Positions 1-64,000 of a stretch of DNA of 64,000 nt are shown one piece after another (within the stretch, counting starts at the first letter, position 1; each line of letters begins with the position of its first letter). A program made the position numbers and the translations under genes. Source of the DNA: Roseomonas haemaphysalidis. GTDB lineage: Bacteria > Pseudomonadota > Alphaproteobacteria > Acetobacterales > Acetobacteraceae. The DNA is taken from positions 372,001-436,000 of the forward strand of contig NZ_CP061177.1 in assembly GCF_017355405.1 (NCBI RefSeq), in the 5' to 3' direction. The notes beneath the pieces are model-generated. The model worked only from the letters and a program-made list of their open reading frames with translations. It was not told where the DNA came from and made no database searches.

Positions 1-288
1 GAGGTCCCGCCGGGACAGGTGCAGCCAGTAGAGCAGTTCCAGGCGTGCGCTCAGTTCCACACCGTCCAGGATCGCGGGTGCCCAGGGCGGGAACACCTCC
101 ACCCGGCAGATTGGCCCATCCAAGCGGCCCTGGCGGGGACATTGCAGCCGGTCCGTCCAGGGCGTGTGGATGCGGCCCACGAACACCAGACCAGCATCGA
201 TGCGGTCCGGCACAGCGACGGCCTGCTCGCCCGGCCTGATCTGATCCTTGCGCGTCATGTGTCGTGAAGGCTCCTCGGTTGCGGTCAT
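1..288 (-). CDS. trmO: TrmO-like tRNA methyltransferase (TsaA domain), 3' part outside window
   Basis: Reading the minus strand from an ATG at 288 gives MTATEEPSRH then MTRKDQIRPG, followed by a segment with VFVGRIHTPW, LDGPICRVEVFPPW and LDGVELSARLELLYWLH, which is the characteristic start of the TsaA/TrmO fold. TrmO proteins use S-adenosylmethionine to N6-methylate the t6A37 of tRNA. The ATG overlaps the stop of the upstream ABC ATPase as ATGA, so translational coupling is likely; an internal ATG at 258 is the alternative start. About 96 residues are visible and the C-terminal half lies beyond the window edge. The position at the end of a molybdate-type transport operon is seen directly; whether it has a metal-related role is unknown. 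Confidence 0.72.
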   Translation of the reverse strand, partial: MTATEEPSRHMTRKDQIRPGEQAVAVPDRIDAGLVFVGRIHTPWTDRLQCPRQGRLDGPICRVEVFPPWAPAILDGVELSARLELLYWLHLSRRDL

Positions 289-1112
289 GGGTCCGGCCGC
301 CGGCTGAGATAGCGCGCTGCCGAGGATGGCCCGCCAAAGTCCGGCACCGCCACATCGCGCCCCCGCTCCGTGCGAAGGACGTCGATCGGCAGACCATATG
401 CCTCCTTCAACAAAGCCGGGGCGATGATCTGCTCCACGGGACCCGCGACCGCCCGGGTGCGCCCCAGCAGCAGCACGTCGCCACCGCAGGCCAGGGCGTG
501 GCTGGGGTCGTGGCTGCTCATCCCGATGGCGAGGCCCTCCGACGCCAGGGCCCGGACCACGTCCAGCACCTGCCGTTGGTTGGCGAGGTCCAGGTGCGCC
601 ATGGGTTCGTCCAGCAGCCGCACCGGGCTGTCCTGGACCAGGGCGCGTGCCATGCGCACCATCTGCTGCTCGCCCCCGCTGAGCTCATGCATGGAGCGCG
701 CCGCGAAGTGGCCGATGCCGAGCCGGTGCAGCGCCCGCGCCGCCCGCCCGCGGTCGGCCTTGCCGGGGCGATGGAACAGCCCGAGATGCGCCGCGCGGCC
801 GGTCAGCACGATGTCGGCCACGGTGAAGGCAAATGTTTCCGCTTCGCTTTGCGCCATGAAGGCGATGCGCCGCGCCCGCTGTGCGTCGTTCAGACCGCGC
901 AGCGGCATCCCGGCGAAGGTCACCGTCCCGCGGGTGGGAAGAGCCAAGCCAGCGAGGCACCGCAGCAAGGTCGACTTGCCGACCCCGTTGGGGCCGAGAA
1001 TGATCAGCGGGTGACCGGGCCGCAGGGTCACGCTCAGTTCCTCGAACACCGGGCGCCGCGCGCCGGGATGCGCGAAGGCAAGGCCGTGCGTGGCCAGCGA
1101 CGCGGTGGTCAC
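285..1112 (-). CDS. ABC transporter ATP-binding protein, FecCD/MolC type
   Basis: This 275-residue protein is the cytoplasmic ATPase of a metal or oxyanion importer. It carries a Walker A motif GPNGVGKST near residue 37, the signature LSGGEQQ, a Walker B ending in LLDEP and the D-loop LDLA, followed by the switch His in SSHDPSH. The GTG start at 1112 overlaps the permease stop by four bases (GTGA), and its own stop overlaps trmO, so the three genes are read as one coupled unit. In family terms it groups with the ATPases that partner FecCD-fold permeases (vitamin B12, iron-siderophore, MolBC molybdate). The substrate is inferred to be molybdate or tungstate from the mop/modA genes and the Mo-boxes in the same operon, not from this protein. 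Confidence 0.85.
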   Translation of the reverse strand: MTTASLATHGLAFAHPGARRPVFEELSVTLRPGHPLIILGPNGVGKSTLLRCLAGLALPTRGTVTFAGMPLRGLNDAQRARRIAFMAQSEAETFAFTVADIVLTGRAAHLGLFHRPGKADRGRAARALHRLGIGHFAARSMHELSGGEQQMVRMARALVQDSPVRLLDEPMAHLDLANQRQVLDVVRALASEGLAIGMSSHDPSHALACGGDVLLLGRTRAVAGPVEQIIAPALLKEAYGLPIDVLRTERGRDVAVPDFGGPSSAARYLSRRPDP

Positions 1113-2149
1113 GACCACGCCTTCTCTCCTCGCAGCAGCATGACGGCGAAGACCGGTGCGCCCACCAGGGAAGTGACGATGCCCAGCGGGATCTCGGCGG
1201 AGGATAAGGAGCGAGCCAGCGTGTCCACCAGCAGCAGGAAGGTGCCACCCATCAGCAGGGTGGCGGGCAACAGCCGGTCGTGGTCGGCGCCCACCAGCAG
1301 GCGGCCGAGATGCGGCACTACCAGCCCCACCCAGCCCACCAGCCCGCAGACCGCCACGGCGCTGGAGGCCAGTGCCGTGGCCAGGCCAAGCTGGAGGGCG
1401 CGTTCCAGGCCCACGCGGACGCCCAGCGCGCTTGCGGCCTCGTCGCCCATGGCCAGGAGGTTCAATCGCCAGCGCAGCGCCAGCAGCAGGGCCAGCAACG
1501 GCGCGTTGATGGCCAGCAGGGTCCAGAAGGTCGGTGCCCGCACGCCGGACAGCGAGCCGAGCAGCCAGTACTCGATGACCGGCAGCTTGTTCTCGGGGTC
1601 CGCGCTGTATTTCAGCAGGCCGAGCAGCGCGGTGAACATTGAGCCGACGATGATGCCGGACAGCACCAGCACCAACGTGCGGTTGCCGCGGTAGGCACGC
1701 CCCAGGAGGCTGGTGCAGAACGTCGCCAGGGCGGCAAACCCGAAGGCCGAGACCTGCACCGCCAGTGCCCCGCCGTCCAACAGGATGGCCAGCGCCGCGC
1801 CAAATCCGGCACCCGCCGAGACACCCAGCACGAAGGGGCTGACCAGCGGGTTGCGGAACACGCCCTGACAGGCGGCACCGCCCGTGGCCAGGGACGCGCC
1901 CACCAGCATGGCAACCCCGATGCGCGGCAGCCGCACCTGCATCAAGGCGATCTCTGCCGTGCGGGGCCAGCCGGCCTCGATGGGCAGCACGTGAGACAGC
2001 AGGATTCGCAGTACGGTGCCGGGCGGCAGGCTGAAGCGCCCCAGCCCCAGCGAAACCAGCACCGCTGCGATTGCCAGCAATCCCAACCACAGCAGGTGCC
2101 GCTGCCCCCGCCGGGTCGGGGCGGCCGCGGGGGCCACATCGTCACGCAC
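1109..2149 (-). CDS. FecCD/MolB-type ABC importer permease
   Basis: The 346-residue product is an integral membrane protein of the FecCD family with about ten hydrophobic helices. Family features include the LPRIGVAMLVGASLATGG stretch, NPLVSPFVLGVSAGAGFGA, the WLLGSL segment and the GLVVPHLGRLL coupling-helix region. It translocates the ligand delivered by a periplasmic class III binding protein. The start is a GTG at 2149 lying eight bases inside the end of the upstream binding-protein gene, and the stop overlaps the ATPase start, both signs of one operon. Iron-chelate, B12 and molybdate (Haemophilus MolB2C2A2) transporters share this fold; molybdate or tungstate is favoured here only because of the gene neighbours and regulatory sites. 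Confidence 0.85.
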   Translation of the reverse strand: MRDDVAPAAAPTRRGQRHLLWLGLLAIAAVLVSLGLGRFSLPPGTVLRILLSHVLPIEAGWPRTAEIALMQVRLPRIGVAMLVGASLATGGAACQGVFRNPLVSPFVLGVSAGAGFGAALAILLDGGALAVQVSAFGFAALATFCTSLLGRAYRGNRTLVLVLSGIIVGSMFTALLGLLKYSADPENKLPVIEYWLLGSLSGVRAPTFWTLLAINAPLLALLLALRWRLNLLAMGDEAASALGVRVGLERALQLGLATALASSAVAVCGLVGWVGLVVPHLGRLLVGADHDRLLPATLLMGGTFLLLVDTLARSLSSAEIPLGIVTSLVGAPVFAVMLLRGEKAWS

Positions 2150-3212
2150 CGTCGTAAACCACGCCGTAGAAGCGCTGGTAGAAGTCCTCGGCGCGGGCCC
2201 GCAGGTCGATATCGTTGAACAGGTCGGGATGCAGGGTCTTGGCCATCCAGGTTTCCCCCAGCGCCAGGCTTTCCGGCACGGGATGGCCCCAGGGCTTGAC
2301 GTATTCAGGCGTCACCGTGATGCGGTTGCGGGCCACCGCCCGCACGGGTGCCCAGGCCGGGTCCTGGCGGATCTGGCCGGCCACCGCGGCATAGCGGTCC
2401 TGGACGATCACCGCCTCGGGGTTCCAGGCCAGCACCTGTTCCATGGTCACCTTGCCATAGCCCTGCATGGCACGCGCCACGTTCAGCCCGCCCGCCAGCC
2501 CCATGACGACGCCAGTATACTTGCCGCTGCCATAGGTGGTGAGGTCGGGGTTGGCCATGTACATGCTGGTGCGGCCTGTATCCGGGAGGTTCGCGGTGCG
2601 CTCCTCCACCAGGCGCCGCCCCGCCAGGGCGGCCCCGACCAGCCGTGCCGCCCGCTCCTGCCGTCCGGTGATCTCACCGAGCAGACGCACCGCCTCCACC
2701 AGCCCATCGGTATAGGCCTGCTTCTCGTTCTCCAGCACGGGGTTCAGCTTGCCGCGCTCGCTGGGCGGGCCGGTGAAGAAGGCCATCTGCGCCACTGGCA
2801 TGCCCGCAGCCTCGATGGCCTGCACCATCTGGGGTGGTGCGTAGTGGGTCAGGATCACCAATTCTGGTGACAGGGCCAGCAACTCCTCGACATTGGCGCT
2901 GGTCAGCGTGCCCGGCGTCGGCAACGCGGCGAAGCCCGGCGCCAAGCGGGCGAAGCTGGGGCCGAGCTGCTGCCGCCAGTCCCGCAGCACCCCCACCACT
3001 TGCCCGGTCGCGCCAAGCTGGGCCAGCACATCCATGCTGTGGTGCTGCAGCACCACCAGGCGCGTCACGCGCTCCGGCAGCGGCACACGGCGGCCGTTCT
3101 GGTCGACGATCTCGCGCGTCGCGGCCTGCGCGAAGCGTGGCCGCAGCAGCGTCGTGGAGGCAAGCGCCGGGAGCGCCAGCCCGGCGCGGAGCAGCAGACG
3201 GCGGGACATCAT
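2142..3212 (-). CDS. ABC transporter substrate-binding protein (class III, second copy)
   Basis: This 356-residue periplasmic binding protein starts with MMSRRLLLRAGLALPALAST, a Sec or Tat-type leader with twin Arg, and matures after an AQA site near residue 31. The mature part begins TREIVDQNGRRVPLPERVTR and contains NVEELLALSPELVI and QVLAWNPEAVIV, hallmarks of the BtuF/FecB/MolA fold with one long central helix. It would deliver the ligand to the FecCD permease whose GTG start overlaps its 3' end. A well-formed Mo-box lies 15 bases upstream of the start codon, so molybdate or tungstate is the likely ligand or co-regulator. A second ATG at 3209 is an equally possible start. Confidence 0.82.
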   Translation of the reverse strand: MMSRRLLLRAGLALPALASTTLLRPRFAQAATREIVDQNGRRVPLPERVTRLVVLQHHSMDVLAQLGATGQVVGVLRDWRQQLGPSFARLAPGFAALPTPGTLTSANVEELLALSPELVILTHYAPPQMVQAIEAAGMPVAQMAFFTGPPSERGKLNPVLENEKQAYTDGLVEAVRLLGEITGRQERAARLVGAALAGRRLVEERTANLPDTGRTSMYMANPDLTTYGSGKYTGVVMGLAGGLNVARAMQGYGKVTMEQVLAWNPEAVIVQDRYAAVAGQIRQDPAWAPVRAVARNRITVTPEYVKPWGHPVPESLALGETWMAKTLHPDLFNDIDLRARAEDFYQRFYGVVYDGA

Positions 3213-3227
3213 GGCAGCATCCTTGGG

Positions 3228-3251
3228 CGTTATGTTGACAGGCATATAACG
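3228..3251. promoter_or_regulatory. Mo-box-like operator (ModE-type)
   Basis: The 24-base site reads CGTTATGT, eight spacer bases (TGACAGGC), then ATATAACG. The outer arms are inverted repeats with one mismatch (CGTTATGT against CGTTATAT) and match the known CGTTATAT-N8-ATATAACG type of ModE binding site. It sits in the 76-base gap between the two class III binding-protein genes, just upstream of the second one on the minus strand, so it probably controls an internal promoter for the second binding protein, permease, ATPase and trmO. No modE gene is present in the window. Confidence 0.65.
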
Positions 3252-3288
3252 TCTGGCGCGCCTTGCCACGGCGGCAGACTGAAGGCGG

Positions 3289-4332
3289 TCAGGGCACCGC
3301 GCTGCGCAGCATGGCCGCAAGCTGCGCCTCGTCCGGCCGCCGGTGATAAAGCATGTCGGACAGCGCGCCGATCTGGTCGGCCAACCGGTCCCTCGGGCGG
3401 ATGCCGAACAGCACCGGCAACCAAGCCAGCCCCAGCAGGCGATTGACCGAAGGCGGGCTGTCGACCCAGCCATAGGGTAACACGGGCGCGACCGCGACAT
3501 GCCCCGCCCGCACGGCGCGCAACGTGCCCCACAAGGGGTGACCTGGCATCGCGGCGGCCAGTCCCGCCTCCGGCGTGATGATCCAGTCCGGATCCCACAG
3601 CACCACCTGTTCGGCCGAGACCTGGGCCAGCCCACCGCGGCCCGCCTGCGTGGCAGCGACGTTCTCCGCACCGCAGAACTCGATGATCTCAGTGTTGATC
3701 GAACCCGCGACCCCGGTTTCCAGCCCCTGGGGTCCGCGAGCGTAGTAGACCCTCGGGCGGCCCCGCGCGGCCAGTTCTGCCGCAGCCTCGCGCGCGTCGT
3801 TCAGCCGATGGGCGGCGGCGGCGGCCAGGGGTGCGGCGGCGGCCTCGCGGCCCAGGATCTCGCCCAGCAGGCGGAAGGTGTCCGGGATCTTCGCCAGCGT
3901 TCCGTCCAGCAGCAGCGACGGAATGCCGGTCTGCGCTTGCAGGCGATCGGCCAGTGCCGCGTAGGACGGCGTGACGGACCCGTAGTCCAGGATCATGTCG
4001 GCGCGGGCGGCAACCACGGCCTCGACGCTGGCGGTGTCGGCGGCACTGCCGGTCAGGCGGCCGGTTTCCGGCAGGGCGGCGGCCTCGGGCGGCAGGAAGG
4101 CCCGTTCGGGGCCGCGCGGCGCCCGCACCCAACCCGCCAGAAGGTCCGGAGCCAAGCTCCAGACTGGCAGGGCGGCGGGCGGGCCGGCGGCGAAGACCCG
4201 GGTCACCCGCTGCGGCAGGGTGGCGAGGCGCCCCGCCGCGTCCCGCACCGGGCGAGTGCCCTGGGCCCGAGCGGCCAGGGGCCAAGCGGCCATCGCCCCC
4301 AACAGCGCGCGGCGGCCAGGGGCGGCGGGCAT
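3289..4332 (-). CDS. ABC transporter substrate-binding protein (class III, first copy)
   Basis: The 347-residue product has a short leader (MPAAPGRRALLGAMAAWPLA, cleavage after ARA) followed by RPVRDAAGRLATLPQRVTRV, the usual beginning of a BtuF/FecB-type periplasmic binding protein. Other family stretches are SVEAVVAARADMILDYG and AEQVVLWDPDWIITPE. The ATG at 4332 shares its A with the TGA stop of mop (TGATG), so the two are co-translated. It is only distantly similar to the other class III binding protein downstream, so the operon encodes two different candidate receptors for one permease. A role in molybdate or tungstate capture is inferred from context. Its C-terminal half retains GYWD-like GWVDSPPSVNRLLGL, often seen in metal-oxyanion members. 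Confidence 0.8.
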   Translation of the reverse strand: MPAAPGRRALLGAMAAWPLAARAQGTRPVRDAAGRLATLPQRVTRVFAAGPPAALPVWSLAPDLLAGWVRAPRGPERAFLPPEAAALPETGRLTGSAADTASVEAVVAARADMILDYGSVTPSYAALADRLQAQTGIPSLLLDGTLAKIPDTFRLLGEILGREAAAAPLAAAAAHRLNDAREAAAELAARGRPRVYYARGPQGLETGVAGSINTEIIEFCGAENVAATQAGRGGLAQVSAEQVVLWDPDWIITPEAGLAAAMPGHPLWGTLRAVRAGHVAVAPVLPYGWVDSPPSVNRLLGLAWLPVLFGIRPRDRLADQIGALSDMLYHRRPDEAQLAAMLRSAVP

Positions 4333-4541
4333 CAGGCCTTGCCGACGATGACGTCAGACGCCTTGACGATCGCCGAAGCCTCGTCGCCGACTTTGAGCTC
4401 CAGTGCATCGACGGCTTCGTTGGTGATGGAAGCCGTGATCACCGACCCGCCGGGCAGGGTGATCTTCACGCGGGCGGTCGTCTGCCCCTTGGTGACTTCG
4501 CTGACAGTGCCGGACAGCACATTGCGAGCGGACAGCTTCAT
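4332..4541 (-). CDS. mop: Mop-type molybdopterin/molybdate-binding protein
   Basis: A 69-residue single Mop domain: MKLSARNVLSGTVSEVTKG, then VKITLPGGSVITASITNEAV, ending LKVGDEASAIVKASDVIVG. Mop domains bind molybdate or tungstate and, as stand-alone cytoplasmic molbindins, assemble into hexamers that store the oxyanion. The ATG at 4541 is preceded by AAAGGAG at a good distance, so the longer open frame upstream is not used. Its stop overlaps the start of the first class III binding protein by one base. This gene is the strongest direct evidence that the whole operon handles molybdate or tungstate. Confidence 0.88.
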   Translation of the reverse strand: MKLSARNVLSGTVSEVTKGQTTARVKITLPGGSVITASITNEAVDALELKVGDEASAIVKASDVIVGKA

Positions 4542-4611
4542 GATGAAATCTCCTTTGTTTGACGGAAGGTCTGCCCGGATCGGCAAGCCCACACAAGCGG
4601 TTCGGCAGGCA

Positions 4612-5376
4612 TCATCCGCGCCGCACGCTCCTGGCTTCCGTAACGGCGACGAACCCGTGCCGGACCAGGATGTCCTGGCCTTCCGGCGAAAGGATGAAGC
4701 AGAACAGCCGCACTGCCCCGGGATGGTCCGAAAGCAAAGCCAGGGCGTAGTCGGCACCCACTGCCAGGGCAGGCGGCAGGTCCACCACCTGGGTGCCCGG
4801 GCATTCCCGCAGAACCGCTGCGGCAGAGGTGCGATAGCTCAGGAAGATGTCGGCACGGCCTTCCGCCATGTGCCAGCCGACGTAGTGGCGTCCTGCCGGA
4901 GCGGGCACCGTGTCCCGCCCGCCGACCAGCTTCAACGCCTTGGCCTCGAGCATCGCGCGCGCACCGGGGCGGATGGCCTCGGCACGCGCGAAGAGCTCCC
5001 AGGCATAGTCCCCGGAAGGACCCGCCCCGGGGGTCGAGGTGCCGAGCCGGATGGCGGGGTCCAGCATGTGGCCGAGCAGGCTGTCCGACGTCGCCGCCAA
5101 CCCTGGACGAACCAGGGCGCAGAGGGTGTTGCGCGCGAAGATGACAGGCGGTGCCGATCGTCCAGCCTCCGCCAGCGCCCGCACATGTTGCAAGCTGGCG
5201 GAAGCGAAGAGGTCGGCGGACTCGCCGCCCTCGATGCGCTCGCGCAGCAGCCCGGCTGGTCCGAAGGCGGCCTCGACGACGGCGCCGCCACCGGCATTGA
5301 AAGCCGCCATCAGGTCATGGGCCGCGGTGGACAGACTGCCGGCAGACAGCAACCGGATAGGAGCGACCTTCGCCAC
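4612..5376 (-). CDS. ModA-like substrate-binding protein lacking a signal peptide
   Basis: The 254-residue protein begins directly with a mature binding-protein sequence (GTG start, MAKVAPIRLLSAGSLSTAAH) and contains the ModA-type landmarks GPAGLLRERIEGGESADLFASAS, NTLCALVRPG, LGTSTPGAGPSGDYAWELF and ADIFLSYRT. ModA/WtpA family proteins bind molybdate or tungstate in the periplasm. No hydrophobic leader is encoded: the reading frame starts only 14 bases after the modA stop, so an earlier start would run back into modA. It therefore appears cytoplasmic unless exported by another route. Downstream come 70 non-coding bases and then mop. No ModB/ModC permease or ATPase for it exists nearby. A storage or sensing role is possible but unproven. 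Confidence 0.75.
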   Translation of the reverse strand: MAKVAPIRLLSAGSLSTAAHDLMAAFNAGGGAVVEAAFGPAGLLRERIEGGESADLFASASLQHVRALAEAGRSAPPVIFARNTLCALVRPGLAATSDSLLGHMLDPAIRLGTSTPGAGPSGDYAWELFARAEAIRPGARAMLEAKALKLVGGRDTVPAPAGRHYVGWHMAEGRADIFLSYRTSAAAVLRECPGTQVVDLPPALAVGADYALALLSDHPGAVRLFCFILSPEGQDILVRHGFVAVTEARSVRRG

Positions 5377-5390
5377 GAGCGCGCCTGCTT

Positions 5391-6179
5391 CTACTGCGCG
5401 CGCAGGCCAAAGCCGAAGCGGCGGTAGGTTTCCGCCGCCTCGTTGCCGGTGGCAAAAGCGAAGAACGCGCGGGCTTCCCTGTTGTCCGCCGCGCGGCGGG
5501 CCAGGGCAAAGGGATAGGTCACTGCGGGATGGCCCTCGGCCGGGAAGGTGCCGATCACCTTGACGCCACGGGACGCCGCCGCATCGGTGGCATAAACGAT
5601 GCCGAGCGGCGCCTCGCCCCGCTCCACGAGCAGGAGAGCAGAGCGGACATTATCGGCCCGCGCCAGACGGGGTGAGACGCGGTCCCACTGCCCCATCCAG
5701 GTCAGCGCCGCCTGCGCGTACTTGCCGACCGGCACGTTGGACGGATCCCCGGTGGCAATACGCCTGTCGGCGCCGGCGAGAGCCAGCAAATCGGTGCCGC
5801 GTCCCAGGGTCACTGGCGGCTGACGGGAATCGGCGGGTGCGATCAGCACGAGGCTGTTGCTCAAAGGGCTGATCCGGGTGTCGTTGACGATCAGGTCGCG
5901 CTGCTCGACGTAGTCCATCCAGGGCTCGTCGGCAGAAGCGAAGATGTCGGCGGGCGCGCCCTGCTCCATCTGGCGAGCCAGGGCGGAGGACGCGGCGAAG
6001 GAGAAACGCGGCACCGGGTGGCCCTTGGCGCGCCATGCCTCGCCCAAGGCCTTCATGGCGTCAGTCAGGCTGGCGGCGGCGAAGACCACAGGCCCCTGCG
6101 CATCCTGCGCCCGGGCCGGGCCAAGAGCCGCCAGAAGGGCTGCACAAAGGGTCAGGGCGGCGAGATGGCGGCGATACAT
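5391..6179 (-). CDS. modA: Molybdate ABC transporter substrate-binding protein ModA
   Basis: The 262-residue precursor has a clear Sec signal peptide (MYRRHLAALTLCAALLAALG, cleavage after ARA) and a mature ModA domain: VVFAAASLTDAMKALGEAW, FSFAASSALARQMEQGAPADIFASADEPWMD, then GDPSNVPVGKYAQAAL and GEAPLGIVYATDA. These are the usual molybdate-binding strands of ModA, which hands oxyanion to ModBC. The start is the ATG at 6179, chosen because it opens the signal peptide and lies 11 bases from a Mo-box-like palindrome. No modB or modC follows; the only permease in the operon is of the unrelated FecCD class. Confidence 0.88.
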   Translation of the reverse strand: MYRRHLAALTLCAALLAALGPARAQDAQGPVVFAAASLTDAMKALGEAWRAKGHPVPRFSFAASSALARQMEQGAPADIFASADEPWMDYVEQRDLIVNDTRISPLSNSLVLIAPADSRQPPVTLGRGTDLLALAGADRRIATGDPSNVPVGKYAQAALTWMGQWDRVSPRLARADNVRSALLLVERGEAPLGIVYATDAAASRGVKVIGTFPAEGHPAVTYPFALARRAADNREARAFFAFATGNEAAETYRRFGFGLRAQ

Positions 6180-6190
6180 AGGACCTGCTC

Positions 6191-6214
6191 CGTTATATTC
6201 GCACGGATATATTG
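6191..6214. promoter_or_regulatory. Mo-box-like operator upstream of modA
   Basis: The site reads CGTTATAT, spacer TCGCACGG, then ATATATTG. The left arm equals the ideal ModE half-site and the right arm matches five of eight positions of ATATAACG. It is placed 11-35 bases before the modA start codon, where a bound repressor would block transcription of the whole operon. It parallels the better-conserved site at 3228-3251. Confidence 0.5.
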
Positions 6215-6694
6215 GTCTTGCGGCGGATCGACAACTCAGCGCTGAGGGGCGGACGGCGCCGCAGGCTGGGTGTGACCCAAGGCGGTGCACTGGCTGAAGG
6301 CAGGCTCTTGCCTGGAGTCCGCAACCACATCGATCCCCGGCCTGAACGGTGTTCGAGGCAAGGGATGCTCCCCCCCGATCAGGCGCGCACGGGCGATGGC
6401 CCCGACGTCTTGCGCACTCATCAGGGGTGGAACAGTCGCCGCGCCGGTCACATCCAGCTTCACGGTAACCGGTGCGTTGAATCAGCCGAGTGCTTGTTCG
6501 TCGGCTGATCTCCGGGCCTTTCCGGCTCAAATGACGCCTGCAACCCGCCAAACCGGTCAGGACGCTGTCTCGGCAAACATCGCTCATGGCCTGTCCGGCA
6601 CCCGGTCAGATGCCGATGCCATCTTCGGCCTGGGTGGCTGTGTTCCGGACCAGGCGCTGATAAGCTGCCGCCGAGTAGGAGGCAGGATCGAAGG
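6215..6694. other. Intergenic region between modA and the araC-type gene
   Basis: This 480-base stretch holds the divergent promoters of the molybdate operon and the AraC-type gene. A minus-strand open frame at 6236-6463 (75 codons, MKLDVTGAATVPPL) has no recognisable family and no clear ribosome site. No terminator or RNA gene was identified. Confidence 0.4.
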
Positions 6695-7561
6695 ATGAAG
6701 GCGGCGTCGACCACCCCGAACCGGCCTGAGCGCGTCTCCTTCAAACGGCCACTCGGGCACCGCGGGCTCGAAACCCTGGCCGCCCATTACGTGCGCCAGA
6801 CCTTCAGGCCGCATTCCCATCCGGAATACCTTGTCGGCGTGATCACCGGCGGCATGCATTCGGTCTGGTGCCGCGGCGAACAGCTGCATGTCCCGCCCGG
6901 GACCGTCATGTCGATGCGCCCTGGCGACATCCACCACGGGAATGCGGCTGTCGAGGCCGGGTGGGTCCAGCGGATGTTCTACGTCGCCGAGGACACGATG
7001 GCCGAGATCCTGGGTGATCGCCGCGACACCTCTGTCGCCCCCCTCCCCGACTTCGCTTCCTCCAGTCGGCATGACTGGAACCTTGCCCGGAGGCTGGAGC
7101 GCATTCACGACGCGGTGCATGGCTCAAAGCTGATGTTGGAGCGCGATGCGGCGCTGGTCGCCTTCGCGGATGTGGTAGCGCGCCTGGCTGGCGGAACATC
7201 CGACGACGGGCCGCGAGCGGTGACGACCGACCACCGCGCCCGCAGGCTCATCGACTACCTGCACGCCCAAGTCGCGAAGGATGTCAGCCTGGACGAGCTC
7301 TCGTCGCTGGTGGGTCTACGCCGCCGTCAGACGGTCGACCTTTTCAAGCGCGCGACGGGACTGCCGCCCCACGCCTTCCACATCAACCTGAAGGTCCGTC
7401 TGGTCCAGGATTGTCTGCTAAAGGGACAATCGCTGGCCGCTGCCGCGATCGAGGCTGGCTTCGCCGATCAGAGCCACATGACCCGCCACTTCACGGCGAT
7501 CACCGGCGTGACCCCGGCCACCTATGCCAGGCCGGAGCAGGCCCGCACTTTCGTTCTATAG
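6695..7561 (+). CDS. AraC family transcriptional regulator with cupin sensor domain
   Basis: The 288-residue regulator has an N-terminal AraC-binding cupin domain (RPHSHPEYLVGVITGG, VPPGTVMSMRPGDIHHGNA) and a C-terminal pair of helix-turn-helix motifs (DVSLDELSSLVGLRRRQTVDLFKRATGLPPHAF and SLAAAAIEAGFADQSHMTRHF). The ATG at 6695 follows a purine-rich ribosome site. It lies 80 bases upstream of an EamA-family exporter in the same direction, an arrangement common for AraC regulators that control a small-molecule efflux gene. The effector is not evident from sequence. Confidence 0.88.
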   Translation: MKAASTTPNRPERVSFKRPLGHRGLETLAAHYVRQTFRPHSHPEYLVGVITGGMHSVWCRGEQLHVPPGTVMSMRPGDIHHGNAAVEAGWVQRMFYVAEDTMAEILGDRRDTSVAPLPDFASSSRHDWNLARRLERIHDAVHGSKLMLERDAALVAFADVVARLAGGTSDDGPRAVTTDHRARRLIDYLHAQVAKDVSLDELSSLVGLRRRQTVDLFKRATGLPPHAFHINLKVRLVQDCLLKGQSLAAAAIEAGFADQSHMTRHFTAITGVTPATYARPEQARTFVL

Positions 7562-7641
7562 CGCTCGGCCCCCTCCCCATAGCAGGGAGGCCGGAAGCCT
7601 GGACCAGCACGGTCGGGCATCAGGCAGCGGCGGGAAAAAGC

Positions 7642-8547
7642 ATGTCCGAGGTGGCTGGGGCCAGACGGTCCGGGATCCGCGTTCCGACCCCCTGGGTAGA
7701 CGCGGCCGTCCTCGGTGTCGCGGTCGTCTGGGGCGCGAGCTATCCGGTCACCAAGGTCGCCCTGGCCGGCGCGCCCGTCCTCGTCCTGATCTTCTACAGG
7801 TTCTGTGCCACGGCCTGCATCATGTCGCTGCTGGCGGGGCGCGAACTCGCGGCCGCTTCGAGGGGGGACATCCTCCGGGCAACCGCGCTCGGAACGATCC
7901 TGGCCGCGATCTTCATATCGGAGATCGCAGGTCTCAGCCTGACGAGTGCGACGAACGCGGCCCTTGTCATCTCGCTCTGCACGCTCTTCACCCCGTTCCT
8001 CGATTACGGCCTGTCGCGCCGGCTGCCACCGCCGGTGGTCGTAGCTGGCGCCGCCCTCGCCTGTGCCGGGGTCGGGTTCCTGGTGGGCAGCCTGAGCGCC
8101 TGGACCCTCGGGGACACGCTGATCCTTCTGGCGGCCGTCCTCCGGGCCATCATGGTGGTGTCCACCAAACGGCTGATGTCGGGGCGCCCCATGTCGTCGG
8201 CGGCGCTGACCGCAGTGCAGTCCACCGCCGTGACCGCAGTGGCGTTCGTGGCCGTCGCGAGCCTGGACAGCGTGAGGACCTTGGCCGTGAACGCCGACGC
8301 AAGCTTCTGGGCCAGCGTCGCCTTCCTTTCGCTTTTCTGTACGGTGGTGGCCTTCTACGTGCAGAATGCCGCGGTCCGCCGCAGCGGCCCGACCCGGGTC
8401 GGCTTCCTGATGGGAACCGAGCCCCTGTTCGGCTTCGCTCTGGCCCACCTCCTCCTGTCCGAGCCTGTCACGGCTTTGATCGGCGCCGTCCTGATCGTGG
8501 CGGGGACGTTCGCGGGGCTGCTGGCCGATCAACGTGACGGCCAGTAG
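7642..8547 (+). CDS. EamA/DMT family transporter
   Basis: The 301-residue product is an inner-membrane protein with about ten hydrophobic segments arranged as two EamA repeats. The first repeat carries VVWGASYPVTKVAL and the second ends AVLIVAGTFAGLLAD; LTSATNAALVISLCTLFTPFLDY and GPTRVGFLMGTEPLFGFALA are characteristic of drug/metabolite exporters. The ATG at 7642 was chosen because it directly precedes the first membrane region and follows a GGGAAAAAG ribosome site. It is likely controlled by the AraC-type gene immediately upstream. Substrate unknown; amino acids or aromatic compounds are typical of the family. Confidence 0.85.
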   Translation: MSEVAGARRSGIRVPTPWVDAAVLGVAVVWGASYPVTKVALAGAPVLVLIFYRFCATACIMSLLAGRELAAASRGDILRATALGTILAAIFISEIAGLSLTSATNAALVISLCTLFTPFLDYGLSRRLPPPVVVAGAALACAGVGFLVGSLSAWTLGDTLILLAAVLRAIMVVSTKRLMSGRPMSSAALTAVQSTAVTAVAFVAVASLDSVRTLAVNADASFWASVAFLSLFCTVVAFYVQNAAVRRSGPTRVGFLMGTEPLFGFALAHLLLSEPVTALIGAVLIVAGTFAGLLADQRDGQ

Positions 8548-8623
8548 CTGCGGCACGGCGCTTCGCTGCTGCCCGGGGCGGCTTTCGATCAAACCATCAG
8601 TTCGCCTTGGCGCCGCACGGTCG

Positions 8624-10216
8624 TCAGGACATTCCAACCGCCCTTTCCAGGACCTCCTCAACGCAGCTCTGCCTGGCGCCATCGGCCCATGCAACAAACT
8701 GATCCGGTCGCACAAGAATGGAATTGGCTTCATAGGCGGCGGCCGCATCCGCGCCGATAGCGACCACTTGCAAAGGCAAGCCCCGTTGGGCAGCGGCGTC
8801 CTGGAAGGCGGTGCTGGCGGGACCGTCAGGCACCGTGGTCAGCAGTGTCAGCCCGGTGCCGAGCTCGCGGAATACGTCGCCGCCATCCGGGAGGGGCTGC
8901 GGTGCCAGGTGGTGTCCTGCACGCGCCTTGAAGCTATGGGATCCCAGGGCGCTCGGCTGCCCTGCCCCGTCCGGCACGATCGGCGAGCCTTCGTAGTTGG
9001 GCTCGAAGGAAGCGACCTCGCTCCTTGCGCCCGACTGGCGCGCTGTCCACTCTGCCTCAAAAGCCTCGCTGTCGCGGGCAGGATCGAATGCAGCCAGGAA
9101 GTCACGGTCAGCGTGGATGGATTTTTCGATGAAGTCCTGCGCGGTGGATGCGAAGACGGGGCGGCGTTCGGCGTCGTAGCTGTCCAGCAGGGCCGGGCCA
9201 CCCCAGCCCTGCAGCGTCGCAGCCAGCTTCCATCCAAGGTTCGCGGCATCCTCCAGCCCGGTGTTGATGCCGTAGCCGCCATAGGGTGGGTGGCTATGCG
9301 CAGCGTCCCCGGCCACGAAGATCCGGCGCTCGCGATAACGGTCGGCGATGGCGAAGCGCAGGTCCCAGAAGCCGACATATTCGAGCGCGACATCGAATTC
9401 GGCGCCCGCGGCACGTTGCAGGTAGGCAGCAAAGTCCATGCTGTCCCGGGTGGTGCCGGGCGGCACGGGCGCGTGGAAGAAGAAGCCGCCATCAAGGTCG
9501 ACACGGCCGAAGAATTGCCAATAGCCACGCAGGTCCGGATGCAGCACGTTGTAATAGGATTTGCCGGGATAGCGGCTCAGCAGTTCGTTCAGGCGCTGCG
9601 AGCGAAATACCAGCAGCACCATCAGCCGATCGTGGTCCGAACGGGTCTGGGGAATCCCCGCCGCTTCACGGACCGTGGACCGGCTCCCGTCGCAGCCCAC
9701 CGCGTAGCTTCCGAAAAGCTCTCGCCGAGCACCGCCATCGCGATCGGCCATCACAAGACGGACCGCGTCGTCGTCCTGGCTCACGGCCTCGGCTGACCAT
9801 CCATAGAATGTGGTGACCGAGGGCAGCTCGGCCACCCGTGCTCGCAGCACCGCCTCGGTCGCGTATTGCGGCAGGCGCTCGTTGTCGGTGAAGTAGAAAG
9901 GCCGAACCAGTTCGCGCTGCAGCCAGTCGTAATGATAGTCGCCGAGCAAGGTGCCATATGCGGTCATTCCGCCGATGCCGTATTCCTTGGGGATGGTGCG
10001 AGCGGCGCGCAGCGCCTGCTCGACACCCCAGAAGTGGAAGTGCTCCATTGTCCGCTGCGTCAGGTTCTGCCCTTTGGGGATCGGCTGCGGCTGCCTGTAC
10101 CGCTCTATCAAAGCGCAGCGAATGCCGCGCTGCCCGAGGGCGATGGCCAAGCCCGTCCCGACCGGCCCGCCGCCTGCGATGATGACCTGAAAAGTGTCCG
10201 GGGTGGCGGGGGGCAT
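8624..10216 (-). CDS. FAD-dependent monooxygenase (class A aromatic hydroxylase type)
   Basis: This 530-residue flavoprotein has an N-terminal Rossmann motif (IIAGGGPVGTGLAIALGQRG), the DG motif VGCDGSRSTVREAAGI near residue 165, and the second FAD motif VAGDAAHSHPPYGGYGIN near residue 290, followed by a C-terminal thioredoxin-like extension. Class A enzymes hydroxylate aromatic substrates with NAD(P)H and O2. The ATG at 10216 follows AAAAGGAG at the right distance. It is divergent from a MarR-type gene, and a perfect 12-base palindrome lies in the shared promoter region, so MarR-type derepression by an aromatic ligand is likely. The substrate cannot be told from the sequence. Confidence 0.85.
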   Translation of the reverse strand: MPPATPDTFQVIIAGGGPVGTGLAIALGQRGIRCALIERYRQPQPIPKGQNLTQRTMEHFHFWGVEQALRAARTIPKEYGIGGMTAYGTLLGDYHYDWLQRELVRPFYFTDNERLPQYATEAVLRARVAELPSVTTFYGWSAEAVSQDDDAVRLVMADRDGGARRELFGSYAVGCDGSRSTVREAAGIPQTRSDHDRLMVLLVFRSQRLNELLSRYPGKSYYNVLHPDLRGYWQFFGRVDLDGGFFFHAPVPPGTTRDSMDFAAYLQRAAGAEFDVALEYVGFWDLRFAIADRYRERRIFVAGDAAHSHPPYGGYGINTGLEDAANLGWKLAATLQGWGGPALLDSYDAERRPVFASTAQDFIEKSIHADRDFLAAFDPARDSEAFEAEWTARQSGARSEVASFEPNYEGSPIVPDGAGQPSALGSHSFKARAGHHLAPQPLPDGGDVFRELGTGLTLLTTVPDGPASTAFQDAAAQRGLPLQVVAIGADAAAAYEANSILVRPDQFVAWADGARQSCVEEVLERAVGMS

Positions 10217-10280
10217 CAGCGTCTCCTTTTCAGCGCTTTGGCGCCGACGATTCCATGCCAGAACTGCGGCGTCAATATCG

Positions 10281-10292
10281 GCAGACGTCTGC
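10281..10292. promoter_or_regulatory. Palindromic operator copy 1 (GCAGACGTCTGC)
   Basis: A perfect 12-base palindrome, GCAGACGTCTGC, followed by CTATT, lies between the divergent monooxygenase and marR genes. The same CAGACGTCTG core followed by CTTATT recurs at 10950-10959 in front of the tctC gene. Two copies flanking one MarR gene make it the likely MarR binding site. Confidence 0.6.
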
Positions 10293-10413
10293 CTATTCTT
10301 ACTGTGATCCATTCAGCCGGGATGGATGCAGCCGCGGTCTTGCGGCAAACATCCGCAGATCGACTCAAAAGGCCACGCCACTGACCAAAAAAGCGACCCC
10401 GCCCGCCGCGCGG

Positions 10414-10902
10414 ATGCCCGGCGACGAGCCTGCCGGTCCTCTCGAGGTGCTCTACGCTCGTCCGGGCTTCAAGCTGCGGCGCGCCCACCAGGTGGCGATG
10501 TCCATCTTCGCTGAAGAATGCGGTGATTTCGATGTCACCACGACGCAATACGGCATCCTGGTGGCGTTGCGGGAGCAGCCGGGACTGGACCAGATTGGCG
10601 TGGCCAAGGCCGTTGGCCTGGATCGCTCCACGACCGGCATGGTGGTTGCCACCCTGCAATCGCGTGGGCTGCTGGCCCGGGAACGCCACGGGACCGACCG
10701 GCGGCGCCATGTGCTGACCCTGACCCCGGAGGGTCACGACCTGCTGCGGCGGGTTGGCCCTGCCGCAGAGCGGGCCAAGCAGCGCCTGCTGGCACCCCTG
10801 TCGGGCGCCGAGGCGGCGGCGCTGGGCGCCTTGCTGGACCGACTGTTGTCTTATCACGACACGACCATCCGGGTTCCGCTGAAGCGAAGCCCAGGCAACT
10901 AG
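10414..10902 (+). CDS. MarR family transcriptional regulator
   Basis: The 162-residue product shows the winged-helix pattern of MarR proteins: TTTQYGILVALREQPGLDQIGVAKAVGLDRSTTGMVVATLQSRGLLARERHGTDRRRHVLTLTPEGHDLL, i.e. recognition helix plus the DRR wing. N-terminal FKLRRAHQVAMSIFAEECGDF forms the dimerisation region. The ATG at 10414 was chosen, but a CTG at 10381 or an ATG at 10255 would add residues without family similarity; the start is uncertain. It is divergent from the monooxygenase and followed by a TctC protein, and probably regulates both through the repeated CAGACGTCTG palindrome. Confidence 0.85.
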   Translation: MPGDEPAGPLEVLYARPGFKLRRAHQVAMSIFAEECGDFDVTTTQYGILVALREQPGLDQIGVAKAVGLDRSTTGMVVATLQSRGLLARERHGTDRRRHVLTLTPEGHDLLRRVGPAAERAKQRLLAPLSGAEAAALGALLDRLLSYHDTTIRVPLKRSPGN

Positions 10903-10949
10903 CCGCTGCGCGCGTGCTGCCCCCCAGGGGGGAACACGGAACTTATTGA

Positions 10950-10959
10950 CAGACGTCTG
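10950..10959. promoter_or_regulatory. Palindromic operator copy 2 (CAGACGTCTG)
   Basis: The palindrome CAGACGTCTG sits 49 bases before the tctC ATG within TTGACAGACGTCTGCTTATT, so it overlaps a possible -35 box TTGACA. It repeats the core and right flank of the site at 10281-10292. Confidence 0.6.
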
Positions 10960-11007
10960 CTTATTTTGTCAGGGTCCGTGCCAAAGAAGATCACCCAGGA
11001 AACGCCC

Positions 11008-11988
11008 ATGCGCCCCCTCACCCTGCCGCGTCGCGGCTTGGCGTCGTTTGCCCTTCTTCCCTTTCTCGGCCGCCACGCCTGGGCGCAGCAGCAGCACCCG
11101 GACGGACCAGTCACCATCGTCGTGCCCTACACCGCGGGCACCGGGCCGGACATCCTTGCCCGCCTCGCCAGCCAACACCTGCAGCCGCGGTTAGGCCAGC
11201 CGGTGGTGGTGGACAATCGGGCGGGGGCCAGCGGGCTGATTGGGACCCAGGCCGTTGCCCGCGCCGCACCGGATGGGCGGACACTGATGATGCAGCCCAA
11301 CACCTTCGTCATGAACGCCAGTCTGTTCCAGCAGGTACCTTATGATCCGGTGAAGGGCTTCACGCCCATCGCCCTGCTGACACGTGGCGACCTGGTCCTC
11401 GTCGTGCATCCCGATGTCGCCGCCCGCGATGCGCGGGCCTTCGTGGAACTCGCGAAGGCCAAGCCCGGCGCGGTCGACTACGCGAGCCCCGGCAACGGCA
11501 CGCCGCAGCACCTCGGCATGGCCCTGTTCGCACTGACGGCGAAGGTGGAGCTGACCCACATCCCTTATCGTGGCTCCGCCCCCGCCATCCAGGACCTCCT
11601 GGGCAAGCGGGTGGCGGCGATGTTCCTGCCGGTGCACACCGCGTTGCCGCTGGCGAAGGAAGGCCAGATCCGCATGCTGGCCGTGGGCAGCGAGCGTCGC
11701 TCTGTTTCAGCTCCCGACGTACCGACCTTGGCGGAAGCTGGCTTTCCGGGCGTGCAGGCAGACCTGTGGTATGGTCTCCTGGGTCCTGCCGGGCTTTCGG
11801 GCAGCCTGGTGCGGCGGATAAATGCCGACCTCAACGCCTGGCTGGCAGAACCCGCGACCATCGGCGCCCTGGAAGCGCAGGGCATGGTTCCGACGCCGAC
11901 GACCCCTGAAGCCTTCAGGGAACTTGTCCAGCAGGACTACGGGCGCTGGGCGTCGGTGATCAAACAAGCCGGGATCACCGCAGGGTAA
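11008..11988 (+). CDS. Tripartite tricarboxylate transporter (TctC/Bug) substrate-binding protein
   Basis: A 326-residue periplasmic binding protein with a twin-arginine-type leader (LPRRGLASFALLPFLGR, cleavage after AWA). The mature part has family landmarks PVTIVVPYTAGTGPDILARL, VVVDNRAGASGLIGTQAVARAAPDG, IPYRGSAPAIQDLLGKRV and VPTLAEAGFPGV. Bug proteins bind carboxylates or aromatic acids for TctAB or act as sensors; no tctA or tctB is nearby, as is common for this expanded family. The ATG at 11008 follows CAGGAAAC. Placement after marR and the shared palindrome suggests uptake or sensing of the substrate of the divergent FAD monooxygenase. Confidence 0.87.
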   Translation: MRPLTLPRRGLASFALLPFLGRHAWAQQQHPDGPVTIVVPYTAGTGPDILARLASQHLQPRLGQPVVVDNRAGASGLIGTQAVARAAPDGRTLMMQPNTFVMNASLFQQVPYDPVKGFTPIALLTRGDLVLVVHPDVAARDARAFVELAKAKPGAVDYASPGNGTPQHLGMALFALTAKVELTHIPYRGSAPAIQDLLGKRVAAMFLPVHTALPLAKEGQIRMLAVGSERRSVSAPDVPTLAEAGFPGVQADLWYGLLGPAGLSGSLVRRINADLNAWLAEPATIGALEAQGMVPTPTTPEAFRELVQQDYGRWASVIKQAGITAG

Positions 11989-12249
11989 GGATCGGCACCG
12001 TTGCGGCGGCCAACGCACTCACTGCGTGCGCGCTGCGCGCCGTCGATCGGGTTTGTGCCGCATCTCGTCTGGGCCATGCATAGTCCGTCATCCTCGCCCT
12101 GATCGGCATGGCACCAGGACGATAGGGCTGTGCCGTGCAGCCCAGGCGGTGGGTGGTCGGGCGGTCCGTCGCTTGGTTCGACCCGCGCTGCCGCCTCGAC
12201 GGCGGACCGGCAGGGTCGGACTGCCTCCCACCCCGTTCCACACCCGCGC
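11989..12249. other. Intergenic region between convergent tctC and pdxJ
   Basis: The 261 bases lie between the 3' ends of two converging genes. No gene, RNA or convincing terminator stem was recognised. Confidence 0.35.
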
Positions 12250-12999
12250 TCAACGTGATCGCGCGTCCCGCATGGTTTGCTTCATCCGAGCTACGGTGGC
12301 TCCGAGTCCATCGAAGATGGCTTGGCCGATCAGGAAGTGTCCGATGTTGAGTTCGATGATCTCGGGAACCGCCGCCATCTCGGCCGCCGTCTCGTAGTCG
12401 AGACCGTGGCCCGCATGGCATTCCATGCCGTGCGCGGCCACCTCACGGGCAGCGGCAACAAGGCGGTTCCGTTCGGCCTCACGCGCCGGGCCAGCGAGGG
12501 CCTCGCAATAGGTGCCGGTGTGCAACTCCACTGCCCCGGCGCCGAGCTTCGCTGCCTCGGCGATCTGCGCCGGGTCGGGGTCCAGGAACAGGGACACCCT
12601 GACGCCTTCGGCTGAAAGAGCCTTGATGATCGGGAAGAGCTGCATGGACTGGCCGACGGCGTTCAGCCCGCCCTCTGTTGTCAGCTCCGCCCGCCGTTCC
12701 GGCACCAGACAGACTGCATGGGGCCGCACCGCCATGGCGATGGCCAGCATCTCCTCGGTGGCCGCCATCTCCAGGTTCATGGGCCCCGGCATCTGCTGCC
12801 GCATCGACGTCACATCGGCATCACGGATGTGACGTCGGTCCTCGCGCAGATGGATCGTGATGCTGTCCGCGCCGTGCTCCAGGGCGACCAATGCCGCCGC
12901 GAGCGGGTCGGGATGGATGCCGCCGCGGGCATTCCGGACCGTCGCGACGTGATCGACATTGATGCCGAGGCGGATGTCAGGACGTTGAATGCTGCTCAA
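12250..12999 (-). CDS. pdxJ: Pyridoxine 5'-phosphate synthase PdxJ
   Basis: The 249-residue TIM-barrel enzyme condenses 3-amino-2-oxopropyl phosphate with 1-deoxyxylulose 5-phosphate to give pyridoxine 5'-phosphate, the last ring-forming step of DXP-dependent vitamin B6 synthesis. Family signatures: [16 protein letters not shown] at the N-terminus, [34 protein letters not shown], and [13 protein letters not shown] [12 protein letters not shown] near residue 195, ending [14 protein letters not shown]. The start is an unusual TTG at 12999 that overlaps the pdxA stop by four bases (TTGA), so the two are translationally coupled. Cytoplasmic. Confidence 0.95.
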
Positions 13000-14036
13000 C
13001 GGATGTCTCCATCTTGTGCGGGCGTGCGGGCAGCCATGTCGGCAGCCATGCTGAGAGCGGCCAACAGACTGCCCGGATGGGCTTCACCTTTGCCCGCGAT
13101 GTCGAATGCGGTGCCATGATCGGGTGACGTTCGCAGGATCGGCAGTCCGAGCGTGACATTCACGCCGCCGTCCATGTCCAGCGTCTTCAACGGGATCAGG
13201 CCCTGGTCATGATACATGCAGAGCGCCGCGTCATAGCTGTTCCGTGCGCGTGCGGTGAACATGGTGTCCGGCGGCAGTGGGCCGGTCACTGTCATTCCCT
13301 CTGCCCGCAGGATATCGACCGCGGGCTGGATGATACGGGATTCCTCGTCGCCCATCGCGCCACCCTCACCGGCATGGGGGTTCAGCCCTGCCACCGCGAT
13401 GCGGGGATGGGTGACGCCGAAGTTCTGCCGGAGGGCGTGGTGGAGCACTCGCCCCTGGCGCACGATCTCCGCCGTCGTCAAGGCCGCCAGTGCCTGGAGC
13501 AGCGACACATGGATGGTCACCGGCACCACCCGCAGGCTCGGGCACGCCAGCATCATGACCGGTGGCGCCGACGTGCCCGTCAGCGCGCCGAGATATTCCG
13601 TATGCCCGGGGAAGCGGAAGCCAGCCTGGTACAGCGTGGCCTTGCTGATCGGGTTGGTCACGACGGCTCCCACCCGTCCCGCCTCAGCCAGCCGCACGGC
13701 CTGCTCGATGGATTTGAGCACTGCCGGGGCATGAGCCGGATTGGGCTGGCCGGGCTGGACCGGCTGGAGCAGGCGGACCGGCAGGACCGGCAGGGCATGG
13801 GGAAACACGACTGCTGCCTCCTCCGGGCCATCCACGACGTGGATCGGTACCGCCATGCCAAGGTGCCGGGCCAGGGACGCAAGTCGCTCCGGATCATCCA
13901 GCACCACGAAGGCAGGCCCCTGCTTGCCCCCGTGGTGTTGCCAGGCGGCAAGGCTGAGTTCTCCCCCGATGCCGGCGGGATCACCCATGGTCAGGGCAAG
14001 AGGCAGGGTATTGGCACGGGGAGTATCGATGCTCAT
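12996..14036 (-). CDS. pdxA: 4-hydroxythreonine-4-phosphate dehydrogenase PdxA
   Basis: The 346-residue enzyme oxidises 4-phosphohydroxy-L-threonine with NAD to the substrate used by PdxJ, encoded directly downstream with overlapping ends. Recognisable PdxA segments include [40 protein letters not shown], the metal and substrate His in [14 protein letters not shown] and [14 protein letters not shown], and [20 protein letters not shown] at the C-terminus. The ATG at 14036 opens [16 protein letters not shown]; an upstream ATG at 14102 adds residues that do not resemble the family. Together with pdxJ it forms a two-gene vitamin B6 operon. Confidence 0.95.
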
Positions 14037-14317
14037 CGCCGGTAGATAAGCGGGGCCTCGGCCGAGCGGAATGGAGGTTCGCTCACTGATGTGGATCGGC
14101 ATTGACAGCTCCCCCGCATCGCCGCCAGGACCGCCCCCCCGATGATTGATAAGAATATGTTTTTGCTGAAGTGTGCTTTCGGCGGGTCAGCCCTGCATCC
14201 GGGCAGGGGCATCCGCTGCCTGAAAGACAGGGCGTGCCCCCGCCGCTGGAGCGAGATGCCGGACGCCTGGCCTCGCATTCCTGTGTTGCCCGCACTTCGC
14301 GTAGTACGAAGCGCTCC

Positions 14318-15970
14318 ATGACTTGGCCCGCACCCACGTTCTTTCCCGGTGCCCTTCGAACGGGGCTCGTGTTGTTGTTGCTCCTGATGCCTGCCCAAGT
14401 GCGGGCGCAGCCGGTGCAGGTCATGGGCCACGGGCCCGCGGAACTCCCGGCAGACCGTTGCGGTGAACCGGCCCGCAAATCCGGCAACGGCTCGCATCAG
14501 GTGACACTTTCACTGCCCGGTCTCGCGCCCGTTGCGCAGGACATCCTGGCGCATCATGGCATCCGCGCGACGTGGAGCGGCTCAGGGCAGCAGCTTCGGC
14601 TGGAGCTCCACCTCGATGACGTGCAGAACCTGAGGCTTCCGGAAGGCAGCGCCTCGACGCTCTACCTCCCCCGCAGCAGCGGCCGCGACGTTATGAGGGA
14701 CCGGAGATCCCGCCTGCCGCAGCTCTGGAGCCTGGATGACGCCACCGTGGTGGCCGCAGACATGGCCTACGATATTCGCCTGCCAGGCACCGGGGCGACA
14801 GGCGTGGCGCCAGTGCTGCAGACCGACCTCAGCCAGCTTCCCGACTACCGCCCCGTGAAGCTCTACGGCGACATGTTCAGCGGGTTCGCGGCTGTGGCCC
14901 TGGAACGCGTGCCTGGGAGCGGCAGCGCGCCCCACCGGATCTACGCCATCGCCGGAACCCACGTCTTCGAGCACCGGGATTTCCGGAGTTGGGCTTCTGG
15001 CCTGACCTTCGGCCGCGCGCAGTTCACCTCCACGGCGGCGCTGGAGATGATCCGGGATGCCGCCTCCTACGCGCGGGATATGCGGGGCGGCGGCGAGGTC
15101 GTGCTGACCGGCCAGAGCCAGGGCGGGCTGGTGGCGCAGGGCGTCGGCTACATGCTTCAGGCCTACCTGGATGCCTCGCCCGCCATGCATCACCTGGTCC
15201 AGGTCGTTTCCTGGGGAGGCACCGGAGCACAGGAGGTGATCCAGCGCATGATCGCCGAAGCGCGGAGCACGGGTGGACGCGGCATCTCGCTGGACCTGGA
15301 GCGCCATTGGGCGGCATCGGCGGCCGGGTATGGCGACGCTGCGGCGGTCTGGTCCGTCCTGCTCCGGCAATGGCGCGGCATCCGTCCTGGCGACGAAGCC
15401 GCCAGCATCCGCTCCACAGCGAGCCGAATGCGTGTGCTCGGCTACTTCTTCGAGATCGACCTGTTCGCGCGGGCCGGGACGTTCCTGGGCATGGCCATGG
15501 CGTTCCCGACCGAACTGATCTTGCCGGGCGGCTGCGACCTGACGGTGCTGGAGACGCTGATCGGGACGGATGGCGGCACCTTCGGTGTCAGATTGGAATC
15601 CCACTTCCTGAAGGGCTACCGCCGTGCTGTCTCGAGAGGGGCGACCGCCGTTGCGCGCCCGGCCATGCCGGCCAAATGGCCTTGGGTGACCGAACTCCTG
15701 CCTGCCACCGAACTGCTCGGCATGGCATGGCTCAAGACCCTGTATCTGGATGGTCCGGCAGCGACGCCGGAGAATTGGCAACGCTGCCTGGCAGCCGAAC
15801 GCTGGCTGACCCGCGAGAACCGCTTCTGCGCCGAGCCGTTCTGGCCCGGCTGCATGCCTGATCCGGATGAAGCGCGATGGTGCCTGATCCGGGACAGTGC
15901 GGGTCCTCAGCGCTCGCAGGAGACCGCTGCACAAGCAGACCGTGGCGACGCAACGAGGGAGCAGAATTGA
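14318..15970 (+). CDS. Secreted alpha/beta hydrolase (lipase-like), function unknown
   Basis: The 550-residue product has a signal peptide (FFPGALRTGLVLLLLLMPA, cleavage near ARA-QP at residue 30) and a lipase-type nucleophile elbow GQSQGG with the predicted catalytic Ser at residue 267, preceded by VVLTG. A preceding segment, IYAIAGTHVFEHRDFRSW, resembles the oxyanion-hole region of class 3 lipase-like folds. The C-terminal ~280 residues contain several Cys (GGCDL, RCLA, RFCAEPFWPGCMPD, RWCLI) that could form disulfides outside the cytoplasm. ATG at 14318 was chosen because it starts the signal peptide. It stands alone between divergent pdxA and convergent lysR; substrate unknown. Confidence 0.65.
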   Translation: MTWPAPTFFPGALRTGLVLLLLLMPAQVRAQPVQVMGHGPAELPADRCGEPARKSGNGSHQVTLSLPGLAPVAQDILAHHGIRATWSGSGQQLRLELHLDDVQNLRLPEGSASTLYLPRSSGRDVMRDRRSRLPQLWSLDDATVVAADMAYDIRLPGTGATGVAPVLQTDLSQLPDYRPVKLYGDMFSGFAAVALERVPGSGSAPHRIYAIAGTHVFEHRDFRSWASGLTFGRAQFTSTAALEMIRDAASYARDMRGGGEVVLTGQSQGGLVAQGVGYMLQAYLDASPAMHHLVQVVSWGGTGAQEVIQRMIAEARSTGGRGISLDLERHWAASAAGYGDAAAVWSVLLRQWRGIRPGDEAASIRSTASRMRVLGYFFEIDLFARAGTFLGMAMAFPTELILPGGCDLTVLETLIGTDGGTFGVRLESHFLKGYRRAVSRGATAVARPAMPAKWPWVTELLPATELLGMAWLKTLYLDGPAATPENWQRCLAAERWLTRENRFCAEPFWPGCMPDPDEARWCLIRDSAGPQRSQETAAQADRGDATREQN

Positions 15971-16122
15971 AATGTTCTGTACCGGGCCTCCCGGCTGCGC
16001 CTGCGACCCGTGCCGGCTATCGACCCACGGCAGACTCTCGGGATCCTTCCGACAGCACCCAGACGTTCCCGAAACGATGGCATTTCGGAAAACGTCGCGC
16101 GCGGCCTTCAGTTCAGTCGGTA

Positions 16123-17025
16123 TTACCCCTCGGCGGCCAACGTCGCCAGCCGTTCACGCAGCCAGCGTTGTGCCGGATGGTTGGTGGTCCGGTCGTGCCA
16201 GACACTTGCTACGGTAACGCCAGGAATGGTGATTGGCGGTTCCAGCACTTGCAGGCGATCCGACCAGCTATCGGCAAAACGCCGAGGAACCAGCGCAATC
16301 ATGTCGGACCGGGATACGACCTCCGGCACGATCAGAAAGCCCGACGTGGACAAGGCTACAGTGCGGCGGCGGCCGACGGCCTCTAGTGCCGCATCGGCAG
16401 GTCCCGAAAACCCGCCGCCCTGGAGCGACACGACGACGTGCTCCAGAGCGCAGAATATGTCCAGGTTGAGACGGCCCTGCACGGCCGGGTGTCCTTGCCG
16501 AGCGATCACCATGTAATTCTCGTAGTAGAGCTGACGCTGGCGCATGGCCGCCGGCGCATGGTCCGGCGTTGCCAGGGCCAGGTCGACCTCGCCGCGCTCC
16601 AGCTGTGTGGCGAGCGCCAGCACGTCGAGAGCACGCCAAGCGATGCGGACCATGGGTGCCTCGGTCCTGAGCGCGACCGAGAACCGGGTGAGCAGCGCAT
16701 ACTGCTGGTAGTCGCTTGCGGCGATCACCAGGGTGGCCTGCATGGTCGCAGGGTCGAATGGTGCTCCATCTGCCACAACCCTGCGGACACCCTCCAGCGC
16801 TTCATGCAATGGCTGCCGAAGTTCGACGGCGCGCTGGGTCAGGACCATCCCGCGCTGTGCCGGAATGAGGAGCGGATCGCCGAGGGCGTCACGAAGCCGC
16901 GCCAGCCGGGCCGACAAGGCGGGTTGGCTCATGTTCAGACGCCGTGCGGCACGCGTGACGTTCCCTTCTGCCAAAAGGGCTTCAAGCGTGACGAGCAGGC
17001 CAAGATCGAGGTTTCTGGTATCCAT
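16123..17025 (-). CDS. LysR family transcriptional regulator (NodD/LinR-like)
   Basis: The 300-residue regulator begins MDTRNLDLGLLVTLEALLAEGNVTRAARRLNMSQPALSARLARLRDALGDPLL: the LDL-LL-ALLAE start and helix-turn-helix are typical of the NodD/LinR-type LysR branch. An effector-binding domain follows (TLVIAASDYQQYALL, GEVDLALATPD, RQGHPAVQG, VVSRSDMIALVPRRFAD). ATG at 17025 chosen; an ATG 60 bases upstream adds non-family residues. The gene now faces an IS21 element 198 bases away, so its original divergent target is probably lost. Confidence 0.88.
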   Translation of the reverse strand: MDTRNLDLGLLVTLEALLAEGNVTRAARRLNMSQPALSARLARLRDALGDPLLIPAQRGMVLTQRAVELRQPLHEALEGVRRVVADGAPFDPATMQATLVIAASDYQQYALLTRFSVALRTEAPMVRIAWRALDVLALATQLERGEVDLALATPDHAPAAMRQRQLYYENYMVIARQGHPAVQGRLNLDIFCALEHVVVSLQGGGFSGPADAALEAVGRRRTVALSTSGFLIVPEVVSRSDMIALVPRRFADSWSDRLQVLEPPITIPGVTVASVWHDRTTNHPAQRWLRERLATLAAEG

Positions 17026-17326
17026 GCGATGGATAACATCAGGCAGAAGGTTCGATTTCAACCTTGGCGATCTACCAAGCATCATGCCGAGCGGCCGTCG
17101 GCTCTCGGATCATCTATCGACAATATGGATAGCAGATGGGTGGACGCCCTCTCCCATCGATCCGCATGCCGGCTATAGCGGAGACCATCATGATTTCACC
17201 CTTTACGATCAACATCCCAGACTGTGGATCGGCGTGGAAGATTGACCCCTCTGGCGGGGTGATCGGCGTTCAAAACTGACCCCCCAAATTTGAGATGCTG
17301 CCCCTCCTCAGAGGGGGAGCGGGGGG

Positions 17327-18892
17327 ATGCTGACGGTGGACATGATGGCCCGGGTGCGTCGGGCGCATTTCGTGGACGGCAAGTCGATCAAGCAGATCAC
17401 GCGCGAGCTGGGTCTGGCGCGCAACACGGTGCGGCGGGTGCTGCGCTCGGGCGAGACAGCCTTCACCTACGAGCGTCAGGTGCAGCCGCGGCCCAAGCTC
17501 GGAGCCTGGACGCAGTTGCTGGAACAGCGGCTCAGCGCCAATGAGCGGCTGCCCAGTCGCGAGCGGCTCGATCTGATCCGCGTGTTTGAGGACCTGCAGC
17601 AGCAGGGGTTCACCGGTGGCTACGATACCGTGCGCCGCTACGCCCGGGCGCGACAGCGGCAGCGTGGCACGGCCACCTCAGACGCCTATATCCCGCTGAG
17701 CTTTGAGCCTGGCGAGGCGTACCAGTTCGACTGGTCGCAGGAGGTCGTGGTGCTGCATGGCGCCACGGTCGCGGTGCGGGTGGCGCAGATGCGGCTGTGT
17801 CACAGCCGGATGCTGTTCGTGCGTGCCTATCCGCGCGAAAGCCAGGAGATGGTGTTCGATGCGCATGACAAGGCGTTCGCGTTTTTCCGCGGCACCTGTC
17901 AGCGCGGCATCTATGACAACATGCGTACAGCCGTCGACGTCGTCGGGGTTGGGCGCGAGCGACAGTTCAATCGCCGGTTCCTGCAGATGTGCAGCCACTA
18001 CCTGGTCGAGCCAACGGCCTGCACACCGGCCTCGGGCTGGGAGAAAGGTCAGGTGGAGAACCAGGTCGGCCTGGTGCGAAACCGGTTCTTTAAACCACGC
18101 CTGAAGTTCGCCTCGCTGCATGACATGAATGGCTGGCTACTCGAGCAATGCGTGCTTTACGCCCGCAGCCACCCGCATCCCGAGCGCCGCGACTGCCCGG
18201 TGTGGGAGATGTTCGAGCAGGAGCGTCCGGCCCTGGTGCCCTATGTCGGGACGTTCGACGGGTTCAACGCCCGCACCTCAGCTGTCTCCAAAACCTGCCT
18301 CGTGGCCTATGACAAGAACCGCTACTCGGTGATGGCGCAGGCGGTCGGGCGGCCGGTCGAGGTGCATGCCTATGCCGAGCGGATCCTGATCCGCCAGGAC
18401 GGACAGGTGGTCGGCGAGCATCCGCGCTGCTTTGGCCGCGAGCAGATCGTCTACGATCCCTGGCATTACGTGCCGGTGCTGGCGCGCAAGCCCGGTGCGC
18501 TGCGCAATGGTGCCCCGTTCAAGGGTTGGGTGCTGCCCGGCGCTCTGGGCCGTGTGCAGGGGCGGCTGCGTGGCAGCGCGGATGGCGACCGGCAGATGGT
18601 GGCCATCCTGCAGGCTGTATCCCTGGACGGTCTGCCCGCCGTGGAGGCCGCCTGCGCCGAGGCGCTCGCGGCAGGCCTGTGCAGCAGCGATGTGGTGTTG
18701 AACGCCCTGTCGCGCCAGCGTCCCGCAACCACCCCGCCGGACATCGCCACCCCCGACGCATTGCGGCTGCGGCATGAGCCGATCGCCGACTGCGCCCGTT
18801 ACGACACCCTCAGGAGCCAAAGTCATGGAACGACATCAGGTGCTGGAGCTGATGAGCGAGCTCAAGCTGGTGGGCATGAAAGCCGCCTATGA
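17327..18892 (+). CDS. istA: IS21 family transposase IstA
   Basis: The 521-residue DDE transposase has an N-terminal helix-turn-helix ([21 protein letters not shown]), an rve catalytic core beginning [11 protein letters not shown] (first Asp), YDNMRTAV (second Asp region) and [18 protein letters not shown] with the catalytic Glu, and a C-terminal Mu-type barrel ([28 protein letters not shown]). IstA cuts and joins the IS ends. It overlaps istB by 68 bases. No internal stop or frameshift was seen, so it may be active and could act on related ends elsewhere in the window. Confidence 0.93.
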
Positions 18893-19553
18893 CGAGCTGC
18901 TCAGCACCGCGCTCAAGCGGCAGTATCCGGCGCAGCAGCTGGTCGGCACTCTGCTGGAAGCCGAGATTACCGAGAAGCAGGCGCGCTCGATCCGCTATCA
19001 GGTCGGCGTGGCCAAGCTGCCGCTGATCAAGGAGATCGCCGAGTTCGACTTCGCGGACACCCCGATCAACGAGGGGCTGGTGCGGGAGATGGCCACCGGT
19101 GCGTTCCTCGATGATCAGCGCAACGCGGTGCTGGTCGGCGGCACCGGCACGGGCAAGACGCATCTGGCCGTGGCCATCGCGCTGAGCTGCATCCGCCTGG
19201 GGCGGCGGGCGCGGTTCTACACCGTGATCGACCTGGTGAACCGCCTGGAAGCCGAGGCGCGCGCAGGCAAGACCGGCCGCCTGGCCGAGCAGCTGACCCG
19301 TCTCGACCTCGTGGTGCTGGACGAGCTCGGCTACCTGCCGTTCGCCCAGTCAGGCGGTCAACTGCTGTTTCATCTGATCAGCCGCCTGTACGAGCAGACC
19401 TCGATCCTGGTCACCACCAACCTGTTGTTCGCGGAATGGCCGACGGTGTTCAACGACGCCAAGATGACCACCGCGCTGCTCGACCGCCTGACGCACCACT
19501 GCGACATCATCGAGACCGGCAACGCCAGCTGGCGGTTCAGAAACCGCAACTAG
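18825..19553 (+). CDS. istB: IS21-like ATPase helper IstB
   Basis: The 242-residue AAA+ helper protein carries a Walker [14 protein letters not shown] near residue 105, Walker [14 protein letters not shown] and sensor [10 protein letters not shown]. IstB binds target DNA and recruits and regulates IstA. The ATG at 18825 follows CAGGAGCC and begins [26 protein letters not shown], the usual IstB start; the frame overlaps istA by 68 bases. The stop lies 72 bases inside the right end of the element. Confidence 0.93.
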
Positions 19554-19625
19554 CCCATCACCGCGCCCGCAACCGGGGTCATTTTTGCGCGCCGATCCAG
19601 GGTCAATTTTGCACGCCGATTGACA

Positions 19626-20061
19626 GGCGCGTCGAGCCGGACGAGGTTATCCCTCCCCACCAGGAGCCCGCTCTGGCCGAGCGCATTGTGCGACTGCGCG
19701 CGCATCGCCGCCCTGATGGCGTCCTTCCACTGGAGCATACCGCCCCCGGACCGTGCCGCATCGACGGTGAAGGCCGTTTCCCCGCAGCCAAGGCTGAGAG
19801 CCCGGAGCTGCGAGCGCTTGATATCGTAACAGGCGAGCGCGTCCGTGACGGCGTTCATGATCGGATTGTTGGCCCAGAGGCCGCCGTCCACCATCAGATA
19901 GCCGTTGTTCGGGAGAGCCCTCAGGTAAGTAGGGGCCGCCGAGGTGGCGAGCGCCACCTTCACCATGCGCTCAACGCGGTCCCTCCTGTAGTCCGGATGG
20001 TGAGGCGTCTTGTAGATCCAGGGTTCGCCGTGAATGCCCTCGAAGCTAGGGATGCACAGGC
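19626..20061 (-). pseudogene. Patatin-like phospholipase remnant (CBASS CapV-like), cut at both ends
   Basis: Read on the minus strand, this stretch encodes the C-terminal part of a patatin-family phospholipase: FEGIHGEPWIYKTPHHPDYRR, VKVALATSAAPTYLRALP, the catalytic dyad motif VDGGLWANNP and NAVTDALACYD. The N-terminal half with the GxSxG nucleophile is missing, replaced by the MITE-like element at 20062-20211, and the 3' end runs into the IS21 right terminus. The KTPHH and ATSAAPTYF-like segments are typical of patatin effectors of CBASS anti-phage systems (CapV), so this could be a wrecked defence gene; a housekeeping patatin is the alternative. No cyclase partner is nearby. Confidence 0.72.
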
Positions 20062-20211
20062 TGTGGATCAGCAAAGCGTTTAACCCCTATCGGCGTCCAT
20101 GGCTGACCCTAGCCCAGTAAAGATTTAGCCCTCGAAAACAGAACATCGAGTGACATTAGGCGGGGTCATCTTCAGGCGCCGATAGGGGTCAAGGTTGGGA
20201 GCCGATCCACA
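20062..20211. mobile_element. MITE-like IS21-ended element, copy 1
   Basis: A 150-base non-coding element with ends TGTGGATC and GATCCACA and subterminal CCCTATCGGCG / CGCCGATAGGGG inverted repeats. Its reverse complement aligns along its length with the copies at 30115-30268 and 33830-33979, so it lies in the opposite orientation to them. It joins the 5'-truncated patatin gene on its left to the 5'-truncated acyltransferase gene on its right. It has no open frame. Confidence 0.7.
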
Positions 20212-21168
20212 GTCTCGGTGTTCTTCGTGCTTTCCGGCTTCGTCATGGCAGCCGCGGCTGACCGGTGTCGAGGCTCGCTACTCATGAACTCTGTGGCACG
20301 CTATCTTCGGCTCGCAGTGCCGGTGACTGCCAGTTGCCTTTTGGCCTGGGGGTGGCTGACTGCCTTCCCCGACAGTGCATCCGCCCTGAAGGCAGCGTTA
20401 CCAGCACCTTCGCGGTGGCTCGACTACACCTACCAAGGAACGATCCACCCCATCTGGCACGCGGCAGCCGACGGATTGCTGGGCAACTTCCTGCGTGGTG
20501 ACTCGGCATTCAACAACGTCCTGTGGACGATGCAGATCGAATTGTTCGGATCGTTGGGGATCTTCGTGCTTTATGCGCTGACGAAGGGGCCGACGCGGTT
20601 GTGGTCTTTGCTGGCGGCGGGCGTGGCCATCCTGCTCTGGCTTCCAGATACGTACATCGGGTTCGTCTTCGGCGCGGGTCTCTACGAGGCTCACCGCCGT
20701 GGTCTGCTGCGGACAAGCCGCATCCTGCTGCCGATCGCATCGTTCATCGTGGCCCTCGTGGTGGGCGGGATGGGCGATGGAGCGCACGAGCGGCTTGGGT
20801 TGCCCGGCGTACCGGAGGCATTGGAGCTGGGTGAACCACGCGGCTTCGTGAACGGTGTTGCTGCGGCGCTGCTGATCTATGCCACCCTGACTTTGCCATG
20901 GCTGGCGCGCGGTCTGTCCCGTTCAGTCCCGCTGTCCCTGGGACGGATATCTTTTGGTCTTTACCTTGTCCATGTGCCGCCCCTCTACACCATTGTCGCC
21001 TGGTCCTATCTGCAGGGCGTCCCCGAAGCGGTATTGGCGCCCCTGTATCTGGTCGGAATGCTAATACTGGCCTGGGTGTTCACCCACGCTGTGGACGAGC
21101 CATCCCTGCGATGGATCGCGGCCTTGCGGTCCCGCATTGGTCAGCCGCGAGTGCAGCTCAGAACATAG
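20212..21168 (+). pseudogene. Acyltransferase 3 (OafA/YrhL-like) gene lacking its 5' end
   Basis: The frame is open from the very first base after the MITE-like element (VSVFFVLSGFVMAAAADR), and VFFVLSGFVM is the internal motif normally found some 60-80 residues into membrane O-acyltransferases. About 317 codons follow with many membrane helices and the C-terminal family motif LGRISFGLYLVHVPP. The N-terminal part with the first helices and the catalytic His region is absent. A TTG or GTG near 20218 might allow translation but the product would be incomplete. These enzymes acylate cell-surface sugars. The break coincides exactly with the MITE border. Confidence 0.8.
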
Positions 21169-21767
21169 AGCACGATCGGAGCGCATGAACGCCCAGCTGG
21201 AGGCAGGCGGGTGGATGTCTGATTGGGCGTCCTCGCGCTGCAGCGTGAGGTTCGGATTGTTGTATTTGAATCTGGCTACACCGTGCCATGCCAGAAGGCG
21301 CCGCAGCCTGGGACATGGATGATCCTGAGCCGGTCTGTCTCGCCCTCGGTGTCAATTCTTCAAGGCAAGCGTGACCACGTACGCCTGACAGATTCCCTCC
21401 CTGGTTCTGTAGGAGGCCATGTCGGCAACATAATTTGCTGTCGGCTTGGTTTACAGTCCCACAATCTGGACTGCGAAACTCCTGCCAACGCACTCGTAAA
21501 TCTCGATAATTTTCCTGGCATATATGTTGCTGAAACATTGCACGGGCTTAATTGTCGGGTGGGTTCACTGCTCGCTGTGCAGGAGGCGACGTGGTTATGC
21601 CAATGATCGAGATTGGACTATCGGGCGAGACCTGCGCCAGTTTGGTTACTATCAGCGTCATGGTTGCCGCGCTCATCGTGAGACAGGACGGCGGACCACT
21701 TCTGCTTCCTTCGAAGCAATCTCGACATTCGTCGCTTCGTTTTACATCTCGGCGGGAAGGCTAACCT
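21169..21767. other. 600-base gene-free stretch of lower GC
   Basis: No coding frame with family similarity or good codon use was found here. Base composition is more AT-rich than the surroundings (for instance around 21470-21540). It precedes the carbohydrate-binding/SGNH gene and probably contains its promoter. A remnant of older insertions is possible; nothing specific is recognisable. Confidence 0.4.
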
Positions 21768-23918
21768 ATGTCCGTTTCCCCGAACCGCCTGACGATCGGC
21801 TCTGGCTCTGAGAGCCTGACCCTTTTGCTCAATCAGGAAGCCTACCTCGGTGACGCCCAGTACATCGTCCGGGTGGACGGGGTGCAGATCGGCGGGGTCC
21901 TCTCGGCCTCCGCGCTGCGCGCGACCGGCGAGGTGGACACGCTCACCGTGCTCGGGAACTGGGGCAGCGGCAGCCATACAGTCCAGGTGGAGTTCCTGTA
22001 TGACGCCTATGGCGGCTCGGCCGACACCGATCGTAACCTCTACCTCGTTGGTGCGAGCTACGGCGGCAAGGAGATCACTGGCGCGAGTGCCGAGCTCTTT
22101 CGCCCCGGGGCAGCCAGCTTCTCGTTCTTCAACGAGACGGTCTCCCCCACTCCCGATCCGGCCAGTTCCCTGAACAATCTGACGATCGGCTCTGGCTCCG
22201 AAAGCCTGATCCTCCTGCTCAACCAGGAAGCTTACCTTGGCGATGCCCAGTACATCGTCCGGGTGGACGGGGTGCAGATTGGCGGGATCCTTTCGGCTTC
22301 CGCGTTGCGTGCGTCCGGCGAGGTGGACACGCTGACCGTGCTCGGGAACTGGGGCAGCGGGAACCATACCGTCCAGATCGAGTTCCTGTATGACGCCTAC
22401 GGCGGTTCTGCCGACACCGATCGCAACCTCTACCTCGTCGGCGCCAGCTACGGCGGCAAGGAGATCACCGGCGCGAGTGCCGACCTCTTTCGCCCCGGGG
22501 CAGCCAGCTTCTCGTTTTTCAACGAGCCGATCCCCCCCGCTCCCGACCCGACCAGCCCCCCGAGCAATCTGACAATCGGGTCTGGTTCTGAGAGCGTGAC
22601 CTTGCGGCTCAATCAGGAAGCCTATCTCGGCGACGCCCAGTATATCGTCCGGGTGGATAGGGTGCAGATTGGTGGCGTTCTGTCGGCGTCGGCGCTGCGT
22701 GCATCTGGCGAAGCGGACACGCTCACCGTGCTCGGGAACTGGGGAAGCGGGAGCCATACGGTCCAGGTGGAGTTCCTCTATGACGCCTACGGTGGCTCGG
22801 CCGACACCGACCGCAATCTCTACCTCCTCGGCGCGAGCTACGGTGGCAAGGAGATCACCGGCGCAAGCGCCGATCTGCTTCGTCCTGGTACAGCCAGTTT
22901 CTCCTTTACCAACGAGACGAGCCTCCCGAACAACCTGACGATTGGCTCTGGCTCTGAGAGCCTGACCCTTCTTCTCAACCAGGAAGCCTACCTCGGCGAC
23001 GCACAGTACATTGTCCGGGTGGACGGGGTGCAGATTGGCGGAATTCTTTCGGCCTCCGCGCTGCGCGCATCAGGCGAGGTGGATACGCTGACCGTGCGGG
23101 GAGACTGGGGTACCGGGCTTCACAACGTCCAGATCGAATTCCTGTATGACGCCTATGGCGGCTCGGCCGACACCGATCGTAATCTCTACCTCGTCGGTGC
23201 GAGCTACGGCGGCCAGGAGATCACTGGCGCGAGTGCCGACCTCTTCCGCCCTGGGGCGGCCAGCTTCTCGTTTTACGACGAGACGGGCCCCGCAGCGCTG
23301 CGCATCCTGCCGCTGGGTGACTCCAACACGCATGGGTACGACAACAGCAAGAACGAAGCGGTGTGGGAGAGCTATCGCAAGCCGCTTTGGGACCTGGCGA
23401 CCCTGAATGGTTTCTCGATCGACTTCGTCGGCTCGCGTTCCAATGGATCGGCCGCGCTGCCGGATCGTGACCACTTCGGCGTTTCTGGCATCACCGCGAC
23501 CGAGGTTGCTACCTTTGCGGGGGATCTCGCGAGGGAGACACTTCCGGACGTCGTGCTTCTCATGCTCGGCACGAACGACGCGATGCGGGAAGGCGATGCG
23601 GCACAGACCGTGCCGGGCGAGCTTCTTTCGATCATGCGGGGCATTGCCTCCATCGCGCCGGACGTGGACATCTTCCTGGCATCCCTGCCGCCAATTGACG
23701 CCGCCTTGCTGCCGTTCCGCGCCGACGCCAACGAGATCCGCGACGCGATTAATGCGCAGCTCCCCGGTGTCGTGGCCGAGGCGCACTCGGAAGGCATCGA
23801 CGCTACTTACGTGCCCGTGAGCTACACCACGGCAGACCTGACGGACGGCGTGCACCTGACGGAGGAGGCGCATGCGCGCACCGCACAGGCATGGTTCGAT
23901 GCCGTGTTTATGAGATAG
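21768..23918 (+). CDS. Four-repeat carbohydrate-binding module protein with C-terminal SGNH/GDSL hydrolase
   Basis: The 716-residue product has four near-identical ~125-residue modules, each starting LTIGSGSESL and containing NQEAYLGDAQYIVRVDGVQIGG, VLGNWGSGSHTVQVEFLYDAYGG and DRNLYLVGASYGGKEITGAS, which resemble calcium-dependent xylan-binding (CBM36/60-like) modules. From about residue 506 an SGNH esterase follows: block I LPLGDSNTHGYD (Ser), block III LMLGTNDAM (Asn), and block V DLTDGVHLTEEAH (Asp, His). This suggests an esterase that removes acyl groups from a polysaccharide to which the modules bind. No Sec signal peptide is seen at the N-terminus (MSVSPNRLT), although the domains are of extracellular type; type I or other export is possible. 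The ATG follows GGGAAGG. Confidence 0.82.
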   Translation: MSVSPNRLTIGSGSESLTLLLNQEAYLGDAQYIVRVDGVQIGGVLSASALRATGEVDTLTVLGNWGSGSHTVQVEFLYDAYGGSADTDRNLYLVGASYGGKEITGASAELFRPGAASFSFFNETVSPTPDPASSLNNLTIGSGSESLILLLNQEAYLGDAQYIVRVDGVQIGGILSASALRASGEVDTLTVLGNWGSGNHTVQIEFLYDAYGGSADTDRNLYLVGASYGGKEITGASADLFRPGAASFSFFNEPIPPAPDPTSPPSNLTIGSGSESVTLRLNQEAYLGDAQYIVRVDRVQIGGVLSASALRASGEADTLTVLGNWGSGSHTVQVEFLYDAYGGSADTDRNLYLLGASYGGKEITGASADLLRPGTASFSFTNETSLPNNLTIGSGSESLTLLLNQEAYLGDAQYIVRVDGVQIGGILSASALRASGEVDTLTVRGDWGTGLHNVQIEFLYDAYGGSADTDRNLYLVGASYGGQEITGASADLFRPGAASFSFYDETGPAALRILPLGDSNTHGYDNSKNEAVWESYRKPLWDLATLNGFSIDFVGSRSNGSAALPDRDHFGVSGITATEVATFAGDLARETLPDVVLLMLGTNDAMREGDAAQTVPGELLSIMRGIASIAPDVDIFLASLPPIDAALLPFRADANEIRDAINAQLPGVVAEAHSEGIDATYVPVSYTTADLTDGVHLTEEAHARTAQAWFDAVFMR
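21786..23284 (+). repeat. Four tandem DNA repeats encoding carbohydrate-binding modules
   Basis: The repeats begin at about 21786, 22179, 22569 and 22935 and each spans 350-393 bases. Long stretches, such as the part coding for GDAQYIVRVDGVQIGG and for EFLYDAYGGSADTDRNLYL, are almost the same at DNA level, with changes mostly in third positions. Units 1-3 are separated by Pro-rich linkers (PTPDPASS, APDPTSPPS). Such similarity points to recent duplication or ongoing gene conversion. Confidence 0.88.
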
Positions 23919-24100
23919 AAGAGAAAGATTGGGCTGGCCGGGAATATCGGCGAGGGTGAAGGCAGGGAGGCGCATATGGTGACCCGTGCGCGTCTCCTCC
24001 GCGGGCGGCTCGCATGAGCATTTCGCGCGAGGCATGAAGGCGTGCCGCCTAACCAGCGGAACGCCGTGATGGGGGTGCTGCGGGAGCTCGTTAGCGCCGA
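23919..24100. other. Short gene-free junction
   Basis: About 180 bases between the SGNH gene and the truncated hydrolase. No gene is recognisable; a TAG at 24092 closes the hydrolase frame upstream. It likely marks a deletion joint. Confidence 0.3.
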
Positions 24101-24493
24101 TTGACAGCCGGGGACCTCGACGCGGTGAATGCGGTCAAGGCGCGGCTGTGGCTGGATGGCGCGCTGGCCGTCGAGGGCCGCGTGGCGGGCGAGGCCCGGC
24201 GGCTGTTCCTGGACATGCATGCCATCGCGCTCCGTTCTCCGCCCACCGGGCTGAACCGCGATGTCGCGCCTGCCTACGGCCGCCTGGGCGAGATCGCCGT
24301 GCCGACTCTGGTTCTTTGGGGAGCGCTCGACTTCCCGCACATCCAGGGCCGCTGCCGCCACATCGTGGCGACCCTGCCGAACGCCGAGGGCCATGCGCTG
24401 GCGGAGGCGTCCCATCTGCCGAGCCTGGACCTACCGGACAGGATCACGGACCTCATTTGCGGGTTCCTCGACCGGCTGGACCGAGAGCGGTGA
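24101..24493 (+). pseudogene. C-terminal fragment of an alpha/beta hydrolase
   Basis: The 130-codon frame begins in mid-domain (TAGDLDAVNAVKARLWLDG) after an in-frame TAG at 24092 and reads through FLDMHAIALRSPP, LGEIAVPTLVLWGALDFPHIQ (catalytic Asp region) to EASHLPSLDLPDRITDLICGFLDRL, where ASHLPSLD holds the catalytic His. This is the last ~130 residues of a ~260-residue alpha/beta hydrolase. The N-terminal half with HG and GxSxG motifs is absent, so it is a deletion remnant rather than a working gene. Confidence 0.75.
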
Positions 24494-24706
24494 GGTCCTC
24501 CGGCAGCGGGACTCCGACCGCCCACGGACTTTAAAGCGCAGTCGAGTACCGGACGCTCACCATCCTGGGCGGAGATCCTGGACCGCCGCATGACGCACAG
24601 CACCAGTCCATAACATTTAGACATGGAATCCATGCCTCTGGTCAGTTCCGGAGATGAGACGTTCTGCGACATGGTCTGCAGGTCGCATCCGCCTCAGGAG
24701 CCGCCC

Positions 24707-25723
24707 ATGCTCAGGACCATGCTGTCGTGTCTCGCCGCCACATTGTTATCCGCCAGTGCCTGGGCTCAGGGGTCTGGATCGCCGACCCTGGATGCCATCC
24801 GCGCCCGAGGCTCGGTCGCTTGCGGCGTGTCCGGCACCAACCCGGGCTTCGCCTTCGCGAATAGTCGCGGCGAGATGCAGGGCAGCGAGGCGGACTTCTG
24901 CCGCGCCGTCGCCGCCGCGGCCCTGGGTGATGCCAGAAAGGTCCGGTTTGTCACCCTGACCTCCACCAACCGCTTCACCGCCCTGCAGTCCGGCGAGATC
25001 GACCTGCTGGTGCGGACGGCGACCTGGTCCCTGGGGCGCGAGACGAGCCTCGGCCTGCTTTTTGCAGGCATCACCTTCTACGACGGCACCGCCTTCATGG
25101 TGCATAGCTCGTCTGGCGTCCGCTCGGCCAAGGAACTGGACGGGGCCACCATCTGCATCATGCCTGGCACGACGACCGAGCTGGCGGTAGCCGACTACTT
25201 CCGCCGGACCGGTATGCATCTGACATCGGTGCTGATCGACAACGTCAACGAGCTGCGGGCGGCCTTCCGCAACGGGCGCTGCGACAGCTACTCGACGGAC
25301 GCCTCCGCCCTGGCCTCCTTCCGCTACGGCGAGGGCGCGGCCGCCGACAAGTACACCTTGTTGCCCGAGGTGATCAGCAAGGAGCCCCTGGGTCCGCTGG
25401 TTCGCAAGGGCGACGACAAATGGTTCGACATCGTCCGCTGGACACACTTCGCCATGCTTGCGGCAGAGGAGATGGAGCTGACTTCCGCCACGGTCGAGAA
25501 CGCCCTCGGCAGCACCAATCCCGACGTCCGCCGCTTGCTGGGCGTGGATGGCGACCTTGGCAAGTCCATGGGTCTCGACAACCGCTGGGCCTTCGATGTC
25601 ATTCGCCAGGTCGGCAACTATGCCGAAGTCTGGGACCGCACCATCACGCCGCTGGGTGTCCCGCGCGGTGCGAACCAGCTCTGGACCCAGGGCGGGCTGC
25701 AATATGCCCCGCCCATCCGCTGA
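24707..25723 (+). CDS. Amino-acid ABC transporter substrate-binding protein (AapJ-like)
   Basis: A 338-residue type II periplasmic binding protein with a signal peptide (MLRTMLSCLAATLLSASAWA) and mature sequence PTLDAIRARGSVACGVSGTNPGFA, FCRAVAAAALGDARKVRFVTLTS, ALQSGEIDLLVRTATWSLGRE and AICIMPGTTTE-like TICIMPGTTTEL, typical of the general L-amino-acid receptors (AapJ/BztA). The ATG at 24707 follows CAGGAGCC. No permease or ATPase genes accompany it, but cystathionine beta-lyase follows 43 bases downstream, so a role in uptake or sensing of a sulfur amino acid is plausible but inferred. Confidence 0.82.
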   Translation: MLRTMLSCLAATLLSASAWAQGSGSPTLDAIRARGSVACGVSGTNPGFAFANSRGEMQGSEADFCRAVAAAALGDARKVRFVTLTSTNRFTALQSGEIDLLVRTATWSLGRETSLGLLFAGITFYDGTAFMVHSSSGVRSAKELDGATICIMPGTTTELAVADYFRRTGMHLTSVLIDNVNELRAAFRNGRCDSYSTDASALASFRYGEGAAADKYTLLPEVISKEPLGPLVRKGDDKWFDIVRWTHFAMLAAEEMELTSATVENALGSTNPDVRRLLGVDGDLGKSMGLDNRWAFDVIRQVGNYAEVWDRTITPLGVPRGANQLWTQGGLQYAPPIR

Positions 25724-25766
25724 CGCCCCTCCACCACCGCGCCACCCCACCGGACCGAGAGCACCC

Positions 25767-26945
25767 ATGCACGACCTGACCCACTGCGTTCAGCACCCCG
25801 AAGTCGCCCAGGAAGGCTTTCGCAGCCTGGCAGTGCCGACCTACCGCGCGTCCACGATCACCTATCCAGATGGTGAGAGCTTTGCGGCTCGGAGCCAGCG
25901 TGGCTTCGATGGCTACACCTACGGCCTACACGGCACCCCGACCACGCGAACGCTGGAAGCGCAGCTGACGGCGCTGCACAACGGTGTCCGCACCGTGCTG
26001 GTGCCGTCCGGCCAGATGGCGGTGACGCTGGTCTTCTTGACCTTCCTGCTGCCCGGCGACCATGTGCTGGTACCCGACAGTGCTTATGGCCCGGTCCGCA
26101 ACGTCTGCCGCGACTACCTGGCGCCGCGCGGCATCGACTACACGATCTACGACCCGCTGGTCGGCGCCGGGATTGCCAACCTGATCACGGATCGCACTAA
26201 GCTGATTTGGGTGGAATCCCCTGGCTCCGGCACCATGGAGGTGCAGGACATCCCGGCCATCGTGCGGGCCGCCAAGGCGAAGGACGTGCTGGTCGGCTGC
26301 GACAACACCTGGTGCACGCCGCTGCTGTTCAAGCCGCTGGACCATGGCTGCGACTTCGCGGCCGAGGCGCTGACCAAGTATGTGGGCGGCCATTCCGATC
26401 TGTTGCTGGGCTCCATCACGGTCAGGGACATCGCCCTGCGCCAGCGCATGAAGGAGGTGCTGCGCAGCCTCGGCGTCGGCGTTTCGCCGGACGAGGTCTC
26501 GCTGGCGCTGCGTGGCATCGAGACCATGGGCCTCCGCCTCGCGCATGTCGGCCGGGTCTCGGAGGGCTTCGCGCGCCGCCTGGACGGCCACCCGCTGGTG
26601 GACCGGGTGCTGCACCCCTGCCTGCCGTCCTGCCCGGGGCATGAGTTCTGGGCGCGTGATATCGGCGGCTCGGGCGGCGTCTTCAGCATCGTGCTGAAGC
26701 CGGGGGCCGAGGCGGCGCTGAACCCGGCGCTGACGGCGATGGATGTCTTCGCCATCGGCGCCTCCTGGGGCGGCACACGCAGCCTAATCGCGCCCATGTC
26801 GGTCAAGGGTGACCGTACCGCCAACCCCTGGACGCACGAGGGCGCGGTGCTGCGGATCAGCATCGGGCTGGAGCAGGAGGACGACCTCTGGGCCGATCTG
26901 GAGAAGCTGCTCCTGGCCCTACAGCATTTGGCGGCCACGGCCTGA
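25767..26945 (+). CDS. metC: Cystathionine beta-lyase (PLP-dependent, Cys/Met metabolism)
   Basis: The 392-residue cytoplasmic enzyme belongs to the Cys/Met metabolism PLP family. Landmarks are YTYGLHGTPTTRTLEAQLTALH, the cofactor segment PSGQMAVTLVFLTFLLPGDHVLVPDSAYGPVR, the DNTWCTPLLFKPLDHG strand and the PLP Lys in EALTKYVGGHSDLLLG. GHSD and ASWGGTRSLI are typical of proteobacterial MetC, which cleaves cystathionine to homocysteine, pyruvate and ammonia. It is the second gene after the amino-acid binding protein and converges with a LysR gene. The ATG at 25767 is the first fitting the family N-terminus. Confidence 0.87.
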   Translation: MHDLTHCVQHPEVAQEGFRSLAVPTYRASTITYPDGESFAARSQRGFDGYTYGLHGTPTTRTLEAQLTALHNGVRTVLVPSGQMAVTLVFLTFLLPGDHVLVPDSAYGPVRNVCRDYLAPRGIDYTIYDPLVGAGIANLITDRTKLIWVESPGSGTMEVQDIPAIVRAAKAKDVLVGCDNTWCTPLLFKPLDHGCDFAAEALTKYVGGHSDLLLGSITVRDIALRQRMKEVLRSLGVGVSPDEVSLALRGIETMGLRLAHVGRVSEGFARRLDGHPLVDRVLHPCLPSCPGHEFWARDIGGSGGVFSIVLKPGAEAALNPALTAMDVFAIGASWGGTRSLIAPMSVKGDRTANPWTHEGAVLRISIGLEQEDDLWADLEKLLLALQHLAATA

Positions 26946-26962
26946 AATACCTCACGGGGCGC

Positions 26963-27883
26963 CTAATGACGCGGCCTGCGCGACAGGGCCGCCTTCGGCG
27001 CTCCCCGGTCGCGTGCCGCAAGCAGGGCGGCGATGAAGTCCTTCACTAGCCTCGACTTCTGCGTATCGGGGCGGAACAGCAGGAAGGTCTTGAAGTAGAC
27101 CTCCGGCTCGAACGGCCGCAGCACCAGACCACGCTCGACGAAGCCCTCAGCCGCCACGGCCTGCGACAGCCCCACACCGATCCCCTCCAGGGCCAGGGCG
27201 CAGACCGTGGCGGCGAAAGGCGTTTCCACCACCACGTTCGGACGGGCCCCCGCTGCGTCCAGCACCGCATTGAGGCGTGCCCGGGCCCGATCCTCGGCGG
27301 ACAGGGCTATAAAGGCGACGCCGTCTAGGTCGGCTGGGCGGATGACGGGCTTGGCCGCAAGGGGGTGCCCGGGTGGCATCACGCAGCAGGCACGGCCGGT
27401 GGAGAAGACCCGGTGGTCCACGCCTGAGAGGTCCACCTCGTCCGCGGCGAGTCCGATGCTGAAGCCGCCGTTGACGACCAGCTCCCGCACCTGGGCCGAC
27501 AGGGCGATCTGGAAGGTGATCGCGATCTCCGGATGCCGGTCGCGGAACAGTCGGATGGCGCGGGGCAGCACGGTGTTACCATAGGCGGCGAGGCTGGCGA
27601 CACGCAGCGTCCCGGATCCGAAGTCGCGAATGCGGGCCGCCGAGGCGCGAAGGCGATCGAGCCCGATGAAGCTGGACCGAACATCGGAAAAAAGCAGCTG
27701 GCCCTCCGGGGTGGGGACGAGGCGGCCTCGCACGCGGTCGAACAGGGAAAATCCGATCGCCCCCTCCAGGTCTGCGATGGCACGGCTGACTGCGGGTTGG
27801 GTGACCTGAAGTAGTTCGGCAGCCCGGGAGGCCGAGCCGCTGATCATGACGGCATGGAAGATCTCAAGCTGGCGATGGTTCAC
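26963..27883 (-). CDS. LysR family transcriptional regulator
   Basis: A 306-residue LysR protein: MNHRQLEIFHAVMISGSASRAAELLQVTQPAVSRAIADLE is the classic winged helix-turn-helix, followed by an effector domain (LRVASLAAYGNTVLPRAIRLFRDRHPEI, SIGLAADEVDLSGVDHRVF, LALEGIGVGLSQAVAAEGF). The start is a GTG at 27883. The helix-turn-helix and domain order resemble the amino-acid-related NocR/OccR branch. It converges on metC with only 17 bases between stops, and may act on the binding protein-metC pair, though promoter evidence is absent. Confidence 0.87.
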   Translation of the reverse strand: MNHRQLEIFHAVMISGSASRAAELLQVTQPAVSRAIADLEGAIGFSLFDRVRGRLVPTPEGQLLFSDVRSSFIGLDRLRASAARIRDFGSGTLRVASLAAYGNTVLPRAIRLFRDRHPEIAITFQIALSAQVRELVVNGGFSIGLAADEVDLSGVDHRVFSTGRACCVMPPGHPLAAKPVIRPADLDGVAFIALSAEDRARARLNAVLDAAGARPNVVVETPFAATVCALALEGIGVGLSQAVAAEGFVERGLVLRPFEPEVYFKTFLLFRPDTQKSRLVKDFIAALLAARDRGAPKAALSRRPRH

Positions 27884-28166
27884 GGATGTCCCTCTGCCTC
27901 AGTCGCAGAGCATACCTCATACCAGTCGAACAGTCCCGGAACGGATGGTGACCGACAACAGGGAGCTGCTGAAGCAGCTTCTGCTACACAGCTTCGGAAT
28001 ACCGGGCGCCGTCCTCCAGCACCGGCTTTTAAGCGGAGCCATGGCCGCGTAACCTTGATAGCGGCGTTTAATAGCCAAGGCGGGTACGAGGGGTCGCCGT
28101 GACCTGATCCGCTGACCTGCTGAACTGCGACGACTGCGGACCCACAACCATCCAGAGGAGCTGACA
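27884..28166. other. Intergenic region upstream of lysR and the small ORF
   Basis: The 283 bases carry the divergent promoters of the LysR gene and the 64-residue protein gene. No RNA gene or operator was identified with confidence. Confidence 0.3.
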
Positions 28167-28361
28167 TTGGCAAAATCCGGCAAGCCAAGGTTGGAGGTCA
28201 AGATCGTCCCGCGTGGACCCAACAAGTGGCAATGGATCATAAGTGAGAAAGGCGGTGCGTCCATCACCAGCGGCGAGGTGTCAGGAGCACGGTCTCAGGC
28301 CTTTGCCGCCGGGAACGATGCGCTGCGTAAGCAAGAAAATATTCGCGCGCAGGAGAAGTAA
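28167..28361 (+). CDS. Small basic protein, unknown function
   Basis: A 64-residue frame starting with TTG after GAGGAGCTGACA, a strong ribosome site. The protein (KPRLEVKIVPRGPNKWQWIISEKGG, then SGARSQAFAAGNDALRKQENI) is basic with a short beta-rich first half and a helical second half, similar in general layout to DUF1508/YegP-type small proteins, though no clear match can be claimed. It stands alone in a region of small unknown genes. Confidence 0.5.
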   Translation: MAKSGKPRLEVKIVPRGPNKWQWIISEKGGASITSGEVSGARSQAFAAGNDALRKQENIRAQEK

Positions 28362-28701
28362 TTCATTCGGTACAGGCCCTTCCGGCCATAGCGCAGTAGC
28401 TCGGTTGACCGGGTGCCAGAGTCGGGTCGGCTCGAGATATCGCAGCGAACACGTATCGAGCTGACTCTGACTGAACCTGGACCTGAACAACGCTATGAAT
28501 CTTCTGCTCAAACTCGGCTACGCCGAGAGCAGCCTTGAGCGCCGGTGGGAACCAAAAAGTCCGCCGATCGTGACGCGTGGGCTGTCCGGGGATGGGAAAA
28601 AAATCTTTGGAACGGCATTTCCCTCAAGTTTACGGTAGACGCAGCAACCCGAATCGTACTCTTTTTGTTCTCCTGCTGCATCCCCAGTTTGGAGGCCATT
28701 C
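28362..28701. other. Gene-free stretch, 340 bases
   Basis: No convincing coding frame was found. Part around 28390-28460 superficially resembles a tRNA D-arm but lacks a T-arm. It contains the ribosome site GGAGG just before 28702. Confidence 0.35.
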
Positions 28702-28977
28702 ATGACCGACGTAACGACCTCTATCCTTGATCCGGTGAGCGCCCATCGGGTGCGGTCCGTCCTGGCACAGGCCCTTCGGAGCGGCTGTCTGGTTCGCGAG
28801 GCCAAAGGGGAGGCACGCGGGTACCTGAAGGCCATCAGCCCAGCCCTGCCGCATGCCACTGTTGCCGGAGTGATCGACAGCCTTTTGGCTGAACTCGATC
28901 CCCTCCTCGGTGATCTCATCCATTGCGAGATGGACGCCCACGCCGAGCCATTGGAGCAACTTCGTCTAGGGCTATGA
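28702..28977 (+). CDS. Hypothetical protein, 91 residues
   Basis: The ATG at 28702 follows GGAGGCCATTC. The product (MTDVTTSILDPVSAHRVRSV, ending AEPLEQLRLGL) is predicted mostly helical and acidic toward the C-terminus, with DPLLGDLIHCEMDAH at residues 66-80. No family was recognised. It is followed 67 bases downstream by the metallo-beta-lactamase-fold gene in the same direction, so the two may be co-transcribed. Confidence 0.5.
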   Translation: MTDVTTSILDPVSAHRVRSVLAQALRSGCLVREAKGEARGYLKAISPALPHATVAGVIDSLLAELDPLLGDLIHCEMDAHAEPLEQLRLGL

Positions 28978-29044
28978 GATAGGAGGGCGGCGGCCTGGCC
29001 TGTACAAAGTCGCCAGCAGCGCGATGAGTGGGGAAGCGAGAGCG

Positions 29045-29956
29045 ATGGCCAGCAAACGTCCGGCGGTGACAGGCTTTTATCACCAGGATACCAGCAGCAT
29101 CGCCTATGTCGTCGCGGATCCGGTGACGGGGCGGTGTGCCATCATCGATCCCGTCCTCGACTTCGACCGGGCTTACCGCAGCACCCACACGGCTTTTGCA
29201 GATCGGATGGTGACCTTCGTGCGCGAGCAGGGAATGGTCGTGGATTGGATCCTGGATACCCACCCCCACGCGGATCACTTCTCAGCTGCCGCTTATCTGA
29301 AGGACGTGTTCGGTGCTCCGACCGGTATCGGCGAGCATGTGAAACGGGTGCAGGATATCTGGAGACGCATCTATCACCTTCCCGACCTACCTGCCGACGG
29401 GTCTCAATGGGACCGACTATTCAAGGATGGTGACCGCTTCCAGATCGGTCATCTCGAGGCAGAGGTCTTCTTCTCTCCAGGGCATACCGCAGCTTCCGTC
29501 ACCTATGTCGTCTGTGACGCCGCTTTCGTGCATGACACGCTCTTTATGCCCGATGGTGGCACCGCGAGGACCGACTTCCCCGGAGGCGACACTCATGCGC
29601 TTTATCACAGCATCCAACGCATCCTGACATTGCCGCCGGAGACACGGGTCTACACTGGCCACGATTACCAGCCTGGTGGTCGTGAGCCGCGCTGGGAGTC
29701 GACGGTCGCGGAGCAAGTCACCCACAACGTCCACCTCCGCGGTGGTGTGACAGAAGAAGCTTTCGTTCAGATGCGCGAAGCGCGTGACCGTACGCTAGCG
29801 TTTCCAGCTCTGCTGCTTGACGCGCTTCAGATCAACCTCAGAGGAGGGCGTATGCCTGAGCCGGAAGCGAACGGTATCTCTTATCTGAAAATCCCCCTCA
29901 ATCAATTCCGTAGCACCGTCTGCGCGGCGACCCACACCGTTCAGGATAAACTGTAG
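29045..29956 (+). CDS. MBL-fold persulfide dioxygenase-like hydrolase (Blh/ETHE1-type)
   Basis: The 303-residue protein has the metallo-beta-lactamase metal motif THPHADHFSAA (HxHxDH) at about residue 76, a downstream metal His in FSPGHTAASVTY, and VHDTLFMPDGGTARTDFPGGDTHALYHSI plus VYTGHDYQPGGREPRWESTV, which is the pattern of Blh/ETHE1-type persulfide dioxygenases. These oxidise glutathione persulfide to sulfite in sulfide detoxification. The C-terminus ends near YLKIPLNQF as in Blh. ATG at 29045 is preceded by GGGAAGCGAGAG. No rhodanese, sqr or BigR regulator is nearby, which is unusual. Confidence 0.8.
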   Translation: MASKRPAVTGFYHQDTSSIAYVVADPVTGRCAIIDPVLDFDRAYRSTHTAFADRMVTFVREQGMVVDWILDTHPHADHFSAAAYLKDVFGAPTGIGEHVKRVQDIWRRIYHLPDLPADGSQWDRLFKDGDRFQIGHLEAEVFFSPGHTAASVTYVVCDAAFVHDTLFMPDGGTARTDFPGGDTHALYHSIQRILTLPPETRVYTGHDYQPGGREPRWESTVAEQVTHNVHLRGGVTEEAFVQMREARDRTLAFPALLLDALQINLRGGRMPEPEANGISYLKIPLNQFRSTVCAATHTVQDKL

Positions 29957-30114
29957 GTGGCAAGCTTCATTCTGTCCGGACCGCACTGAGATCCGCGCTG
30001 AACGGCGCACGAGTGCTGTCCATTTAGCTCGGAGATAGCGGCATTGCGGAGAGCAGCGCGAACGGTGAGCAGTGCCCACTGTGATAGCGGCACTTCTTAG
30101 CACAGATGAGTTGC
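29957..30114. other. Intergenic stretch before MITE copy 2
   Basis: About 160 bases without a gene. A repeated pattern AGCGGCA(TTGC/CTTC) around 30031 and 30086 is present, but no clear function is seen. Confidence 0.25.
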
Positions 30115-30268
30115 TGTGGATCGGCTCCGAATGTCGACTCCTATCGACGTCCTAATCCGACCCCGTTCGATATCGCTTAATGCTCTTTTTTCCTAGGTAG
30201 CTGAATTTCCCTGCGCTGGGGTCAGTCTTGGACGTCGATAGGGGGTTTAAGCGATGCGCTGATTCACA
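30115..30268. mobile_element. MITE-like IS21-ended element, copy 2
   Basis: A 154-base non-coding element: left end TGTGGATCGGCTCCGAATGT, with CCTATCGACGTCC and GACCCC subterminal boxes; right end has GGGGTCAG, TTGGACGTCGATAGGGGG and finishes GATTCACA. Left and right boxes are inverted repeats (TATCGACGTCC / GGACGTCGATA). The same layout is found at 33830-33979 (same orientation) and, inverted, at 20062-20211. End sequence TGTGGATCGGC is shared with the IS21 element at 17223. Confidence 0.72.
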
Positions 30269-30404
30269 GATAGATGCCTTTTGACTGATGGATCGCCGCC
30301 CACAGCTTCTCTAAGGTCCTGGATTAGGCAGATGACCGACGGGGTGTCATGAAGGCACTCGGGAAGGACCTGGCTGATGCCGGGCATGGTTTGGAGTACA
30401 AGGT
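30269..30404. other. Promoter region of the lipoprotein gene
   Basis: The 136 bases between MITE copy 2 and the lipoprotein start have no gene and no recognised operator. Confidence 0.25.
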
Positions 30405-31268
30405 TTGCACGAACGCATCACGCCGGGCACCCGCTTTACAGCCAAGGGTGGGGCCATGCTGCTGATGCTCTCCCTCCTGAGTCTGGCGGGATGCGGCAAC
30501 AAGTTGGTCGACGCGACCGACGACCAGCTCGCTGCTCTGTTCGCGGATCGGATGCAGCTCTCGAGAACCGAAACAGCGGAGCCGCGCATCACCCGCCGCA
30601 CTCTGGATTGCGTGCGCCTGATCGGGGGACTGGATGACGCGATCTACAAGGACGCCCCGGCCGAACTGATGGGCGCCCTCCGCACCGACTGTCGCCGGGG
30701 GCTGCAAGATCGACTGAATGACACCGCCCGCAATCCCCTAGGTATCACCCTGGCCGATCTGGAAGCCTCCAAGGCTGGCGAGCGCATCACTGCGGTGCAG
30801 GTGAAGTTGGAACAGGCATGGCGCACAGCGGAGGATGCCCGTCAGGCGGCAGCACGCGTCGAGCAGGAGCGCAGTGTGCAAGAAGCGCGTGACAAGATGG
30901 TCCGCGACTTCGAGGAACGCAGGCGGGGCGTCGAGCAGAGCGTGGAGGAGGTCGAAACGGTGCTAGGTGACATCACTCCTGCCTGTGCCGAGAACGAGGC
31001 GGCCCGGCAGGGCGCCATCACCGCCAACAGCCGGAACCGGTACCGCTGGTCCATGCCGTACCCCTGTGGCGAGGCGAACCTTCGTGGCATCCGAGACCAG
31101 ACAACCCGTGTCCGCACTGAGCTGGGCAAGCTTGCTCCGGACGCAGCGACACGTCCGGGTGGTGCCTTCGCATTACCGCAGTTCTACGGCAACAACCCCG
31201 ACCAGCTTCGGGGGCGACTTGCTCAGATCAAGGCGCAAACCGCAGAAATGTGCGCTGCGGCGCAGTAG
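30405..31268 (+). CDS. Predicted lipoprotein with central coiled coil
   Basis: The 287-residue product carries a lipobox LSLAGC at residues 25-30 after a hydrophobic stretch (MLLMLSLLSLAG), so it is probably lipid-modified at Cys30 and held in the envelope. A charged coiled-coil segment follows at about 125-185 (KLEQAWRTAEDARQAAARVEQ, DFEERRRGVEQSVEEVET). The TTG at 30405 is preferred because it supplies the positively charged leader MHERITPGTRFTAKGG; an ATG at 30456 is the alternative. Several Cys (DCVRL, TDCRRG, TPACAEN, PYPCGEAN) recur. Function unknown. Confidence 0.65.
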   Translation: MHERITPGTRFTAKGGAMLLMLSLLSLAGCGNKLVDATDDQLAALFADRMQLSRTETAEPRITRRTLDCVRLIGGLDDAIYKDAPAELMGALRTDCRRGLQDRLNDTARNPLGITLADLEASKAGERITAVQVKLEQAWRTAEDARQAAARVEQERSVQEARDKMVRDFEERRRGVEQSVEEVETVLGDITPACAENEAARQGAITANSRNRYRWSMPYPCGEANLRGIRDQTTRVRTELGKLAPDAATRPGGAFALPQFYGNNPDQLRGRLAQIKAQTAEMCAAAQ

Positions 31269-31559
31269 CCGCCACGGCCCAGGGCGGAGACGATCAGGGC
31301 TTGGTCTCCTTCAGAAAGCCAACGCGTTTCGGATCGGTGTGCCGGAGTGCAATGTTTTCCACGCATGATGATCCGTGCGGGCGGCTTAGCCACGGCCGGG
31401 GAGTCCTCGAACTGCGGAGCGCCAGTCCTACGGTAGCTCTCGACGGGGCTGCAGTCCGCACCAGCTGGGCGACGGCGCTCGCCGAGATCACCTAGACGAT
31501 CACGGCCTAGGGCAGCAGGCTCACCGATTCCCTTCCTGCCTCGGCGTCGCCGATCCTGG

Positions 31560-32258
31560 TCAGGGCAGGACGAGGTGCCTCCGTGCTCCGCCGTCGTAGA
31601 CGAAGCCGGTGACTGACACGGGCGGGCGATCGCGTCCCATCCCGTAGGTAGCCGGATCGTATTCCCACCGAACGTCCCCTGAGAGTTCTTGCCCCGCCAC
31701 AGGGTACGGGGCCGCACGGTCGTAAGTGCTTTCCAGCGGCGAGCCGTCTTCGTGGAAGGCGATGATCCAAGGCATCCCTCCTACCACCGGAGATTTCAGA
31801 GGCTTGTCGAGCGGAGACGCGAAGTCGAACTGCAGCCACACTTGTCGCAGTTCCTGTCGTGGCTGGACACTCGTGCGCGGTGGCAGGATCCAGCCCCGCT
31901 ATGTCGACGTGCCCGACAGTTCGCAGTTCCGCAGCCGCCCCGCAGCGGTCAGTTCGACCTCACCCTTCGCGCAGGTCCAATCGTCGATAGTCTGTGCATC
32001 TGCCAGACCAACGACCCACCCGCCTTCCACGACGCGCAGGAAGCCGTTCATGCAGACACCAAGGACCTCCGTGGGGGCAGGCAGGGTCGCGGCCTGGGGG
32101 CGCCGGTGGGATGCATCCTCCCATACGACTGCCGTTCCGGCGGCGAGCGGAAAGCCATTGATCACTCGCGGTCGGTCGAGGATCGTGGTGAGGCGCGCGA
32201 TCTCGATACGTTGCTGCAAGCGTGAGAATGGCGTGCTTGGCTGGAAAACCTCGTACAC
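31560..32258 (-). pseudogene. Membrane-anchored hypothetical protein gene broken by an in-frame TAG
   Basis: Two minus-strand frames, 32258-31899 and 31898-31560, are in the same phase and separated only by a TAG at 31899-31901. The sequence across the stop (LRNCELSGTST, stop, RGWILPPRTSVQPRQELRQVW) reads as one protein, since FPLAAGTAVVWEDA before and ILPPRTSVQP after look like repeats of one motif. Upstream of the GTG at 32258 the frame continues as a hydrophobic segment (AVTLLLILYLWVYEVF) but lacks a standard start. The gene thus seems to have lost function by a point mutation, or is two separate small genes. Confidence 0.5.
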
Positions 32259-32481
32259 CCATAGATACAGGATCAGCAGGAGGGTGACGGCGATGCTCGT
32301 AACTCAAAGAAGGATATGGAGTAGGGACGGCCAGTTCATACCTGAGACCTATGCCCTAGTTGAGCGGTACCGCTGGGATCCGGTGATCTCTCATGTCTTC
32401 TCGTCGATGCTGGCTACTCCACCGTTGCGCGATCAGGAAAGCCACGGCGCTTGAACATGTCCAGTCATGTCCCCGTTCGGT

Positions 32482-33111
32482 TTACGGCTCCGGCAGGGGT
32501 GTTGGGCTACCCGTCCAGGCATCGACCCCGGCAGTGCGGAGGCGGTTCGTGACGGCAAGAATGAGAAATGTGAAGTGCTTGCCCCCGAGTATGCCCCATC
32601 GCGCCTCGTCTTCCGAGATCGCGTCCTCCCGCCACGCGGCCTGATGCCCGCCACGGTCATAGCGCATGAAATAGGCGCCACCTCGCGCCCAGATCTGGCA
32701 GCCCCAGCCGTAGTCGACGAGTTTCACTGGTTCTCCTTCGCCCCGCGGCAGCGAGTTGTGGTCGCCCGTCCTCAGCCATAGGTCCATCGCGGCCTGATAC
32801 ATGCGGTGGCGCTGACGCGGGTAATCCAGCACCTCCTCCCAAGTCACGCCAGGCCGGTCCTTCGCCACGCCATCAGTGGTCAGGACGATGCTGTCGAGCG
32901 CCCAGGCGCCATCGGTCGGCGTCACGTTCCAGGCACCCGGCCCCTCGAACAGGGCTAGCACGGCGCGAGCGACGCTACCTGGCTCAGTATCTAGTCGCGT
33001 CGCCAGCCCATTCAGCACCTCGGCCCAGTGCCGCTGGTCGCTACGGGCGAAGTGGGCGGCCACTGCCATCATACGGTTCCGCAGGCGCCGTATGGATGGG
33101 GTGCGCGTCAT
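32482..33111 (-). CDS. Hypothetical protein, 209 residues
   Basis: The frame begins at an ATG at 33111 (MTRTPSIRRLRNRMMAVAAHF) and is rich in Trp and acidic residues, with DYGWGCQIWARGGAYFMRYDRGG in its middle and HFTFLILAVTNRLRTAGVDAW near the end. It has no signal peptide or membrane helix of note and no recognised family. An earlier in-frame start would extend it through low-quality sequence up to 33495 and is not favoured. It lies between two MITE copies (30115 and 33830) with other unknown genes. Confidence 0.55.
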   Translation of the reverse strand: MTRTPSIRRLRNRMMAVAAHFARSDQRHWAEVLNGLATRLDTEPGSVARAVLALFEGPGAWNVTPTDGAWALDSIVLTTDGVAKDRPGVTWEEVLDYPRQRHRMYQAAMDLWLRTGDHNSLPRGEGEPVKLVDYGWGCQIWARGGAYFMRYDRGGHQAAWREDAISEDEARWGILGGKHFTFLILAVTNRLRTAGVDAWTGSPTPLPEP

Positions 33112-33421
33112 TGATAGTCCATCCAATGCCGATATTTGACCATTGTGGTCATGTCCTTCAGGTAGGCCTCCCGGCGAGCCGTAACCACCCGTGGAAGCCC
33201 GCGGGCACCAGAATCCAACGGCCCAGCAGTGCCGCAACGACCGCGATCCGAACATGCCGGGATCCGGGGAAGGTTCGGCCATATACTGCATCGCTCGGAC
33301 CGTAACAGCGCAGCGGATGGGCCGTGAAGGATCTTGATGCTGTTCGTGCTGGTGCCGGGGAAAGCATGTCCAACAGCCATAGCCCGGGGCATGGTGTCGG
33401 GGCGGCAAGGGGCGGTGCGAC
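33112..33421. other. Divergent promoter region, 310 bases
   Basis: No gene is supported here. It contains the promoters of the two divergent unknown genes. Confidence 0.3.
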
Positions 33422-33796
33422 GTGAGGCGTGGATCGATGATGCTGGCCGTTACTGTGTTCGCGTCCATCCTGCTGGTGGGCCTGGACGGCTTCATCCTGA
33501 CCGTGATGTTCCTCTACCAACCGACGTGGGCCGAGATCCTGGCCGGTGTCATGCTGGCCGGGGCACTGGCGGCCTTCCTGCTCCGGTGGCGCTGGCTGTT
33601 CCTTACCTCTCAGAACGTGGTGACCGCTGTCACGCTCCTGCGCCTGTTGCAATGGGAAGGTCCTAAGCGGGCCACGGATCTCATCGGTCCTATCCTCTTC
33701 GTGCTCCTCCTTGCGGTCGGCAATCTCCTCGCCTGGTACCTTGCCCGCGCCATCCCGCCCCGCCGCAGCGGCCCCCAGCGTACCGGGACAGGATGA
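33422..33796 (+). CDS. Small predicted membrane protein
   Basis: A 124-residue product with three or four hydrophobic helices (LAVTVFASILLVGLDGFILTVMFL, EILAGVMLAGALAAFLL, DLIGPILFVLLLAVGNLLAWYLA) and a basic C-terminal tail. GTG at 33422 is used here; an ATG at 33437 is another possible start. No known family. It ends 33 bases before MITE copy 3. Confidence 0.5.
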   Translation: MRRGSMMLAVTVFASILLVGLDGFILTVMFLYQPTWAEILAGVMLAGALAAFLLRWRWLFLTSQNVVTAVTLLRLLQWEGPKRATDLIGPILFVLLLAVGNLLAWYLARAIPPRRSGPQRTGTG

Positions 33797-33829
33797 CGCG
33801 AACTGTCCCTCATACTGCAGCAAAAGGGG

Positions 33830-33979
33830 TGTGGACCGGCTCCGAATGTTGACCCCTATCGACGCTCAAATCCGACGCCGTTCAATATTGCTCAATGCTT
33901 TTTTCGGTCGCTGAATCTCCCCGCGCTGAGGTCATTCTTGGACGTTGATAGGGGGTTGAGCGATGTGCTGATTCGCACA
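33830..33979. mobile_element. MITE-like IS21-ended element, copy 3
   Basis: A 150-base non-coding element: left end TGTGGACCGGCTCCGAATGTTGACCCCTATCGACG (positions 33830-33864), right end with TTGGACGTTGATAGGGGGTTGAGCGATGTGCTGATTCGCACA. It is in the same orientation as copy 2, to which it is closest, and the two enclose 3.56 kb of unknown genes. No target duplication is visible. Confidence 0.72.
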
Positions 33980-34001
33980 TCTGATAGGCCGCTCGCGACG
34001 A

Positions 34002-34475
34002 TCAGATCCAGTTTTCGACCATTAGCTCACGGGTGCGCTTCAGCGTCGACAGCAAGGCAGCCTTATAGCCCTGGTCACTGTCGAACTGTGCCTGCTCGGT
34101 CCTCTCCTCGGGACCGTCCGGCTCCTTCCCGCGGAGGCCGAGGAAGCAGTAGAAGCGGAGTTGGAGCGCCCCGTCTTCATCCTCGAACAGTTCGTTGATG
34201 ATGGCACCCTCGCGCGGACCGGTCGCCTGGAAGAAAGTGACCTTGCTTTCGTGCTCGAAGGCGATGATCTCGCGCAGGTTGGTGCCTCCGATCATGGCCT
34301 CGCGCACGATATGCGTCGTACTCTCCTCTACGACTTCGCAACTGGTGCAGAGACCGGGTGGCAGGAATAGGCGGGCATCACGCGCCTTGAGGACCAGTCC
34401 CTCCCAGGCCTGGGCGCGGGTCAGTGAGATTTCGCCTTCCGGATTCACCGCGACGGTGGCGGACGAATAAATCAT
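34002..34475 (-). CDS. AtaL-like / SRPBCC family protein (DUF1857)
   Basis: The 157-residue protein contains VNPEGEISLTRAQAWEGLVLKAR at its N-terminus and REIIAFEHESKVTFFQ in the middle, with HLRFYCFLGLRG-like LQLRFYCFLGLRGKE and a C-terminal helix (YKAALLSTLKRTRELM). This pattern fits the AtaL-like (DUF1857) branch of the START/SRPBCC fold, small cytoplasmic cavity proteins that bind hydrophobic ligands. Biochemical function is unknown. It lies 42 bases after the NmrA-type gene, in the same direction, so the two may form an operon. Confidence 0.75.
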   Translation of the reverse strand: MIYSSATVAVNPEGEISLTRAQAWEGLVLKARDARLFLPPGLCTSCEVVEESTTHIVREAMIGGTNLREIIAFEHESKVTFFQATGPREGAIINELFEDEDGALQLRFYCFLGLRGKEPDGPEERTEQAQFDSDQGYKAALLSTLKRTRELMVENWI

Positions 34476-34517
34476 GACAATGATCCTACTGCTGCGAGAT
34501 GGGAGGCCGTCCGGTCT

Positions 34518-35387
34518 TCAGGCTGCGGCGGCGATACGGGCGGCGAAATCGCGGTAGGAGTGCAGCGGGCGGCCCAGCATCTCGGTCAGGCGCTCCACGT
34601 CGCCCGCCTGGGGCACCATGCCGATGGTGGCGAAGCGCTCGGCCATCAGGCGCATGTCGAAAGCCATCCAGTTCGGCATGATGCCTCGCAGGTTGGCTTC
34701 GAAACCGGCTGTATCCTCGCCGGGGTAGGCGATCGGGCAGCCGAGGACGTCCGACCAGATGGCGGCCACGTCGGCCCCTGTTAGCGTGTCCGGGCCCACC
34801 AGGTTGATGCGGTCGGGTGGCAACGGCGCGGCGGCCTGCTCGCGGCGGATCAGCTCGATCGCCGCGACCTCGCCGATGTCGCGCACGTCCACCATGGCGA
34901 GGCCCTTGGAGCCGATCGGCATGGGGTAGATGCCGTAGCTGGTGATGACGTCCTTGATCGCCGCGTCGTTGTCGATGAAGTAGGCCGGGCGGAGGATGGT
35001 GGCAGGCAGCCCCATCGCCTCAATCATACGCTCCACCGCGAACTTGCCCGCGAAGTGCGGCACGTTGACGTAGCGCTCGCCCTCGAACACCGAGAGGTAG
35101 ACGATCCGCTCGATGCCTGCCTCGCGGGCGACGTTCAGGGCGATCAGCGCCTGGGTGAACTCGTCGGGCACCACGGCATTCAGCAGGAAGAGCGTCGAGA
35201 CGCCGGAGAAGGCCGCGCGCAGCGGGTCCACGTCGAGCAGGTCGCCCTGGACCACGGCGACGCCTTCGGGGAAGCTGGCCTTGGAGGGATCGCGGACGAG
35301 GGCGCGCACATCAGCGCCGCGCTTCGTCAGCTGTTGGACGACCTGACGGCCGACATTGCCGGTGGCGCCGGTGACGAGAATGGTCAT
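34518..35387 (-). CDS. NmrA family NAD(P)-binding oxidoreductase
   Basis: The 289-residue protein opens with the Rossmann motif ILVTGATGNVGRQVVQQL and continues GADVRALVRDPSKA, GDLLDVDPLRAAFSGVSTLFLL, atypical-SDR features of NmrA/HSCARG proteins. ATILRPAYFIDN and VDVRDIGEVAAIELI are also typical. Such proteins bind NAD(P) and act as quinone reductases or redox sensors. It is divergent from a LysR gene 106 bases away, the usual arrangement for a LysR-controlled target, and is followed by the AtaL-like gene. Confidence 0.87.
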   Translation of the reverse strand: MTILVTGATGNVGRQVVQQLTKRGADVRALVRDPSKASFPEGVAVVQGDLLDVDPLRAAFSGVSTLFLLNAVVPDEFTQALIALNVAREAGIERIVYLSVFEGERYVNVPHFAGKFAVERMIEAMGLPATILRPAYFIDNDAAIKDVITSYGIYPMPIGSKGLAMVDVRDIGEVAAIELIRREQAAAPLPPDRINLVGPDTLTGADVAAIWSDVLGCPIAYPGEDTAGFEANLRGIMPNWMAFDMRLMAERFATIGMVPQAGDVERLTEMLGRPLHSYRDFAARIAAAA

Positions 35388-35493
35388 GGGGTTCGCTCCT
35401 TAGACGATGATGGGTGGCGTCCCGGAGATTGAGAGTTCCGGCTTCGAACCAATAGGCGGTAGATTTGGACAGTCTGTCTCTCTGGTGGAACAC

Positions 35494-36387
35494 ATGGACC
35501 TGCTCGCCTTGGCCGACTTCAATCTCGTCGCCCGTCACGAGGGGTTCGGCCGGGCAGCGCGGGCTGCCAGTCGGCCCAAGGCGACGCTGAGCCGCCGTGT
35601 CGCGGAATTGGAGGCCAGCCTCGGCCTGCGCCTGTTCGAGCGCGGCGCCCGCGTCCTCAGGCTGACTCAGGAGGGTCGGGCGCTCTACGAACGGACAGGA
35701 AGGCTGCTCGCTGAGCTCGACGAGGCGGCGGTCGCGATGGCGTCAGGGGTGGACAGGCCACGAGGCCGCCTGCGGATCAGTGCTCCCCTGCTTTTCTCCC
35801 AGACCGCCATGGGGCGGTTGGCGGCGGAGTTCGCGCTGAAGTTTCCAGAGGTCCGGCTGGACGTCACGACGGAGGACCGAGCGGTCGACATGGTGGAGGA
35901 GGGATACGATCTGGTGATCCGGGTCAATCCAGATCCGGACGAGAGCCTCGTCGGGCGGGTCTTCCTGAACGACCGGCTAGTCGTCGTAGCGCCTCCCGCC
36001 CTCGGCCGACCGTTCGACGGCTCTCCTGTACCGGCGGTCCTGCGCGGCTCGAGCGGGCCGGACGGGGCATGGGTCGTCAGGACACCGACCGGCACGTCGA
36101 GGATCGTGGTGGATCCCGTGCTTCGCCTCTCGTCACTCCTCATGGTTCGCGACGCCGTCCGGGCAGGCGTCGGCGCCGCACGCCTCCCGGTGTCGCTTGT
36201 GGGCCACGACCTGAAAGCTGGGAGGTTGGTCCTCTGGGGCGACGTTGAAGGTCCGGACATCTCCCTCTGGACGCTCTACCCCTCACGGCGGCTGCTGAGC
36301 GCGCGTGTCTCCGCCTTCCTCGACCACATGAAGGCAGCATTCCCTCAGGGGACTCCGGAGGAGCTGGGGGCCTACATCGAGGCCTGA
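35494..36387 (+). CDS. LysR family transcriptional regulator
   Basis: A 297-residue regulator: MDLLALADFNLVARHEGFGRAARAASRPKATLSRRVAELEASLGLRLFERG is the winged helix-turn-helix, and GRLRISAPLLFSQTAMGRLAAEFALKFPEVRLDV opens the effector domain, the layout of the CrgA/AaeR-type branch. The ATG at 35494 gives the family N-terminus; earlier in-frame codons extend it without similarity. Divergent from the NmrA-type oxidoreductase gene, which it most likely controls. Confidence 0.88.
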   Translation: MDLLALADFNLVARHEGFGRAARAASRPKATLSRRVAELEASLGLRLFERGARVLRLTQEGRALYERTGRLLAELDEAAVAMASGVDRPRGRLRISAPLLFSQTAMGRLAAEFALKFPEVRLDVTTEDRAVDMVEEGYDLVIRVNPDPDESLVGRVFLNDRLVVVAPPALGRPFDGSPVPAVLRGSSGPDGAWVVRTPTGTSRIVVDPVLRLSSLLMVRDAVRAGVGAARLPVSLVGHDLKAGRLVLWGDVEGPDISLWTLYPSRRLLSARVSAFLDHMKAAFPQGTPEELGAYIEA

Positions 36388-36457
36388 GGACGCTTCACGC
36401 TCACTCCGACACGCACGGTCGAACCGATGACGAAGGCGGCCTGGCGGCCGACCAGCC

Positions 36458-36472
36458 GGGGGGGGGGGGGGG
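36458..36472. repeat. Run of fifteen G residues
   Basis: An uninterrupted G15 tract lies between the convergent lysR and araC genes, 11 bases from the araC stop. Runs of this length are prone to slippage in replication and sequencing. Confidence 0.9.
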
Positions 36473-36482
36473 AGGCTACCCG

Positions 36483-37400
36483 CTAGTTCAGGGTGCCCAC
36501 ACTTGCCTGGCGCGCTCTGGCGTAGTGAACGGGTGGAACGCCGACGTGGCGGGAGAAGGCCACGCTGAACGTGCTCGCCGAGCTGTAGCCTACCCGCTCG
36601 GCCGTTTCCGCCACACCGGCTCCGCCCTGGCGCAATAGGTTCTTCGCGAGCGCCATGCGCCAGCCCAACAGGTATTCCATGGGCGCCACGCCCACCTCGC
36701 GTCGGAACCGTTCGAAGAAGGCCGACCGCGAAAGGGCTGCCTCTCTGGCCAACTCGGCCACCGTCCAGTTCCGCGTCGGTTGATCGTGTAGCTGCCGCAG
36801 GGCTGTGGCAAGGCGCTCGTCGGCAAGACCTCGCAGCAGGCCTGGCGGGGCGGCGGCTCCAGTGGTGGTACGCAGCGCCTCGATCAGCAGGACCTCGAGC
36901 AGCCGCGACAGGATCACATCGCGGCCCGGCCGGTTGCCACGCGTCTCGTCATCCAGCAGTTCTCCTAGCGTCGTGAGCCTCCTGTGTCCGCGGGCGTGAA
37001 GGAGCCGCGGCAGGAGCGATACCAGCAGGTGCGCGTCCTCCGAGCCGAAAGCGCAGTGACCGACAAGGGCGCGCACATCGGGCGCTTGGTCCGGGCTACC
37101 CAGGCGGAACACGCCGGGACTGACCTCGACCGGCGGCGCCTCCGTGCCAGGAAGGGGCGGTTCAAGGCTCGAGACGACGAAGTCGTGGGCCGCAGGGACG
37201 AGGACGAAGTCGCCTGTCTCGAGGATGATCGATTCCTGTCCATGAACTGCCAGGCGACAGACGCCGTCGAGCACCACAAGGTAAAACGGGTGCCCATGGA
37301 TCGAGCGGTGCACGATCCACCGGCCCGTACCAGTGACGAGCTTGGAGAACGATGCAGTGGGCTTGAGCAGTTCAACGACCTGGGCGAGCGGATCGGGCAT
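36483..37400 (-). CDS. AraC family transcriptional regulator (cupin_6 type)
   Basis: The 305-residue protein has the AraC_binding_2/cupin_6 N-terminal half (GRWIVHRSIHGHPFYLVVLDGVCRLAVHG, ETGDFVLVPAAHDFV) and a C-terminal double helix-turn-helix (TVAELAREAALSRSAFFERFRREVGVAPMEYLLGWRMALAKNLL, then ETAERVGYSSASTFSVAFSRHVGVPPVHY). These regulators commonly control a divergent oxidoreductase gene; here an SDR gene begins 94 bases away on the opposite strand. Effector unknown. Confidence 0.88.
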   Translation of the reverse strand: MPDPLAQVVELLKPTASFSKLVTGTGRWIVHRSIHGHPFYLVVLDGVCRLAVHGQESIILETGDFVLVPAAHDFVVSSLEPPLPGTEAPPVEVSPGVFRLGSPDQAPDVRALVGHCAFGSEDAHLLVSLLPRLLHARGHRRLTTLGELLDDETRGNRPGRDVILSRLLEVLLIEALRTTTGAAAPPGLLRGLADERLATALRQLHDQPTRNWTVAELAREAALSRSAFFERFRREVGVAPMEYLLGWRMALAKNLLRQGGAGVAETAERVGYSSASTFSVAFSRHVGVPPVHYARARQASVGTLN

Positions 37401-37494
37401 ATTCTGGACTTAAGCGAATGCGATGTGGACTTCCAGATGTAGAAGGTCCAGTCGTCGGGGCCTACCCTCCCGTTGACCCGCAACAGGAGCTTGC

Positions 37495-38241
37495 ATGAAT
37501 TCCATCCTGATCACCGGCTGCTCGTCCGGCTTCGGCCTCGAGACGGCACGGCTGTTCCTTGACCGCGGCTGGACCGTCGTCGCCACGATGCGCACGCCGC
37601 GCGAGGACGTCCTGCCGCAATCTGAACGGCTGCGGATCTTGCAACTCGATGTCACGGATGCGGGCAGCATCGCACGTGCCGTGGAAGCGGCCGGGCCGAT
37701 CGAGGTCCTGGTCAACAACGCCGGGGTTGGCCTGCTCAACGCGCTGGAAGGCGTGTCGATGGACAGCGTCCGGGAAGTGTTCGAGACCAATACGCTCGGC
37801 ACCATCGCCATGACCCGGGCCGTGCTACCCCAATTTCGGGAAAGGCGGTCCGGGGTGGTCGTCAATGTAACGTCGAGCGTGACTCTGAAGCCACTGCACC
37901 TGCTTTCTGTCTATACCGCCAGCAAGGCCGCAGTGAACGCCTTCACTGAATCTCTTGCACTGGAACTGGAGCCATTTGGCATGCGGGCCTGCTTGGTGCT
38001 GCCAGGCCGCTCCCCTGCGACTTCGTTTGGCAGCAATGCCCGCACTCGCATGGGCATGGACATCCCTGAAAGCTATAGCGGATTGGCAAAGCAGGTCTTC
38101 GCGGGATGGCAAACATCGACCGAGGAGGTCACGCACGCACAGGACGTGGCACAGGCAGTGTGGCGTGCGGCTACAGATCCATCGTGTCCAATGCGACTTC
38201 CAGCCGGGGCTGACGCGGTCGCCTTGGCAGGGGCAGGCTGA
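37495..38241 (+). CDS. Short-chain dehydrogenase/reductase
   Basis: The 248-residue SDR has the cofactor motif ILITGCSSGFGLETARLFLDRGW, the structural NNAG in VLVNNAGVGLLNALEG and the catalytic Ser-Tyr-Lys triad in VTSSVTLKPLHLLSVYTASKAAV. The Arg-rich start after strand 2 (TMRTPRED) favours NADPH. It is divergent from the AraC-type gene and probably under its control. ATG at 37495 follows ACAGGAGC. Substrate unknown. Confidence 0.88.
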   Translation: MNSILITGCSSGFGLETARLFLDRGWTVVATMRTPREDVLPQSERLRILQLDVTDAGSIARAVEAAGPIEVLVNNAGVGLLNALEGVSMDSVREVFETNTLGTIAMTRAVLPQFRERRSGVVVNVTSSVTLKPLHLLSVYTASKAAVNAFTESLALELEPFGMRACLVLPGRSPATSFGSNARTRMGMDIPESYSGLAKQVFAGWQTSTEEVTHAQDVAQAVWRAATDPSCPMRLPAGADAVALAGAG

Positions 38242-38718
38242 CCGCGCCGACTTCCATATCAAAGGGCGGCAATCCCCGTTCCGGCATTCGCTGGTTACCC
38301 TCTAGCGACAAATGCTTCGTCAATCGGACGCAACCGTAGGCCGCATTTAGGGGCCAGCGCGTCTTTTCGAAGCCCGCGAGGCCAGGATTTCAAGGGTGTT
38401 AATCAGCGTTTGGACTGGGCCTTCTGATGGCAGCGCAAGACAGAGTGCTAATGACCCTTGCTTCAAGCAGGTTAAGCATGGCGCGACAGCATATCTGCCG
38501 CTTCATCAGCGTGACATGGCTGATGTGGCCTTTGGTCTTCCGTTCAGCCGGGGTGAGGTGATGGCCGCCGAGAATGCGGCCATGCCACCGGCAGTGTCTC
38601 ATGACCGGGAGACGATGATCAGGCTGGTCCGCGCCTGCTCAATCGGCTGCTACGAATCATCCGTAACCTCGTAACAAGTTGCGGTCCTGAACCGGCAACA
38701 GGGTCAGGAGGCATTAGA
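38242..38718. other. Gene-poor stretch with a transposase remnant
   Basis: The 477 bases contain the ISL3 remnant listed at 38458-38545. Elsewhere no gene, RNA or terminator was recognised. Confidence 0.35.
38458..38545 (-). pseudogene. Remnant of an ISL3 transposase 3' end
   Basis: The minus strand encodes ERKTKGHISHVTLMKRQICCRAMLNLLEARVI, which lines up with the last ~32 residues of the ISL3 transposase at 43517-45073 (NRQTKGQINRLKMIKRRMYG...LLEARLI). DNA similarity to 43540-43622 is also evident. No other part of the element survives, so it is a decayed fragment of a different copy. Confidence 0.65.
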
Positions 38719-39420
38719 CTAGCCGATAGTGCTCCACTGCACGTGAAGGTCCTGGCGAGAGCCTTGGCGGTTTGAATTTGGATCCCTCAGGTCGGCGCGT
38801 TCGAGAAATTGCAGAAGACGCCAGAACCCAGCTTGGAACTCATCTCCATTAAGTGCCTTTTGGCATTCCTGAACTAATGCCTGCAGGCCACCAACCTCTG
38901 TTGCCTCGACGAACAGCAAGGTTTCGCGCTGGGGTGGCTGGGCATCAGGGAAGGCCTCGTAGGACTGCCCGACCTGCGCTGCCTGGCCCAGCATGAAGCC
39001 CAGGATACTGCCTTCGGCCAATGCTTGAGTCAGCGGACGCCGAAGCAAGGGAAGCGCTTCTTCTTTGACCTCAGGGATGCGCAATGTTGCCACTGCGCCG
39101 CCCCGGCCGAAACGTTCTGCTGCCAAGGTTTCGCAGGGTAGGCGACGAAAGGCGGTCAGCGTCTTGCGCATTGCGGTCGACCAGGGCGTCGGGTCCCGTA
39201 CGAGAGACATGTAGTCAGCGGTGTCCAGCGCCTCGAGATTATCCAACTCGTAGATGGTAAAATAGCCACCGCCATCTTCGGCGCGATATCTGCAGGCGGC
39301 ACGGAAGCCCGGCGCTCCCAGCCGTTCCGGCACGTGCTCCTGACTGTGCCACGTTTCGTACTCGGCTTCGCGACCGGGCACGACGCCGTTCCAGAGTGCA
39401 AGAAATGCAGGGGGCGTCAT
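38719..39420 (-). CDS. EthD/dimeric alpha-beta barrel-like hypothetical protein
   Basis: The 233-residue product starts FLALWNGVVPGREAEYETWHSQEHVPERLGAPGF, a pattern like the NIPSNAP/EthD-type ferredoxin-like fold (WHxxEHVPERL). A second, weaker half begins near residue 105. The ATG at 39420 overlaps the alcohol dehydrogenase stop as ATGA, so it is co-translated with it. Members of these folds often assist degradation enzymes. The C-terminal ~25 residues (SNRQGSRQDLHVQW) are not conserved-looking. Confidence 0.65.
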   Translation of the reverse strand: MTPPAFLALWNGVVPGREAEYETWHSQEHVPERLGAPGFRAACRYRAEDGGGYFTIYELDNLEALDTADYMSLVRDPTPWSTAMRKTLTAFRRLPCETLAAERFGRGGAVATLRIPEVKEEALPLLRRPLTQALAEGSILGFMLGQAAQVGQSYEAFPDAQPPQRETLLFVEATEVGGLQALVQECQKALNGDEFQAGFWRLLQFLERADLRDPNSNRQGSRQDLHVQWSTIG

Positions 39421-40451
39421 GCGCGCAAGATCACCTTGGAGGCAGCTCGGCTTCGCAAGAGAACAAAACCTTCCTTTGCATCAGCCAGCGACAGACGATG
39501 TGTGATCATCGCCTGTATGCGGTCCTGATGCCGCTGCATGAAGGCGATCACACGGGACCAGTCGGTAACAGGCGCGCGATAGGCGCCGTAGATTGACTGT
39601 TCCATTCGCACCAGCTGCGTCAGGTCGATAGGCGCTGGGCGAGCGTGGATACCCGCGACCACCAGGGTGCCGCCCCGACGCAGCTGCCGTAAGCCACCCT
39701 CGATCGCTGCCGTGGCGCCAGCGGCCTCAATCACCGCATCGAACGGCTTGTCTTGCCCGGCTGCGGCCAAAGCATTTGGAAGGTCGGCCCCTGCTAGGTC
39801 GATCGCTGTCCCATCACAGACTGCCCTGGCGGTCGTCAGGCGCGCCTCGTCATGAACCCCGGCGAGCACGACTTCAGCGCCCGCTGCCGTCGCGAAGAGG
39901 GCGATGCCTAAACCAATGGGGCCTGGGCCCAGTACAAGCACCCTTTGGCCCGGCTTGACCGCCGCTAGGTCCACCGCGTGCATGGAGACGCTCAAGGGCT
40001 CGGTCATCGCCGCAAGTTCGGCAGCCATCCCATCCGGCACGGGCACGCAGTTCGCAGCAGGCACTCGGACCAGTGCGGCGAAGGCGCCGTCCCGTCCGAT
40101 CCCGATGCCGCGCCGGTGGGTGCAGCCGTCCGGATCGCCTGCTGTGCAGGCGGCACAGTGACCGCACACGGTGGAGGGACGCACCGTCACCCGCTGTCCC
40201 ACGGCGACGCCCCGGGCATCCTCCCCAAGCTCGACGATGCGACCTGCAAACTCGTGCCCGATCGTCACCGGCATGGCTGATGTCATGGAAGCATAGCCCG
40301 CCGTCCAATCCGCGATATGCACGTCGGTGCCGCAGATGCCTGCGGCTTCGACTTCCACGAGCACCTCGCCAGGTTGCGGTATGGGTTCGGGTACTTCGGC
40401 GAAGTCGAGGCCGGGCTCGGGAGAAGTCTTGCGCAGTGCCAGCATGGTCAT
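39417..40451 (-). CDS. Zinc-dependent alcohol/polyol dehydrogenase (MDR family)
   Basis: The 344-residue medium-chain dehydrogenase has the catalytic-zinc residues in AAGICGTDVHI and TIGHEFAGRIVELG, a structural-zinc Cys set in VCGHCAACTAGDPDGCTHR, and the NAD-binding motif VLVLGPGPIGLGIALFATAAGAEVVLAG. It is close to threonine 3-dehydrogenase/sorbitol dehydrogenase-type members. Both ends overlap neighbours (ATGA with the upstream tctC and with the downstream EthD-like gene), so the three are co-expressed. Substrate unknown; a carboxylate or polyol imported in connection with the Bug protein is possible. Confidence 0.88.
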   Translation of the reverse strand: MTMLALRKTSPEPGLDFAEVPEPIPQPGEVLVEVEAAGICGTDVHIADWTAGYASMTSAMPVTIGHEFAGRIVELGEDARGVAVGQRVTVRPSTVCGHCAACTAGDPDGCTHRRGIGIGRDGAFAALVRVPAANCVPVPDGMAAELAAMTEPLSVSMHAVDLAAVKPGQRVLVLGPGPIGLGIALFATAAGAEVVLAGVHDEARLTTARAVCDGTAIDLAGADLPNALAAAGQDKPFDAVIEAAGATAAIEGGLRQLRRGGTLVVAGIHARPAPIDLTQLVRMEQSIYGAYRAPVTDWSRVIAFMQRHQDRIQAMITHRLSLADAKEGFVLLRSRAASKVILRA

Positions 40452-41437
40452 TCCATCCGCACCTTGGCGTCTGTAATTACCTTGGCCCAAAGCTGTGCCT
40501 CGCTGTCCATGAACTGGCTTAGCGCTGCAGGGCTGCCACCCGCAGGCACGGCGCCCAAGGTGCCGAGACGGTTGATCACGGCCTGATCCTTTACCGTCGT
40601 GTTAAAAGCTCGATTCAGGGCCTCGGTCACCGGAGCGGGGGTGTCGCGGGGCACTGCCAAGGCCACCCACGCGGAAACATCATAACCGGGGAAGCCTTGC
40701 TCAGCCACGGTGGGCACATCTGGTAAGGTCGGTACGCGCTGCGCGGTGGTAACGGCAAGGGCCTTCAACGTTCCACTGGCGATCTGCCCGGCTGCTGAGG
40801 CCAGCGTGCAAAACATGACGTTGAGGCTGCCACCGATGGTGTCGGTCAGCGCCGGGGCCTCACCACGGTAGGGGATGTGCTGCGTATCGATACCAGTGCG
40901 CAAACCAAACAATTCGCCTGCCAGATGCGCGACCGTGCCGGTGCCGCCAGATCCGAAGGTCAGCGGCGTGCCGGACTTGCGGGTGGCCTCTGCCAGCTCA
41001 GCCATGGTCTGCACCGGGGAGGCCGGGCGCGTGACGACCACGAAGGGCAACCGTGCGATCAGTCCGACCGGCGCCAGCTCGGTTCTCCAGTCGTAGGGGA
41101 CGTCGGAGCGGAAGGCAGGATTGATCACCGTGGTCGTCGGCACCGCCAGAATGGTGTAGCCGTCGGGTTGCGCCCGGGTAACGGCCTGCGTCGCCGGGAT
41201 GGTGCTGCCGCCGCCACGGTTCTCAATCACTAGGCGCTTGCCCAGAACGTCTCCAGCCCGCTCCGCGATGGTGCGGGTGGCCACGTCTACACCGCCACCG
41301 GCGGCGAAGGGTACGATGATGGTGGGGGAGCGGGTGGGCCAGCTGGGCTGAGCAAGCGCGATACTAGGCAGCAGTGCCAAACCTCCAGCGGCGGACATCC
41401 CGCGCAGCAGGTCACGTCGGCTGACAGCATGATACAT
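40448..41437 (-). CDS. Tripartite tricarboxylate transporter (TctC/Bug) substrate-binding protein
   Basis: The 329-residue precursor has a twin-arginine leader (SRRDLLRGMSAAGGLALLPS, cleavage after ALA) and Bug-family features: PTIIVPFAAGGGVDVATRTIAE, LVIENRGGGSTIPATQAVTRAQPDGYT, HIPYRGEAPALTDTIGG and DVPTVAEQGFPGYDV. It should bind an organic acid in the periplasm. The stop overlaps the start of the alcohol dehydrogenase gene. A LysR gene sits upstream in the same direction, 155 bases away, and may regulate the set. No tctAB genes are present. Confidence 0.88.
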   Translation of the reverse strand: MYHAVSRRDLLRGMSAAGGLALLPSIALAQPSWPTRSPTIIVPFAAGGGVDVATRTIAERAGDVLGKRLVIENRGGGSTIPATQAVTRAQPDGYTILAVPTTTVINPAFRSDVPYDWRTELAPVGLIARLPFVVVTRPASPVQTMAELAEATRKSGTPLTFGSGGTGTVAHLAGELFGLRTGIDTQHIPYRGEAPALTDTIGGSLNVMFCTLASAAGQIASGTLKALAVTTAQRVPTLPDVPTVAEQGFPGYDVSAWVALAVPRDTPAPVTEALNRAFNTTVKDQAVINRLGTLGAVPAGGSPAALSQFMDSEAQLWAKVITDAKVRME

Positions 41438-41592
41438 TTTGACGGCAGGGTTCACGGGCTGCTTCTTCCTCTTCTGTGGATTCTCTCGGCTACGCGTGAT
41501 CCGCGGCCACGATCCATTCGGAAAGTTAGGACCCGGCCCCCCTCCTGCGGCAACAGACATTCCCGCAACGGGCTATAGCCTCAGGACATCGG

Positions 41593-42489
41593 TTAAGCAG
41601 GGGAAAGCGAGGCGATTCCCTGCGATATCAATGTTTCGAAAGTCTTCAAGAAGACGCCCTGCACGCGATCCACCACCCGGTGGACATAGACATCGAACAC
41701 GCGATCTCCAGCGATCGGCAAAATGGCAAGCCGGTCCCGCCGTACCGACATGGCACTGAATGGGTCGATCACGGCCACCGCCAGACCGACTTCGGCTAGC
41801 GCTGCAGCGGATTCTGCGAAGCGAACGTGGTGCGCCCGTCCGGGCGTGACGTCTGCCTGCGCCAGAAAGGCGTTGAGAACCTGCCCATGGACGGACCAGT
41901 CCTCGAACACTGCCAGCGGCAGATTGCGCAAGTCCTCTGGGTGCACAATCGCCTGACTGGCGAGCGGCCAATCCCGCGGCACGAGAGCCACAGGCGCGCC
42001 GCTGCCCACGCGTGCACTGCGCAAACCTGCCCGGGCCATGGGGAACAGCGTGACAGCTACCTCACCTGGCCCTTCCGTCAGGAAGGCAGCCACCTGACTG
42101 ACCGAAAGCACGTCGAGTTGTAGCGATAAATCCGGGTGACGCTTTGCTAGTGCGGCCAAAGCTCCGGGCACCAACGTGCGGCCGATACTGGGCGAGGCCC
42201 CGACATGGAAATGACGTTTGCCCAGGCGTGCGGCGTCCGCTGCGCGACCGACGGCAGCACGCAGAGCCTCGTAAGCACGATCGATCTCGCCCAGCATCCG
42301 CCGGGCCTCGGACGTAGGATGCAGCCGACCAGCAGACCGGTCAAAAAGTGGTAGCCCCATGATGTCCTCCACCCGGGCCACGATACGGGTGACGGTGGGC
42401 TGTGCAATTCCCAACTCACGCGCTGCACCAACCAATGTACCCGCACGCAGCACGGCGCGAAAAACTTCAATCTGCCGAAGAGTCAGCAT
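41593..42489 (-). CDS. LysR family transcriptional regulator
   Basis: A 298-residue LysR protein with MLTLRQIEVFRAVLRAGTLVGAARELGIAQPTVTRIVARVEDIMGLPLFDR at the N-terminus. This start (LRQIEVFRAVL..GT..GAA) is shared with NocR-type regulators; the effector domain includes FHVGASPSIGRTLVPGALAAL and GLAVAVIDPFSAM. It is upstream of and in the same direction as the tctC-dehydrogenase operon, and immediately downstream of the frameshifted iclR gene. Confidence 0.87.
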   Translation of the reverse strand: MLTLRQIEVFRAVLRAGTLVGAARELGIAQPTVTRIVARVEDIMGLPLFDRSAGRLHPTSEARRMLGEIDRAYEALRAAVGRAADAARLGKRHFHVGASPSIGRTLVPGALAALAKRHPDLSLQLDVLSVSQVAAFLTEGPGEVAVTLFPMARAGLRSARVGSGAPVALVPRDWPLASQAIVHPEDLRNLPLAVFEDWSVHGQVLNAFLAQADVTPGRAHHVRFAESAAALAEVGLAVAVIDPFSAMSVRRDRLAILPIAGDRVFDVYVHRVVDRVQGVFLKTFETLISQGIASLSPA

Positions 42490-42520
42490 GGCGATGGCTC
42501 CCCCCAGACGCCGGACACGG

Positions 42521-43287
42521 TCAGGCGCCGTCTACGAGCTGGATTGCGAGACTAGCTGCGGCTCGGTGGAGCGCCGCGACGATGCGCGCCTCTGTAGCAA
42601 CCGAGCACCGAACACTCGGCAGTGCCACGTTGATTGCCCCAACAGCGTGCCATCGCCGCTGCGTGCCAGACGGGCGAAGCCGATGATGCCAAGGTGGCGT
42701 TCTTCCCGGCTGCGGCCAAGTCCGTCTGGCCCGATCCGCATGACCTCCGCGCGCAAGGCATCAGCGTCTGTGATGGTGTGCACTGTGAAGCGCTCGCGCG
42801 CAGCTTGTGCGAGGTAGTCCTCCAACTCGATCTTGGACATCGCAGCAAGGAGCACCTTGCCCCAAGACGTCGCGTGCAGTGGCAGGAGCTGCCCGACACG
42901 GTAGGCGTAGGTTAGCGGGTGCCGCGCCACGGCGGAGACCAGCACCCGCCCCATCGTGCCCTCCAGCGCCACGAACCCCGCGCTCTCCTCCGCCTCGTCC
43001 GAAAGGCGGCGCACCACAGGGCGGACCAAAGCAGCCGAATTCGGGCCAGGCTTTGGCGCCGCGAGCCTGGACAGGGCCGGTCCGGTGCGCCAAGCGCGTC
43101 CGTCCGCGACGAGATATCCCTCGTCGGCCAGGGTTCGCACCAGGAGGGTCAGGCTGCTCTTAGGCACCCCCATGGCCTTCGCCAGTGCCGCATGGGTCAT
43201 CGGTCCCATCCTGTTCACAAGGGCGAGCAGGTCGAGCGCACGCAGTGCAGATCGAACAGGACCAGGATTTAGAGGCGCCTGAGGCAT
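42521..43287 (-). pseudogene. IclR family regulator with a C-terminal frameshift
   Basis: The first ~215 residues are a standard IclR protein: helix-turn-helix LVNRMGPMTHAALAKAMGVPKSSLTLLVRTL and effector domain with ESAGFVALEGTMGRVLVSAVARHP, ATSWGKVLLAAMS and ERHLGIIGFARLA. After GDGTLLG the frame drifts into an unrelated tail ending at 42532. In the neighbouring phase the expected ending (AINVALPSVRCSVATEARIV ... SLAIQLV) is intact and stops at 42521. Restoring one G in the run at 42637-42640 (CCCC on the plus strand) repairs it. A real mutation or a sequencing error are both possible. Confidence 0.75.
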
Positions 43288-43298
43288 GTTTGATTTTT

Positions 43299-43314
43299 GT
43301 TCAATATGATGAAC
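43299..43314. promoter_or_regulatory. Palindrome in the iclR/tctC divergent promoter
   Basis: GTTCA-ATATGA-TGAAC is a 16-base inverted repeat with five-base arms just upstream of the iclR start at 43287 and within the promoter region of the divergent truncated gene. Length and placement fit an IclR-type operator. Confidence 0.45.
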
Positions 43315-43440
43315 GGCGACAAACTTTTTTCTTCACGCCTTAGATTTTCCATTGAGCAGCATGAGGAGTCTCGCGAGGATACGATCCAGTTCACGCAGAT
43401 GAACAAACATCCGCTCGCGAGTAACTCAGGAGGACATCCA

Positions 43441-43462
43441 TGCACCGCCGAACGTTTCTAGC
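43441..43462 (+). pseudogene. 5' stub of a gene interrupted by an insertion element
   Basis: AGGAGG lies 7 bases before an ATG at about 43440, which opens MHRRTFLA, a typical twin-arginine leader start of a Bug/TctC or similar secreted binding protein. After eight codons the element end TGTCAATC begins. The rest of the gene is not found on the other side of the element, so it was probably deleted. Divergent orientation to an IclR gene is the common layout for catabolic binding proteins. Confidence 0.55.
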
Positions 43463-45159
43463 TGTCAATCGGCGTGCAAAATTGGGTCTGACGCAGTTTC
43501 GCTGACGGCTGTGCGCTCACGCGGCACCGATAAGCCTTGCTTCGAGCAGGTCGAGCTTGGCGCGACCATACATCCGCCGCTTAATCATCTTCAGCCGGTT
43601 GATCTGCCCCTTGGTCTGCCGATTCGACCAGGGTTCAGTAAAGGCAGCCCGGACGGCAGCCACGTCCTTGGCAATCCCTCGCGCCAGCGGGGCGATCAGG
43701 CTGTTTCTCGCCTGCTCGGTCCACTCTTCCAGGCCGTCGACGGCCTTGGTGCGGATCATGGTTCTGAACCGGTCCACAAGGCATCGGGTGTCGGCGAGGC
43801 CGGGTACACCGGCTTCGATGGCCGCCACGATCACGCTATCGGCCCGGGTCAGATGCTGGCGTGCCATCGTCATCAGCCGGGCCAGCGTACGGGCTGACAG
43901 CGCCTTCTGCAGGCCTTGCGCCTGCATCAGCTCCGCGCGCCGCCGCCGTGCCGTCCATTCGGCTACAACGCGCAAGCAGCCTTTGAAGCCCTGGTTTCTG
44001 AGCCTGCGCCAGAGCTCCGCCCCGTTGCGGCATCCCGCCTGCCATTCGGCCAGCAGGGTGGGAAGGTAGGCCTGCAGAGACGTCTGCCGCGTGCGGAATA
44101 CCTCGCCCGGTACGCCCTGGATGATTTGACGCACCAGCCAACGGCTGTGACGCGTCCGGCGGACGATCTCCTTGATCGAGTGGCCCGCCCCTTTGAGGGC
44201 GAGGATCTGCCGCGCAGTATCCTCGCGCCGGAGGAAGCCTTTGTGCTGCAGTCGCTCGGCTGCGGTCAGCAGCACCGGATCGATGGTCGTGGCGCCGAGC
44301 ACTCCTCGGATGGCCCGCATGGACAGGCGCACGGCATCGAGGAACGCGGCGCTGGCATTCTCCATCAGGTGCCAGCGATCGGCGACCTGGACGGCGTGAG
44401 GCAGTGCTCGCGCCGCGGCCTCACCGTAGCCACCGCCGCGATCGCGGGACACAACTTGGATGCTGGGATGTTGTCGCAACCACGCTTCGACAGTGGATGG
44501 CTCGCGGTCTGGCAGCAAGGCCACCACGCCGCGGCGTTCGAGATCGCAAACCATCGCGCCGTAGCGATGATTGCGGCGTCAGGCCCAGTCATCGATACCG
44601 ATGACAGCCAATGGCTCGATGCGGGGCGAGGCTCGCCGCCGCACGACGCGGAGCAGCGTATCATTGCTGGCAGGCAGCATGAGGCGCTGGGCAAAGGCGG
44701 CGCCTGGCCTGCCACCCAGAGCCAAGCCGAGATGATGGATGATCTCATCAAGCCGCCCGGTGCGGCGCGCCCTCTCGGCCAGCACCGCTGTGCCGAACCG
44801 CTCGGCAAAGATCCTGCGTTGACACCCCTCGAGCCCGCACCGGAAGCGGCGCACCAGCAGTTGCAGGCGCACGCGGCGACCTGCACAGGGCAGGTCCGTG
44901 GGCTGTCGCAGGTAGCGGCTTTGCACGCGGCGCGAGGGCGTGCCGCACAGTGGGCAGGACGGGATGCTAGCGCTGCTTCAGGCCATCACCACCAGCACTC
45001 CGTGATGGTCGACCACCGTGTCGACCCTCAGCCCGGGCGGTACCAGGGATGCGAAGCCAAACCCCGAGGTCATGGTCGTTCCTGCGATGAACACCAGGCC
45101 ACGGCACCACGCGACAGCAGCGAAATTGAGTCAGACCCAATCTTCCACGCCGATCCACA
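43463..45159. mobile_element. Chimeric element: ISL3-type core inside IS21-type termini
   Basis: The outer ends are TGTCAATCGGCGTGCAAAATTG at the left and the complement of TGTGGATCGGCGTGGAAGATTG at the right, the same 22-base pair that bounds the IS21 element at 17223-19625 (in the opposite order). Immediately inside, GGGTCTGACGCAGTTTCGCTG and the complement of GGGTCTGACTCAATTTCGCTG form the inverted repeats of an ISL3-type element of about 1655 bases (43484-45138). No target duplication is seen for outer or inner borders. The transposase gene inside is broken. Confidence 0.7.
43517..45073 (-). pseudogene. ISL3 family transposase with two in-frame TGA stops
   Basis: From an ATG at 45073 the frame reads MTSGFGFASLVPPGLRVDTV, then meets TGA at 44978-44980; it continues with a zinc-finger-like CPLCG, SRYLRQPTDLPCAGRRVRL and RFRCGLEGCQRRIFAERF, and a second TGA at 44579-44581 right after IGIDDWA. 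It then runs open to 43517 with VCDLERRGVVALLPDREP, VSRDRGGGYGEAAARALP and the C-terminal NRQTKGQINRLKMIKRRMYG. The stops look like CGA-to-TGA and TGG-to-TGA changes; no frameshift is present. The protein cannot be made in full. Confidence 0.82.
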
Positions 45160-45381
45160 GGTTGGATCTGCCGGGCTACGGCACATCAACCGTCGCGGCC
45201 TCGCCGATGGACGGGGAGAAGGCATGATCGCGCGGCGGTTGTTGCAAGCGTTATGGCGGAAGATATTTCGTCGCGACCGGTACCGGCCTGAGCAGCGCTA
45301 CATGGGCGGCAAGATGCGGGAGAACCGCATGGGCGTGAGCCAAGCAGGCTGTGTGCGGCAGACCGATCGTTCGGCCGGGTA
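45160..45381. other. Junction region right of the chimeric element
   Basis: The 222 bases contain a short plus-strand frame from an ATG at 45224 (MIARRLLQALWRKIFRRDRY, 52 codons) preceded by GGGGAGAAGGC; its TAA overlaps the ATG of the next frame at 45382. Whether it is real is uncertain. Confidence 0.3.
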
Positions 45382-45834
45382 ATGCCGCTCAGGCCGTGCG
45401 GCGCAACGCTCGCCGCACGGCGCCGGTACTGGACCAGAAGCGAAGCGCCAGAATCGCCAACCGGAGCTCCTTGGCTCGGTGACGACTCCGATGAAACCTC
45501 CCTCCAGTCCTGGCATCAGGTAAGAGCGATCGGCGCCGACGAGGAGCGCGGGGCGGCCACAGCGAAGGACAGATATCGCGAGCGCCGCGAGTGGCTGGAC
45601 CGGTCGGAGACGAAGGAGGCGCAGCACGAGGCCGAGGAGCTTCGCCTGGTGGCCGATGCCGTCAGGAACGGCGACCGGCAGATAACGGCGGCGGCCGCGA
45701 AGGGCGATCTCCGGCATGCACGCAAGCTCGCCATCGACCGGCTCGACGAACAGCAACGCCGCGAGCTCGAGCAGCGGATGCAAGGCTACAGCGACGCCGG
45801 TCCGCGGCCTGGCGTCGGCCGCCGCGGCGCCTGA
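45382..45834 (+). CDS. Hypothetical charged helical protein
   Basis: A 150-codon frame whose second half is strongly charged and helical (ERREWLDRSETKEAQHEAEEL, KLAIDRLDEQQRRELEQRMQG), suggesting a coiled coil. The first ~35 residues look non-native, so the true protein may have lost its N-terminus when the neighbouring element or deletion arose. The start at 45382 overlaps a preceding stop (TAATG). No family is recognised; a fragment of a plasmid or transfer-related protein is one guess without firm support. Confidence 0.35.
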   Translation: MPLRPCGATLAARRRYWTRSEAPESPTGAPWLGDDSDETSLQSWHQVRAIGADEERGAATAKDRYRERREWLDRSETKEAQHEAEELRLVADAVRNGDRQITAAAAKGDLRHARKLAIDRLDEQQRRELEQRMQGYSDAGPRPGVGRRGA

Positions 45835-46034
45835 TTCTCAAGTAGTCCGACATGCGGTGCTTTCACGAAAGCCGTGTACGAGGCTTTAGCGAGCCCGATT
45901 TGTTGATAAGGACCGCCGGAAGACCTCGGCCTTTGTCTCGATCCCGCCCAGCATTTCGACCCGATGTGGCGGCCGCGTGTGTCCTTCCACCCAAGCGGCC
46001 GCCGGTTCACCGGCCACGGCCTACTGCACCGCGA

Positions 46035-47525
46035 TCATGTCGGCTGCGCCTGCGCGACGGGGACAAAATTTTTCCAGTCCCCTCCGAGGAGCGCTTCCAC
46101 GAGCTCGTCCACCTTGGAAGCTATTTTAGTTTCTAGGATATCTGCCGCTGCAAAGAGGTGCGCCCCTTCTTCGGCCATATCAGCGATCTTGTTCTCGACT
46201 TGCTTTGGCAAGCGAACGACCGGCAGAGCTGCAATGTCGGCAACCTCGATCTCTGGAATGCTTGACCCATAGGCCAGCGCCTTCACAAGAGGACGCCCTA
46301 AGGTTGGGTGAGACAAAGCTGTGTAGACGTAGCCTGCCCTGACCTTGCAGTCATCCTTGGGCGCAATCCGGATCACGTGGTCTGATATGATCTTTCCCTC
46401 ATGGAACTCGTTAGCAATCGCGAGCGTGCCGTTGAGCCCATAGATCTGGCCGGATCGGGCAAGCAGAAGCCAGCCCCGCTTCACCCTGCCGCTGCTTCGG
46501 TCGCCAAAATTGCCGTCAACGATGCGTTTGGTGATGTCGGGGTTGATCTCGAATAGGTCGGAGCTTCCGACGAGCTCGATGCCTTCCTCGGCTGGCGTCC
46601 GCCTGAATCTGGTCGGCAGCCATAGGTCGAATCCAAGCTGCGCCAGCGGAGCCGATTTCAAACCTTTGAAAGCGAAATGAGTATGGAGGGCACGAACGGC
46701 GGGATTGTGAGAAAATCCCTCCAGCCTGCGCCGACCACCCATTAGCAGACTCGCATTGATCGAGTACCCGCTCTCTCCGAGATCCATTCGGTCAGGGACA
46801 CCGACTTCACGCTCAAACACTGCCTCGGCCTTCAGCATTAGGTCGACGGCGCGGTTGCGGGCATCAAGAATCTCAGCGGTCTCTTTCTGGAACCTGGCTG
46901 CAACATCATCTCGCGGGTGAGGCATAGGCAGCGCGGAGAGATGACCGATTTCCAGGTGCTTGATGACGTGGCCGTACCGAGTTGAAGTCATCATGTCGCG
47001 GACCATGGTTGAACGCAGGTAGGCGTAAACCCATCCCCACATCTTTTGGTCCTTGGCGCTGACGCGTATCAGGTCGTCCGATACCAGGATGCCGTCCAGT
47101 GCCTTCGTTGACAGTGTTGCCCGCCCAACCGTGCCGGATCGTGTGACCAGGATCTGACCTTCTGGTGAGAACCGGCCATCGGCGCTGTCGGTGCGATCCA
47201 AGGAAAGGAACTTCCTTGGCACAGGGCGGAGATCGAAAACCTGCGTCGCTGCCACGAACGGGACACCGAAATCCTGGCTGACGATGATGCCCTTGAGACG
47301 CCCAGGCTGGACTATGTTCGCGACCTCGCCGAGGCGGCCATTGCCGTGGAGCACACCCTCCAGCGCTAGCCAGTGACCATATCCGCTCGACAGGTAGTTT
47401 TCAGCCTCAAGCCTCCGCTCACCAGACAGCAGGACCGATACCGGAAGGGATAGCGGCTTGATCGAGTGCCACGACCATTGCGTTTGGTCCTCGCGCGGGG
47501 GGCTCAGTCTTGCTCGGAAAGCCAC
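46035..47525 (-). CDS. Type I/BcgI-like restriction-modification specificity subunit (HsdS)
   Basis: A 496-residue DNA-recognition subunit with two target-recognition domains. The first has LEGVLHGNGRLGEVANIVQPGR, VPFVAATQVFDLRPVPRKFL, GQILVTRSGTVGRATLSTKA; the second has LVGSSDLFEINPDITKRIVDG, GWLLLARSGQIYGLNGTLAIANEF and SDHVIRIAPKDD, each followed by a conserved helical spacer (RFQKETAEILDARNRAVDLML and KQVENKIADMAEEGAHLFAA). The start is a GTG at 47525, 22 bases inside the end of the methylase gene, so the two are coupled. It would direct the fused nuclease-methylase to a bipartite DNA site. Confidence 0.82.
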   Translation of the reverse strand: MAFRARLSPPREDQTQWSWHSIKPLSLPVSVLLSGERRLEAENYLSSGYGHWLALEGVLHGNGRLGEVANIVQPGRLKGIIVSQDFGVPFVAATQVFDLRPVPRKFLSLDRTDSADGRFSPEGQILVTRSGTVGRATLSTKALDGILVSDDLIRVSAKDQKMWGWVYAYLRSTMVRDMMTSTRYGHVIKHLEIGHLSALPMPHPRDDVAARFQKETAEILDARNRAVDLMLKAEAVFEREVGVPDRMDLGESGYSINASLLMGGRRRLEGFSHNPAVRALHTHFAFKGLKSAPLAQLGFDLWLPTRFRRTPAEEGIELVGSSDLFEINPDITKRIVDGNFGDRSSGRVKRGWLLLARSGQIYGLNGTLAIANEFHEGKIISDHVIRIAPKDDCKVRAGYVYTALSHPTLGRPLVKALAYGSSIPEIEVADIAALPVVRLPKQVENKIADMAEEGAHLFAAADILETKIASKVDELVEALLGGDWKNFVPVAQAQPT

Positions 47526-49480
47526 TTTCTAAACCCCTGTGCGATCTGAATGGTGTTGTCGTCCACGACCTTCCGCTGAGTCTTCTGCTTCTTGTAGAGC
47601 GGACTGCCGTCTAGGTACTCCTTTACTGTCTCTTCAACCTCCTCGACTATCTCGTTGCCTTTCTTGTCCCGCACGTAAGTCCGGTTGCCGCGCTTGTCGT
47701 GGCCGATATGGCTGGCAACGGCCATGAACACGCTGTAGTCATTTTTACGTCCGGCTGCTTCTTCCAGCGCGACCTGCTCATCTGTCTTGCGTTCGAGCAA
47801 CAGGACGCTCGTCTGCACGCTGACGTTCGGCTGGAAAGTGTCTGGATGCATGTCGATTGACGCAAGAATCCTGGTATGAGTCAGGATCCACTCGCGCACG
47901 TAGCCGAGCCCAGGAGAGCCAAGGATTCCATCCGGAAGCACCATCGCGACGCGTCCGGTTCCTGGCTTCAGGAACTTAACACAGCGTTCGATGAACAGAA
48001 TTTCCGGCGGCTGGGATCTTTGGATCCCGCTGCCCATGGTCCACGTGTCTTCTTCTTCGTTGTAGGACCAATGTCCTAAATCAAACTTCTCCAGGATTGC
48101 CTGATCATCAATCGGAATTTTGGAGCCGAACGGGGGATTGGTGAATATGATATCCACGTTCCCTATTAGGTTTCGTTCGCGGAGTCCGATTTCCCATGTT
48201 GCCGGACTCGCGAGGGAATTGGCCTGGTACAGGCCACCAGCGCCGTCATTGTTCATGACCATATTCATTTTGGTTGCCTTAACCAGTTCGGGATTGAAAT
48301 CAATTCCGACCATGAACTGGGAAGCAAACTTCTTTACCCGATCAGCGACGCGTGGCTCGGCTCGCTTCACATCACCTTTCCACCGCGCAAGTTCGGCAGT
48401 GCGAATCTTCTCGATGACGCGGTTCATTGCTGCGATGAGAAAGCCTCCGGTCCCGCATGCCGGATCCAAGATGAGTTGGTTTTCCGATGGATCTAGCATG
48501 GCGACGGCCATGTTGCAGACATTGCGAGGGGTAAAGAACTCGCCCCGGTCACCGCGCAGATTCGAGCCAACGATCTCCTCGTAGGCATGTCCCTTTACGT
48601 CAACATCACTCTCCAGGAGTGAGTACATTTGCAGTTGCGAAACGATATAGGCAAGCACTTGAGGCTTTAGGGCGACGACGTCGTTGTCGCTGAAGATCGC
48701 CGGATAATCTTTCTTGACCTGTTCGAACAGGACGTCGATGCGTTTCTTGACCTTCAACGGCCCATTGATGCCGTTGCGCTCATTGCCAGCGGCATAGAAC
48801 GAGACTTCGGCGCTTTCCCGCTCGTCATGAATTTTACAGAAGATAAGCTTGAGCAGTTCCCAGAAAGCCTGTGGCTTCTGAAGACCCTGATTTCCAGCAA
48901 TGTAGTTGTGGCAGCGGCGGAAGGCGAAGAGCAGTGCATCCGAAGAGGCTGGCTTTAGTTGGTCGAACAGAGGCCGTTCAGCAACGTCACCCGATTGCCC
49001 AAAGTCCGGAATGTCCGGGATTTCTTCGAAGCTTATCTTTCCCTTGTTCTCTACCTTGCGGTAGCAGAACCGCTCGATGCCGTTTGTCCACATTCCGTAG
49101 ATGGCATTTGGGCAGGCCGCCATGTAGCTCTGTAGCTGTCCGACGCCATCGGTTCGGTCGTTGGCTTTGACCTTCTGTTCCTTGCACTCAACGATGATGT
49201 AGGAATTAGCTTGATGGTGGTCGTCGCCCATCGCGAACACGACGAGATCGGCTCTTGGCTTTTTGCTGCCAAGCCGAAGGGTGAACTCTACAGCGATGTC
49301 ACGCTTGGGGAAGCCATACTCACGGACCAGGGATTTTGCTATTTCCTGGCGGACATACTCTTCAGGGGTTTCTTCGCGCTGGGTCTGTCCGTCGATGAAG
49401 TCCAGCACCTTCCCTTGCTGGACGATTACCGCCACAGGCCTTGTTTTAGTCGCAAGCTCTACCACTGCCACGGCCCGCAT
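47504..49480 (-). CDS. Fused restriction nuclease-DNA adenine methylase (HSDR_N + N6-MTase)
   Basis: The 658-residue protein joins an N-terminal type I R-like nuclease domain (residues ~35-165; PD-(D/E)xK pattern with Asp78 in KKPRADLVVF and Glu98-x-Lys100 in SYIIVECKEQ) to a helical domain and an HsdM-type N6-adenine methylase with SAM motif LDPACGTGGFL at 338-348 and catalytic NPPF at 448-451, preceded by GEFFTPRNV. One polypeptide for cutting and methylation plus a separate HsdS is the arrangement of BcgI-type (type IIB) systems. No separate hsdR helicase-nuclease gene is nearby, so restriction must rest on this domain. GC and codon use are lower than neighbouring core genes, consistent with acquisition by transfer. 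Confidence 0.83.
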   Translation of the reverse strand: MRAVAVVELATKTRPVAVIVQQGKVLDFIDGQTQREETPEEYVRQEIAKSLVREYGFPKRDIAVEFTLRLGSKKPRADLVVFAMGDDHHQANSYIIVECKEQKVKANDRTDGVGQLQSYMAACPNAIYGMWTNGIERFCYRKVENKGKISFEEIPDIPDFGQSGDVAERPLFDQLKPASSDALLFAFRRCHNYIAGNQGLQKPQAFWELLKLIFCKIHDERESAEVSFYAAGNERNGINGPLKVKKRIDVLFEQVKKDYPAIFSDNDVVALKPQVLAYIVSQLQMYSLLESDVDVKGHAYEEIVGSNLRGDRGEFFTPRNVCNMAVAMLDPSENQLILDPACGTGGFLIAAMNRVIEKIRTAELARWKGDVKRAEPRVADRVKKFASQFMVGIDFNPELVKATKMNMVMNNDGAGGLYQANSLASPATWEIGLRERNLIGNVDIIFTNPPFGSKIPIDDQAILEKFDLGHWSYNEEEDTWTMGSGIQRSQPPEILFIERCVKFLKPGTGRVAMVLPDGILGSPGLGYVREWILTHTRILASIDMHPDTFQPNVSVQTSVLLLERKTDEQVALEEAAGRKNDYSVFMAVASHIGHDKRGNRTYVRDKKGNEIVEEVEETVKEYLDGSPLYKKQKTQRKVVDDNTIQIAQGFRKWLSEQD

Positions 49481-49586
49481 CTCCTTCCGGCTCTAGCACT
49501 CTCGGGAACGGCAGTTGCGAACCTCGTTACTTAGGTCCGGGCCCGCCTGTAACCGTAGGGCGGACATTACGAGGGGGCGGAACCGA

Positions 49587-49826
49587 GTGAAACCTGTGAT
49601 CTATGTATTTGTCACAAAATCCGAGGTTATCCATCCGGTCGAGTACGAGGACGACGATCCTTCAGCTGCGTATGCCACCGGCTATACGCCAGAGGAGCGA
49701 CGAGAGGCTGAGCGTCGTTACTGGATGCAATCCCAGCACAGCTTGGGTAACGCGTTGTCGTTGGTTAGCAGAGTATCGAGATGGCACTCCGGGGACGCAT
49801 TTCTGCAGTATCCCCTTGTCTTCTAA
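49587..49826 (+). CDS. Hypothetical small protein next to the R-M locus
   Basis: A 79-codon frame from a GTG at 49587 after GAGGGGGCGG: KPVIYVFVTKSEVIHPVEYEDDDPSA, then YTPEERREAERRYWMQSQHSL. The beta-strand opening is coding-like, but the end is not obviously native. It is divergent from the restriction-modification genes and 87 bases ahead of the zinc-ribbon protein in another frame, so the two could be parts of one gene broken by a mutation. Function unknown. Confidence 0.4.
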   Translation: MKPVIYVFVTKSEVIHPVEYEDDDPSAAYATGYTPEERREAERRYWMQSQHSLGNALSLVSRVSRWHSGDAFLQYPLVF

Positions 49827-49912
49827 TCGTCCGAGATCCACGCGATCTGCCGAAGGGTAGCACCTAACGGGATGTCCCATTCAGTACATTCCGAAGCATA
49901 GATGCTTCGGAC

Positions 49913-50680
49913 TTGGTGAAGGTTCACAACAGCTTCTGCGCTCCGGATAGTCGCTTGAATGCTGCCTTCGAGCAATTTTGGGAGGCCCTCCGGCGAGAAC
50001 GAAACATCTTCATCCATTCCGTTCGCCCGGCGGATGCCGAACGGGAACTTCTTAGGGCCGAGCTTTTGGTAGAGCAAATTCTACTTGCTGCGCGCTGGCT
50101 CCACCCTGAGAAAAGCTGGTTCCAGCATCGAATAGACCATTCAACTGATGACGAGGAGGCGATAGGTCATCAGATTCCGGGAGACGCCACATACACCTTC
50201 ATCATGCAGGACTTCGTTCGGATCATCGATGATCTGTCCCCGAAAGCTCAGCGCAACTACTTCGCACTAGATAAGAGGCGCCGACGGTATGCCTGTCTGG
50301 CATGTCTGAACAGGTGCGATACGAACTACCTTGAAGGCGACGGGTGGGAGAGCGCACTTTGCGCTCAACTGCATCCTACCACAGGGCGATCGTCCGACGC
50401 CAAGACAGTGAAGTGCGCCCTATGTGGAACCATCACCCCCGTTGTGCGACAGGCATGCAATGCTGGTGACTGCCGTGGGAATGTTCTCGCACTTCACTAT
50501 GATCTTTATAGGCCGGGCCAGTTGGTTTGCCTGTCGTGCGATACTCCGCAGGATGAAAATGACTCCCGACGACCTGCTCACTGGATATCTGGTGGGCCGC
50601 ATCGAGACGACCTACTTGAGCGTCCAGGCGTCGTGAGAGTTATTCCAGCGAGGCGACAGTGGGGAAGTGAGCAGAGTTGA
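49913..50680 (+). CDS. Hypothetical zinc-ribbon-like protein
   Basis: The 255-residue frame starts with TTG (or GTG at 49916) and the sequence before it (VPFSTFRSIDASDL) also reads well in frame back to a TAA, so the true N-terminus may be missing. The N-terminal half is helical (NAAFEQFWEALRRERNIFIHSVRP, ELLVEQILLAARWLHPEKSWF). The second half has three CxxC pairs, CLAC, CALC and CLSC, and further Cys, as in tandem zinc ribbons. It is not a member of a family that can be named here. Position beside the R-M locus makes a defence-related role worth testing. Confidence 0.5.
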   Translation: MVKVHNSFCAPDSRLNAAFEQFWEALRRERNIFIHSVRPADAERELLRAELLVEQILLAARWLHPEKSWFQHRIDHSTDDEEAIGHQIPGDATYTFIMQDFVRIIDDLSPKAQRNYFALDKRRRRYACLACLNRCDTNYLEGDGWESALCAQLHPTTGRSSDAKTVKCALCGTITPVVRQACNAGDCRGNVLALHYDLYRPGQLVCLSCDTPQDENDSRRPAHWISGGPHRDDLLERPGVVRVIPARRQWGSEQS

Positions 50681-50772
50681 CCCGGATCTCAGTGCCATAT
50701 TGTTGCATTGAGCAGTGATCTCTTGCCATCGGCTCGCGCACCCTCGTGGACATCACACCAGGAGGCCAGTCC

Positions 50773-51264
50773 ATGTTACCGCTCGATCCCCCACTCACAC
50801 CCACCGCAGCCCGCACTGAACGGCATCCCCTGCGCCAGGTATCTGAACTTGATCGGCGGGTCATCGCTGCTGCCCGCCAGAATCCCGATGCCAGGGTCAG
50901 GTTTGGAAATCAGCTTCTGACAAGCAATCCGGACTCGATCCTGGGGCGCCTGCTCGTTGCCGAAGCGGCACCCACCAATGCCGAGACGGAAGCCCTGCTC
51001 CGGGATGCGGTTCGCATCGGCATAAAGCTTTGGGACCCAGAACTGAACGGAAGGGCGTCCGTCAGCTGGTTCGACGATCCCGACACCCGTATCTTCATGG
51101 CTGCCGTATCGGCCTACGGGAGAACCCTGCACCGCCGTGGTCTGGAGCGTGAAGCCAGGGACTGTGCGGACTTTCTGCTGGGCCTGGATCCCAGCAACCG
51201 GCTGGACGTCGAGCATGAGATAATGGGCACCCCGCCGGGAGGGCCTCAGAGGCCAAGCTGGTAG
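50773..51264 (+). CDS. Hypothetical protein, 163 residues
   Basis: The ATG at 50773 follows AGGAGGCCAGTCC, an excellent ribosome site. The product (LRQVSELDRRVIAAARQNPDARVRFG, LVAEAAPTNAETEALLRDAVRIGIKLW, GRTLHRRGLEREARDCADFLLGLDPSNRLDV) is helical and resembles a pair of tetratricopeptide-like repeats at its C-terminal part. No signal peptide or catalytic motif is visible. Its 3' end converges with gyrB. Confidence 0.6.
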   Translation: MLPLDPPLTPTAARTERHPLRQVSELDRRVIAAARQNPDARVRFGNQLLTSNPDSILGRLLVAEAAPTNAETEALLRDAVRIGIKLWDPELNGRASVSWFDDPDTRIFMAAVSAYGRTLHRRGLEREARDCADFLLGLDPSNRLDVEHEIMGTPPGGPQRPSW

Positions 51265-51411
51265 GGATCTCGAGTACGGGATCCTGGGTGACCCGCCGTG
51301 GCGGAGGATCTCTAACCCCGGCCGGTAGGGGGTGCTGATTGTACGGATCAGGCGTCCAGAACCATCCTAGATCGCCGTGCCAAAGGAGTTGTCCCTGGCA
51401 CCGGTGTGAGA

Positions 51412-51438
51412 CGACTTCCTACACCGGTGTGGAAGTCG
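51412..51438. terminator. Palindrome between convergent genes (possible two-way terminator)
   Basis: CGACTTCC-T-ACACCGGTGT-GGAAGTCG forms a nearly perfect 13-base-pair stem with one bulged T, 107 bases beyond the gyrB stop. A partial extra copy of its centre, CACCGGTGTG, is at 51399-51408. There is no U-run, so an attenuating or binding-site role is also possible. Confidence 0.4.
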
Positions 51439-51544
51439 CCTCAACAAGGCAATTGGATATCGTTTGAAATCAGATGGATGCGAGGAAGAGGGCCAGTGAC
51501 AAGTTGTGGCACAGGGACAACTTCACTGGCACCTCACAACCACC

Positions 51545-54336
<2,792 letters not shown>

Positions 54337-55482
54337 TCACGGCACCGGTAAATCGGCGTGCTCCAGCCCGCCGGGCCTTGCCAGAAAAGCCTCCGCGCGC
54401 CCGGCCAGCGGCGCGAAGGGCGCCAGCTCCGTGCCGGTCAGGAAACATTGCGCCGGCAGCGCCGCCAGCGCCTCGAACAATGCCTCACGCCGCGCGGGGT
54501 CGAGATGCGCCGCCACCTCGTCCAGCAGCAGCAGCGGCGCGAAGCCGCGATGCGCCGCCACCAGCGCCGCCTGTGCCAGCACCACCGCCACCAGCAGCGC
54601 CTTCTGCTCGCCGGTGGAGCACAGCGCCGCCGGAATGCCGCGCGGCAGCAGCACCATGCCAAGGTCCGTGCGGTGCGCGCCCTGCCGCGCGCCGCCCGCC
54701 GCCGCGTCCCGCGCCCGGTCGGCCGCCAGCCCCTCCCTCAGCGCATCCTCGACCGCCAGGGCCGGCTGCTCGTCCAGCGCCTCGGCGATCGGGCACAGCA
54801 GGCTGAGCCGGGCAGCGGGGAAGGCGCCGGCCACCCCGGCCTCCAGCGCGCCGTTCAGCCGGGCCGCCAGCGAACGCCGTGCCGCCACGGCCGCCACCGC
54901 GTGGCGGGCCATGGTGTCTTCCAGCGCCGCCAGCCAGCGGGCGTCCCGCCGCCCCTCGGCCAGCAGGCGGTTGCGCTGGGTCATGGCGGTGTCGTGCGCC
55001 GCCACCTCCCGCGCATGGGTCGGCTCCAGCGACCACACCAGCCGGTCCAGGAACCGCCGGCGGCCGGAGGCACCCTCCTGAAACAACCGGTCCATCTGCG
55101 GCGTCAGCCACAGCGCGCTGGCGTGGCGGGCGATCTCCGCCTGGTTGCGCACGGCGGCACCATCCAGCCGGAAGGAGCGCCGCTCCTGCCCCGCCTCGGC
55201 GCCGGTGCCGATCACCACCTCGCCTTCCATGCCGGCGAAGTGGCCGGCCACCACCCAGGACAACCCGGCCTCGCCATCCCGCCTTCCCAACTCGGCCCCC
55301 TTGGCGCCACGCAGCCCGCGCCCCGGGCCCAGCAGGCTGATGGCTTCCAGCAGGTTGGTCTTGCCCATGCCGTTGGCGCCCGCCACCACCACGATGCGCC
55401 CGGCGATCGGCTGGTCCAGCGCGGCATAGCTACGGAAGTCCTGCAGCATCAGGCGGGTGAGGCGGAGCGCGGGGGGTGTCAC
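54337..55482 (-). CDS. recF: DNA replication and repair protein RecF
   Basis: The 381-residue SMC-like ATPase has Walker [15 protein letters not shown] at about residue 35, the RecF signature region [26 protein letters not shown] ([23 protein letters not shown]) and the C-terminal ABC signature/Walker [18 protein letters not shown] and [13 protein letters not shown]. RecF with RecO and RecR loads RecA at single-strand gaps. The start is a GTG at 55482. It lies upstream of gyrB, as in many proteobacteria, but here separated from dnaN by three unrelated genes. Confidence 0.95.
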
Positions 55483-55578
55483 GCCCAGGGTCTAGCACCG
55501 ACCGGCCCGGCGCGGGAGGCATCCAACCCGGCCGCTCGCGCATTGCACGACCAGGCTTTCCGGAACGGACACACCGCC

Positions 55579-56874
55579 ATGCGCCGCGACCTGCTCTTCG
55601 CCGCACTCCTCAGCCTCGCCGCCTGTGGCGAGGAAGCCAAGCTCCCTGGCGCCGCAGGCTTCGGACCCAACCCGCAGCTGCCGCCGCCCAACGCCACGCT
55701 GATCCCCACCGTCAACATCGCCCCCGCCACCGGCTGGCCGGAGGGCACCATGCCCACCCCCGCCCCCGGCCTGCGCGTGTCCACCTTCGCCAGTGGCCTG
55801 GACCACCCCCGCTGGCTGCTGGTGCTGCCCAACGGCGACGTGCTGGTGGCCGAAAGCAACGCGCCCCCCAAGCCCGAGGACAGCAAGGGCATCCGCGGCT
55901 GGGTGATGGGGCTGGTGATGAACCGTGCCGGCGCCGGGGTGCCCAGCGCCAACCGCATCACCCTGCTGCGCGACACGGATGGCGACGGCGTGGCCGACCA
56001 GCGATCGGTGTTCCTGGAAGGGCTGAATTCGCCCTTCGGCATGGCACTGGTGGGCAACGACCTTTATGTCGCCAACACGGACGCGGTGCTGCGCTTTGCC
56101 TACCAGCCCGGCCAGACCCACATCAGCACCCCGGGCACCAAGCTGACCGACCTGCCCGCCGGCCCGATCAATCACCATTGGACCAAGAACATCATCGCGA
56201 GCCGGGACGGCACGCGGCTCTACGCCACCACCGGCTCCAACAGCAACGTCGCCGAGAATGGCCTGCCGGCTGAGGAAGGCCGCGCCGCGATCTGGGAGAT
56301 CGACCGCGCCACCGGCAGCAAGCGGCTCTTCGCCACCGGCCTGCGCAATCCCAACGGCCTGGCCTGGGCCCCCGGCGGCGCGCTATGGACCGCCGTCAAC
56401 GAGCGTGACGAGATCGGCAGCGATCTGGTGCCGGACTACATGACCTCCGTGCGCGACGGCGGCTTCTACGGCTGGCCGTACAGCTACTACGGCCAGACGG
56501 TCGACAGCCGCGTGTCGCCGCAGGACCCCGCCCTGGTCGCCCGTGCCATCAAGCCGGACTATGCGCTGGGGGCACATACCGCATCGCTCGGCCTCGCCTT
56601 CAGTGCCGGCCAGGGGATGCCCCCCGCCTTCGCGCAGGGCGCCTTTGTGGGCCAGCATGGCTCGTGGAACCGCCGGCCGGCGAGCGGCTACAAGGTGATT
56701 TTCGTGCCCTTCACCGGCAGCGAACCCAGCGGCCCGCCGGTGGACGTGCTGACCGGGTTTCTGGACGAAGCCGGCAACGCCCGGGGCAGGCCGGTGGGGG
56801 TGGCCATCGACGGCCGCGGCGCCCTGCTGGTGGCCGATGATGTGGGAAACCGGGTGTTTCGCGTCGCGCCCTGA
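55579..56874 (+). CDS. Sorbosone dehydrogenase-like PQQ-type sugar dehydrogenase lipoprotein
   Basis: The 431-residue precursor has a lipoprotein leader ([16 protein letters not shown], lipobox LAAC) and a beta-propeller domain of the glucose/sorbosone dehydrogenase family: [77 protein letters not shown] and [22 protein letters not shown]. Such enzymes oxidise aldoses or L-sorbosone with PQQ at the periplasmic side and are frequent in acetic-acid bacteria. ATG at 55579 gives the lipobox leader. It is divergent from recF and stands alone. Confidence 0.87.
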
Positions 56875-56890
56875 TAACGCAGGCTGGCCC

Positions 56891-56907
56891 AGGGGGCGCT
56901 GCCCCCT
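56891..56907. terminator. GC-rich hairpin after the sorbosone dehydrogenase gene
   Basis: AGGGGGC-GCT-GCCCCCT is a perfect seven-pair stem with a three-base loop, 16 bases after the stop. No T-run follows, so it is a stabilising or weak terminator hairpin. It shares its core with the hairpin at 57116-57142. Confidence 0.5.
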
Positions 56908-57115
56908 CGGATCGCCCGCCGGGGTGACTGAGCTACCCCGTACCCCGGCATTGGAAAGCAATTCGAAGCTTTCGGGATGAGCCAGGCGTCTGCTGAATCC
57001 TCTAAGGAATAAAGAGCATCCTGGGCCGCGCGCCCACCCCTTGAGCGTCACCAATCCTCGAAGTGAAACGCAAAACAAAGGTCGGGGTCCGGGGTGTTTC
57101 AACCACCCCGGCGGG

Positions 57116-57142
57116 GGTCCAGGGGGCAGAGCCCCCTGGACC
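57116..57142. terminator. 12-bp GC-rich hairpin downstream of katE
   Basis: GGTCCAGGGGGC-AGA-GCCCCCTGGACC is a perfect twelve-pair stem with a three-base loop, 8 bases beyond the katE stop on the minus strand. Such CCAGGGGGC/GCCCCCTGG hairpins recur in Acetobacteraceae genomes (from general knowledge), so it may be a dispersed repeat acting as a terminator. Confidence 0.6.
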
Positions 57143-57150
57143 GGCCCCCA

Positions 57151-59268
<2,118 letters not shown>

Positions 59269-59379
59269 GTGAAGGGCGCTCCGTGCGGCATGACAGCGGC
59301 GACGGCCCCCTGCGAGGGGCCGGCCTAGCCTATCAACGCCGCAAAGCGCCGATCGTCACATCGCAGCGCCGTCCGGTGC

Positions 59380-59982
59380 TCAACGGGCCGGGGCGGCGGG
59401 GGTCGCCGGGGCGGCGTTCGGCGTCACGACGGCATAGCCGTCGGGCACCGTGAATCGCGCGGCATCCTGCGGGCCGGTGGATACCGTCTGCGCCTCGATA
59501 CGGATCTCCTCGCCGCTGTGCGTCTTGGCCACGGTGCGCAGCATCAGCCGCCCTTCCGTGACGCACAGGGTGCCGGTGCCCTCGCTGGCGCTTTCATAGT
59601 TCCACAGGGTGCAGGGCAGGCCGGCCACGGTATCGGTGCCGGCCTCGGTCAGCGTCGCGCCGGGCGGCACGCGGGGGGCGCCGCGCTGGGCGACCTCCGG
59701 CGGCATCTGCATCGCGGCACGCTGCGCGTCGACCACCATGGTGGCCTTGTTGTCGCGCGGCTGCAGCAGCAGCCAGCCGGGAAACATCATGCTCTCGACC
59801 CGCACGCGGCCGCTGTCGGCCTTCCAGGATACCGACATGACGCCACCGGGCTTGCCCACCATCTGCACGCCGTAAGTGATGGCGGCGTCCGTTGCGGGCG
59901 TCAGGCTGGACGGCGGCGTGGCGGCGAAGGCGAGCGATGGCAGCGCCGCCAGGGTCAGCGCCAGCAGGGTGGACTTGGTCAT
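59380..59982 (-). CDS. Periplasmic DUF4412-like protein
   Basis: The 200-residue precursor has a signal peptide (MTKSTLLALTLAALPSLAFA). The mature part, ITYGVQMVGKPGGVMSVSWKADSGRVRVESMMFPGWLLLQ, KATMVVDAQRAAMQMP and TVAGLPCTLWNYESASEGTGTLCVTEGRLMLRT, resembles DUF4412/LolA-like folds that form an open beta-sheet; two Cys could form a disulfide. The C-terminus is Ala/Pro-rich. Function unknown. It sits between dnaN and katE. Confidence 0.65.
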   Translation of the reverse strand: MTKSTLLALTLAALPSLAFAATPPSSLTPATDAAITYGVQMVGKPGGVMSVSWKADSGRVRVESMMFPGWLLLQPRDNKATMVVDAQRAAMQMPPEVAQRGAPRVPPGATLTEAGTDTVAGLPCTLWNYESASEGTGTLCVTEGRLMLRTVAKTHSGEEIRIEAQTVSTGPQDAARFTVPDGYAVVTPNAAPATPAAPAR

Positions 59983-60078
59983 GGGGCGGTCCTCATCTCA
60001 TTGCACTATGCGCAAGCTGCGGATGACACCGGGCCACGGCAAGTCCAGGCCGGAACACGTTGCTGGCAGCGGCGCGGC

Positions 60079-61206
60079 TCACACCCGCATGGGCATGAGC
60101 ACGTAGAGGGCCTCGGGCTTGGCCGCGTCCACCACCACCGTCGGGGCCGAGCCGTCGGCGAAGCGGAACTCCACCTTGTCGTTGATCTGGTCGGTGATGT
60201 CGGACAGGTAGCGTGCCTGGAAGCCGATCTCGATGCCGCTGCCGTTATAGGAAACGGCATCGCCGTCCAGCTCTTCCTCCGCCTGTCCCTGGTCGGGGCT
60301 GCTGGCGGTCAGCGTCAGGCTATCCGCCTTGAGCGACAGCTTCACCGGCCGCGAGCGCTCGGAGGAGATGGCGGCGACGCGCGCCACGGCCTCCGCGAAG
60401 GCCTTCTTGTCCACCGTCAGGATCTTGTCGTTGCCGCGCGGGATCACGCGGTCGTATTCGGGGAAGGTGCCGTCGATCAGCTTGGAGGTCAGCTGCACCG
60501 CGCCGAAGGTGAAACGGATCTTGGTGTCGGACAGCTTGATCTCGACCGGGTCCTGGTTTTCCTCCGCCAGCTTGCGGATCTCGTTCACCGTCTTGCGCGG
60601 GATGATCACGCCCGGCATGCCCGCGGCGCCGTCCGGCAGCGGTTCCTCGACGCGTGCCAGGCGGTGGCCATCGGTCGCCACCGCGCGCAGCACCGGCTGG
60701 CCCTCGCTTTCGGTCGCGTGGATGTAGATGCCGTTCAGATAATAGCGGGTTTCCTCGGTGGAGATGGCGAACTTGGTGCGGTCCACCAGCTCGCGCAGCG
60801 TGCCGGACGGCAGCTCGAAGCCATGCGGCAGCTTGCCTTCGGTCATGGAAGGAAAGTCCTCCACCGGCAGCACCATCAGGGAGGTGGCGAAGCGCCCGGC
60901 ACGCAAGGCCAGCGGCGCGTCGCCGCCCGGGTGGTCCAGCTCCACCTTGGCGCTGTCCGGCAGCTTGCGGACAATCTCGAACAAGGTGCCGGCCGGCGCC
61001 GTGGTGCGGCCCGGGCGGGTGACGGTAACGCCCGGCACCGCCTCAACGATGGCGATCTCCATGTCGGTCGCGGTCAGGGTCAGCGCGCCGTCCTGCGCGG
61101 CCAGCATGACGTTGGCCAGGATGGGAATGGTGTTGCGCCGCTCCACCACGCTTTGCACATGCGCCAGGGCCTTGAGCAGCACGGCCCGATCCACCGAGAA
61201 CTTCAT
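60079..61206 (-). CDS. dnaN: DNA polymerase III sliding clamp (beta subunit)
   Basis: The 375-residue protein forms the ring-shaped processivity clamp. It has the three-domain pattern: MKFSVDRAVLLKALAHVQSVVERRNTIPILANVML at the N-terminus, RYYLNGIYIHA and VATDGHRLARVE in the middle domain, and the C-terminal partner-binding end ALYVLMPMRV. ATG at 61206 is the natural start. dnaN is not adjacent to dnaA here; a DUF4412 gene, katE and a sugar dehydrogenase gene lie between it and recF-gyrB. Confidence 0.97.
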   Translation of the reverse strand: MKFSVDRAVLLKALAHVQSVVERRNTIPILANVMLAAQDGALTLTATDMEIAIVEAVPGVTVTRPGRTTAPAGTLFEIVRKLPDSAKVELDHPGGDAPLALRAGRFATSLMVLPVEDFPSMTEGKLPHGFELPSGTLRELVDRTKFAISTEETRYYLNGIYIHATESEGQPVLRAVATDGHRLARVEEPLPDGAAGMPGVIIPRKTVNEIRKLAEENQDPVEIKLSDTKIRFTFGAVQLTSKLIDGTFPEYDRVIPRGNDKILTVDKKAFAEAVARVAAISSERSRPVKLSLKADSLTLTASSPDQGQAEEELDGDAVSYNGSGIEIGFQARYLSDITDQINDKVEFRFADGSAPTVVVDAAKPEALYVLMPMRV

Positions 61207-61347
61207 GGCTTGTGCAACCCCGTGGCAGCCGGGCGCGGGAAGCCGCGCCCAAGGTGAGCGAAAGAGCCGATCTCTCTACCAGCCCGCCCGCAAAGGGGAA
61301 AGGGCGGGCAGCCGCAACCACGCCAGCGCGCCCCGAGTTTTCCCGGC

Positions 61348-61932
61348 ATGAGCGATTCGTTGTTCCCCGACCCCGCCGAAGCCCGCCCGCAGGCCGCCTG
61401 GGCCGCCGGCCACACCTTTGTTCCGGGCGAAGGGCCGCAGCTTGCCGCCCTGATGTTCGTGGGCGAGCAGCCGGGCGACGAGGAGGACCGGGCCGGCCGC
61501 CCCTTTGTCGGCCCCGCCGGCCGGCTGTTCGACCAGGCTCTGGCCGAGGCCGGCGTGCCGCGGGCGGAGGCCTATGTCACCAATGCGGTGAAGCACTTCA
61601 AGTTCACCCAGACCGGCACGCGGCGCATCCACCAGAAGCCCGACACCGCCGACATCACCCATTACCGCCCCTTTCTGCTGCAGGAGGTGAAGCAGGTGGC
61701 GCCGCGCCTGCTGGTCGCGCTGGGCGCCACGGCCGCGCAGGCTCTGCTGGGCCGCAAGGTGCCGGTCCTAAAGGCGCGCGGCGAGGTGATGCCCGGTCCC
61801 GCCGGGCGCGACGTTTTCATGACCGTCCACCCCAGCTTCCTGTTGCGCCTGCCGGACCCGGCGGCGAAGCGGGAACAATACGCGGCCTTTGTGCGGGACC
61901 TGCGGGACGCGGCGGCGCGGGTGACGGGATGA
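61348..61932 (+). CDS. UdgX-type uracil-DNA glycosylase superfamily protein
   Basis: The 194-residue protein belongs to the family 4 uracil-DNA glycosylase fold. It has the UdgX-type motif GEQPGDEEDRAGRPFVGPAGRLFD at residue 39 and the loop TRRIHQKPD with His95 at the place of the His that UdgX enzymes use to form a covalent bond with the abasic sugar; the C-terminal VHPSFLLRLPDPAAK is motif 3. Four-Cys iron-sulfur ligands of ordinary family 4 are less obvious here. It is divergent from dnaN. The known action is uracil excision with suicide-type covalent trapping. Confidence 0.83.
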   Translation: MSDSLFPDPAEARPQAAWAAGHTFVPGEGPQLAALMFVGEQPGDEEDRAGRPFVGPAGRLFDQALAEAGVPRAEAYVTNAVKHFKFTQTGTRRIHQKPDTADITHYRPFLLQEVKQVAPRLLVALGATAAQALLGRKVPVLKARGEVMPGPAGRDVFMTVHPSFLLRLPDPAAKREQYAAFVRDLRDAAARVTG

Positions 61933-62085
61933 CAAAACGGCCGGAGGAAGGAATTTCCCCCGGACTCGCATCTTCTTTTCGTCGGCCAGGAACGAGTGCG
62001 CCGTGACCGCGGAGCATTACGCCCGAATAGCCGCCGATGAATCAGAAAGAAGATAGGGGCCTTGGGAAATTCCGTCCCCCCGCCT

Positions 62086-62829
62086 TCACTGCATCCCCTG
62101 CCACAGCAGGTGCGCGCCCAATCCCAGCAGCCCCAGAAAGAAGCACCGCCGGAACACCGCTGGCGACACCTGCCCGCGCAGCCGTCCGCCCAGCCACATT
62201 CCCGCCAGCGCCGGCAACACCGCCAGCGCCGAGCCGCCCAGGGTGTCCCCGCCGAAGCCGCCGCCCCAGCTCAGTGCCACGGCCAGGGCCAGGGTGGACA
62301 CGGTGAAGGACAGGCCCAGCGCCTGCACCAGCCGGTCCCGCTCCAGCCCAAGCGCCTGCAGAAAGGGCACCGCCGGAAGCACGAAGACCCCGGTCGCCGC
62401 CGTCACCACGCCGGTCAGCAGCCCGATCAGCGGACCGGCCCAGGGTTCGGCGCGCGGCGGCACCCGTGGCAGGCGCAACGGCAGCAGGCCGAAGGCCGCA
62501 TAAGCCAGCAGCGCGGCGCCCAGCCCGACGGTGGCCGAGCCGCGTCCCGGCAGCAGACCGACCCCCGCACCCCCCAGCGTGCCCAGCACCACCGCGCCCA
62601 GCAGCGGCGCCAGCCGGCGCAGCAACGCCCCGAGACGCGGGCCGTCCAGCACCTGCCAGGCATTGGTCAGCAGCGACGGCAGCACCAGCAGCGCCGCGGC
62701 CTCGGCCGGCGACATCAAGGCGCCGAGCAGCCCCATGGCGACGGTCGGCAGGCCAAGGCCGATCACGCCCTTCACGAGCCCGGCGAAGAGAAAGGTGGCC
62801 GCGACGGCCAGCAGGTCCAGGGATGTCAT
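62086..62829 (-). CDS. TauE/SafE family sulfite exporter-like permease
   Basis: The 247-residue inner-membrane protein has about eight hydrophobic helices in two halves. The first half has the TauE motif LFAGLVKGVIGLGLPTVAMGLL; the second has GLLTGVVTAATGVFVLPAVPFLQALGLERDRLVQALG, both TauE/SafE signatures. Family members move sulfite, sulfoacetate or related organosulfonates. It is divergent from an ArsR-like gene 95 bases away that may regulate it. Substrate not deducible. Confidence 0.85.
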   Translation of the reverse strand: MTSLDLLAVAATFLFAGLVKGVIGLGLPTVAMGLLGALMSPAEAAALLVLPSLLTNAWQVLDGPRLGALLRRLAPLLGAVVLGTLGGAGVGLLPGRGSATVGLGAALLAYAAFGLLPLRLPRVPPRAEPWAGPLIGLLTGVVTAATGVFVLPAVPFLQALGLERDRLVQALGLSFTVSTLALAVALSWGGGFGGDTLGGSALAVLPALAGMWLGGRLRGQVSPAVFRRCFFLGLLGLGAHLLWQGMQ

Positions 62830-62924
62830 GCGCCGCAGGCTGCGGCATCGGCGTCGGCGATGCTACGCTCCGGGCCGTAGCATCGCCGCCCGCCCGCGCG
62901 GCAGGCTGCGGCAGGAGGCACGAC

Positions 62925-63596
62925 ATGGTTTCCACCACCGGACTGGCCGCCACCGCCGCCGCCATCGGCGACCCCGCCCGCGCCGGCATGCTGGCGGCGC
63001 TGATGGACGGCCGCGCCCTGACGGCGGGCGAGCTGGCGGGGGTGGCCGGCATCGCCCCCCAGACCGCCAGCGCCCATCTGGCGCGGCTGGCCGAGGCGGG
63101 GCTGATCCAGCAGGAGAAGCAGGGCCGCCATCGCTACCACCGCCTCGCCTCGGCCGAGGTGGCGGCACTGCTGGAAGGGCTGATGGCGCTGGCCGCCCGC
63201 CCGCGCCCCGCCACCGGCCCGCGCGAGCATGGCCTGCGCACCGCCCGCACCTGCTACGACCACATGGCCGGGCGCCTGGCCGTGGCGCTGGCCGATGCCC
63301 TGGTGGCGCGGGGACACCTGCTGCTGGACACCGAGGGCGCGGCGCTGACCGAGGGCGGGCTGGCTTTCCTGAACGATCTCGGCGTGCGCTCCGCACCGTC
63401 CCGCCGCCGCTTCTGCCGCCCCTGCCTGGATTGGAGCGAGCGCCGGCTGCACCTGGGCGGTGCCGTCGGCGCTGCGCTCTGCGCCCGCTGCGTGGAATTG
63501 GGCTGGGTGCGGCCGGTCGCCGGCAGCCGGGCCCTGACCATCACGCCGGCGGGGGAGCTGGGGTTCCGCTCGGCCTTCGGGGTGGCGATGGCGTAA
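62925..63596 (+). CDS. ArsR-type winged-helix regulator with C-terminal extension
   Basis: The 223-residue protein starts MVSTTGLAATAAAIGDPARAGMLAALMDGRALTAGELAGVAGIAPQTASAHLARLAEAGLIQQEKQGRHRYHRLASAEVAALLE, an ArsR-family DNA-binding domain. The second half contains RTCYDHMAGRLAVALADALVARGHL and a Cys pattern FCRPCLDW...CARCVELGW, which could bind metal or sense redox. GGAGG lies 8 bases before the ATG. It is divergent from the TauE/SafE gene and a likely regulator of it. Confidence 0.85.
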   Translation: MVSTTGLAATAAAIGDPARAGMLAALMDGRALTAGELAGVAGIAPQTASAHLARLAEAGLIQQEKQGRHRYHRLASAEVAALLEGLMALAARPRPATGPREHGLRTARTCYDHMAGRLAVALADALVARGHLLLDTEGAALTEGGLAFLNDLGVRSAPSRRRFCRPCLDWSERRLHLGGAVGAALCARCVELGWVRPVAGSRALTITPAGELGFRSAFGVAMA

Positions 63597-63673
63597 GAGC
63601 CGAAACCCTTGCCACGGGCGCCCCCCCGGCCTTAACCACCCCGCGCAAGCGAGACCGTCAGGAAGGAAGACCG

Positions 63674-64000
63674 ATGAACTGGATCAGCGAGTGGGCGCTG
63701 CCGAAGATCCAGACTTGGCTCGGCCGCACCGAGGTGCCGGACAACCTGTGGCACCAATGCCCCGCCTGCAACCAGATGATCTTCCACAAGGACCTGGAGC
63801 GCAGCCTGCATGTCTGCCCGCATTGCGGCCACCACATGCGCATCAGCGCCGCCCAGCGCATCGCCTATACGCTGGACGAGGGCTTCCAGCGCATCGAGCT
63901 GCCCAAGGCGCCGACCGACCCGCTGCGCTTCCGCGACCAGCGCCGCTATGCCGACCGGCTGAAGGAAGCGCAGGCCAAGTCCGGCATGGACGACGCGGTG
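63674..64000 (+). CDS. accD: Acetyl-CoA carboxylase carboxyltransferase beta subunit, 3' part outside window
   Basis: The frame from the ATG at 63674 is open to the last base (109 codons). MNWISEWALPKIQTWLGR is followed by an N-terminal zinc ribbon with CPACNQM and CPHCGHHMRI, as in all bacterial AccD proteins, and then RIAYTLDEGF and FRDQRRYADRLKEAQAKSG, the beginning of the crotonase-like carboxyltransferase core. AccA-AccD moves a carboxyl group from biotin to acetyl-CoA in fatty-acid synthesis. GGAAGGAAG precedes the start. Confidence 0.95.
   Translation, partial: MNWISEWALPKIQTWLGRTEVPDNLWHQCPACNQMIFHKDLERSLHVCPHCGHHMRISAAQRIAYTLDEGFQRIELPKAPTDPLRFRDQRRYADRLKEAQAKSGMDDAV

Follow-up and report, generated by a model that had tools for sequence, protein, structure and literature searches.

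A molybdenum acquisition island around MolABC in Roseomonas haemaphysalidis, with a ModA-fold protein lacking a signal peptide

Described molybdate importers and the Roseomonas locus

The binding proteins of ABC importers set which nutrient is captured outside the membrane, and receptors of the MolABC type bind molybdate or tungstate with low affinity. In Haemophilus influenzae, MolABC corresponds to HI1470-1472 and has as its neighbour HI1469, annotated as 'modA' (PMC4031551, PMC3928620). The excerpted reports on this system call the factor behind molybdate repression of molB unknown (PMC4031551, PMC3928620), and the five-gene mol deletion underlying the in vivo role of MolBC-A took out HI1469 as well (PMC4031551), so that part of the phenotype could stem from HI1469. 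Among the matches listed in a search of the open-licence literature, we found no study on the role of HI1469 or of any signal-less ModA.

Here we describe a locus in a window of 64,000 nucleotides from Roseomonas haemaphysalidis (NZ_CP061177.1, positions 372,001 to 436,000, forward strand). This locus forms an island for acquiring molybdenum (or tungsten), organized around MolABC, in a bacterium of the Roseomonas type (Acetobacteraceae). Open reading frames and profile matches confirm the seven genes of a preliminary description, all on the minus strand, and a pattern scan confirms its two palindromes at 3228 and 6191 (Table 1). That description was also right to assign the locus to a FecCD-type system of the molybdate/tungstate type that includes ModA genes, mop and ModE-type sites. 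The cluster extends beyond the left window edge with TrmO-like and ModE-like HTH genes. We infer two tandem transcription units on the same strand, each of which would be headed by a ModE-type Mo-box: modA1-modA2-mop-SBPa and molA-molB-molC-trmO-like-modE-like.

Table 1. Features of the island (positions in the window unless prefixed with a locus identifier)
Feature	Position	Strand	Evidence
modA1	5391-6179	-	TIGR01256, 180.6 bits vs cut-off 62.5
modA2	4612-5376	-	TIGR01256, 43.4 bits, under cut-off; NF002917, 268.6, over its 264
mop, stand-alone molbindin (TOBE domain)	4332-4541	-	TIGR00638, 74.6 bits vs cut-off 55
SBP-a, second class III binding protein	3289-4332	-	PF01497
SBP-b = MolA, class III receptor of molybdate/tungstate type	2142-3212	-	PF01497; phmmer to 3psa
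MolB, FecCD-type permease	1109-2149	-	PF01032, E 1.1e-77
MolC, ATPase	285-1112	-	PF00005, E 5.2e-30
TrmO-like (TsaA) gene, 5' part in window	1..288	-	PF01980, 93 bits (whole gene, L025:11755-12288)
ModE-like HTH-only gene, after TrmO-like, left of window	L025:11304-11645		PF00126, 39.8 bits (whole gene)
Mo-box 1	6191..6214	.	CGTTATAT-TCGCACGG-ATATATTG; 2 mismatches; 11 nt upstream of modA1
Mo-box 2	3228..3251	.	CGTTATGT-TGACAGGC-ATATAACG; 1 mismatch; 15 nt upstream of molA

The island shares with H. influenzae a homologous MolA, a FecCD permease, an ATPase and an adjoining gene annotated as ModA. Unlike that cluster, as the excerpted reports present it, the island adds an exported ModA, mop, a second class III receptor, the TrmO-like and ModE-like genes, and Mo-boxes, whereas HI1473-1475 (modD-salX-cysU), which also belong to the H. 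influenzae cluster, are not seen at the island. ModABC/ModE systems of the E. coli type resemble it in ModA1, in Mo-box architecture (8-bp arms, N8), in a Mop-type domain and in a ModE-like HTH, but here modA and modBC lie 1.45 Mb apart, and the two ModE-like proteins, the island's own and the one linked to modBC, match PF00126 (HTH) alone, with no TOBE match. Rhodobacter capsulatus, with its Mop/Mor/Mod proteins, likewise has parallel Mo transporters under molybdate-responsive repressors acting at Mo-boxes; its second system, MorABC, is however ModABC-like and not FecCD-type, and the excerpted account mentions no signal-less ModA (PMC6925177). The MolABC importer itself is already known. We consider it likely that the parts fit together as a Mo-box island in which a MolABC importer operates, ModA1 serves a remote ModBC, ModA2 stays in the cytosol, and SBP-a is a second receptor of the Mo/W type.

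The predicted MolABC importer and its Mo-boxes

SBP-b aligns with H. influenzae MolA (3psa, HI_1472) over residues 33-353 (phmmer E 3.3e-98) and matches haem or B12 receptors only weakly. The genes for the FecCD permease and the ATPase follow immediately downstream, and in the MolB tree the nearest neighbours are two MolA-linked FecCD proteins (L088 and L089). Judged by homology and gene order, SBP-b, the FecCD permease and the ATPase are a MolABC importer, in which MolA would pass molybdate to MolBC. No Pfam TOBE match was found behind the ABC domain of MolC. For five genomes that carry only molA and modA2, a MolB located elsewhere was considered and rejected: the best FecCD protein there reaches 38-45% identity and at most 183 bits, compared with 384-621 bits in four genomes where molB adjoins molA (nine genomes compared in all).

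Mo-boxes were searched as CGTTATAT-N8-ATATAACG. The CGTTATAT arm occurs four times in the 4.9 Mb genome, twice at the island. At up to 3 mismatches, the full palindrome has four genome sites vs two for a reversed control pattern, so a single 3-mismatch match is close to chance; both island boxes, with 1 and 2 mismatches, score better than this level. Three of the four sites fall inside 10.5 kb, namely the two island boxes and a third at C1:367753, left of the window, upstream of genes for a DUF2325 protein and a molybdopterin oxidoreductase. The fourth, at C1:1601777, overlaps a TATGTTCGAACATA palindrome that lies upstream of a gene assigned by eye to a GntR-like family; we set it aside as a GntR-like operator that looks unrelated. 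In a congener, a box stands upstream of molA at the position of Mo-box 2 (L056:2066-2089). Boxes upstream of modA are present in 5/16 congeners at up to 2 mismatches and in 10/16 at up to 4, with a relaxed pattern in which base 3 may be C or T; the genome-wide scan used the CGTTATAT form, and the CGCTATAT form was applied to the retrieved loci. The genome-wide counts, the reversed control and the boxes at matching positions in relatives together rule out chance as the source of the palindromes. By analogy with the ModE family, low cellular molybdate would take a ModE-type regulator off the boxes, and both units would then be expressed. DUF2325 and TrmO-like genes repeatedly occur near Mo-boxes, and this would offer a testable connection between such uncharacterized genes and molybdenum; among open-licence papers, none was found that combines DUF2325 with 'molyb-'.

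ModA1, SBP-a and a distant ModBC

ModA1 has a hydrophobic N-terminus that reads by eye as a signal peptide, and a profile search finds modA1 to be the sole modA above the family cut-off in the genome. Its operon contains neither modB nor modC. The earlier statement that ModBC is missing therefore holds for the locus and fails for the genome: modB-modC-modE lies 1.45 Mb from the island with no modA adjacent, and both modB (C1:1831532-1832158) and the adjoining modC are intact and above their family cut-offs. In the other genomes of the genus, modA is found immediately upstream of modB in 16/16. The island's modA1 branches within the genus modA tree (94/93), and its product is up to 82% identical to congener ModA proteins encoded before modB. 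Most likely, ModA1 serves ModBC in trans; once exported, it would feed an otherwise ordinary ModBC that has no modA of its own. Such a split pair in one species would be a natural test of receptor sharing across loci.

SBP-a begins with what reads by eye as an export signal, and its start overlaps the stop of mop, which encodes a single TOBE domain of about 70 aa. Its homologues occur in other Mo clusters. SBP-a probably serves as a second class III receptor, one whose ligand is of the Mo or W type. The fold was of no help in naming that ligand, as the best match, 4pag, has no ligand in its title.

Several other ways of pairing receptors and permeases were weighed against ModA1 serving ModBC in trans. 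The remote ModBC might be idle, with modA1 acting alone or with MolBC. No Mo-box was found at modBC, and the GC3 of modA1 (0.82) is island-like beside the 0.93-0.94 of modC and modB, yet the modA genes of congeners range from 0.80 to 0.97; with modB and modC intact and modA1 so similar to ModA proteins encoded before modB, we regard idleness as improbable. The missing box also bears on the counter-evidence named in the preliminary description, a modBC pair elsewhere that is co-regulated with modA1: such a pair is present, although co-regulation is not borne out. That description had proposed that ModA-type and class III receptors both feed the single FecCD permease, and the clustering of four binding-protein genes with one permease and one ATPase does invite this idea. 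It is nevertheless very unlikely, given a canonical ModBC without a modA of its own, a ModA2 without a signal peptide, and a permease nearest to those partnered with MolA. The accompanying picture of four receptors for one channel is mostly wrong, since MolA is expected there and SBP-a is possible, while each ModA protein has a better explanation of another kind. The evidence favours the other option that the description had offered, namely that the ModA proteins do something else. Least credible of all is an importer of iron-siderophore, haem or B12 that merely adjoins the Mo genes. Most FecCD permeases do import such compounds, and SBP-a homologues with a specific source name are mostly called 'iron complex transport system substrate-binding protein', but SBP-b is homologous to MolA (E 3e-98), a Mo-box lies upstream of its gene, and mop, modA and modE-like genes share the cluster.

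ModA2, a signal-less ModA-fold protein beside molA

The modA2 reading frame is intact and starts at a GTG, with at most 10 residues ahead of the first conserved motif. No signal peptide was found: the frame has no start codon further upstream, and its upstream extension shows no hydrophobic stretch. In the AlphaFold2 model (pLDDT 95), strand 1 opens the chain at residue 6; the model has the ModA fold, with ModA structures topping the PDB matches. ModA2 also matches the PRK03537-type 'molybdate ABC transporter substrate-binding protein' group (NCBIfam NF002915-NF002920; Table 1). That name suggests a receptor in the periplasm, but the pocket serine is absent from the molA-linked members read, and 23/30 have no room for a signal peptide.

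An intact modA2 homologue lies within 6 kb of molA at 27 of 33 MolA loci, and a frameshifted one at a further locus. These 33 loci were collected without use of modA2; left out were L068 (G155, 31% identity, E 1.4e-21), with no modA2 in its 4-kb stretch, and L056, L062, L066 and L067, whose contigs had entered the count as L088, L098 and L093. Aligned to its relatives, the window's ModA2 carries an alanine at the position of the oxyanion-pocket serine. Of the 31 intact modA2 genes read (four of them from plasmid records), 30 encode alanine there and the remaining one valine. The residue is serine in 116 of the best 120 ModA2 homologues and in 32/32 aligned homologues that bear a signal, while an enterobacteria-like modA2 copy has alanine across its best 120 homologues. 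From the alignment to modA1 and the E. coli numbering, we take this position to be that of the oxyanion-binding Ser/Thr of the beta2 loop. That residue is S66 in Acinetobacter baumannii ModA and Thr60 in Pseudomonas aeruginosa ModA, according to excerpts of the two reports (PMC11734730, PMC9171197). Loss of the signal peptide proved too loose a hallmark of the MolA-linked group, which the pocket residue marks better.

Without an export signal, ModA2 is not likely to work as a receptor in the periplasm; it seems to act inside the cell. Together, the linkage to molA, the loss of the pocket serine and the missing signal peptide point to ModA2 as a companion of MolABC, and suggest that it resides in the cytosol. 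There it would most likely bind incoming molybdate at the inner side, beside Mop, as an acceptor, a buffer or a sensor that limits uptake. A broader and more tentative proposal is that proteobacterial MolABC systems have an overlooked fourth part, a signal-less ModA-fold protein on the cytosolic side with an altered pocket (Ser/Thr to Ala), which may act as acceptor, buffer, sensor or trans-inhibitor, standing in for the regulatory TOBE domain absent from MolC, and which might be the 'unknown factor' linking mol expression to molybdate in the cytosol. If this holds, an importer-type binding protein acts at the wrong side of the membrane: one kind of importer, MolABC, would have a cytosolic partner in a conserved binding protein that stays inside, with the same altered pocket residue in alpha- and gammaproteobacteria.

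Alternatively, ModA2 may be a relic that is decaying or moonlighting, once a receptor and now without a signal peptide or any specific task in the cytosol. Trees nest the window's ModA2 clade in a signal-bearing group, so the signal may have been lost recently; the pocket serine is gone, and in a congener (L063) a diverged modA2 copy sits inside a modABC operon. Against this stand the intact frame and confidently predicted fold, a first-loop serine and a pocket tyrosine that are invariant or nearly so, and the retention of Ser-to-Ala homologues beside molA in alpha- and gammaproteobacteria, and we think a relic unlikely. The trees hint at two independent origins of signal-less, Ala-pocket ModA2 without establishing them; a single-clade constraint is not rejected (p-AU 0.394), and we therefore claim no convergence. 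In a Pasteurella relative (L132), the gene order is molA-molB-molC-modA2, and its modA2 product is likewise signal-less with alanine in the pocket.

The molABC island and its Mo-boxes

The gene cluster and Mo-boxes at the left end of the window are as the preliminary description had them, and the closest named relatives are from Roseomonas. SBP-b, one of two class III binding proteins, matches H. influenzae MolA (3psa/3psh) over almost its full length (E 3.3e-98; next-best solved chain, E 8.9e-24), and together with the FecCD permease and the ATPase it constitutes a MolABC importer. MolBC-A was shown to import molybdate with low affinity, in parallel to ModBC-A, in a paper that describes what mediates molybdate repression of molB as unknown (Rice et al. 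2014, PMC4031551). MolA is sporadic, occurring in 4 of 120 genomes sampled from the family (E 1e-20; one match weak) and in 12 of 398 sampled from the phylum (E 1e-60), where the other 11 share a single family code. A contig labelled Mycobacterium sp. KBS0706 (L101) carries a mol cluster very near the Inquilinus one; its label may be wrong.

Gaps of 14 nt (modA1-modA2), 70 nt (modA2-mop) and 76 nt (SBP-a-SBP-b) interrupt the island, the remaining adjacent genes overlapping by a few bases. Beyond the window's left edge, a TrmO-like gene overlapping the ATPase stop continues the unit, followed after 109 nt by a gene for a 113-residue ModE-like HTH protein and then by a pair convergent with the island, made up of a DUF2325 gene and a molybdopterin oxidoreductase gene. 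Of the four copies of CGTTATAT in the 4.9-Mb genome, two lie in the island, and the palindrome CGTTATAT-N8-ATATAACG (≤3 mismatches) has four sites genome-wide versus two for a reversed control pattern. One match, lying within a TATGTTCGAACATA operator upstream of a GntR-like gene, was rejected as a Mo-box. All three credible boxes are confined to one 10.5-kb island: 11 nt upstream of modA1 (2 mismatches), 15 nt upstream of SBP-b inside the 76-nt gap (1 mismatch), and at contig position 367753 (3 mismatches, or 1 with C or T permitted at base 3), ending 4 nt short of the DUF2325 gene's likely ATG. Their positions point to a tandem arrangement of two units, modA1-modA2-mop-SBPa and SBPb-fecCD-atp-trmO-modE. 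Upstream of modA in 16 congeners, a relaxed pattern finds a box in 5 at ≤2 mismatches, 6 at ≤3 and 10 at ≤4, and none within that limit in the other 6.

Coordinates of island genes and of related genes at compared loci (L-numbers)
Feature	Coordinates	Strand	Location or remark
modA1	6179-5391	-	window left end
modA2	5376-4612	-	window left end
mop	4541-4332	-	window left end
SBP-a	4332-3289	-	window left end
SBP-b	3212-2142	-	window left end
FecCD permease	2149-1109	-	window left end
ATPase	1112-285	-	window left end
TrmO-like (TsaA)	window 1-288	-	Mo island
TrmO-like (TsaA)	L061:11940-12413		Mo cluster
TrmO-like (TsaA)	L104:9416-9538		Mo cluster
TrmO-like (TsaA)	L106:7651-8136		Mo cluster
DUF2325 gene	L025:7753-9043 (window -4247 to -2957)		left of window
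DUF2325 gene	L056:5840-7135		next to Mo cluster
DUF2325 gene	L060:195-755		next to Mo cluster
DUF2325 gene	L061:13490-13873		next to Mo cluster
DUF2325 gene	L106:4182-5363		next to Mo cluster
Molybdopterin oxidoreductase	L025:9212-11287		PF00384; downstream of DUF2325 gene, behind third Mo-box, convergent with island end
ModE-like	L025:11304-11645		past TrmO-like gene
ModE-like	L026:8055-8408		linked to modBC
Diverged modA2 copy	L063:10046-10744		congener G008

ModA1 and the remote modBC genes

The island had been thought to lack any ModBC partner. Adjacent modB and modC genes (204 and 405 bits, against cut-offs of 182.6 and 285) do lie in this genome, at 1.83 Mb on the same contig, with a ModE-like HTH gene next after them. 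No modA adjoins them; the gene preceding modB, a 2-hydroxyacid dehydrogenase by eye, stops 65 nt short of it, and modA1 is the genome's sole modA above the family cut-off. In all 16 other genomes compared from the genus (one 71% complete), modA is the immediate upstream neighbour of modB, in the same orientation. ModA1 falls within the genus's modA tree beside G002 and G013 (82% identity; support 94/93, slightly under the tool's star), while the modB and modC trees leave this genome's position unresolved. No Mo-box was found in the 19 kb surrounding modBC (≤4 mismatches).

The best reading is that the native modA was lost and modA1 took its place in serving the native ModBC, or that modA1 is the native modA at a new position; we infer both the pairing and the order of events. 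GC3 of the island genes, modA1 included (0.79-0.89, versus 0.92-0.94 for modB, modC and the linked modE), fits acquisition, an argument limited by the congeners' own modA genes, which span 0.80-0.97. The puzzle of four receptors for one channel mostly dissolves: one binding protein remains the MolBC receptor, one would serve the distant ModBC, one probably does not act as a receptor, and one is left over.

A signal-less ModA beside MolA

Of lasting interest is the conserved ModA without signal peptide, ModA2, next to MolABC. In ModA, molybdate is held by, among others, a Ser or Thr of the loop after strand 2, as in the passages on A. baumannii (S66, backbone contact) and P. aeruginosa (Thr60, with hydroxyl) ModA (PMC11734730, PMC9171197). 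This residue is Ser in 32/32 aligned signal-bearing homologues and in 116 of the 120 nearest ModA2 homologues, the four with Ala (P0001-P0004) being the window's own ModA2 clade. Of 31 molA-linked modA2 genes, 30 have Ala at this position and one has Val. Around the enterobacteria-like L130 protein, the 120 closest homologues, a set chosen by sequence nearness rather than by gene context, carry Ala as well. Signal-less homologues with Ser also occur. Since the first-loop Ser and pocket Tyr are invariant, save one Arg for Ser among the L130 homologues, ModA2 probably still binds oxyanion, perhaps more weakly, judging from sequence. The window's clade stands apart from other molA-linked modA2 in the tree, and a single clade for all of them is not rejected (p-AU 0.394).

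Two-gene molA-modA2 units with no molBC nearby occur at L122, L124, L125, L127, L130 and L136, the two genes overlapping at L122, L127, L130 and L136. In the five enterobacteria-like genomes that hold the first five of these loci, no MolB-like permease was found elsewhere, which counts against a simple acceptor model: either another permease substitutes, or MolA and ModA2 share a MolBC-independent task. One source lists H. influenzae HI1469 as a 'modA' adjoining molABC (PMC3928620) and another calls it a molybdenum substrate-binding protein (PMC3877243), in passages that discuss neither its place nor its role; it was deleted together with molABC in the in vivo study (PMC4031551). A Pasteurella modA2 copy stood in for it in our comparison.

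Recurring neighbours

DUF2325 genes recur next to Mo clusters at five loci, with a Mo-box-like palindrome near the gene start at L025, L056 (3 mismatches), L060 (perfect, shared with a divergent modE-like gene) and L106, where the exact start is uncertain. None was found at the L061 start, where the match covered only a piece of the gene. A search of open-licence literature found no paper combining DUF2325 with molyb-. The TrmO-like gene turns up in Mo clusters at three more loci, from two other genomes. For the two ModE-like proteins read from this genome, the HTH domain is the sole match and a TOBE sensor is missing, which may leave molybdate sensing to a separate protein, for example Mop or ModA2; similar genes in congeners without modA2 mean that ModA2 cannot be the general answer. 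The congener G008 has a complete modABC operon in which a strongly diverged modA2 copy, lacking the usual pocket motif, lies between modC and modE.
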